From contig CALMWA010000092.1 of the NCBI GenBank assembly GCA_937873125.1, forward strand, positions 1-34,867: 34,867 nucleotides of DNA, written 5' to 3'. The notes below the pieces were generated by a model. It saw only the letters and a program-made list of their open reading frames with translations. It did not search any database and was not told the DNA's origin. Position numbers and translations under genes: made by a program. Source of the stretch: an uncultured Actinomycetes bacterium (GTDB taxonomy: Bacteria > Actinomycetota > Rubrobacteria > Rubrobacterales > Rubrobacteraceae). Shown piece after piece: positions 1 to 34,867 of the stretch. The number at the start of each line of letters is the position of its first letter. Position 1 is the stretch's first letter.

Positions 1-4
1 AGCT

Positions 5-1519
5 CTAGCGTCCGTAGGTCCGTGTGAGGCGCCGCAGCCGGTCGGCGAGACTCGGTATGAGAGCCGATTCTTCCATCCGCCAGGACCAGTTTCCGCTCGC
101 CGTGCCGGGGGTGTTCATCCGGGCCTCCGAGCCGAGCCCCAGCACGTCCTGCATGGGGACTACGGCGCGGCGCGCGACCGAGGAGTGGGCGAGGCGTATG
201 AGGTCCCAGACCGAGACGTACTCCGTACCCAGGTAGCCTCGGACCAGGGCGCGTTCGTCCTGCGATGCCGAGGTCCACCAGCCGGACGTGGTGTCGTTGT
301 CGTGGGTGCCGGTGTAGACGACGTAGTCTGCCCCGTCGTAGTTGTGCGGGAGGAAGTAATTCTCCGGGTGCGAAAAGCCGAACTGTAGGACCTTCATCCC
401 CGGAAGCCCGATCTTCTTCCGCAACTCGTGGACCTCGGGCGTGATGTCCCCCAGGTCCTCGGCGATGAGCGGCAGGCTATTTCCCGTACCCAGTTCTTTG
501 CGCAGCACCCCGAACAGGTCCTCTCCCGGCCCCTCTACCCACCGGCCGTTCTTGGTCGTCTCTTCGCCGGCCGCTATCTCCCAGTAGGCTTCGAAGCCCC
601 GGAAGTGGTCTATGCGGACGGCGTCGGCCTGCGTGAGCGCCATCTTGGTCCGCTCAACCCACCAGGCATATCCATCTTCGCGCATCCGGTCCCACCGGTA
701 GAGTGGGTTCCCCCAAAGTTGCCCCGTCTCCGAGAAGTAGTCCGGCGGCACCCCGGAGACCACGGTCGGCTCGCCGGAGTCGTCGAGGTAGAAGAGGTCC
801 TGGTTCGCCCACACGTCGGCCGAATCTTGGGAGACGAAGATAGGAATGTCCCCGATGACCTCTATTCCCGCCTCGTTTGCCGCCCGCTTGACCTCGCCCC
901 ACTGCCTGTAGAACAGATACTGCACGAACTGGTGGTAGGAGACCTCCGCCGCAAGCTCCTTCTCGGCCCGCTGCAGCGTCCGCGCTTCCCGCCGGGCCAG
1001 TCCTTCGTCCCAGTGGTTCCACGGTTTCTCGCCGAACCTGCCTTTAAGCGCCGCATACAGCGCGTAGTCCTGTAGCCAGTGCCCGTGCTCCTCCCGGAAG
1101 TCCTCGAAGTCCGCGCCGGCCCACGCTCTACCCTGCGCCCGCTCGTAAGCCTCGCGCAACAGCTTCTCCTTGCGCACGCTCACGGACGGGTAGTCCACCG
1201 GACCGGCGGGAACCTTCTCGGGCTTGTTCTTCAGCAGCCCGCTCTCCACGAGCCGGTCGGTGCTGATGAGGAGGGGATTCCCGGCGAAGGCCGAGTAGGA
1301 GGAGTACGGAGAGCCCGCGGTGTCTGTGGGTCCGAGCGGCAGGATCTGCCACAGCGTCTGTCCCGCCTGTTTGAGGAAATCCACGAAGCTCAGGGCCTCC
1401 GGCCCCAACTCCCCTATGCCGTATGGTCCTGGCAGAGAGGTAGGGTGGAGCAGGATGCCGGCGGATCGCTTCTGTTCGGGAGCTTCTTTCACGCGCCGGA
1501 TTCTAGCGGTTTCCAGCAA
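5..1519 (-). CDS. malQ: 4-alpha-glucanotransferase (amylomaltase)
   Basis: 504-aa ORF with SAGILLHPTSLPGPYGIGELG N-terminus, DAVRIDHFRGFEAYW and LIAEDLG motifs of the GH77 family. Confidence 0.95.
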   Translation of the reverse strand: MLETARIRRVKEAPEQKRSAGILLHPTSLPGPYGIGELGPEALSFVDFLKQAGQTLWQILPLGPTDTAGSPYSSYSAFAGNPLLISTDRLVESGLLKNKPEKVPAGPVDYPSVSVRKEKLLREAYERAQGRAWAGADFEDFREEHGHWLQDYALYAALKGRFGEKPWNHWDEGLARREARTLQRAEKELAAEVSYHQFVQYLFYRQWGEVKRAANEAGIEVIGDIPIFVSQDSADVWANQDLFYLDDSGEPTVVSGVPPDYFSETGQLWGNPLYRWDRMREDGYAWWVERTKMALTQADAVRIDHFRGFEAYWEIAAGEETTKNGRWVEGPGEDLFGVLRKELGTGNSLPLIAEDLGDITPEVHELRKKIGLPGMKVLQFGFSHPENYFLPHNYDGADYVVYTGTHDNDTTSGWWTSASQDERALVRGYLGTEYVSVWDLIRLAHSSVARRAVVPMQDVLGLGSEARMNTPGTASGNWSWRMEESALIPSLADRLRRLTRTYGR

Positions 1520-1611
1520 CCGGTGCGTGCAAGGCTGTCAGGAACGCTGAATCTCCTCCGGTGAGCGCGGTGCGCGGGTTCGGACGCCGCAGTCTTGGAG
1601 TTTTATGGGGG

Positions 1612-1995
1612 CTAGTCTATGATCTGCTCGGTCAGGCTGCGGGGGTCGAAGTAGGCGTGGAAGCGTTTCACCTTGTCACCCTCAATCTCCAGCACGCTCA
1701 CGCCCGCGTAAGAGACAGAGCCGCCGTTGGACGTGCCCTCGGTGGTCCACTCCAGGGCGGCGTGACCGTCGCCGTCGGCGAAGACGTTACGGAACTCGCT
1801 CTTCATCGCGCCGAAGGTCTTGCGGTAGCTCGTCCAGAACTCGCGCAGCCCGTCGTGGCCCGAGAAGCTCTTGGGGACCGCCACGTTGCCAACCTCGCAG
1901 TCCTCGGTGTGGACCTCGACCAGCGGCTCCACGTCGCTGTCCTCTTCGAGTTTCCACAGCGCCTCGACGAACCTGTCTGCTACCTCTTTCGACAC
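1612..1995 (-). CDS. NTF2-like / SnoaL-like nuclear transport factor 2 family protein
   Basis: 127 aa; FVEALWKLEEDSDVEPLVEVHTEDCEVGN...GHDGLREFWTSYRKTF pattern typical of SnoaL-like small alpha+beta barrel proteins. Confidence 0.75.
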   Translation of the reverse strand: MSKEVADRFVEALWKLEEDSDVEPLVEVHTEDCEVGNVAVPKSFSGHDGLREFWTSYRKTFGAMKSEFRNVFADGDGHAALEWTTEGTSNGGSVSYAGVSVLEIEGDKVKRFHAYFDPRSLTEQIID

Positions 1996-2104
1996 GGGGC
2001 TACCCCTCTCGCGGATTACACGTCTTTGCGAGGATAGCGGCTACCTCTGGGGTGAAACTGTAAACCTGCACCCACGTGGCAGATTCGAGGCTATCAGCCG
2101 GAAG

Positions 2105-2626
2105 CTATCCGCGCGGGGTCTCTTCGATCTCGACGCGCTCTATCTTCTCTCCCGGTTCGCGGGCGCGCTGTGGATCTCGCTCCGGGATGGCCTCGACGAC
2201 GTTCATCCCTTCGACGACCTCCCCGAAGACGGCGTGCCGGTCGTCCAGCCATGGCGTCGCCACGTGCGTGATGAAGAACTGTGAGCCGCCCGTGTTCGGC
2301 CCCGCGTTCGCCATCGAGAGGATGCCCGGCCGGTCGTGCCGCAACTCGGGATGGAACTCGTCCCGGATTTGGTATCCGGGACCGCCCGTACCGGTACCCG
2401 TCGGATCGCCACCCTGCGCCATGAAGTCTTTTATGACGCGGTGAAACGTCGTCCCGTCGAAGTACCCCTCCCGCGCCAGAAAGACGAAATTGTTGACCGT
2501 CTCCGGCGCTTCCTGGGCGAACAGGCGCACCTTCACGACGCCCTTGTCCGTCACGAAGTTCGCGTAGTACTCGCTCGCGGGGTTCAGCACCATCTCGGGC
2601 GCGCTGCTGTAACTATTTGCTGCCAT
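2105..2626 (-). CDS. Peptidyl-prolyl cis-trans isomerase, cyclophilin type
   Basis: 173 aa; [31 protein letters not shown] and [28 protein letters not shown] signature. Confidence 0.95.
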
Positions 2627-2764
2627 CGGATCTCCTCCGGCTCGTCTCGCTGTATTGGCAAGCGCCTATGCTACCGCATCTTCGGGCACTCCGGTCTCGC
2701 GGATTGACCAGAATCTGCGACAGTGCCATACTGCGCGTCGTATCGTCGAGGGAAGGGGAGTTAC

Positions 2765-3064
2765 ATGGCGGAGCAACTGACCATCATTGCCAAGCTTAAG
2801 GCCAAGAGCGGCGCCGAGGAACAACTCTTCGAGGAGTGTCGCAAGCTCGTCGCGCCCACCCTGGCCGAGGAGGGGTGCATGAACTACGACATGCACCGCT
2901 CGGTCGAGGACCCAGGTCTCATCATGTTCTACGAGAACTGGACGAACCGCCCGCTCTGGGAGCGGCACATGGAGTCCCCGCACCTGCAGGAGTTCTCGGC
3001 CAACACCGAGGATATCGTCGAGGTGTGGGAGCTGTTCCAGGGCGAGAAGGTGGACGGCGCCTGA
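2765..3064 (+). CDS. Putative quinol/antibiotic biosynthesis monooxygenase (ABM domain)
   Basis: ATG at 2765 preceded by aaggggag RBS; MAEQLTIIAKLKAKSGAEEQLFEECRKLVAPTLAEEGCMNYDMHRSVEDPGLIMFYENW. Confidence 0.85.
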   Translation: MAEQLTIIAKLKAKSGAEEQLFEECRKLVAPTLAEEGCMNYDMHRSVEDPGLIMFYENWTNRPLWERHMESPHLQEFSANTEDIVEVWELFQGEKVDGA

Positions 3065-3123
3065 TCCTGCCCCTTGGTAGTAAGGCTCTTGTGTTCTAAC
3101 GCCGTGGTGACCGTAACGGAAGG

Positions 3124-3810
3124 ATGCCAGTGAGGATAACGTTCTACGCCCACGCGAGCTTTCGCTTGGAGGCCGATGGGCTCTCTGTCGTGACCGACCC
3201 TTACACACCCGGTCCCGAGGGCTCCAACTTCGACCCGATAGACGAGTCGGCGGACCTCGTGATCATGAGCTCCGCCACAGACTCGTTCCACTCCGATCCG
3301 AGCCACGTGCGCGGTGCCCCGACCGTCGTGAACGCGCTGGAACTGCCGCCGGAGGGGAAGGAAGTCCTGGGTCTCCACATCCGCCCCTTCCCCGCGATGG
3401 AGAGCATGACCTTCGACTTCGGGCGCGATCCGGACGCGAACGCGCTTTACCTGTTCACGCTCGGTGGTCTGCGCGTGCTGCACATGGGCGACATCGGGAA
3501 CCCGGTCCCGGAGGCGTACCTTGAGGCGCTGCACGGAGAGGTAGACGTGCTCTTCGCGCTCGCGGGCGCCCACGCCACCATATCGCTCGACGACCTCGAC
3601 GACGCCATCGCCGCCATCGGCCCCCGCGTCGTCATCCCGATGCACTATTTCAGCCCGCGCGGCGTGCTGGAGATCGAACCCGTGGACACCTTTCTCGAAC
3701 GCTTACCGGCAGACTCCGTCACGCGGACCGGCGGACCCGAGCTCGAACTGACGCCCGAATCGTTGCCCGCGGACGCGCCCCACGTCTACGTGCTGGAGCA
3801 GTCCCGCTGA
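3124..3810 (+). CDS. MBL-fold metallohydrolase (UlaG-like)
   Basis: 228 aa; ITFYAHASFRLEADGLSVVTDPY, HMGDIG, VVIPMHYF motifs. Confidence 0.85.
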   Translation: MPVRITFYAHASFRLEADGLSVVTDPYTPGPEGSNFDPIDESADLVIMSSATDSFHSDPSHVRGAPTVVNALELPPEGKEVLGLHIRPFPAMESMTFDFGRDPDANALYLFTLGGLRVLHMGDIGNPVPEAYLEALHGEVDVLFALAGAHATISLDDLDDAIAAIGPRVVIPMHYFSPRGVLEIEPVDTFLERLPADSVTRTGGPELELTPESLPADAPHVYVLEQSR

Positions 3811-3840
3811 GCTAGCGACGGTCTAGACGGGGGGCGCTCC

Positions 3841-3930
3841 GGCTCTCCGCTTTGCGGTGCTCTCTGAGGTGCGCCCAGACGTCTATGGCGGTCTTTGGCA
3901 CGACCAGCAATATGAGGGAGGCCAGTTGCG
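3841..3930 (-). pseudogene. C-terminal fragment of a DUF6498-like membrane protein (relic paralogue of 27446..28123)
   Basis: Minus-strand translation QLASLILLVVPKTAIDVWAHLREHRKAES matches PLASLVLLVVLKTAIDIWAHLREHRKAEIR of the intact ORF; nucleotide similarity is also obvious (ctctgaggtgcgcccagacgtctatggcggtctttggcacgaccagca). Confidence 0.8.
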
Positions 3931-3976
3931 AATAATCCTACCAAAGGGGACCGCGTCCGCGATAGAATTTTGAGCG

Positions 3977-4207
3977 ATGTTTCGTCGCAGGAAACCGCGG
4001 GTGCCGGACCCCGGCCAGAAGGTAGCCCTCTTGGTCGAGGGCGAGTGGCGCGGCGGTTTCCGGGCCGTCTCCGGTCCACTTACTGGCAAGGAGGGCGGTA
4101 TCGTGGTCTTGGTGGCGGAGGAAGAGGAGTACCGGGCGTCCCGGCTGGCCGACCGCCGTCCGGTACGCATGGCGTGGCCCGTAGACGGATTGAGGATAGA
4201 GGAATGA
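3977..4207 (+). CDS. Hypothetical protein
   Basis: 76-aa ORF with coherent charged/hydrophobic composition; no family recognised. Confidence 0.5.
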   Translation: MFRRRKPRVPDPGQKVALLVEGEWRGGFRAVSGPLTGKEGGIVVLVAEEEEYRASRLADRRPVRMAWPVDGLRIEE

Positions 4208-4259
4208 TGGGCGCGGGTACCGAACTCGCCCCCATCAAGAGACTTCTACAGCGGTTCGC

Positions 4260-4799
4260 CTAACGGACGATCCAACGCGCCAGGAGACCGCCAGCGACCA
4301 GCACCACTCCGGCGAACAGCGAGATCACAGAGACGCCGCCCGTGTCGGGGAGGATCTGCGCTGGGGCAGCGGGCGCTGCTCCTGCGGAGGCGACCGCCGC
4401 GGGTGCTTTGGCCTCGGCGGCCGGCGCAGCGGCAGGCGCGGCCACCTCGGCGACAACCTTGTCTTCTTCCTCGACTACGTCTTCTTTGACCACCTCCTCT
4501 TCGACGACGTCTTCCTCGACCACGATATCCCCGCCTGCGGCAACACCGCCGAGGCAGGCGTTGACCTGCTCGATAGAGATGCCGAGCTCGTTGGAGATCT
4601 CCGCTGCCGCCGCGCTGCCGATATCACCGGAGGTGGCCGTCGCGTCACCGTACTGGCCCTGGGTAGCGGCCACAGCCGCGACCTGAGAGCAGTCCACATA
4701 CTGCACGCTAACGTCGCCACCGGTGGCCTGGGCGAAGGCTGGAGCCGTGGTGATCAACACCATCGCCAGCATCGCGGCCAACAACATTGCTTTTTTCAT
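4260..4799 (-). CDS. Secreted protein with acidic Val/Glu repeat, Ala/Pro-rich linker and C-terminal LPDTG sorting-like motif
   Basis: Signal peptide MKKAMLLAAMLAMVLITTAPAFA; VVEEDVVEEEVVKEDVVEEED; ILPDTGG + hydrophobic TM + RWIVR tail; RBS tggaggttgg before ATG. Confidence 0.75.
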   Translation of the reverse strand: MKKAMLLAAMLAMVLITTAPAFAQATGGDVSVQYVDCSQVAAVAATQGQYGDATATSGDIGSAAAAEISNELGISIEQVNACLGGVAAGGDIVVEEDVVEEEVVKEDVVEEEDKVVAEVAAPAAAPAAEAKAPAAVASAGAAPAAPAQILPDTGGVSVISLFAGVVLVAGGLLARWIVR

Positions 4800-5164
4800 G
4801 GTCCAACCTCCATATATTGGGGACCGGGTTCAAGCTACTACAACCGGTAGGATACGCCGCTCGCGGGAAAGAGCCTATGGTTCAAATGACCTATTTCTTG
4901 AACAAATTTACCCAAAGCGGCGAAGAGACCGTATCTGTTTCTGATTCGGGCGACGACCTTCATATTGCTTAACGATCCTGCGCACTGCTACGAATGCTGC
5001 TCGAGTGTCCGGTGGGAATTACGCGGGTGGGTTTCGGTGAGGCAATCTTAAGACGCTAGGGACGAAGAGTGCAACCGGGATCTCAAGCCGGGCGGAGGGT
5101 TGACACGGCTACTCGCCGTCGGGCTATCCAACCACACCAGCTTCCTAGTCCTCAGTCAAGAGGT

Positions 5165-5345
5165 CCACCTGTAGTCCTTCAGGTGGCGTTAGTAAGCATC
5201 GCTACGCAGAATCGACAAGAGGCCGTTTACGAAGGTCCTACTATACGTGGCCGTACGGCTGAGATCTCCGGCCTTGCCGGGCATCCGTTCCTTGATCTTC
5301 CGGCCACTGCGCTTCCGTCAGTTCGTATCGCTTAGGAATGTCCAC
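5165..5345 (-). pseudogene. Degenerate IS5-family-like transposase N-terminal remnant
   Basis: Minus-strand reading VDIPKRYELTEAQW, then after a frameshift KIKERMPGKAGDLSRTATYSRTFVNGLLSILRSDAY*RHLKDY; resembles [53 protein letters not shown] of IS5-group transposases, with stops and frameshifts. Confidence 0.65.
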
Positions 5346-5458
5346 CTAACCCGGTTACCTACACGCAAGCGAGACAGATCTTCTCCTGTACGTCGGTTCA
5401 CTCCAGGATAAAGGTCCTTCGGCTCGTTTACGTGATCTGGCTGACTTTTAGTCGGGTG

Positions 5459-6268
5459 TCAGACAACCCTGCGGGCGGACAGCGGCGGAAACTCGGGGGT
5501 TGACTTCTCCGCAAAGGCCGCGAGGCCGATCCTATAGTCTTCTGAAGCGAGGGTCGTCCGGATGGCGGCCGTCTCGTAGCGCAGACCTTGCTCGATGCTC
5601 GTCTCCGATGCGAGGTCTACCGCGGCCTTGGCGTAGGCCAGCGCCAGCGGGCTGTTGGCGGCGATCTCTGCTGCCAGCGCCCGAGCCTCCTCCATCAGTG
5701 AGTCCCGTGGAACGACCTTGCTCACGAGACCCATCTCCAACGCGGTCTCGGCGCTTATGCGCCTGCCCGTCAGTATGAGCTCCTTCGCCCGAGTCGGACC
5801 CACCAGCCGTGGCAGACGCTGCGTGCCTCCCGCGCCCGGCACTATCCCGATGCCAACCTCGGGCAACGCGAATCGGGCATCCTCGACCGCGATTCGGAAG
5901 TCGCAGGCCAAGGTTATCTCAAGCCCACCACCGAATGCCAGGCCATTCATGGCGACGATAGTGGGTACCTGGAGCCGGGCTAGACGTTCGGCGAAGGCGT
6001 TGAGGGCTCTGTTGTGAGCCCACCGTTCGTCGGCGTCCATCCCGGCGCGCTCTTTGAGATCCACCCCAGAGCAGAAAGCTTTCTCTCCCGCGCCGGTCAG
6101 GATCATCACCCTGACCACCCCCGACTTTTCTATCTCTTCGAGGACCTCGCCAAGCTCGTCCACTATGCGGCTGCCAAGAGCGTTGTAGCGGTCGGGCCGG
6201 TTTAGAGTCACCGTTGCTATGCCCTCCTCGGCAGTAACCGCGGCCTGCTCGAAGTCTCTGCCATTCAT
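5459..6268 (-). CDS. Enoyl-CoA hydratase/isomerase family protein
   Basis: 269 aa; ATVTLNRPDRYNALGSR, AFCSGVDLKERAG, AMNGLAFGGGLEITLACDFRIA, GIGIVPGAGGTQRLPRLVG crotonase motifs. Confidence 0.93.
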   Translation of the reverse strand: MNGRDFEQAAVTAEEGIATVTLNRPDRYNALGSRIVDELGEVLEEIEKSGVVRVMILTGAGEKAFCSGVDLKERAGMDADERWAHNRALNAFAERLARLQVPTIVAMNGLAFGGGLEITLACDFRIAVEDARFALPEVGIGIVPGAGGTQRLPRLVGPTRAKELILTGRRISAETALEMGLVSKVVPRDSLMEEARALAAEIAANSPLALAYAKAAVDLASETSIEQGLRYETAAIRTTLASEDYRIGLAAFAEKSTPEFPPLSARRVV

Positions 6269-6325
6269 GCTGCGCGCTCCCCTCCGATAAAGGATGTACG
6301 GTTGTGCCCGTCATTGTCTACGATT

Positions 6326-6352
6326 TTGACCGTCTGTACAATCAGGTATACG
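6326..6352 (+). promoter_or_regulatory. Putative promoter/operator with TGACCGTCTGTACA (6327-6340) upstream of the 3-hydroxyacyl-CoA dehydrogenase gene
   Basis: gattTTGACCgtctgtacaatcaggTATACG; shares gattttgacYgtcYg with the region upstream of the paaA-like gene (16051-16069). Confidence 0.45.
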
Positions 6353-6389
6353 GACACAGGGTTGAGGAACGGGTCGTTAGGAGGCTGGG

Positions 6390-7535
6390 ATGGTGGATAT
6401 TGCCGTGGTGGGGGCCGGTACGATGGGGGCGGGGATCGCGCAGAGTGCGGCTGCCGCGGGTCTGTCGTCGACGGTGTTGGACGTTCAGGAGGATGCGCTG
6501 GCCCGCGGACGTGCGTCTATCGAGCGGGATCTCGACCGCCGGGTAAAGAAGGGACGCATCTCTGAGGATGAGCGCCGGGAGATCCTCGGCCGCGTTTCGA
6601 TGACGACTTCTGTCGAGGATTGTGCCGGCGCACCTGTGATCATAGAGGCCGTCGTGGAGAACATGGAGATCAAGAGAAAAGTCTTCGCCGATCTCGAAGG
6701 CGTGGTGGCGGAGGACGCGGTCCTCGCCACCAACACCTCCTCGCTCTCGGTGGCCGGTATAGCCGCCGCCACGGAGCGACCGGAGCGCGTGGTGGGGATG
6801 CACTTCTTCAACCCGGTACCGGCGATGCGCCTCGTAGAGATCGTTACCGGACCATCCACGGACCCTGCGGCTGTCAGACGGGCCGAGGAGATCTCCGAAC
6901 GCCTGGGCAAGACCCCGATCCGGGTCGCCGACACGCCGGGGTTCGTGGTAAATCGGGTCGCCCGGCCCTTCTACCTGGAGGCGCTGCGGATCGTCGAGGC
7001 TTGTGGGGAGCCCGAGCAAGTCGACGCCGCGATCCGCGAAGCCGGGTTCCGCATGGGTCCGTTGCAACTCGCCGATCTCATAGGCAACGACATAAACCTG
7101 GCGGTATCCGAATCTCTCTTCGAACGGTACTACTTCCAGCCCAGGTTCCGGCCTTCGTATCTCCAGCGATCCATGGTCGAGGCCGGCCTACTGGGGAGAA
7201 AGAGCGGCCGGGGCTTCTACGACTACGGCTCCGAGGATACAGAGAGGGCCGAGGAGACGCCGGCACCCTCCGAAGACGTAGCCCTGCGCGTAATCTCCTG
7301 CATCGTGAACGAGGCTTTCTTGACCCTCTCGGAGGGCGTGGCGACGGCGGATGATATAGACCTGGCCATGAAACTGGGCGCGAACTATCCAAAGGGACCA
7401 TTCGAGTGGGCGGAGGAGATAGGGTCCCACGCTATCCTCGAAACCCTCGACTCCCTACGCGCGGCTCACGGGGACGCTTACCTCGCATGTTCACTCTTGA
7501 GAGAACGCGCGCTAGAGGGGCCGGTATCCAACTGA
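6390..7535 (+). CDS. 3-hydroxyacyl-CoA dehydrogenase family protein (PaaH-like)
   Basis: 381 aa; VDIAVVGAGTMGAGIAQSAAAAG Rossmann motif, VGMHFFNPVPAMRLVEIV, DTPGFVVNRVARPFYLEALRI. Confidence 0.93.
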   Translation: MVDIAVVGAGTMGAGIAQSAAAAGLSSTVLDVQEDALARGRASIERDLDRRVKKGRISEDERREILGRVSMTTSVEDCAGAPVIIEAVVENMEIKRKVFADLEGVVAEDAVLATNTSSLSVAGIAAATERPERVVGMHFFNPVPAMRLVEIVTGPSTDPAAVRRAEEISERLGKTPIRVADTPGFVVNRVARPFYLEALRIVEACGEPEQVDAAIREAGFRMGPLQLADLIGNDINLAVSESLFERYYFQPRFRPSYLQRSMVEAGLLGRKSGRGFYDYGSEDTERAEETPAPSEDVALRVISCIVNEAFLTLSEGVATADDIDLAMKLGANYPKGPFEWAEEIGSHAILETLDSLRAAHGDAYLACSLLRERALEGPVSN

Positions 7536-7615
7536 AGCGGCCTCTCGGACGATAATAAGGGAACGTCCCACTACTTCCGATAGGTGAGAGCGATAGGTAA
7601 GAGAAAGGTGTTGAC

Positions 7616-8101
7616 GTGTTGGAGAGGGAACGTGAAGTCACCATGCGGTTTCTTGCGGAGCCTACCGATATCAACTTCGGCGGCAAGGTACACGGCGGCG
7701 CGGTGATGAAGTGGATCGACCAGGCCGGGTACGCCTGTGCGGTCGGGTGGAGTGGGCAGTACTGCGTAACCGTCTACGTCGGGGGCATCCGCTTCTACAA
7801 GCCCGTTCATATAGGCAACATGGTGGAAGTGCATGCCAAAGTCGCGTACACCGGCCGGACGAGCATGCACGTCGTGGTCGAGGTGAGCGCGAGCGACCCG
7901 AAAGACCGGCGCCACACGAAGACGACGCACTGTGTGATCGTCTTCGTCGCGGTAGACGAAGAGGGGACTCCGGTCGAAGTCGCGCGCTGGCAACCGCGAA
8001 CCGAAGAGGACGCGAACCTGGAGCGCTACGCGAAAGATCTCATGCAACTGCGAAAAGGTATCGAAGAGACAGAGGCGGCCCTCCGCAAAGACGTACCCTG
8101 A
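7616..8101 (+). CDS. Acyl-CoA thioesterase (hotdog, HGG type)
   Basis: 161 aa, GTG start; TDINFGGKVHGGAVMKWIDQAGYACAVGWSG...VYVGGIRFYKPVHIG. Confidence 0.88.
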   Translation: MLEREREVTMRFLAEPTDINFGGKVHGGAVMKWIDQAGYACAVGWSGQYCVTVYVGGIRFYKPVHIGNMVEVHAKVAYTGRTSMHVVVEVSASDPKDRRHTKTTHCVIVFVAVDEEGTPVEVARWQPRTEEDANLERYAKDLMQLRKGIEETEAALRKDVP

Positions 8102-8203
8102 TAGCGGAGTCCTCGCCGTCGCAGACGTCGCAGCCGTCTATCTCCGCGCTGCTACCTCCCCGTTGGGGCTACCCGCCGAGGCTACCTGTGTTCGTGAATT
8201 TGA

Positions 8204-8611
8204 TCAGACCGGCAGCGGAACGTTCTGGAGCCTCACCTGTCCGCGGGCTACCTCCTTGCCGTCCTCGCTTCGGGAGATGATCACCTGCCAGAGCTGTTGG
8301 CTCTTGCCCTGCATTATCGGCTCGGCGATGACCTCTACCCGTCCCTCTTTCATCGGCCGCAGGAAGTCGGTAGTGTTGTTTACCCCCACGGCGAACTGCC
8401 CGTTCTCCTCCACGGCCGCCGAAGCCCCAATGCTGGCCGCACTCTCCACCGCCGCAGCGTACACGCCACCATGCACCACTCCCCAAGGAGTGTGGTGCTC
8501 CGCGCCAAGCGAGATCCAGCCGCGAACCCCCCTTTCACCAATCTCCTCCAACCGTAGGCCGGCAACCCGCAAGAACTCGCTAGACGAAGCCCCATCATTC
8601 TTCTCGCCCAT
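8204..8611 (-). CDS. PaaI-like hotdog-fold thioesterase
   Basis: ISLGAEHHTPWGVVHGGVYAAAVESAASIGA; internal ATG at 8611 (MGEKNDG) preceded by gaaagga is a better start than the ORF start at 8683. Confidence 0.85.
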   Translation of the reverse strand: MGEKNDGASSSEFLRVAGLRLEEIGERGVRGWISLGAEHHTPWGVVHGGVYAAAVESAASIGASAAVEENGQFAVGVNNTTDFLRPMKEGRVEVIAEPIMQGKSQQLWQVIISRSEDGKEVARGQVRLQNVPLPV

Positions 8612-8661
8612 GGGCTGGATCCTTTCGGTAAAGATGTACTCGCACTCATAGTACACGATCC

Positions 8662-8705
8662 TGACTGATCGGACGGTTGACATGTACCTGACTGATTGGT
8701 TAGAC
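8662..8705. promoter_or_regulatory. Divergent regulatory region with two operator-like half-palindromes (8662-8675 and 8689-8702) and a plus-strand promoter candidate TTGACA-17-TTAGAC (8677-8705)
   Basis: TGACTGATCGGACG and TGACTGATTGGTTA between the thioesterase (minus) and MFS (plus) genes; the second copy lies between -35 and -10. Confidence 0.45.
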
Positions 8706-8990
8706 TAACGAACAGGTGAAGGAGATTACAGTTTAGTCGGCTTGCTGTAGACTGAAGTCGGGAAAGGGAGACGGTGATCGAAGGACCGGTTGAAGAGATG
8801 ACGAGGACCGGCGAGTATGAGGTTGATTCTGCCTTGCTCGGGCGTATACACAGGGTCGAGGCAGGCATCATCGACGAGGCTTACCTGAGTATGGTGGAGA
8901 GCAGGATTTTCAGGAGAATAGCATCCTCCTTCTGTGCGCCACGCACTGGTGGAGATGCTGGAGCAGTGACTTTGGGAGAGGAGAGCTGCA

Positions 8991-10328
8991 ATGTCTAGTA
9001 GTGCGGCGGCACGGACGGGGACGGCCAGCTCGGCGATCTGGCTGGTGCCGGCTTTGTGCGGGTTCGCGGTCGGGTTCGACGGTTACGACCTGATAGTCTT
9101 CGGTACGGTGATTCCGGCCCTGTTGGAGTACCAGCCGTGGGGCCTGACGGCCGAGAGGATAGGGCTCATCGCCAGTTACGCGATCGTAGGGATGCTGATC
9201 GGTGCGCTGCTGGCGGGCACCGTTACGGACATCATAGGCCGCCGTAAGGCGCTCCTGATCTGCGTGACGTGGTTCTCGATCTTCACTGCGGCGTGCGGCA
9301 TCGCGCCCTCCCCGGAGATGTTCGGGCTGTTCCGCTTCCTTGCCGGGATCGGGCTCGGCGGCCTGATACCAGTGGCGACAGCCCTCACGCTGGAGTACGC
9401 GCCCGGCCACCGGCGCAACATCACGTACACGGCCATGATGGCCTGCTACAACGTCGGAGGTCTTTTGGCTGCGGGACTCGCAATCCTTCTGCTACCAGTA
9501 TTCGGGTGGCAGATAATGTTCTTGATCGCGCTGGTGCCGCTCTTTATCGTCGTGCCTCTGGGCTTGAAGTACCTGCCGGAATCCATAAGCTTCCTAGTGT
9601 CGCAAGGCCGCAGGGGAGAGGCGGAGGTGCTCTCCCGGCGTTTCGGGGTTCCCTTGCAAGAAGTCGCGAAGACCGTCGAAAAAGAAGAAGAGACCGCCGT
9701 CCACGGGGGCAAACTCCACGGCCTGAAGACGATCACCTCCAGACTCTACTTGTTCCGGAGCGTGGCTTTCTGGGCCGCCTCCTTCTGCGGACTCATGCTT
9801 ATCTACGGCTTTAGCACCTGGCTGCCCGACACTATGACAAGGGCTGGATACTCGGTCGGCTCCGCGTTGTCGTTCCTGCTGCTCTTCCAGGGGGGCGCGG
9901 TGATCGGCAACCTGGTCGCGGGCGGCCTCGCGGACAGGTTCGGCACGAAGCTGATCTGCGGTGTGTTCTTCGCAATCGCCGCGATAGGCATATCGATGTT
10001 GAGCGTCAAGATGCCGCTCGTCCTGACCTACCTGTTCGCCGGTGTGGCCGGCGCCGGTGTCTTCGCCGCCATGGTGCTCGTGTACTCGTATATCGGGCAG
10101 TACTATCCCGCGAGCAGCCGCGCCACGGCGCTCGGCTGGGCGGCGGGGATCGGGAGGACGGGAGCGATCGTCGGTCCCATCCTGGGAGGAGTCCTGGCGG
10201 GGGCTGGTCTGGCGGTGCCGTGGGGCTTCTACAGCTTCGCGATCGCCGGGGTGGTCGCGGCCCTGATCATCTTCCTGTTGCCGAGGTCTCCCGCCCACGT
10301 GGACATGGCAAAGACCGAATGGATGTAA
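8991..10328 (+). CDS. MFS transporter, aromatic acid:H+ symporter-like
   Basis: 445 aa; GFAVGFDGYDLIVFGTVIPALL, TDIIGRRKALL, GLGGLIPVATALTLEYAPGHRRN typical of BenK/PcaK-type carriers. Confidence 0.88.
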   Translation: MSSSAAARTGTASSAIWLVPALCGFAVGFDGYDLIVFGTVIPALLEYQPWGLTAERIGLIASYAIVGMLIGALLAGTVTDIIGRRKALLICVTWFSIFTAACGIAPSPEMFGLFRFLAGIGLGGLIPVATALTLEYAPGHRRNITYTAMMACYNVGGLLAAGLAILLLPVFGWQIMFLIALVPLFIVVPLGLKYLPESISFLVSQGRRGEAEVLSRRFGVPLQEVAKTVEKEEETAVHGGKLHGLKTITSRLYLFRSVAFWAASFCGLMLIYGFSTWLPDTMTRAGYSVGSALSFLLLFQGGAVIGNLVAGGLADRFGTKLICGVFFAIAAIGISMLSVKMPLVLTYLFAGVAGAGVFAAMVLVYSYIGQYYPASSRATALGWAAGIGRTGAIVGPILGGVLAGAGLAVPWGFYSFAIAGVVAALIIFLLPRSPAHVDMAKTEWM

Positions 10329-10341
10329 GGGACTAAGTGAT

Positions 10342-10367
10342 GTCCGGCGAGCGTGCGCTCGCCGGAC
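10342..10367 (+). terminator. Strong 12-bp perfect hairpin between the MFS and aldehyde dehydrogenase genes (attenuator or rho-independent-like stem without U tract)
   Basis: GTCCGGCGAGCG-TG-CGCTCGCCGGAC; 12/12 inverted repeat; no poly-T downstream. Confidence 0.5.
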
Positions 10368-10476
10368 GCTCATATAACGAATTGGTATCAGGCAATGCAC
10401 GAGTACGGTACCAGGGAGTTGGCCGAGGGTAAGAGTACGCACCACAGAGTATCGGGCGTACAGGAGGAGTATTTGC

Positions 10477-11919
10477 ATGGCGAATCCATTTATCAACGGT
10501 AGTTACGCGGAGTTTTCCCAACTCGACAGCATGACTATCGTAGATCCATCGAACGGGGAAGAGGTAGACACCGTACCGGCCAGCGGCGCGGCCGAGGTGG
10601 ATCAGGCGGTCAGGAGCGCCTACGATGCTTTCCCGGCCTGGCGTAACATCCCGGCGGCGAAGCGGGGGGAAATTTTGGGTAAAGCCGCCCACGCGGTTAT
10701 GGCCGCCACCGAAGAGTTGGCGCCCATGCTGACCGCCGAGCAGGGCAAGCCGCTGCGCGAGGCGCGGCTGGAGATCCGGCGCTTCGTTCACACCCTGGAG
10801 CACTACGTGGGGCTCGCCAAGAGCATCCGGGGCGGTTACGTGCCGGACCTCGACGTGGATACCTACGGCTTGATAGTGAGGCGCCCTTTGGGGGTCATCG
10901 GCGCGATTGTGCCGTGGAACTTCCCGACGACGCTTCTCGGCAACAAGCTCGGTCCGGCGCTGATTACGGGCAACGTCGTGGTGGCGAAGCCGGCGGACAC
11001 GACCCCGCTCACCACGCTCCGTATCGCGGAGATCATGCACGAGGCCGGCCTGCCGGCGGGCGTGTTCAACGTGGTTACCGGAACGGGCGAAGGGGCCGGG
11101 CAGGCGCTCGCCGAGCATCCCCTCGTCCGCAAGATAGCCTTTACGGGCTCCACGCCTACCGGTAAGAAGCTGATGGCGATCGCATCCAACGATCTCAAAC
11201 GCACCACCCTGGAGCTCGGTGGCTCGGACCCTATGATCGTCTGCGACGACGCGAATCTGGACAAGGCGGCGAGCGCGGCGAGCGTTGGCCGGTTCTTCAA
11301 CGCGGGCCAGGCCTGTCTGGCGATAAAACGCGTCTTCGTCTTCGAAAGCGTGGCGGATGAGTTTATCGAGAAGCTCGCGGTCAAGGTCAAGAAACTGAGG
11401 GTCGGACCGGGGACGGCCGAAGGTGTGATGCTCGGTCCGCTTCACTCGCCGCGGCAGCGGGATCTCCTCGAAGAGCAGGTCCAGAGCGCCGTGGACTCTG
11501 GCGCCGAGGTGCTGCACGGGGCAAAGCGGCCGGAAGGCAACGGAATCTCCAAGAGAGGGAACTTCTACGAGCCTACGTTGCTGGTTGAGCCTTCGCATGA
11601 TTCCAGAGTCGCGACCGAGGAGGTCTTCGGGCCGGCGCTGCCCGTCTGGCGGGTGGGGAATATGGAGGAGGCGCTCCAGCTCGCCAACGGGACCGAGTTC
11701 GGGCTCGGTTCCTCTATATGGACGGCTGACCTCAACCGGGCTTCGGACGCGGCGGAGAAGATCGAGGCGGGGTACACCTGGATCAACTCCCCCCAGATCG
11801 TCTACGACGAGTTGCCCTTCGGAGGCTGGAAGCAGTCAGGCTACGGCAAGGAGCACGGGATCGAAGCCCTCGACTATTACACGGAGACGAAGTCGGTCGT
11901 AGTCAAACGCGCCGTCTGA
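10477..11919 (+). CDS. NAD(P)-dependent aldehyde / succinate-semialdehyde dehydrogenase family
   Basis: 480 aa; PWNFPTTLLGNKLGPALITGNVVVAKP, FTGSTPTGKKL, LELGGSDPMIV, FFNAGQACLAIKR. Confidence 0.94.
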   Translation: MANPFINGSYAEFSQLDSMTIVDPSNGEEVDTVPASGAAEVDQAVRSAYDAFPAWRNIPAAKRGEILGKAAHAVMAATEELAPMLTAEQGKPLREARLEIRRFVHTLEHYVGLAKSIRGGYVPDLDVDTYGLIVRRPLGVIGAIVPWNFPTTLLGNKLGPALITGNVVVAKPADTTPLTTLRIAEIMHEAGLPAGVFNVVTGTGEGAGQALAEHPLVRKIAFTGSTPTGKKLMAIASNDLKRTTLELGGSDPMIVCDDANLDKAASAASVGRFFNAGQACLAIKRVFVFESVADEFIEKLAVKVKKLRVGPGTAEGVMLGPLHSPRQRDLLEEQVQSAVDSGAEVLHGAKRPEGNGISKRGNFYEPTLLVEPSHDSRVATEEVFGPALPVWRVGNMEEALQLANGTEFGLGSSIWTADLNRASDAAEKIEAGYTWINSPQIVYDELPFGGWKQSGYGKEHGIEALDYYTETKSVVVKRAV

Positions 11920-11936
11920 GGAGAGGTGAGCGTCTA

Positions 11937-13517
11937 ATGATCGAGATACCGGACTGGTACAACGCAAGCGTTCTCGTCGACCGGAACCTGGAGGCCGGAC
12001 GTGCTGATAAGGTGGCGATCTACTTCGGTGACGAGCAGATAACCTACGGGGAACTAGCCCGCCGCATAAACAGGTTCGGGCACGCCCTGAGAGAACTGGG
12101 CGTGGACCGGGAGGACCGGGTACTCCTGATGCTGAACGACACGCCGGCCTTCCCGACGGCGTTCTTCGCCGCGGTGCGGATAGGGGCCGTACCGATCCCG
12201 GTCAACACCCTGCTGCAGCCGGCGGACTACCGTTTCTTCATCGAGAACAGCCGCGCCCGCGTCGTGATCTGCGACCAAATGCACCACGAGACGATCCGTA
12301 AAGCCCTCGAAGACTACGGCGAGGAGCGTGTGGAGGTCATTGTGACCGGCGGCCGGGCGGAAGGAGCGCACGTCCTGGAGGAACTGCTGGAGACCGGGGA
12401 AGACAAGCTTGACCCGGTTGCAACGCACAAGGACGACCCGGCCTTCTGGCTGTACAGCTCTGGCTCGACCGGCAAGCCAAAGGGAGCGGTGCACCTGCAC
12501 CACGACATCATCTACACCTGTGAGACCTACGCTCGGCACGTGCTAGAGGTATCGGACGAAGACGTGTGCTACTCGGCCTCCAAACTATTCCACGCCTACG
12601 GTCTGGGCAACGGGATCTCTTTTCCGTACTGGGCCGGAGCCTCTTCGGTCCTCTTCCCCGGCCGACCGACGCCACAGGCGGTCCTGGAGACCATCGAGCG
12701 GTACAAGCCCACGCTGTTCTTCTCGGTGCCGACGCTCTACAACGCAATCCTCAACCACGCGGACGCGACAAACTACGATCTCTCCTCCATCCGCTTGTGT
12801 GCCTCGGCGGCCGAGGCGCTGCCGGCCGGTATGTGGAATCGTTGGAAGGACACCTTCGACTTGACCATCCTCGATGGTATCGGCAGCACAGAGATGCTAC
12901 ACATCTTCGTCTCCAACACCGTTGAAGCGATCAGACCCGGCTCGAGTGGAAAACCCGTCCCCGGCTACGAGGCGAAGATTCTGGATGAGGAAGGCTACCC
13001 AGTCGAGCCTGGCGAGGCAGGATATCTCTCGGTCAAGGGCGATAGCGCGGCGGCTTACTACTGGCGCAACCACGAGAAGACGAAGAGCACCATGAAGGGA
13101 GAGTGGCTCTTCGCCGGGGACTGGTACCGGGTGGACGAGGACGGCTTCTACTGGTACGAGGGACGCTCGGACGACATGATCAAGGTCAGCGGCCTCTGGG
13201 TCTCGCCGGTCGAGATCGAGAGTACCTTGATGGATCACTCCGCCGTGGTCGAAGCCGCGGCGGTGGGTATTCCTGTAGACGACCTCACTCGCGTGAAGGC
13301 CTACATCATCCTGCGGGAAGGCTACGAGAGGTCAGAAGATCTGACGGTGGAGCTTCAGGACTGGTGCAAGGAACGGTTGAAGCGCTACCAGTACCCCCAT
13401 TTGGTGGAGTTCGTGGATGACTTGCCAAAGACGGTCACCGGCAAGATCCAACGCTTCAAACTGCGCGATCCGGAACCCGCGGTACAGATGCCCCAGCAAG
13501 AGGACGAGTTGGTCTAG
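11937..13517 (+). CDS. Benzoate-CoA ligase family protein (BadA-like, ANL superfamily)
   Basis: 526 aa; YSSGSTGKPKGAVHLHHDIIYTCETYARHVL, DGIGSTEMLHIFVSN, VSGLWVSPVEIESTL, PKTVTGKIQRFKLR. Confidence 0.92.
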   Translation: MIEIPDWYNASVLVDRNLEAGRADKVAIYFGDEQITYGELARRINRFGHALRELGVDREDRVLLMLNDTPAFPTAFFAAVRIGAVPIPVNTLLQPADYRFFIENSRARVVICDQMHHETIRKALEDYGEERVEVIVTGGRAEGAHVLEELLETGEDKLDPVATHKDDPAFWLYSSGSTGKPKGAVHLHHDIIYTCETYARHVLEVSDEDVCYSASKLFHAYGLGNGISFPYWAGASSVLFPGRPTPQAVLETIERYKPTLFFSVPTLYNAILNHADATNYDLSSIRLCASAAEALPAGMWNRWKDTFDLTILDGIGSTEMLHIFVSNTVEAIRPGSSGKPVPGYEAKILDEEGYPVEPGEAGYLSVKGDSAAAYYWRNHEKTKSTMKGEWLFAGDWYRVDEDGFYWYEGRSDDMIKVSGLWVSPVEIESTLMDHSAVVEAAAVGIPVDDLTRVKAYIILREGYERSEDLTVELQDWCKERLKRYQYPHLVEFVDDLPKTVTGKIQRFKLRDPEPAVQMPQQEDELV

Positions 13518-13570
13518 AGGAAGATTTCTCGGAGGACCGACCGAAGCGACGAGAGACCAGGAGGGCTTAG

Positions 13571-15112
13571 ATGAGCGAGTACGACTACATCGTGGTGGGC
13601 GCAGGATCGGCAGGTTGCGTCCTTGCCGTGAGGTTGAGCGAGAGCGGCGCGAGGGTTCTGCTGCTGGAGGCGGGCGGCGAAGACACGAAGGAGGAACTTC
13701 ACGTCCCGCCCGCGTGGCCGGCGCTGTGGGGTACGGAGGTTGACTGGGCTTACGAGACGACGCCGCAGCCCGGCACGGGGAACCTTCCGCACAACTGGCC
13801 GCGGGGCAAGGTGCTCGGCGGTTCGAGCAGCATAAACGCGATGGTCTACCTGCGCGGCCACCGCAACGACTTCGACAACTGGGCCGCCGAAGGCGCAGCG
13901 GGCTGGGACTACGAAGATGTCCTGCCGTACTTCAAGAAGATGGAGACCGCCGAGGGCAGAGACCCCGAATACCGGGGTACGAGCGGCCCCATGCGCCCCA
14001 AAAACTCCGCCGACCCGAACCCACTCTCCGAGGTATTCCTGAACGCGGCAAAGGAGCTCGGCTACCCGATCACCGAGGACTTCAACGGCGCGGAACAGGA
14101 AGGCGCAGGCTGGCACGAGCTCTCCATCGCGGACGGCAAGCGCCAGAGCACGGCGCTGGCGTACTTGCACCCTGCCATGGACCGACCGAACCTGACTGTC
14201 CACACGGGCGCGCACGCCCGGCGCCTGCTCTTCGACGGAAAGCACTGCACGGGGGTCGAGTACGAGCGTAGCGGGAACATCGAAGCGGCGACGGCCAACG
14301 CTGAGGTCATCGTCTCGGCTGGGGCGGTCGCCTCGCCGCAACTGTTGCTTCTCTCCGGCGTAGGTTCCGCCGGACACCTCCGGGAGGTCGGGGTGGACTT
14401 GGTACACGAGTTGCCGGGCGTGGGAGAGAACTTGCACGACCACCCTCTGCTCGGCCTGGTCTTCCAGGCCGACGGGGAGATAGCGCCCGGCACGGCCAAC
14501 CACGCCGAGACCTCGATGCTGTGGCGCAGCGATCCGTCGCTGCCCGGTCCCGACATGCAGTTCATGTTCATCCACGTCCCGTTCCACCCGCCCCACCTCC
14601 AGGCGCCACCCAACAGCTACACCTTCGGGATCGCCACGGTTCCCGAAAGCCGCGGCTGGGTGAGGCTCGCCAGTGCCGACCCGAAAGCCGCCCCGCTAAT
14701 CAACCCGAACTACCTCGGCGAGGATTCCGACATCCAGCGGCTCCTGCTCGGTATCGAGAAGGCCCGCGAGATCAACGCCACGAGTTCCTTCTCAGAGTGG
14801 GGCACCACCGAGGTGCTCGCGGGCGAACACGTACAAGACGAGGCGGGCTTGCGCGACTTCGTATCTCGCGGTACCGGTACCTACTACCATCCCGTAGGGA
14901 CGTGCAAGATAGGCACCGACGATGGAGCGGTGGTGGACCCCGAGCTCCGGGTGCACGGCATCGAGGGCCTGAGGGTCGCCGACGCCTCCGTCATGCCGAC
15001 AGTTGTCTGCGTCAACACGAACGCCGCCTCCATCATGATCGGCGAGAAGGCCGCGGACCTGGTCCTTGGGACTGGCACCGGGCGCAAGCTGGGCGAGGCG
15101 CAGACGGCGTGA
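13571..15112 (+). CDS. GMC-family FAD oxidoreductase (choline/alcohol dehydrogenase-like)
   Basis: 513 aa; YDYIVVGAGSAGCVLAVRLSE, GKVLGGSSSINAMVYLRGHRNDFDNWA, YYHPVGTCKIG, RVADASVMPTVV. Confidence 0.95.
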   Translation: MSEYDYIVVGAGSAGCVLAVRLSESGARVLLLEAGGEDTKEELHVPPAWPALWGTEVDWAYETTPQPGTGNLPHNWPRGKVLGGSSSINAMVYLRGHRNDFDNWAAEGAAGWDYEDVLPYFKKMETAEGRDPEYRGTSGPMRPKNSADPNPLSEVFLNAAKELGYPITEDFNGAEQEGAGWHELSIADGKRQSTALAYLHPAMDRPNLTVHTGAHARRLLFDGKHCTGVEYERSGNIEAATANAEVIVSAGAVASPQLLLLSGVGSAGHLREVGVDLVHELPGVGENLHDHPLLGLVFQADGEIAPGTANHAETSMLWRSDPSLPGPDMQFMFIHVPFHPPHLQAPPNSYTFGIATVPESRGWVRLASADPKAAPLINPNYLGEDSDIQRLLLGIEKAREINATSSFSEWGTTEVLAGEHVQDEAGLRDFVSRGTGTYYHPVGTCKIGTDDGAVVDPELRVHGIEGLRVADASVMPTVVCVNTNAASIMIGEKAADLVLGTGTGRKLGEAQTA

Positions 15113-15146
15113 TCCCGATTCTCTCGATCCATACGAGGGAGTTGCT

Positions 15147-16052
15147 GTGCTAGATGGCACCCCCCTTATAGACGCCCACGTCCACGCCGCGCGGATGCCC
15201 ACGCTCAAGCTCGAGTGGCGGGAGTGGGCTCAGAACTTCGGCAGGAATGTGCCTCTCGATACGCTCTATGACGAAGAGGGGACCATGATCCCGGCCCGCT
15301 TCGACGAGTACATGGCCGGCGAGGGCGTGGACGTGGCGATACTGTTCTGTGAGTACAGTCCGAAGTCAACCGGCATCCAGCCGGTCGAGGACCTACTCCC
15401 GATCCTCGAACATAACCCCGATCGCTTCCGCCTGATGGCGAATCTCAACCCGCACCTGCACTACCCGCTCGTCGAGGAGTTGAAGCGCCAGATCGGGTTG
15501 GGCGCCGTCGGACTGAAGCTTCACCCCGTCCACGGCAGCTTCGCGCCCAACGACCGGATGCTCTACCCCGCATACGCCTTTTGCGAGGCCAACGATTTCC
15601 CCGTAGTCTTCCACTGCGGCACGAGCGTCTTCCCCGGCGCCACCAACCGATACGCCGATCCCGCCCTAATAGAGGACGTGGCTCGCGACTTCCCGGATCT
15701 CTCCGTCGTCCTCGCCCACGGTGGACGCGGATGGTGGTATGACGCGGCGGCCTTTATCACGCTCATGCGTCCGAACGTCTTTATCGAGGTTTCAGGACTC
15801 CCCCCGAAGAAGCTCCCCGACTACTACAAGAACTACAACTTCGAGCGGTTGGCCCGGAAGATGATCTTCGGTACCGACTGGCCCGGCGTCCCCGGCCCGA
15901 AACTCAACGCTCAGGCCATCGCCGACCTCGACATCGAACACGAAACCCTGGAGAAAATCCTGTACAAAAACGCCCGACAAATCTACAAGCTGGAGAACGT
16001 AAGATTCGAGACCCCCGCAACGGGAAAGGATGTGCAAACAAAAGCAACTTGA
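15147..16052 (+). CDS. Amidohydrolase family protein (amidohydrolase_2)
   Basis: GTG start at 15147 in frame; TPLIDAHVHAARMP, GLKLHPVHG, VVFHCGT, VVLAHGGRGWWYDAAAF, MIFGTDWPG. Confidence 0.85.
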   Translation: MLDGTPLIDAHVHAARMPTLKLEWREWAQNFGRNVPLDTLYDEEGTMIPARFDEYMAGEGVDVAILFCEYSPKSTGIQPVEDLLPILEHNPDRFRLMANLNPHLHYPLVEELKRQIGLGAVGLKLHPVHGSFAPNDRMLYPAYAFCEANDFPVVFHCGTSVFPGATNRYADPALIEDVARDFPDLSVVLAHGGRGWWYDAAAFITLMRPNVFIEVSGLPPKKLPDYYKNYNFERLARKMIFGTDWPGVPGPKLNAQAIADLDIEHETLEKILYKNARQIYKLENVRFETPATGKDVQTKAT

Positions 16053-16054
16053 TT

Positions 16055-16082
16055 TTGACTGTCCGGTCAGTTATGCTATGGC
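16055..16082 (+). promoter_or_regulatory. Putative promoter plus palindromic operator TGACTGTCCGGTCA (16056-16069) upstream of the paaA-like operon
   Basis: TTGACT-16-TATGGC with an imperfect palindrome TGACtG-TC-CgGTCA overlapping -35 and spacer. Confidence 0.5.
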
Positions 16083-16113
16083 AATGGAAAGAAAGCCAGG
16101 AAGGAGCGTAAGT

Positions 16114-17073
16114 ATGAGCACGACGGCTGTAACCGAGGAGATACTTCTCGACAGGATCAAGAGTGGGAAGTTGATCGAGGACTCCTCTCAGGCGACGGAG
16201 AGGTACATCGAGGGGCTCAAACGCACCCTGATCGTCTCCGCCGACACCGAGCTCATCAGTGCTCCGGCCTACATGAACGCGACGAAGGACTTCTCGACGC
16301 TACCGAGCGTCAACAACTACATCACCGTAATGGGCATCGTGCAGGACGAGTTGGGGCACGCGCACATCGCCTACCGGATGCTCCGGGACCTCGGGGTCGA
16401 CACGGAGGAGCTCGTCTACGAGCGGTCACCGAAGCAGTTCAAGTACCCGTATGCTTTCGACGTGCCGCTGGAGAGCTTCACGGAGCTGGTAGTCGGCAAC
16501 GGATTCTATGACCGGGCCGGGTTCGTGCTGCTCTCGGACATCCACCAGAACTGCTCCTACGGTCCGTGGAAGCGGGCGCTCGTGAAGGTGGACCGGGAGG
16601 AGAACTTCCACCTGCGGCACGGGGAGAAGTGGATGAAGGTGTTCTCCAAAGACCCGGAGAAGAAAGAAGAGCTTCAGCGGGCGGTCGACTGGATGTTCCC
16701 ACTGACGCTCGAGTGGTTCGGGTTGCCCGATGGCAGGAAGCGCCACAACGAGCAGATCGAGTACGGCTACAAGGGCTCGACCAACGACAAGCTCCGGCAG
16801 ACCTGGATGTCCCACACCGTGCCGCTGTGCGAGAGCCTGGGCCTCGACGTGCCGGCCCACTACGACGCGGAGCAGGACCAGTACATCATAGACTTCCCGT
16901 TCCCGGCCCAGTTCGATGCCGAGGAGAAGCGGTGGATGTTTGAGGATGGCGAGATCTCCTGGGACGACGTGCTCAAGCGCTGGAAGGGGCGTGGCCCGAA
17001 GAACGAGGAGTACGTCGAGCACCTGCAACGCGGCTACAAGGAACTGTACGGCAACGGAAACGGGGCGGTGTAG
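16114..17073 (+). CDS. PaaA-type aromatic ring 1,2-epoxidase (phenylacetyl-CoA oxygenase alpha subunit-like), divergent
   Basis: QDELGHAHIAYRMLRDLG and DREENFHLRHGEKWM diiron ligand motifs; TNDKLRQTWMSHTVPLCESLGLDVP matches the PaaA C-terminal pattern. Confidence 0.88.
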   Translation: MSTTAVTEEILLDRIKSGKLIEDSSQATERYIEGLKRTLIVSADTELISAPAYMNATKDFSTLPSVNNYITVMGIVQDELGHAHIAYRMLRDLGVDTEELVYERSPKQFKYPYAFDVPLESFTELVVGNGFYDRAGFVLLSDIHQNCSYGPWKRALVKVDREENFHLRHGEKWMKVFSKDPEKKEELQRAVDWMFPLTLEWFGLPDGRKRHNEQIEYGYKGSTNDKLRQTWMSHTVPLCESLGLDVPAHYDAEQDQYIIDFPFPAQFDAEEKRWMFEDGEISWDDVLKRWKGRGPKNEEYVEHLQRGYKELYGNGNGAV

Positions 17074-17075
17074 CC

Positions 17076-17399
17076 ATGCGGGAGGTGATGCGAACGGTAA
17101 CGACGGAGGAAGTACGCGACGCTTTACGGGAGGTGCTGGACCCGGAGTACCCGATCAGCCTCGTGGATCTCGGCCTTATCCGGGGCATCGAGGTCGTCGG
17201 AAACAGGGCCGACATAAAGCTGACGTATACCTGCATGGGGTGTCCTGCGATGGACATGATTCAGGAGGACGTCGAGGAGCGGCTCCTCCAGATGGACGGC
17301 ATCGACAAGGTGGAGATCGAGGTCGTCTGGCCCACGTGGTCGAAGAACGACATCACACCACTGGGCAAGAAGCAGCTCAAGCAGGTCGGGGTCGTCTGA
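17076..17399 (+). CDS. MIP18/PaaD N-terminal-domain iron-sulfur maturation protein (PaaD lacking zinc ribbon)
   Basis: 107 aa; VLDPEYPISLVDLGLIRGIEV, CMGCPAMDMIQEDVEERL, VWPTWSKNDITPLGKKQLKQVGV; no cysteine zinc ribbon at the C-terminus. Confidence 0.88.
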   Translation: MREVMRTVTTEEVRDALREVLDPEYPISLVDLGLIRGIEVVGNRADIKLTYTCMGCPAMDMIQEDVEERLLQMDGIDKVEIEVVWPTWSKNDITPLGKKQLKQVGVV

Positions 17400-17596
17400 T
17401 GCGCCCGGTGGACAACTACGAGGTCTTCACGGCGCGAGTCGGCGAGGAGCATCCTCTGCGGCACAACGGAAACGTCCGGGGTGCGGAGCCGGTCGACGCA
17501 GCAGTCTACGCGCACCTCATGTACGACGAGTGGCGCTGGCGCGAGATGTTCGTCGTGCCGAGCAAGTCCATCGTCCGGGTCATCCGGCCGGAATAA
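17399..17596 (+). CDS. PaaB-like oxygenase subunit (copy 1)
   Basis: 65 aa, ATG overlaps previous stop (ATGA type); NYEVFTARVGEEHPLRHNGNVRGAEPVDAAVYAHLMYDEWRWREMFVVPSKSIVRV resembles PaaB YEVFvR..l.HvGsv.A.. Confidence 0.75.
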   Translation: MRPVDNYEVFTARVGEEHPLRHNGNVRGAEPVDAAVYAHLMYDEWRWREMFVVPSKSIVRVIRPE

Positions 17597-17605
17597 GGAG
17601 GAGCG

Positions 17606-17812
17606 ATGGAGAAATTTATGGTCTTCGCGCGCACCGAGTACGACGAGCCTCTGGAGCATCGGGGCGAGGTCGAGGCTTCGGGCGCCGAAGAGGCGAGCAA
17701 GCTCGCCCTGGAGCATTACGGAAAAGACTGGCTGGAGATGTCGCTCGTGCCGGTAGGCGAAGTCTACTGGGCCGAGCGCGAGGAAGAGATCGAAGTGGGG
17801 GTGGAGTCGTGA
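17606..17812 (+). CDS. PaaB-like oxygenase subunit (copy 2)
   Basis: 68 aa, RBS aaggagg; FMVFARTEYDEPLEHRGEVEASGAEEASKLALEHYGKDWLEMSLVPVGEVYWA. Confidence 0.72.
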   Translation: MEKFMVFARTEYDEPLEHRGEVEASGAEEASKLALEHYGKDWLEMSLVPVGEVYWAEREEEIEVGVES

Positions 17813-18624
17813 GCGAGCGTCCCGAAGGCACCGAGGCGGTAGCACCGGGACGCGGCGCGCAGAGCGAGTTCCTGGTGGACAACGATGACGCGCTCGCCGC
17901 GCTGGTCAACCTGATCGCAGTCATAGGAGACAACGAGTACTTCCTGGGCCGCCGCGTCTCCGAGTGGGCCGACGCCGGACCCCTGCTCGAATCAACGGCC
18001 GCCTGCGCCGCGATAACGCAGGACAAGCTCGGACACTCGCGGGCGATCTACCCACTTTTAGAGGAGCTTCCGTGGCCGAAAGCTCCCACGGGGCTTCAGG
18101 GCGAGATCGACCGGGCGCGGCGGTACTCGGTTAGCTTCCTGGACGATCCCCTGCCGAGCTGGTCGAACGTGGTCGCCGCGCTCGCGCTCGTGGGACCGGC
18201 GGTAAACGTCGTGCTGGAAGCCGTGGAAAACTCCCGGTACGAGGCGCTCGCCAGGCGGGCGCACCGCATCCTGGACGAGGAGAGACTTACCTCGGCCTAC
18301 GCCGAGGGGCTCGTGAGGCAAATCGCCTACGAGGAGCGGGGTCGCAAGCTCCTCCAGGAGCGCGTCAACGAACTGTTGCCCGAGATGCTCTGCTGGTTTG
18401 GTCCCGAGGGAGAATTCGGCATAGAGGCCCTCAAAGCCGAGGGACTGACGAGCATGGGCAACGAGGAGATGCGCCAGAGGTATCTGGACCGCATCGCTCC
18501 GCTGCTTCAGGGCTGCGGCATAGAAGTTCCGGTCGAACGCAACGAGAGCGAGGGTAGATGGGAGTACGGAGAGCTGCCGTGGAAAGAATGGAACCAACTC
18601 CAGAGACGCTTAGAAAGATCGTAG
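17809..18624 (+). CDS. PaaC-type phenylacetyl-CoA oxygenase structural subunit
   Basis: GTG at 17809 overlapping previous stop; LVNLIAVIGDNEYFLGRRVSEWADAGPLLESTAACAAITQDKLGHSRAIYPLLEEL; WFGPEGEFGIEALKAEGL. Confidence 0.85.
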   Translation: MSERPEGTEAVAPGRGAQSEFLVDNDDALAALVNLIAVIGDNEYFLGRRVSEWADAGPLLESTAACAAITQDKLGHSRAIYPLLEELPWPKAPTGLQGEIDRARRYSVSFLDDPLPSWSNVVAALALVGPAVNVVLEAVENSRYEALARRAHRILDEERLTSAYAEGLVRQIAYEERGRKLLQERVNELLPEMLCWFGPEGEFGIEALKAEGLTSMGNEEMRQRYLDRIAPLLQGCGIEVPVERNESEGRWEYGELPWKEWNQLQRRLERS

Positions 18625-18785
18625 CGGGAGAACCTGTCGGCGAGGGCGAGGATCAACGCCGGTTGGCCTGCCCCTGGTGCGACGCCGGTGACGTCGAGAA
18701 GGTCTCCGAGTACGGGCCGCACCTGATGGTCTACTCGTATATCTGCCGGGATTGCCACAGCCCGTTCGAAGTCATCAAGCGATGA
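18588..18785 (+). CDS. Stand-alone PaaD-type zinc-ribbon protein
   Basis: ATG 18588 (MEPTPETLRK); ACPWCDAGDVEKVSEYGPHLMVYSYICRDCHSPFEVIKR matches the C-terminal zinc ribbon normally fused to PaaD (CPxC...SEFG...Y.C..C..PF..FK); overlaps paaC 3' end. Confidence 0.8.
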   Translation: MEPTPETLRKIVAGEPVGEGEDQRRLACPWCDAGDVEKVSEYGPHLMVYSYICRDCHSPFEVIKR

Positions 18786-19567
18786 CCGAGCAGCCGGGCC
18801 TGCGAACGACCCTCGAAGCCGGTATGCTCCTCGTCGAGCTCAACCGTCCCGAGAAGCGTAACGCCCTGGACGAGACGGTGCAGGGCGAACTTCTGCGGCT
18901 CTTCGAGGGCGCCGCCGGGGACGCGGAAGTGCGCGGCGTTATCCTGACCGGCAGCGGCGAGGCTTTCTCCGCCGGGGGAGACCTCTCCAGGTTCGAGCGT
19001 GATTGGAACCCCGCCGAGTTCCGGGCGCAGAGCCACGAGCTATCCCGGCTCATCTCCTCCATCGAGCGGCTGGAGAAACCGGTCATCGCGGCCATCAACG
19101 GGCTTGCGACCGGCGCGGGGACCCAGCTCGCCCTTTCATGCGATCTGCGTATAGCGTCGGAGAGCGCGCGGTTTTTGTTCCGGGAGGGCATGATCGGCTT
19201 TATCCCGAGCCACGGTGGTTGCGTTCGTCTGGTCAAGCTCGTCGGACTGGCGCGGGCGCGGGACATCCTGCTCGGCGGCGAGGATTTGAGCGCCGAAGAA
19301 GCCTTCCGGCACGGGCTCGTCACCCGCGTGGTACCGCATGAGAGGCTACTGGATGAGGCCAGGGAACGGCTCCGGCACATCTTCAAGCGGGCGCCGCAGG
19401 CCTACGGGCTCAGTAAGCGGCTGCTGCATCTCTCGGCCAGCGTGGACCTTGAGAGCGGCCTCTTTGCGGAGAGTCTGGCCCAGAGCCAGTTGATCGGAAC
19501 CGAAGACCACAAGGAAGGCGTGCGGGCCGCCCGAGAGCGGCGCCGTCCGTCGTTTACGGGGAGGTAA
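18782..19567 (+). CDS. Enoyl-CoA hydratase/isomerase family protein (PaaG-like)
   Basis: MTEQPGLRTTLEAGMLLVELNRPEKRNALDE, AFSAGGDLSRF, INGLATGAGTQLALSCDLRIAS; start overlaps preceding stop. Confidence 0.9.
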   Translation: MTEQPGLRTTLEAGMLLVELNRPEKRNALDETVQGELLRLFEGAAGDAEVRGVILTGSGEAFSAGGDLSRFERDWNPAEFRAQSHELSRLISSIERLEKPVIAAINGLATGAGTQLALSCDLRIASESARFLFREGMIGFIPSHGGCVRLVKLVGLARARDILLGGEDLSAEEAFRHGLVTRVVPHERLLDEARERLRHIFKRAPQAYGLSKRLLHLSASVDLESGLFAESLAQSQLIGTEDHKEGVRAARERRRPSFTGR

Positions 19568-19569
19568 GA

Positions 19570-20118
19570 GTGGCCTACATCATTCCGTTCGAAGACAAAG
19601 AACCGCAAGTGGCGCCCGACGCCTTCATCGCGCCGACGGCGGTACTTATCGGGGACGTGATCGTCGAAGAAGGGGCGAGCGTCTGGTTCGGGGCGGTGTT
19701 GCGGGGCGATTTCAACAGGATTGTCGTGGGCGCCGGGACGAGTGTTCAGGACAACTGCGTGATCCACACCAACGAGGAATTGCCAACCACCATCGGGTCG
19801 AACGTTACCGTCGGGCACCTCTCGTTGCTGGAGGGGTGCGAGATCGAGGACGGCGCCCTGATCGGGATGGGCAGCATCGTGTTGAACCGGGCGCGTGTTG
19901 GCCGGCGGGCGATGCTGGCGGCGGGGAGTGTCGTGAGGGAAGATCAGGAGGTTCCGCCGGAGGTCCTGGCGGCGGGCGTTCCCGCGAAGGTAAAGAAGGA
20001 TCTCGAAGGCAGCTCCTCGGAGTGGGTGGAGATGGCTGCCCGTGAGTATCAGTCACTCAGGCTGAAGTACATGGGTAAAGTAGGACAGTTGGCGAACGAT
20101 GGAAAGGGAGGCGCGTAA
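19570..20118 (+). CDS. Gamma-carbonic anhydrase-like hexapeptide-repeat protein (PaaY-like)
   Basis: APDAFIAPTAVLIGDVIVEEGASVWFGAVLRGDFNRIVVGAGTSVQDNCVIHTN left-handed beta-helix repeats. Confidence 0.92.
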   Translation: MAYIIPFEDKEPQVAPDAFIAPTAVLIGDVIVEEGASVWFGAVLRGDFNRIVVGAGTSVQDNCVIHTNEELPTTIGSNVTVGHLSLLEGCEIEDGALIGMGSIVLNRARVGRRAMLAAGSVVREDQEVPPEVLAAGVPAKVKKDLEGSSSEWVEMAAREYQSLRLKYMGKVGQLANDGKGGA

Positions 20119-20120
20119 GA

Positions 20121-21566
20121 ATGGCGCAATTACTGATCAATGGAGAGCAGACTTCCGCTAAATCCGGTGAGGAGATGCCGATCGTAAACCCGGCGACGGA
20201 GGAAGAGTTCGAGACGGTGCCGAAGGGCGGTCCCGAGGACGTTGACGCTGCGGTTGCCGCTGCGAAAGAGGCGTTCAAGGAGTGGTCCGTCAAGGACCCG
20301 GACGACCGGGCCGCGTTGATGCGGGCCGCGATCGCGAAGATCCAGGAGAGCGGCAAGGAGATAGCGCAGCTCCTCACCCGTGAGCAGGGCAAACCGTTCT
20401 CCGAGTCGATGGGCGAGCTTCATCACTTCCTGCACGGGATGAACTACTATGCGGACCTTGCCAGCAAGATAGAAGGGGTCTACGCGAACCTGCCCTCGAC
20501 GCTCGGCCGAGCCTACGGCATGGTCATCAAGAAGCCGATTGGCGTGTGCGCCGCCATCGTACCTTACAACTTCCCTCTCACGCTGATGGGGACGAAGCTC
20601 GCCCCGGCCCTCGCGGCGGGCAACACCATCGTGATCAAACCCGCCGGCACCACACCGCTCGCCACGCTGCGCGTAGTCGAGCTGATGCAGGAGGCGGGGC
20701 TTCCGCCTGGCGTGGTAAACGTCGTAACAGGACCGGGCAAGGAGGTCGGTGAGGCACTCGCCACCCACCCCGACGTGCGTCGGGTCGCGTTTACGGGCAG
20801 CACGCAGGTGGGCCGCAGGCTGATGGAGGTCGCGGCGCCACAGTTCAAGCGCATAAGTGCAGAGTTGGGCGGCTCGGACCCGGTGATCGTCTTCCCCGAC
20901 GCGGACGTGGACGCCGCTGTGCGCGGCATAAACATCGGCCGCTTCTTCAACGCGGGGCAGGCGTGCCTGGCGGCCAAGCGAGTCTACGTCTTCGATGAGG
21001 TCTACGATGAGTTCATGGAGAGCATCACCAAGAGGGTCGCCCGCTACGAGCTCGGTGACGGCATGGAGAAGGCGGAGAAGCCCAAGATCCGGATGGGACC
21101 CCTCAACGCCGCCCGCCACCGCGACGATCTCGTGCAGCAGCTAGAGGACGCGGTAGACAAGGGCGCGAAGGTCGCCGTCGGTGGGGGCACCGGCAACGGC
21201 AAGGGCTACTTCTTCGAGCCGACCGTTCTCGAGAACGCTCCGCACGACAGCCGCGTAGGGCGCGAGGAGACCTTCGGGCCGCTCTTGCCGGTGTGGAAGG
21301 TCAACGACGTGGACGAGGCGATAAGGCTCGCCAACGACTCGCCTTACGGGCTCGGCTCTTCGGTGTATACGCACAACGTCAAGTGGATCCACCGCGCCTC
21401 CCAGGAGATAGAGGCCGGCATGACGTGGGTGAACCAGCTCCACTTCGGCTACGATGAACTCCCGTTCGGCGGCGTGAAAGAGTCCGGCATAGGCCGCGAG
21501 CACGGACAGGCGGCGATGGAGTATTACCTGGAGTCCAAATCCGTCGTCGTCGGCGGGTTGGACTGA
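20121..21566 (+). CDS. Aldehyde dehydrogenase family protein (paralogue of 10477..11919)
   Basis: 481 aa; PYNFPLTLMGTKLAPALAAGNTIVIKP, AELGGSDPVIVF, FFNAGQACLAAKRVYVF. Confidence 0.94.
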   Translation: MAQLLINGEQTSAKSGEEMPIVNPATEEEFETVPKGGPEDVDAAVAAAKEAFKEWSVKDPDDRAALMRAAIAKIQESGKEIAQLLTREQGKPFSESMGELHHFLHGMNYYADLASKIEGVYANLPSTLGRAYGMVIKKPIGVCAAIVPYNFPLTLMGTKLAPALAAGNTIVIKPAGTTPLATLRVVELMQEAGLPPGVVNVVTGPGKEVGEALATHPDVRRVAFTGSTQVGRRLMEVAAPQFKRISAELGGSDPVIVFPDADVDAAVRGINIGRFFNAGQACLAAKRVYVFDEVYDEFMESITKRVARYELGDGMEKAEKPKIRMGPLNAARHRDDLVQQLEDAVDKGAKVAVGGGTGNGKGYFFEPTVLENAPHDSRVGREETFGPLLPVWKVNDVDEAIRLANDSPYGLGSSVYTHNVKWIHRASQEIEAGMTWVNQLHFGYDELPFGGVKESGIGREHGQAAMEYYLESKSVVVGGLD

Positions 21567-21583
21567 GAGGAAGGGTAGGATAC

Positions 21584-22357
21584 ATGGCAGTCGAGTATTC
21601 GAGAGAGGGCAACGTAGGGTACATCACCCTGGACAATCCCCCGGCCAACAGCTACGACCTCGCGTTTATGGAGGAGTTGGGGGCGTGCATACAGGCGGCG
21701 GCCGGCGATGACGGGGCGCGGGCGATCATCTTTCGCAGTTCCAGCGAACGCTTCTTCTCTGCCGGGGCGGACATCAAGGCGTTCAACCAGAACCCGCCCG
21801 AGAAGAACATGGATATGATCCGTACCGCCCACGAGAATCTCGCGAGCATCGCCGAGGTTCCCAAAATATTCATAGCCCAGATAGGAGCGACCGCCCTGGG
21901 CGGCGGTCTGGAGATGGCCCTGGCGTGCGACCTGCGATTCGGGGCGGAGGGCGAATACAAGCTGGGCCTTCCGGAGGCGACGCTGGGGCTTCTCCCCGGC
22001 AACGGCGGTACGCAGCGCCTACCCCGGCTCATAGGCGCGAGCAAGGCCCTGGAACTCATGATAACCGGGCGTATGATCTCGCCCGCCGAGGCCCATGAGT
22101 TAGGCATCCTCGACCGGATGTTCCCGGCGGAGCAACTAGAGGACGAGACACTGAAGTACGCCGAAAAGCTGGCCTCTGGCGCCGCCGGGGCGATCGGGGC
22201 TATCAAGCTCGCCGTTCACCGGGGCATCGACAAGCCGTTGAGAGAGGGCCTAGAGATCGAACGGGATCTCGTAGAGCCCCTGTTCAGCAGCGAGGAGTCG
22301 AAAGAAGGCATCGGGGCATTCATGGAGAAGCGCAAACCGGAGTTTAGTAAGTCGTAG
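21584..22357 (+). CDS. Enoyl-CoA hydratase/isomerase family protein
   Basis: 257 aa; GYITLDNPPANSYDLAFMEEL, FFSAGADIKAFNQ, ALGGGLEMALACDLRFGAEG, GLLPGNGGTQRLPRLIG. Confidence 0.92.
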   Translation: MAVEYSREGNVGYITLDNPPANSYDLAFMEELGACIQAAAGDDGARAIIFRSSSERFFSAGADIKAFNQNPPEKNMDMIRTAHENLASIAEVPKIFIAQIGATALGGGLEMALACDLRFGAEGEYKLGLPEATLGLLPGNGGTQRLPRLIGASKALELMITGRMISPAEAHELGILDRMFPAEQLEDETLKYAEKLASGAAGAIGAIKLAVHRGIDKPLREGLEIERDLVEPLFSSEESKEGIGAFMEKRKPEFSKS

Positions 22358-22383
22358 TAACAACTTGCTCCTTTTGTGTACAA

Positions 22384-22401
22384 TATAAACAACAGTTTAT
22401 A
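22384..22401. promoter_or_regulatory. Perfect inverted repeat TATAAAC-AACA-GTTTATA, candidate TetR autoregulatory operator
   Basis: 7-bp perfect arms ending at the RBS (aggaggtgat) of the TetR gene; overlaps TACAAT/TATAAA-like promoter elements. Confidence 0.6.
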
Positions 22402-22416
22402 GGAGGTGATGAGAGA

Positions 22417-23052
22417 GTGGCTCAATCCGATACCCTGATCCAGGCTTCCGACCGCGACGGCGAGGAGCTGGCGCCGAAACAGGCGCACCTGATACGCAGC
22501 GCCTACAAGGTGATGGGGGAGAAGGGGTTGAGCCACCTCTCTCTGCAGGACGTGGCCGACGAAGCCGGGGTCAGTAAGGCCATACTCCCTTACTATTTCG
22601 ACTCGAAGGAGAACCTGACCCTTCTTGCGATGCGGTGGGTTCTCGCCCGCGTCGCCCAGCGTATTAACGAGGCCATCAACGAGGTCGAGGGCGCGGAGGA
22701 GAAGGTCTCGGCGATGGTAGATGCTATCTTCGTGAGCCCGGAATCCAACCGCCGGTTCTACCTGGTCTTCTTCGACTTCCTGGGCTACGCCGCCCGCAAC
22801 GACAAGTTCGCCGACGTGGGCGCTACCTTTCACGAGATCTGCAACGGCCTCTACGCTGAGGTCATCCGGCTCGGGCAGCAGGAGGGAGTCTTCCGCAAGG
22901 GGGACGCGAGCGAGGCCGCGACCGTCGTACGTGCCCTGGTGGACGGGCTGTTCACCCAGTGGATACAGGACAAGAGCTGGAAGAAGAGCCACGCGGAGTG
23001 CCGCGAGGTGTGCAAGCGCTCCGTATTGACGTATCTCAAGGCCGGCGTTTGA
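22417..23052 (+). CDS. TetR/AcrR family transcriptional regulator
   Basis: IRSAYKVMGEKGLSHLSLQDVADEAGVSKAILPYYFDSKENLTLLAM HTH signature. Confidence 0.92.
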   Translation: MAQSDTLIQASDRDGEELAPKQAHLIRSAYKVMGEKGLSHLSLQDVADEAGVSKAILPYYFDSKENLTLLAMRWVLARVAQRINEAINEVEGAEEKVSAMVDAIFVSPESNRRFYLVFFDFLGYAARNDKFADVGATFHEICNGLYAEVIRLGQQEGVFRKGDASEAATVVRALVDGLFTQWIQDKSWKKSHAECREVCKRSVLTYLKAGV

Positions 23053-23205
23053 AGTCGCACCCCCGAGCACGCTTTCCTTAGTCTCCGAGTGGCACGTCTT
23101 GCCTCAAGCCCCCGGATTCCGTAGAACGCAACGAACCTGTCCAGGGTTCGCTCGTGTTCACCATTGCTCGCAGCTTTGTGTCAACGCTCGGTTTAGAAAG
23201 GCTCC

Positions 23206-24435
23206 TTGTTCGTGCGGCTAACGGGTCCTGAGCCGCCCGGAGAGGTAGGACGCAACCTGCGGGACTCCGTTCGGAACACGAACTCCTCCACCTTGGGCGC
23301 GGGTTTTGTGGCTTTCCTGCTCGGTGCTACGGGTCCCGCGCTCTTGGTCTATCAGGCCGCCACGAACGCCGGGTATGCGGCTGAGGTGATCAACTCCTGG
23401 TTCTTCGCCATCTACGTTGGAGGCGGGCTGCTCAGCCTGCTCCTGGCCTTTCTGTACCGCGAGCCGATCTGCGGCGCGTTCCCGATCGCCGGCAGCGCCC
23501 TTTTGGTCACGGCGCTCGCCGGATACAGCCTCGCCGAAGCGGTAGGGGCGTTTCTCGTCTCCGGGATACTCATCGCCCTGATCGGTGTCTCGGGACTCTT
23601 CGATGCGATCATGTCGCGGGTGCCGAACGAGGTCATCATGGGGGCGCTGGCGGGCATCCTTTTCAAGTTCGGGACCGAGGTCTTCGCGTTTCTGCCGAAG
23701 CAGCCGCTGCTGGTCGGTACTATGGTGGGGACGTACCTCGTCAGCTTCCGCCTGATCCGCAGGCTGCCGCCGGTCCTTCCGGCCCTCGCGGCTGGTCTGA
23801 TCGTCGCTGGCTTCAGTGGCCGGTTCGACGTCGGCAATGTCCGCTTCTCCCTCTCGCATCCGGTATTGGTCGCGCCCTCCTTCGATCCTGGTGCGATCTT
23901 CTCCATCGCCGTGCCACTGACCCTGCTCGCGGTCGCGACCCAGAACGCGCCGGGCGTCGGCATCCTCTGGGCCAACCGGTACGAACCTCCAGTCAATGCC
24001 ATAACGATCTTCAGCGGGGTCGGCTCGATACTGACGGCGCCCATGGTGGGCAACGGCTTGAACATAGCCGCGCCCATGACGGCGGTCTGCGCGGGAGCCG
24101 AGTCGCACCCGGACCGCGAAAACCGCTACGTCGCCACGGTAGTACAGGGACTTCTCTTCGTGGCCTTTGGGCTGGTGAGCGCTACGGCCATCTCCCTGAT
24201 TCAAGCTCTCCCGGTCGCGCTGATCGTGAGCCTGGCCGGTCTGGCGCTCCTGCCCGTGATATTCCAGGCGCTTCGGCTCTCTGTTGGACAGAAGGACCAC
24301 ACCCTCGCGGCCGGTATTACCCTGCTTATAGCGGCCTCGGATCTGAGCATACTGGGCATCAGCTCGGCATTCTGGTCTATAGTGGCGGGCATCATTCTGG
24401 CTCCTATTCTGAAACAAGTTGCGAAAGAAAAGTAA
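23206..24435 (+). CDS. BenE-family benzoate/aromatic acid transporter (start codon uncertain)
   Basis: AFLLGATGPALLVYQAATNAGYAAEVINSWFFAIYVGGGLLSLLLAFLYREPICGAFPIAGSALL; LTLLAVATQNAPGVGIL. Confidence 0.88.
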   Translation: MFVRLTGPEPPGEVGRNLRDSVRNTNSSTLGAGFVAFLLGATGPALLVYQAATNAGYAAEVINSWFFAIYVGGGLLSLLLAFLYREPICGAFPIAGSALLVTALAGYSLAEAVGAFLVSGILIALIGVSGLFDAIMSRVPNEVIMGALAGILFKFGTEVFAFLPKQPLLVGTMVGTYLVSFRLIRRLPPVLPALAAGLIVAGFSGRFDVGNVRFSLSHPVLVAPSFDPGAIFSIAVPLTLLAVATQNAPGVGILWANRYEPPVNAITIFSGVGSILTAPMVGNGLNIAAPMTAVCAGAESHPDRENRYVATVVQGLLFVAFGLVSATAISLIQALPVALIVSLAGLALLPVIFQALRLSVGQKDHTLAAGITLLIAASDLSILGISSAFWSIVAGIILAPILKQVAKEK

Positions 24436-24490
24436 ATTGCCGATACAGAGGAGGCCCTGTACCATTGTTTCGTGAAAGTGTTCGGACGTT

Positions 24491-25507
24491 GTGGCTGATT
24501 CCGTGAGTAGTGGTGTTCCTCCGGCGCAGCTCGGCATGCAGCCTATCGGCGAAGTAGAGCGCGTAGTCGAGGGGGTATACCAGCTCAAGCTTCCGGTGCC
24601 GTTCCCCTTGAAGTTCATCGCCTCGTATCTTGTCGAGGGACGCGACGGCTGGACGGTCATAGACCCCGGCTTCGATTATCCGCCGGCTCGTGAGGCCTGG
24701 GAGTCGGGGGCGGCAAAGGTGGGTCTTGACCTGGACTGTGGCGTGGAGCGCATAGTCGTGACCCATCTTCACCCGGACCACATCGGGCTCGCCCGCTGGT
24801 TGGAGGAGAGGAGCGGGGCGCCGGTCTGGATGCTAGAGGGAGAGATCGAGAACGCTCGCCACGTCTGGGACCCGGCGAGAGGCACCGAGGGCTTCGTGAG
24901 GTTCCTCATCCGCAACGGCATGAATGCGGAGACCGCGAAGTCGACGGCCGGTACCACGAGACTCGGCATCCGATTGCCGGAGCGCCTCATACCGCTCCGG
25001 CCGGGAGACACGTTCGAGCTCGGAGATGGCGAGGTGCGGGTCGTACACACGCCGGGACACTCGGACTTCCACTTCGTCTTGCACGACGAGCGCCGGAGGT
25101 TCCTGTTCGCCGGTGACCATCTGTTGCTCAAGATCACGCCGAACATCGGACGCTGGACCTACACGGCTCCGCGTCCCTTGGAACGTTATCTCGCCTCCCT
25201 TAGAGAGTTGCAGGGTCTGGGCGTGGATCTCGTTTTCCCCGGACACGGCCCGCTCTTTCACGACCTCGACGGGCGGATAGACGAGCTTGTTCTGCACCAC
25301 GAGGAGCGGCTCTCGGTGATGCATTCCGCCTTCGACGGAAAACCAGCGACTCCCTTCGAGATAGCGCGCCGCGTCTTCGCCGACGACCTCACCGACCACC
25401 AACTCCGTTTCGCGCTCGCCGAGACGCTCGCCCACCTGGAGTATCTGGTGGGCGAAGACCGTGCCGAGCGATTGGAGGGCGACGTGGTGGGCTACCGGGC
25501 CGTATAG
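24491..25507 (+). CDS. MBL-fold metallohydrolase
   Basis: VTHLHPDHIGLARWLEE (HxHxDH), VHTPGHSDFHFVLHD, FAGDHLL, VFPGHGPLF. Confidence 0.9.
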   Translation: MADSVSSGVPPAQLGMQPIGEVERVVEGVYQLKLPVPFPLKFIASYLVEGRDGWTVIDPGFDYPPAREAWESGAAKVGLDLDCGVERIVVTHLHPDHIGLARWLEERSGAPVWMLEGEIENARHVWDPARGTEGFVRFLIRNGMNAETAKSTAGTTRLGIRLPERLIPLRPGDTFELGDGEVRVVHTPGHSDFHFVLHDERRRFLFAGDHLLLKITPNIGRWTYTAPRPLERYLASLRELQGLGVDLVFPGHGPLFHDLDGRIDELVLHHEERLSVMHSAFDGKPATPFEIARRVFADDLTDHQLRFALAETLAHLEYLVGEDRAERLEGDVVGYRAV

Positions 25508-25509
25508 AG

Positions 25510-27285
25510 GTGCTGGCGGACTACGAAGAACACCTGAAGCTCATCGAGACTTCTCGTGGTGAGCGTCCCGCGGAACTCTTCGTGCGAGGCGGCACCGTAG
25601 CGAACGTCTACTCCGGCGAGTGGCACGCGGGCAACGTTGCCGTCACCGGAGGCCGCATAGCCTACGTCGGGGGAGGAGAGCGGGCCGTCGGTCCTGATAC
25701 CCGGATCGTCGACGCGAGCGGGATGATCGTCGCTCCAGGATACATAGAGGCCCACTTCCATCCCTGGGTTCTCTACAACCCCGTGAGCCTCGTGGAGGGA
25801 GTCCTGCCCCTCGGAACTACCACCATCGTCGCCGACAATCTCTTCTTCTTCATGCAGATGGGCCTGGATGGATTCCGGGCGATGGCCGACGACCTGAGAG
25901 AGTTGCCGCTCCTGTACCTGTGGATGGCGCGTCTTACCTCCCAGTCGAAGTTCCCCGGCGAGGAAGATATGTTTGCGCTGGACAAGGTCGAGCCACTCCT
26001 CCGGCGCGACGACGTGGTTGGGACGGCTGAGGTCACGCGCTGGCCCGCGCTGGCCGCCGGAGACCCGGCCTTGATCTCCGGCATCCGCGCGGCGAAGGCT
26101 CTCGGCAAGATCGTGGACGGCCACACCGGCGGCGCCTCGGAGGCGCGACTGCAACCCGTGGCGGCGGCCGGTATAGACGCCGACCATGAGGCCATAACGA
26201 GAGAAGAAGTTCTGAACCGGCTGCGGCTCGGGATCTGGACGATGCTTCGCAACAGTTCTCTGCGCCCCGACCTGCCGGAACTTTTGCGAGTGGTAACCGA
26301 GGACGGGGTGAGCACGCAGCGCCTCATCATGACCACCGACGGTCCCGCGCCCGAGTTCATCGCCGAGAACGGGCTCGTGGACGGGATGCTCCGCGTCGCG
26401 GTCGAGAATGGCGTGCCGCCGATGCAGGCGCTGCAAATGGTGACCATCAACCCGGCCACGCTGTTCCGCATCGACAGTGAGGTAGGCGGCATAGGGATAG
26501 GCCGCCGGGCGGACCTTCTGCTCCTGCCCGACCTCACGTCGTTCCGTCCCGAGATCGTTATCACCCGGGGGCGCGTCGTGGTCGAGAACGGTGAGCTTAG
26601 TGTTCCACTGCCGCGTCTCGACTGGGAGAAATACGGGAGCCGTCCACGGTTCGACGGCAGCCTAAACCTCGCGGACCCCGCGCTCTACCCGATCCGGGCG
26701 TCCGGGACGGAGGCTGAGATACCGGTAATGCATTTGAGATCCGCCGTGATCTCCGAGCGCAGAGATACGCGAGTCGCCACCGAGGATGGACTCATTGTCT
26801 TGGACGGACAGAAGGGGCTGCTTCATGCGGCGCTCGTGGAGCGGGAGGGAGGCTGGATCTCCCGCGCCCTCGTCTCCGGGTTCGCGGCGGACCTCGAAGG
26901 TCTCGCCAGCACCTATAACACCACCACACAACTGCTCGTTCTGGGGCGCCGCCCGGAGGCCATGGCCCAGGCCGCCAAGCGGGTCGGGGAACTCGACGGC
27001 GGCATCGTCGTCGTCGAGAATGGAGATGTTGTCTACGAGCTTGCATTACCCATCACCGGCATGATGTCCTGCCTCCAGTTCGCGGAGGTCGTGGAGTCGA
27101 ACCGGCGACTCTCCCGCATAGTGGCCGGAGCAGGATACGAGCACCACGACATTCTCTACACTTTGCTGTTCCTTACGTGCGACTTCCTACCAGCCTTGCG
27201 CCTCACGCCGCTCGGTTTGCTCGACGTAAAGGCGTCCAAAATACTCTCGCCGTCAAGCGTGAGGACTCCGCGAGCCGCTTTATGA
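25510..27285 (+). CDS. Adenine deaminase-like amidohydrolase (divergent active-site motif)
   Basis: 591 aa; MIVAPGYIEAHFHPWVLYNPVSL, IVDGHTGGASEARLQPVAAAGIDADHEAI, MVTINPATLFRIDSEVGGIGIGRRADLLLL, C-terminal Ade domain LPALRLTPLGLLDVK. Confidence 0.8.
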   Translation: MLADYEEHLKLIETSRGERPAELFVRGGTVANVYSGEWHAGNVAVTGGRIAYVGGGERAVGPDTRIVDASGMIVAPGYIEAHFHPWVLYNPVSLVEGVLPLGTTTIVADNLFFFMQMGLDGFRAMADDLRELPLLYLWMARLTSQSKFPGEEDMFALDKVEPLLRRDDVVGTAEVTRWPALAAGDPALISGIRAAKALGKIVDGHTGGASEARLQPVAAAGIDADHEAITREEVLNRLRLGIWTMLRNSSLRPDLPELLRVVTEDGVSTQRLIMTTDGPAPEFIAENGLVDGMLRVAVENGVPPMQALQMVTINPATLFRIDSEVGGIGIGRRADLLLLPDLTSFRPEIVITRGRVVVENGELSVPLPRLDWEKYGSRPRFDGSLNLADPALYPIRASGTEAEIPVMHLRSAVISERRDTRVATEDGLIVLDGQKGLLHAALVEREGGWISRALVSGFAADLEGLASTYNTTTQLLVLGRRPEAMAQAAKRVGELDGGIVVVENGDVVYELALPITGMMSCLQFAEVVESNRRLSRIVAGAGYEHHDILYTLLFLTCDFLPALRLTPLGLLDVKASKILSPSSVRTPRAAL

Positions 27286-27388
27286 AAGATGGTTTCTCGG
27301 TTGGCTGCTGGTTCACCGCCTGCTCCAGAAAAGCCTTGAAAACGTGTCCGAATGAAGCAGCGGATGTCCTGGAGTCGTCGCTCACCAT
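27286..27388 (-). pseudogene. Truncated N-terminal ORF with good RBS, open frame continuing antisense into the adenine deaminase-like gene to 27203
   Basis: aaggggggtagc-ATG; MVSDDSRTSAASFGHVFKAFLEQAVNQQPTEKPSFIKRL, then non-protein-like sequence antisense to the neighbouring CDS. Confidence 0.4.
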
Positions 27389-27445
27389 GCTACCCCCCTT
27401 CGCTCCCTAACGCCCACCTTATACAGGTGGGGATGTACCGGGGTT

Positions 27446-28123
27446 TCAGATCGTGATGACCGGCCGGATCTCCGCCTTGCGATGCTCTCTGAGGTGTGCC
27501 CAGATATCTATGGCGGTCTTTAGCACGACCAGCAAGACGAGGGAGGCCAGCGGCGTGCCGAGGTAGCCGACGAGGAACCCGCCGCCGAGGATGGTTATGT
27601 GCAGGGCGATCACTCGGCCGTAGGGTCGGAACATCTGCTCGTCCGGCGATACGTTCCGGTACTCCTCGCCCTTCAGGAAGTTCACGTAGAACGAGACGCC
27701 GTGGCTCAGGAAGAGCGAGAGGGCGGCGATGGCGACCCCGCCGGGCTCAAAGCCCCGGAAGCCGCCCGCTATCTCCGGCGGCCCCACGCCTCCGAACGGC
27801 TGGCCGCCAAAGAGACCGAAGAGCACGATCACGAACACGCCGTGAACCACCCAGAAGATACCGTAGTGCATGGCAAAGAACGGCACGTAGAAGGCAGCTC
27901 CCGAGAGATTCGAGGGCCGGCCGTTGATGGTGATGTTCGAGGTGCTCGAAGAGAGCTTACTAGCGCGCGAGATCTTCAGCACGTTGAAAAACCCGATGAT
28001 TCCATTCTCGAACCAGTACAGAAACATGATCGAGAACAGATTCCAGCCGTAGAAGATCACCCCGAGAAGGGGGACCATATTCACCCCGATGAGGAACAGG
28101 ACCGAGAGAGTTTTCCTAGTCAT
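27446..28123 (-). CDS. DUF6498-like integral membrane protein
   Basis: 225 aa; MVPLLGVIFYGWNLFSIMFLYWFENGIIGFFNVLKI, multiple TM helices. Confidence 0.8.
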   Translation of the reverse strand: MTRKTLSVLFLIGVNMVPLLGVIFYGWNLFSIMFLYWFENGIIGFFNVLKISRASKLSSSTSNITINGRPSNLSGAAFYVPFFAMHYGIFWVVHGVFVIVLFGLFGGQPFGGVGPPEIAGGFRGFEPGGVAIAALSLFLSHGVSFYVNFLKGEEYRNVSPDEQMFRPYGRVIALHITILGGGFLVGYLGTPLASLVLLVVLKTAIDIWAHLREHRKAEIRPVITI

Positions 28124-28138
28124 GCTTCGTACCAGACC

Positions 28139-29188
28139 CTAGAGCGAGTAGTCTCCGGTGTGCGCCTCTTCCAAATACCGGGCCAGAAGCGTTATGCAAG
28201 CCTGCACGTCATCGGCGTTCACCATCTCGTTTACAGTGTGGACGTAGCGGCACGGCACGGAGAGCGTGATGGCCGGAATGCCGCCGTGCAGCCGCTGCAC
28301 ACCGCCCGCGTCCGTGCCGCCGAAGGGTAGTATCTCCATCTGATGCGCGATGCCCTCGCGCTCCGCTATCTCACGGAAGTGCTCGACGAGCTTCGGGTGT
28401 GAGATGAGCGAGGCGTCCATTATCTTGATCGCCGCGCCCTTGCCCAGAGCGGAGATCTCACTCTCGTTCCCTCCGCCCGGTACGTCCATCGCCAGCGTAA
28501 CGTCCAGAGCGATTACGACCGTCGGCTCCAGCGCCGACCCGCTCGCCGCCGCGCCGCGCAATCCCACCTCCTCTTGCGAGGTCGCCACCGCGTAGACCGT
28601 CGCCTCGTGCTCGCCCATCGCCCGCAGCGCCTCAAGCATCACGAACACCCCGATGCGGTCGTCCATCGCCTTGCCGATGTAGTTGCCGCCGACCTTCTCC
28701 AGCGTCCGGTCCATCACCGCGTAGTCCCCGATGCGGACCTGTTCCTTCACCTCATCCGCGCTCATGCCGAGGTCCACGTAGAACTCTTCGGCCTTCGGGA
28801 GCTTCTGCTCCTCGCCGCGCGACAGATGTGGCGGTTTGCGCGCCGGCTGTAGTGCGCCGCGCAGCGTCGTGCCGTCCGCTGCTACGACGAGTACGCGCTG
28901 GGAGACCATGTTCGCCGGGTCGTGCCCGCCGAGGGTCTGAAGCCGCAGAAAGCCCTTCTCGTCGATGTGTTTGACGAGGAACCCGATCTCATCGGTGTGC
29001 GCCGCGACCATGATCCGCGCGTCATCCCGGCCCTTCTTCGTCCCGATGACGCTCCCCATCGAGTCCGTGCGGACCTCGTCGGTCAGGGAAGCCAGTTCAT
29101 CGCGCGAGATCTCGCGCTGCTTCTCCTCCCGTCCCGATACTCCCGGAGTCTCGATCAACCGCTTGAGCAACGCCTCATTGAACGCCAC
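28139..29188 (-). CDS. M42 family metallopeptidase (aminopeptidase/endoglucanase type)
   Basis: 349 aa; ETPGVSGREEKQREI, ARIMVAAHTDEIGFLVKHIDEKGFLRLQTLGG, AMDDRIGVFVMLEAL, VATSQEEVGLRGA, GGTDAGGVQRLHGGIPAITLSVPCRYVHT. Confidence 0.95.
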   Translation of the reverse strand: MAFNEALLKRLIETPGVSGREEKQREISRDELASLTDEVRTDSMGSVIGTKKGRDDARIMVAAHTDEIGFLVKHIDEKGFLRLQTLGGHDPANMVSQRVLVVAADGTTLRGALQPARKPPHLSRGEEQKLPKAEEFYVDLGMSADEVKEQVRIGDYAVMDRTLEKVGGNYIGKAMDDRIGVFVMLEALRAMGEHEATVYAVATSQEEVGLRGAAASGSALEPTVVIALDVTLAMDVPGGGNESEISALGKGAAIKIMDASLISHPKLVEHFREIAEREGIAHQMEILPFGGTDAGGVQRLHGGIPAITLSVPCRYVHTVNEMVNADDVQACITLLARYLEEAHTGDYSL

Positions 29189-29278
29189 ACCAGCCTCCTC
29201 CTCGACGATTCAAGAACCGGGATGAGACTAACAACGGCGCGATGCCGCGTCAAAGTGTCTTGCGAACATCCGACCTTA

Positions 29279-29959
29279 ATCTTAAATCCTCGTAGGTAGG
29301 CTGCGAACTCGTCGCGGACGGACGGGCTTCGGAGCCCCTATCCGGTTTCAAATCCTCGTAGGTAGGCTGCGAACTCGTGGCCGAGGGCCTCTTGTACGAT
29401 CTCCGGCGGGTTTCAAATCCTCGTAGGTAGGCTGCGAACTGGGCGGCCCTGATCCGCTTCCTCTGGCTCGCTAAACAGGTTTCAAATCCTCGTAGGTAGG
29501 CTGCGAACGCGCGGGCTCGCGCCGAGGAGCGGGCTACCGAGCGGGCGACGACCGGCGGCGCGAGGATCACGGTCCGCGGCGGTATCCGGGAGTTTCAAAT
29601 CCTCGTAGGTAGGCTGCGAACGCCGGGCCAGCCCATCTCTCTGAGAAACCCTGCGAGGTGTTTCAAATCCTCGTAGGTAGGCTGCGAACCGCCCACGGCT
29701 GCTTCGAGTGCCGCCTGGATATGTTGTTTCAAATCCTCGTAGGTAGGCTGCGAACCAGACAGAGAGGAGAAACATGCCTGCTGACCCCGTGCGTTTCAAA
29801 TCCTCGTAGGTAGGCTGCGAACGGCGTACCACCGAGCCCCTACGCGATCCACCTGATCGTTTCAAATCCTCGTAGGTAGGCTGCGAACCGTTGTAGCCGT
29901 CGTAAGGGGCCGCCCCGACGATCCGCAAAGTTTCAAATCCTCGTAGGTAGGCTGCGAAC
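29279..29959 (-). CRISPR. CRISPR array, 10 repeats of 30 bp (minus-strand GTTCGCAGCCTACCTACGAGGATTTGAAAC), 9 spacers, terminal repeat degenerate at 29279-29308
   Basis: Repeats at 29279, 29345, 29410, 29479, 29592, 29660, 29726, 29793, 29859 and 29930; spacer lengths 36, 35, 39, 83, 38, 36, 37, 36 and 41 bp counted by hand. Confidence 0.99.
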
Positions 29960-29967
29960 CAACGTCG

Positions 29968-29996
29968 AATATACGAGTTTGCAGGGGTTTGTGCAA
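29968..29996 (-). promoter_or_regulatory. Candidate CRISPR leader promoter TTGCAC-17-TATATT immediately upstream of the first repeat
   Basis: Minus strand TTGCACaaacccctgcaaactcgTATATT; -10 ends 8 nt before the first repeat. Confidence 0.55.
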
Positions 29997-30113
29997 CTGT
30001 ACTGTGAGCGCTGGTGAACTGCGGGTGAGCGTTGTCATGTGAAGTTTTTATGGGTTTTGCAGGTAAAATACGTTGCGTCGAACCCTGGGGGTTTTTACGC
30101 TACCGGAGGTTGA

Positions 30114-30383
30114 CTACAGGAAGGCGCCGGCGTCACCGGGGCGGGAGGGGACGCCGAGCTTTTCGATGGTGAGGTATTTGGTGGAGCGTAGCAGGTAGAA
30201 CCGGACGGAGTCGTGGTCAGGGTCCATGATCTTCATCACCTCGTGCCGGAGCTTCTGGTATTGGGCGGGGCTTAGTTCGCCTTCGAGGACGGAGTTCTGG
30301 ATGTGGTTGAGGTACTTGCGTCCTATCTTGAGGACTTTGGTCACTCGTTTTACGTCCACGTCGTAGACCATCAGCACGAACAT
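30114..30383 (-). CDS. cas2: CRISPR-associated endonuclease Cas2
   Basis: MFVLMVYDVDVKRVTKVLKIGRKYLNHIQNSVLEGELSPAQYQKL; the longer ORF start at 30599 overlaps cas1 and is rejected. Confidence 0.96.
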   Translation of the reverse strand: MFVLMVYDVDVKRVTKVLKIGRKYLNHIQNSVLEGELSPAQYQKLRHEVMKIMDPDHDSVRFYLLRSTKYLTIEKLGVPSRPGDAGAFL

Positions 30384-30396
30384 GAGGACTCCCTGG

Positions 30397-31416
30397 CTAC
30401 CACCTGGAGACGTATGGTTCGTAGGGCTCGTCGCCGAGGAGGTGTTTTTCGAGCTTGTAGAGTTCCAGGCGGACGAGGCGGCGGTAGGAGACGGCGCGGC
30501 CGAGCTTGGGATGCTGGACGGTCTCCCGGAGGCGGGTTTCGTAGGCTTCGAGGAAGGTCTTGCGGCCCTTCTCCGTGAGGAAGACGCCGCCGGCCTCATC
30601 GCCGCCCTGGAAGTCCTTCGCCTTGAGGGCGCCGCGGTTGACGAGCGAGAAGATCACGCGGTCCACGATGATGGGCTTGAAGATCTCCGCCACATCCAGG
30701 TTCAGGGTGTAGCGGCGGCGGTTGGTGGTGTGCAGGAAACCTATGCGGGGGTCGAGGTGGGTGCGGTGGATCTCGCTCAGGGCCGTCACGTACATGAGGC
30801 TGTTGCCGAAGGAGACCAGCGCGTTGATCCTGTTGGCCGGAGGGCGGCGCGTCCTCTTCTCGAATGCGAAGTCCTCGCCCTTCAAGATGGCGTCCCAGCA
30901 CCCGTAGTACAGCTCGCGGCTACCGCCTTCGAGGGCCATCAACTCCTCGGTAGTGGAAGGTGCGGCCTCCAGGTCTCCCACGACCGCCTTGCGCCTGGAA
31001 ACCTCCGCTACCGCCCCACTCACGGCCTCGCCGGCCCCGCGTCCGCCATAGTATTTCAACACACGCTCCATGTTGGCGAGCGCCCCGCGCACGAAGGTGC
31101 GGGCGAGGACCATGCGCTTCTCGTGGTCCAGGTAGTGGGAGGCCTGGGCGAGCGTCATGTGGCCGGAGACGTACTGCTCGCGCGGCATGTACGAGCCCGA
31201 CCAGTAGCCGTAGTAGTTGTACACGTGAAGGGGGATGTGGCTCCGGGAGAGGAAGTTCAGGAGCTTCGAGTTCAGCGTGATCTCACCGAAGACGTGGATC
31301 TCACTCGTAGTCTCCACCGGCACGAACCTTCGGCCCTCGGCGGTCGTAAAGCGCAGGGTGTTCTGGTGACGTTCCAGGTCGCCCGCGTTAAAGACGTAGA
31401 CCGGGTTCCTGCTCAC
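30397..31416 (-). CDS. cas1: CRISPR-associated endonuclease Cas1 (type I-B-like)
   Basis: VSRNPVYVFNAGDLERHQNTLRFTT, NSKLLNFLSRSHIPLHVYNYYGYWSGSYMPRE, LVSFGNSLMYVTALSEIHRTHLDPRIGFLHTTNRRRYTLNLDVAEIFKPIIVDR; GTGA overlap with the cas4 stop. Confidence 0.95.
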   Translation of the reverse strand: MSRNPVYVFNAGDLERHQNTLRFTTAEGRRFVPVETTSEIHVFGEITLNSKLLNFLSRSHIPLHVYNYYGYWSGSYMPREQYVSGHMTLAQASHYLDHEKRMVLARTFVRGALANMERVLKYYGGRGAGEAVSGAVAEVSRRKAVVGDLEAAPSTTEELMALEGGSRELYYGCWDAILKGEDFAFEKRTRRPPANRINALVSFGNSLMYVTALSEIHRTHLDPRIGFLHTTNRRRYTLNLDVAEIFKPIIVDRVIFSLVNRGALKAKDFQGGDEAGGVFLTEKGRKTFLEAYETRLRETVQHPKLGRAVSYRRLVRLELYKLEKHLLGDEPYEPYVSRW

Positions 31417-31910
31417 GACCAGCAGAACTCCGCGTAGGCGCAGCGTTTGCAGAACGGTATCTTCACGGCTGGCGGTGGGGCCGGCTCGTGCAACAGCGCC
31501 TCTATCTTCGCCATCGTCTCCTCCACCTCCGCAGCCAATTCCAGCGTAAGCTCCACTGCTTCGCGCTTGCGCTCCTTGGGGATCAGGATCTCCCCCGAAG
31601 CCTTCACCCCTTCCTCGCGCAGCCGCCACAGATAGTACCCGAGCTGGAGGCGCGTGGCCGGCAGGAAACGCGAAGACTTCTTCACTTCGGAGACGACCAG
31701 GCGATCACCTTCGCGCCGGACCTGATCCAGGCGCATCCCCGGCAGCGAAAGCTCCTTCGTCGCCCTCCCGTAATGCGCCTCCTGATTCAGCCGTCCCTGC
31801 GCCAGCAACTCGAACTCCCTCTCCGGCTCCACCTCGTGCGCCATCAGCCACGCCTCACGCGGACAGATGGCGTAGTACCAGACGAGCGTGCCGGTAATCT
31901 GGGTGCTCAT
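31413..31910 (-). CDS. cas4: CRISPR-associated exonuclease Cas4
   Basis: 165 aa; YAICPREAWLMAHEVEPE, VSEVKKSSRFLPATRLQLGYYLWRL, C-terminal CKRCAYAEFCW cluster. Confidence 0.95.
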   Translation of the reverse strand: MSTQITGTLVWYYAICPREAWLMAHEVEPEREFELLAQGRLNQEAHYGRATKELSLPGMRLDQVRREGDRLVVSEVKKSSRFLPATRLQLGYYLWRLREEGVKASGEILIPKERKREAVELTLELAAEVEETMAKIEALLHEPAPPPAVKIPFCKRCAYAEFCWS

Positions 31911-34432
31911 AGAATGGCTGCTCCGAGATCATCCCACTTGAACCCGGTCTCCATATCGAAGTACCTCGGCGTTTCCGCGCAAATGTCAGCGTTAGGGATG
32001 TAACGATAATCAGACATAGCACGATGTTCATGTTTCGCTGGCAGGTTCTTCTCGGCGCGACGAGTGTAAGGGGCGATTACGAACGGTCCTATAGCCCGGT
32101 ACGCTTCTCGGAACTCGTGTCTGTTGCCACCATTTTCGTATAAGGATGCGAGATGTTCGATGGCGTGTTCGGCACGATCGTTTACGCCCACGAGGATCGA
32201 GACCTGCTCCTTATATTCGATGTGCTGGTATTTGCCGACCGTTACGCGATCGTCCCGGTGTTCATGGAATCGTAAAGACTTCATGGCTTCCACAAAGTCT
32301 TTGGAGAATTGGTCGCTTGAGCGGTCGGAGACCAGGCTGAAATATTCGGTTATCTTGTCGTACATCTTGGCCTCTTCTACAGTGCCGTAGAGCACTTCGT
32401 GGGTTATTTGAGGCAGGATGTTGCCGTAGACCAGCGTCACCGGAGGACGGCCCTGATCTCTCTCCAGATAGACGATGTACACAGGCCTGGGCATATCGGA
32501 TGCACCCGATCGGTTACCCCGGCCGGCCACCTGGACTATGGAATCGAGAGGCCCCCGATCCCGGACTACGACATCGAAGTCCAGGTCCACGCCCGCTTCG
32601 ATCACCTGAGTCGAAATCACGACGGGGTTGACGCCAAGCTCCATCCATTCGCGTAGCATTTGCACCCGATAAGCCCGCTGCCACGGCGTCAGGTTGGTGG
32701 ACAGATGCACCAGCGGTCGATCTTTGCCACCCTCCTGCGGCACGTCCTCCCGGTACGGGACGAGACCCGGCAAGTCGCGCAATTTTCGGTACAGGCCCAC
32801 CGCGTCGCCGATAGTGTTTACCACCACGAGTAGCGATGAGTCCTCTTCGATCAAGTCCTCACAAAAATCTTGCAGGTCTTCCAGCGTCCTCACGTCCGGC
32901 CTCGGGATGATAGTAGTGCGAGACAGGCCCTCGAAGTGCTTCTCGGGACGGTCCAGGAGTTCACGCGCGCCGGGCAGGATGTGCGGGCGGGTAGCCGTCA
33001 TCTGGAGCACGGTACATCCCAACTGCTCGGTCAGCGTGTTGAGCGTGTACTCCACGAGCCCCCACTGTTCGTAGGGGATGCTCTGCACTTCGTCGAGCAC
33101 CACGATAGCGCCGGCCAGGTTGTGGAGCTTCTTTAGCCTGCGGTTGCGGTTGGTCACGAGGCTCTCGAAAAGTTGGACAAAAGTCGTGACTACAATCTCC
33201 GACTCCCACGACTCCGTCAGAAGCAAGGCCTTATCGTTCGTGACGTCCTGATCTTCACGGAACGCCTGTGGGGCCAGATGGTGGTGCTTGAGCAGGTAGC
33301 TCGAAGGCGAATGCTTGTAGTCAGCGTGCCTCTTTAGAACCTCCTCCACGACCGCAAAGTTCTGATCTATGATGTTCACGAACGGCAGCGCGTAGATGAT
33401 TCTGGGTAGGTAGCCCTTTTCTTTTCGCACTCGCTCGCGCAGTCGCAGGGCGCAACCGAGTGCGGTCAAAGTCTTCCCCGACCCGGTGGGAGCGGTCAGG
33501 CTCAGGATGCCGGGATGAAGCTCTTCCAACGGCAGCCGCTCCACGGCGCTCACGCCTTCCGCGTACACGGTCTGCCGGATCTCGTTGAGCCGTCTTTCCG
33601 TCTTTCCGGGCTTCGGATTGACCTTGAAGCCCGCGATATGCTGGTCCACCAGCGAAGATGGGATGGTCCTTCGCAAGCGCGCCTCTTCAGAAGCGGGTTC
33701 CAGTCCCGCAGTGGCCGATACGTGCTTATCGGCATCTATAAGCGCGGAGAAAAGCAGGAGTTGCCTCCAATACCGCCGGGAAACCGACGATTCATCCGAA
33801 GAGGATCGCATAAGGTCGTCGTACGAACGGCGTAACTCGCCCAGCGCTTCCCACCACCGCTCCAGGTCCAAAAACTCCTTGACCTCGGGTATGCCGAGCG
33901 CGTGCATTTCTTCCAGCACGACCTCTCCGCCGCTTTCGCGTATGTCTTTCAGTTGCTCATGCACGGCTCGCAGTTGGAGTTTGAGCGATTTTTCCACGCG
34001 ATGAAATTTCGGAGCATCGCTCAACTCCCGCTGGAGCGGCAGGATTTCTTTTGGGGTAACCAGGTGTCCGTGGTGGCGGTGGATCGCCAGATAGACTAGA
34101 AGCGCGGCCTCTGGATCCTCTGGGAAGCGGAAGCTAACCACGAAAGCTCCCAGCAACGCCGAGACGAAGGCGTGATGACCGTACTCTTCGACGGGAGGCT
34201 TTTGTTTTTTCGGAGGAAGCTTGTTCTGGAAATACGACGTGTACTTGCCGAAGTCGTGCGTCAGGCCGCAGATCGAAGCGAGCTCCGAAAGGTGCTCGCC
34301 GTCGGGAAGCGCGGGGTTGTCCAGTAGGCTCCGCCGGCCACGCTCCGCGACCGTCTCCAGGTGCAACTTGAGCGGCTCCGCCTCCCTTGATACTTCTCCG
34401 CGTTCGTCTGCTGGACGCGCTAGGAAAGTCAT
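31907..34432 (-). CDS. cas3: CRISPR-associated helicase/nuclease Cas3 with N-terminal HD domain
   Basis: 841 aa; ICGLTHDFGKYTSYFQNKL, LTAPTGSGKTLTALGCAL, VVLDEVQSIPYEQW, LQMTATRP, VISTQVIEAGVDLDFDVVVRD. Confidence 0.96.
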   Translation of the reverse strand: MTFLARPADERGEVSREAEPLKLHLETVAERGRRSLLDNPALPDGEHLSELASICGLTHDFGKYTSYFQNKLPPKKQKPPVEEYGHHAFVSALLGAFVVSFRFPEDPEAALLVYLAIHRHHGHLVTPKEILPLQRELSDAPKFHRVEKSLKLQLRAVHEQLKDIRESGGEVVLEEMHALGIPEVKEFLDLERWWEALGELRRSYDDLMRSSSDESSVSRRYWRQLLLFSALIDADKHVSATAGLEPASEEARLRRTIPSSLVDQHIAGFKVNPKPGKTERRLNEIRQTVYAEGVSAVERLPLEELHPGILSLTAPTGSGKTLTALGCALRLRERVRKEKGYLPRIIYALPFVNIIDQNFAVVEEVLKRHADYKHSPSSYLLKHHHLAPQAFREDQDVTNDKALLLTESWESEIVVTTFVQLFESLVTNRNRRLKKLHNLAGAIVVLDEVQSIPYEQWGLVEYTLNTLTEQLGCTVLQMTATRPHILPGARELLDRPEKHFEGLSRTTIIPRPDVRTLEDLQDFCEDLIEEDSSLLVVVNTIGDAVGLYRKLRDLPGLVPYREDVPQEGGKDRPLVHLSTNLTPWQRAYRVQMLREWMELGVNPVVISTQVIEAGVDLDFDVVVRDRGPLDSIVQVAGRGNRSGASDMPRPVYIVYLERDQGRPPVTLVYGNILPQITHEVLYGTVEEAKMYDKITEYFSLVSDRSSDQFSKDFVEAMKSLRFHEHRDDRVTVGKYQHIEYKEQVSILVGVNDRAEHAIEHLASLYENGGNRHEFREAYRAIGPFVIAPYTRRAEKNLPAKHEHRAMSDYRYIPNADICAETPRYFDMETGFKWDDLGAAIL

Positions 34433-34867
34433 CCGAGGAACACCCCGAACTCTAACAGCTCATGTCCACTTGATTCGTAAGCCGCTTCGAAGACCGGGCG
34501 TCCGATCCTCGCGGTAATAGGGTTGCAGTTTCGCTCGTAGAGCACGTCGCCGATAGATAGCAGCTTCCTGTCCGCCCCAAGCGCGAAGGCGGTTCTCTCC
34601 TTTACGATTTGTGCTCCCTCTGCGAGGCGCGGCGAGCCTGCAAGGGCCTCGCTCGGCACAACGGTGGAGACTGGCACCTCGTCATACTTCACCAACAAAT
34701 GCCATTCTCGAAGCGTGGATACGTGCTCGACATCGCCAAGACATTCACTCATGCCCAAGTACGGTGGGTATACGTGCGATCCGTAGCGCAGCGTATCGCT
34801 CAGGCGTTCGGCGAACGCTTGGTCCCGGTGGTGAACGAAGATCCTGTACCGTAGCCTCGATTCGCCC
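34429..34867 (-). CDS. cas5: CRISPR-associated protein Cas5 (type I-B-like), 5' end truncated by window edge
   Basis: Frame extends upstream of the listed ATG: ...YRIFVHHRDQAFAERLSDTLRYGSHVYPPYLGMSECLGDVEHV; ATGA overlap with cas3. Confidence 0.88.
   Translation of the reverse strand, partial: GESRLRYRIFVHHRDQAFAERLSDTLRYGSHVYPPYLGMSECLGDVEHVSTLREWHLLVKYDEVPVSTVVPSEALAGSPRLAEGAQIVKERTAFALGADRKLLSIGDVLYERNCNPITARIGRPVFEAAYESSGHELLEFGVFLG

Follow-up and report, generated by a model that had tools for sequence, protein, structure and literature searches.

In textbook bacteria PaaD is a single polypeptide, a helper protein of an aromatic-ring oxygenase. The canonical fused form (TIGR02159; E. 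coli, Klebsiella, Sinorhizobium) combines a MIP18 domain with a zinc ribbon, accompanies a PaaABC-type oxygenase and, in the order PaaABCDE, is encoded behind paaC, with the PaaE reductase next in line. Catalysis in vitro proceeds without PaaD, yet the protein is indispensable in vivo: knockout of any of paaA-E stops the pathway, whereas PaaA, B, C and E are enough in vitro (PMC4498308, PMC9493321). The likeness of PaaD to SufT suggests a role in iron incorporation (PMC4498308, PMC9493321).

Three other systems are relevant. The principle of a two-gene PaaD is already known from haloarchaea (Haloferax, Natrinema plasmids), in which NF041868 'PaaD' and NF041869 'PaaE' are a MIP18-only protein and a stand-alone ribbon encoded in an operon with paaABC. 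Members of the SufT/MIP18 family (TIGR02945, PF01883; PDB 1uwd, 2cu6, 3lno, 5ird) share the MIP18 fold and the conserved Cys in GCP(A) and have no zinc-ribbon partner; one of them, TTHB138 (2cu6), is unsupported as a split PaaD of Thermus, with only 60 bits. BoxAB, the benzoyl-CoA epoxidase, carries out di-iron epoxidation of an aryl-CoA supplied by benzoate-CoA ligase.

The operon described here lies in a 34,867-nucleotide stretch of the genome of an uncultured member of the Rubrobacteraceae (the window). It shares with fused PaaD both modules and their logical order, also with a PaaABC-type oxygenase, but the modules are encoded by two genes, the MIP18 gene stands behind paaA, there are two half-size PaaBs and PaaE is missing. 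Haloarchaeal operons are annotated A-B-C-D-E, with D (MIP18) and E (ribbon) adjacent, and have one full-size PaaB and an oxygenase of the canonical branch; in contrast, the halves are separated in the window and the oxygenase belongs to a separate clade of Paa-type oxygenases, here named clade III. Against NF041868 and NF041869 the window proteins scored 95.6 and 30.1 bits, below the equivalog cut-offs of 180 and 100. Unlike the SufT/MIP18 family, the window MIP18 falls within the Paa-associated clade.

The two PaaD modules in the window and its genome

An earlier note on this DNA had read PaaD as split into a MIP18 protein lacking the ribbon and a separate PaaD-like ribbon, with two paaB-like genes and paaC in between. 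Both open reading frames were present, with a complete PF01883 domain at residues 11-83 of the first and PF23451 matching the second (1.3e-11), and the three intervening genes were all found, as 17399-18624 (Table 1). The order paaA-MIP18-paaB1-paaB2-paaC-ribbon is tightly packed. MIP18 starts 3 bases past the paaA stop (17073/17076), B1 shares 1 base with the MIP18 stop codon (17399), B2 starts 9 bases past B1 with GGAGG in front, the last 4 bases of B2 are also the first of paaC (17809-17812), and the first 37 bases of the ribbon gene lie within the 3' end of paaC (18588-18624), leaving the halves of PaaD about 1.2 kb apart. An alternative MIP18 start is possible at 17088; the ribbon frame is open from 18558, and relatives at loci L053 and L054 align from 18588. 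A frameshift or assembly artefact was ruled out by the separation of the halves by two paaB-like genes and paaC and by the same order in dozens of independent assemblies. Elsewhere in the window (30114-34432, minus strand), translations read by eye indicated cas2, cas1, cas4 and cas3-like genes of a type I CRISPR system.

Table 1. Features of the window discussed in the text
Feature	Position	Strand	Evidence
Benzoate-CoA ligase family protein	11937..13517	+	TIGR02262 609 bits, cut-off 375
PaaA-like catalytic subunit (di-iron), clade III	16114..17073	+	PF05138 1.8e-60; TIGR02156 122 bits, cut-off 280
MIP18-domain protein, N-terminal half of PaaD	17076..17399	+	PF01883 1.1e-21; NF041868 95.6 bits
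PaaB-like subunit B1, 65 aa	17399..17596	+	hhalign to PaaB 98.2%, 5e-14
PaaB-like subunit B2, 68 aa	17606..17812	+	hhalign to PaaB 94.8%, 5e-8; to B1 99.3%
PaaC-like structural subunit	17809..18624	+	PF05138 3.4e-34; TIGR02158 79 bits, cut-off 133
Stand-alone zinc ribbon, C-terminal half of PaaD	18588..18785	+	PF23451 44.4 bits, cut-off 27
Enoyl-CoA hydratase/isomerase, adjoins ribbon gene	18791..19567	+	crotonase-family models, all below cut-off
BenE-type benzoate/H+ symporter	23206..24435	+	TIGR00843 274 bits, cut-off 203

Each of the two window proteins is homologous to one half of PaaD. The MIP18 protein scored 77.3 bits against PF01883 (gathering score 23.5), has the conserved Cys in its GCPA motif and found its best NCBIfam match in the haloarchaeal PaaD NF041868, with SufT-type models at 68 and 62 bits. 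It ends where the linker of fused PaaD starts, and the zinc ribbon is absent after that point; sequence comparison placed the split boundary in the variable linker, with no domain cut. The ribbon matched positions 100-144 of the 146-position model TIGR02159, for which the cut-off is 108 bits and the window halves, as separate proteins, gave 66.2 and 31.5 bits. Profile-profile comparison of the split MIP18 with the MIP18 half of fused PaaD gave 99.9%, and hhalign of 83 split ribbons against 42 fused-PaaD ribbons gave a probability of 99.4% (E 6e-21), compared to 0.1-0.3% for unrelated pairs used as controls.

A profile search thus placed the ribbon in the PaaD ribbon family, with PF23451 above cut-off, and not in an unrelated one; an FmdB/PF09723-type match was sub-threshold. 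The pattern CxxC ... CxxC was present in 95 of 96 relatives, and the four Cys were invariant in the 27 relatives compared. In the AF2 model of the window ribbon, three strands were confident over residues 31-65 (block pLDDT 86-95) and the N-terminus was of low confidence. No solved structure of a split ribbon was found by sequence search. Fold matches were weak (E 0.06 at best) and included chains of the vanillic acid decarboxylase ShVdcCD.

A fused PaaD elsewhere serving the oxygenase is ruled out. Searched with the PaaD model, the genome (3.74 Mb, 98.9% complete) yielded the two window halves, MIP18 frames on contigs C14 and C205 and one marginal 12-bit match, with no fused PaaD; PF01883 added a fourth MIP18, on C120. 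One PaaA/PaaC pair was found in the genome, and no second. BoxB was not found, BenA and PaaK gave nothing over cut-off (best PaaK match 35.7 of 646 bits), and no PaaE-type reductase exceeded its cut-off, with partial ferredoxin-domain matches only. Two short frames, G000:C445:6408-6665 and G000:C431:2071-2325, gave 54 and 53 bits to the PaaE model, in both cases within its C-terminal 2Fe-2S part alone. They are candidate electron donors for the window oxygenase, the only ones seen in the genome.

Distribution of the two-gene layout

Of 398 genomes surveyed in the phylum, 110 had PaaD-type ribbons. When 85,462 species genomes were scanned with a PaaA alignment, 407 relatives came up, of which the best 80 were taken, a choice that favours the nearest relatives and undersamples the true breadth. 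In total, 97 distinct loci were examined, including plasmid records of Thermus and haloarchaea. Among them, all 73 loci that extended 3 kb or more past paaA had both modules, never in one open reading frame (0/73), and neither module was ever lost singly from these complete loci. The order was A-MIP18-B-(B2)-C-ribbon in 71 of the 73, and the ribbon preceded A in two. Two PaaB-like genes were present in 40 loci, B1 only in 30 and B2 only in one, the remaining two being the ribbon-upstream loci. The gap between MIP18 and ribbon ranged from 856 to 2187 nt.

The split layout was found in Rubrobacter, other Actinomycetota, Chloroflexota, Acidobacteriota, Armatimonadota, KSB1, Thermus and haloarchaea. 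The loci fetched from the window's own family showed A-MIP18-B1-B2-C-ribbon (one, L060, is cut by the contig end before paaA), as did other actinobacterial families. Six actinobacterial genomes (G028, G227, G281, G076, G260, G098) had a clade III operon together with a canonical A-B-C-fused D operon. The split is real, and it is no oddity of a single genome: a large, uncharacterised branch of these oxygenases has it as its standard layout, in many bacterial phyla and in archaea.

Several details were recorded on the way. The ribbon upstream of paaA, rather than behind paaC, was seen in Chloroflexi (L131:6743-6886, L150:4998-5129). In public plasmid records the ribbon and, in Thermus, the second PaaB-like gene as well were without annotation (L081:10438-10608 and 11377-11532; L082:9300-9449; L084:8310-8435), the PLSDB gene table being known to be incomplete; also in Thermus, the annotated start of an enoyl-CoA hydratase overlaps the ribbon in another frame. 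Haloarchaeal clade III operons are adjoined by genes for a GNAT acetyltransferase and a stand-alone 2Fe-2S ferredoxin (L082:5787-6573, L083:5872-6638, L185:8615-9381), the latter of which might replace PaaE as electron donor.

The oxygenase and the role of the two proteins

The window oxygenase is of the Paa type (PF05138), as the earlier note had it, but it is probably not a phenylacetyl-CoA epoxidase. It is a distant relative: its PaaA shares about 30% identity with the canonical protein, and PaaA and PaaC fell far short of their equivalog cut-offs (Table 1). Read by eye in the alignment, E46, E79, H82, D133, E163 and H166 of the window protein align with the six iron ligands of E. coli PaaA, E42, E72, H75, D126, E155 and H158 (PMC4498308). 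The bridging Lys68 of the E. coli enzyme is replaced by Ile75, and no Lys was seen here in relatives checked by eye. B1 and B2 had no Pfam match at E<=1, and their assignment comes from profile-profile comparison. Both, along with L185:7387-7596, gave weak matches (20-22 bits) to TIGR04031, 'Htur_1727 family rSAM-partnered candidate RiPP', which raises the question whether that family is PaaB-like rather than one of RiPP precursors.

The replaced Lys68, the low equivalog scores and the neighbouring genes for benzoate activation and uptake argue for another substrate, as does the genome without PaaK. The neighbours point to a benzoyl-CoA-like compound, which the benzoate-CoA ligase family protein of the window would probably form. 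A benzoate-CoA-ligase relative was near a minority of clade III loci, 16 of 60, vs 0 of 17 fused loci, in an uneven comparison (most clade III loci had 7 kb flanks and fused loci about 11 kb in total). The chemistry of BoxAB is suspected for the window too, although BoxB was not detected in the genome and the window oxygenase is Paa-type with A, B and C.

Taken together, we read the operon as encoding a clade III di-iron multicomponent oxygenase of the Paa type with a two-protein PaaD, of which the fused form is derived, whose halves act in trans and whose oxygenase uses an aryl-CoA; we give this reading a probability of about 0.6. Under it, the MIP18 protein and the ribbon would cooperate in trans, much like the tethered domains of fused PaaD, and would mature or assemble the oxygenase, by loading iron into PaaA or by assembling the A/B/C complex. 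The maturation role is carried over from the PaaD literature, namely the knockouts and the likeness to SufT. Joint action of the halves on the di-iron oxygenase is likely. In place of phenylacetyl-CoA, the substrate would be another aromatic acid activated with CoA, for instance benzoyl-CoA. The fixed positions after paaA and after paaC suggest that MIP18 may serve PaaA and that the ribbon may dock on PaaC; a Rosetta-stone search found no natural fusions of MIP18 to PaaA or of the ribbon to PaaC. More tentative is the fuller proposal that clade III is an uncharacterised aryl-CoA ring oxygenase, probably for benzoyl-CoA or a relative and an alternative to BoxAB, with an ancestral two-protein PaaD in which MIP18 attends to the catalytic subunit and the ribbon to PaaC or the complex.

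The ribbon might instead belong permanently to the A/B/C complex as a structural or rubredoxin-like subunit, its four Cys binding Zn or Fe to stabilise PaaC or carry electrons, with MIP18 alone as the maturase. We consider this unlikely. It would suit a ribbon gene directly behind and overlapping paaC, an operon and a genome without a PaaE-type reductase over cut-off, and the ShVdcCD chains among the weak fold matches; however, those matches have E values of at least 0.06, canonical operons have a ribbon on PaaD plus PaaE, so that the ribbon is not a reductase substitute, and PaaD was not detected in purified PaaABC complexes (PMC9493321).

Fusion, fission and what the layout means

Three architectures can be distinguished: fused (I), adjacent as in haloarchaea (II) and separated (III). 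In a joint tree of PaaA and PaaC, each paralogue rooted with the other, III was set against I+II with a support of 92 in PaaA and, less clearly, 51 in PaaC; the fused-type PaaCs formed one group (99) beside the haloarchaeal PaaCs. A MIP18 tree (98 columns), rooted on SufT/Mrp domains, gave III at 97/83 vs II+I at 96/85; I together with the other fused rows (the fused row L023 carries the label 'other' in this tree) had 99/88, and the haloarchaeal adjacent form was sister of this fused clade; Paa-associated MIP18s, clade III included, stood apart from SufT/Mrp (99/96). In a concatenated A+C+MIP18 tree, I, II and III had supports of 99/93, 100/100 and 100/100. In the MIP18 and concatenated trees, fused PaaD was thus one clade with its two nearest outgroups both split, so the fusion is most likely derived. 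To account for this, a single fusion at the base of I is enough, and it is preferred because fission needs more events. Fused PaaD therefore probably arose from an older two-gene state, and the idea that a fused PaaD had been split here gave way to fusion within the canonical clade.

The opposite history, in which ancestral PaaD was fused and clade III and haloarchaea underwent separate fissions, is improbable. The PaaA part of the quick joint tree, taken alone, nests the haloarchaeal group in the fused clade, with a support of 36 that does not decide between a place inside and one outside, but the fused clade with its split outgroups holds in the other two trees, the SufT/Mrp outgroup MIP18s are also without a ribbon, and this history would require two or more fissions on top of an earlier fusion. 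That a SufT-type Fe-S factor and a generic small zinc protein are unrelated accessories and neighbours by chance, as MIP18 domains outside paa operons and the FmdB/PF09723-type match might suggest, is very improbable, since both modules occur strictly together (73/73 loci), the MIP18s of clade III fall together with those of Paa operons and apart from SufT/Mrp, and the ribbon passes the PaaD-ribbon cut-off and fails that of PF09723.

In the literature searched, with subscription journals mostly outside its coverage, neither clade III nor a split bacterial PaaD was found described; the clade as a distinct group of oxygenases, with its layout and breadth, does not appear to have been reported before. 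Clade III proteins are annotated only as 'Phenylacetic acid catabolic protein', with the ribbon often unannotated, and a route of aromatic degradation may be hidden in this way. PaaD, required in vivo and dispensable in vitro, has so far been without a proven role, and with its modules as separate genes each can be deleted, purified and metal-analysed alone. The separate-first polarity implies that the modules were partners before they became one protein. If PaaD was ancestrally two proteins, with MIP18 for PaaA and the ribbon for PaaC, two functions of PaaD would be genetically separable.
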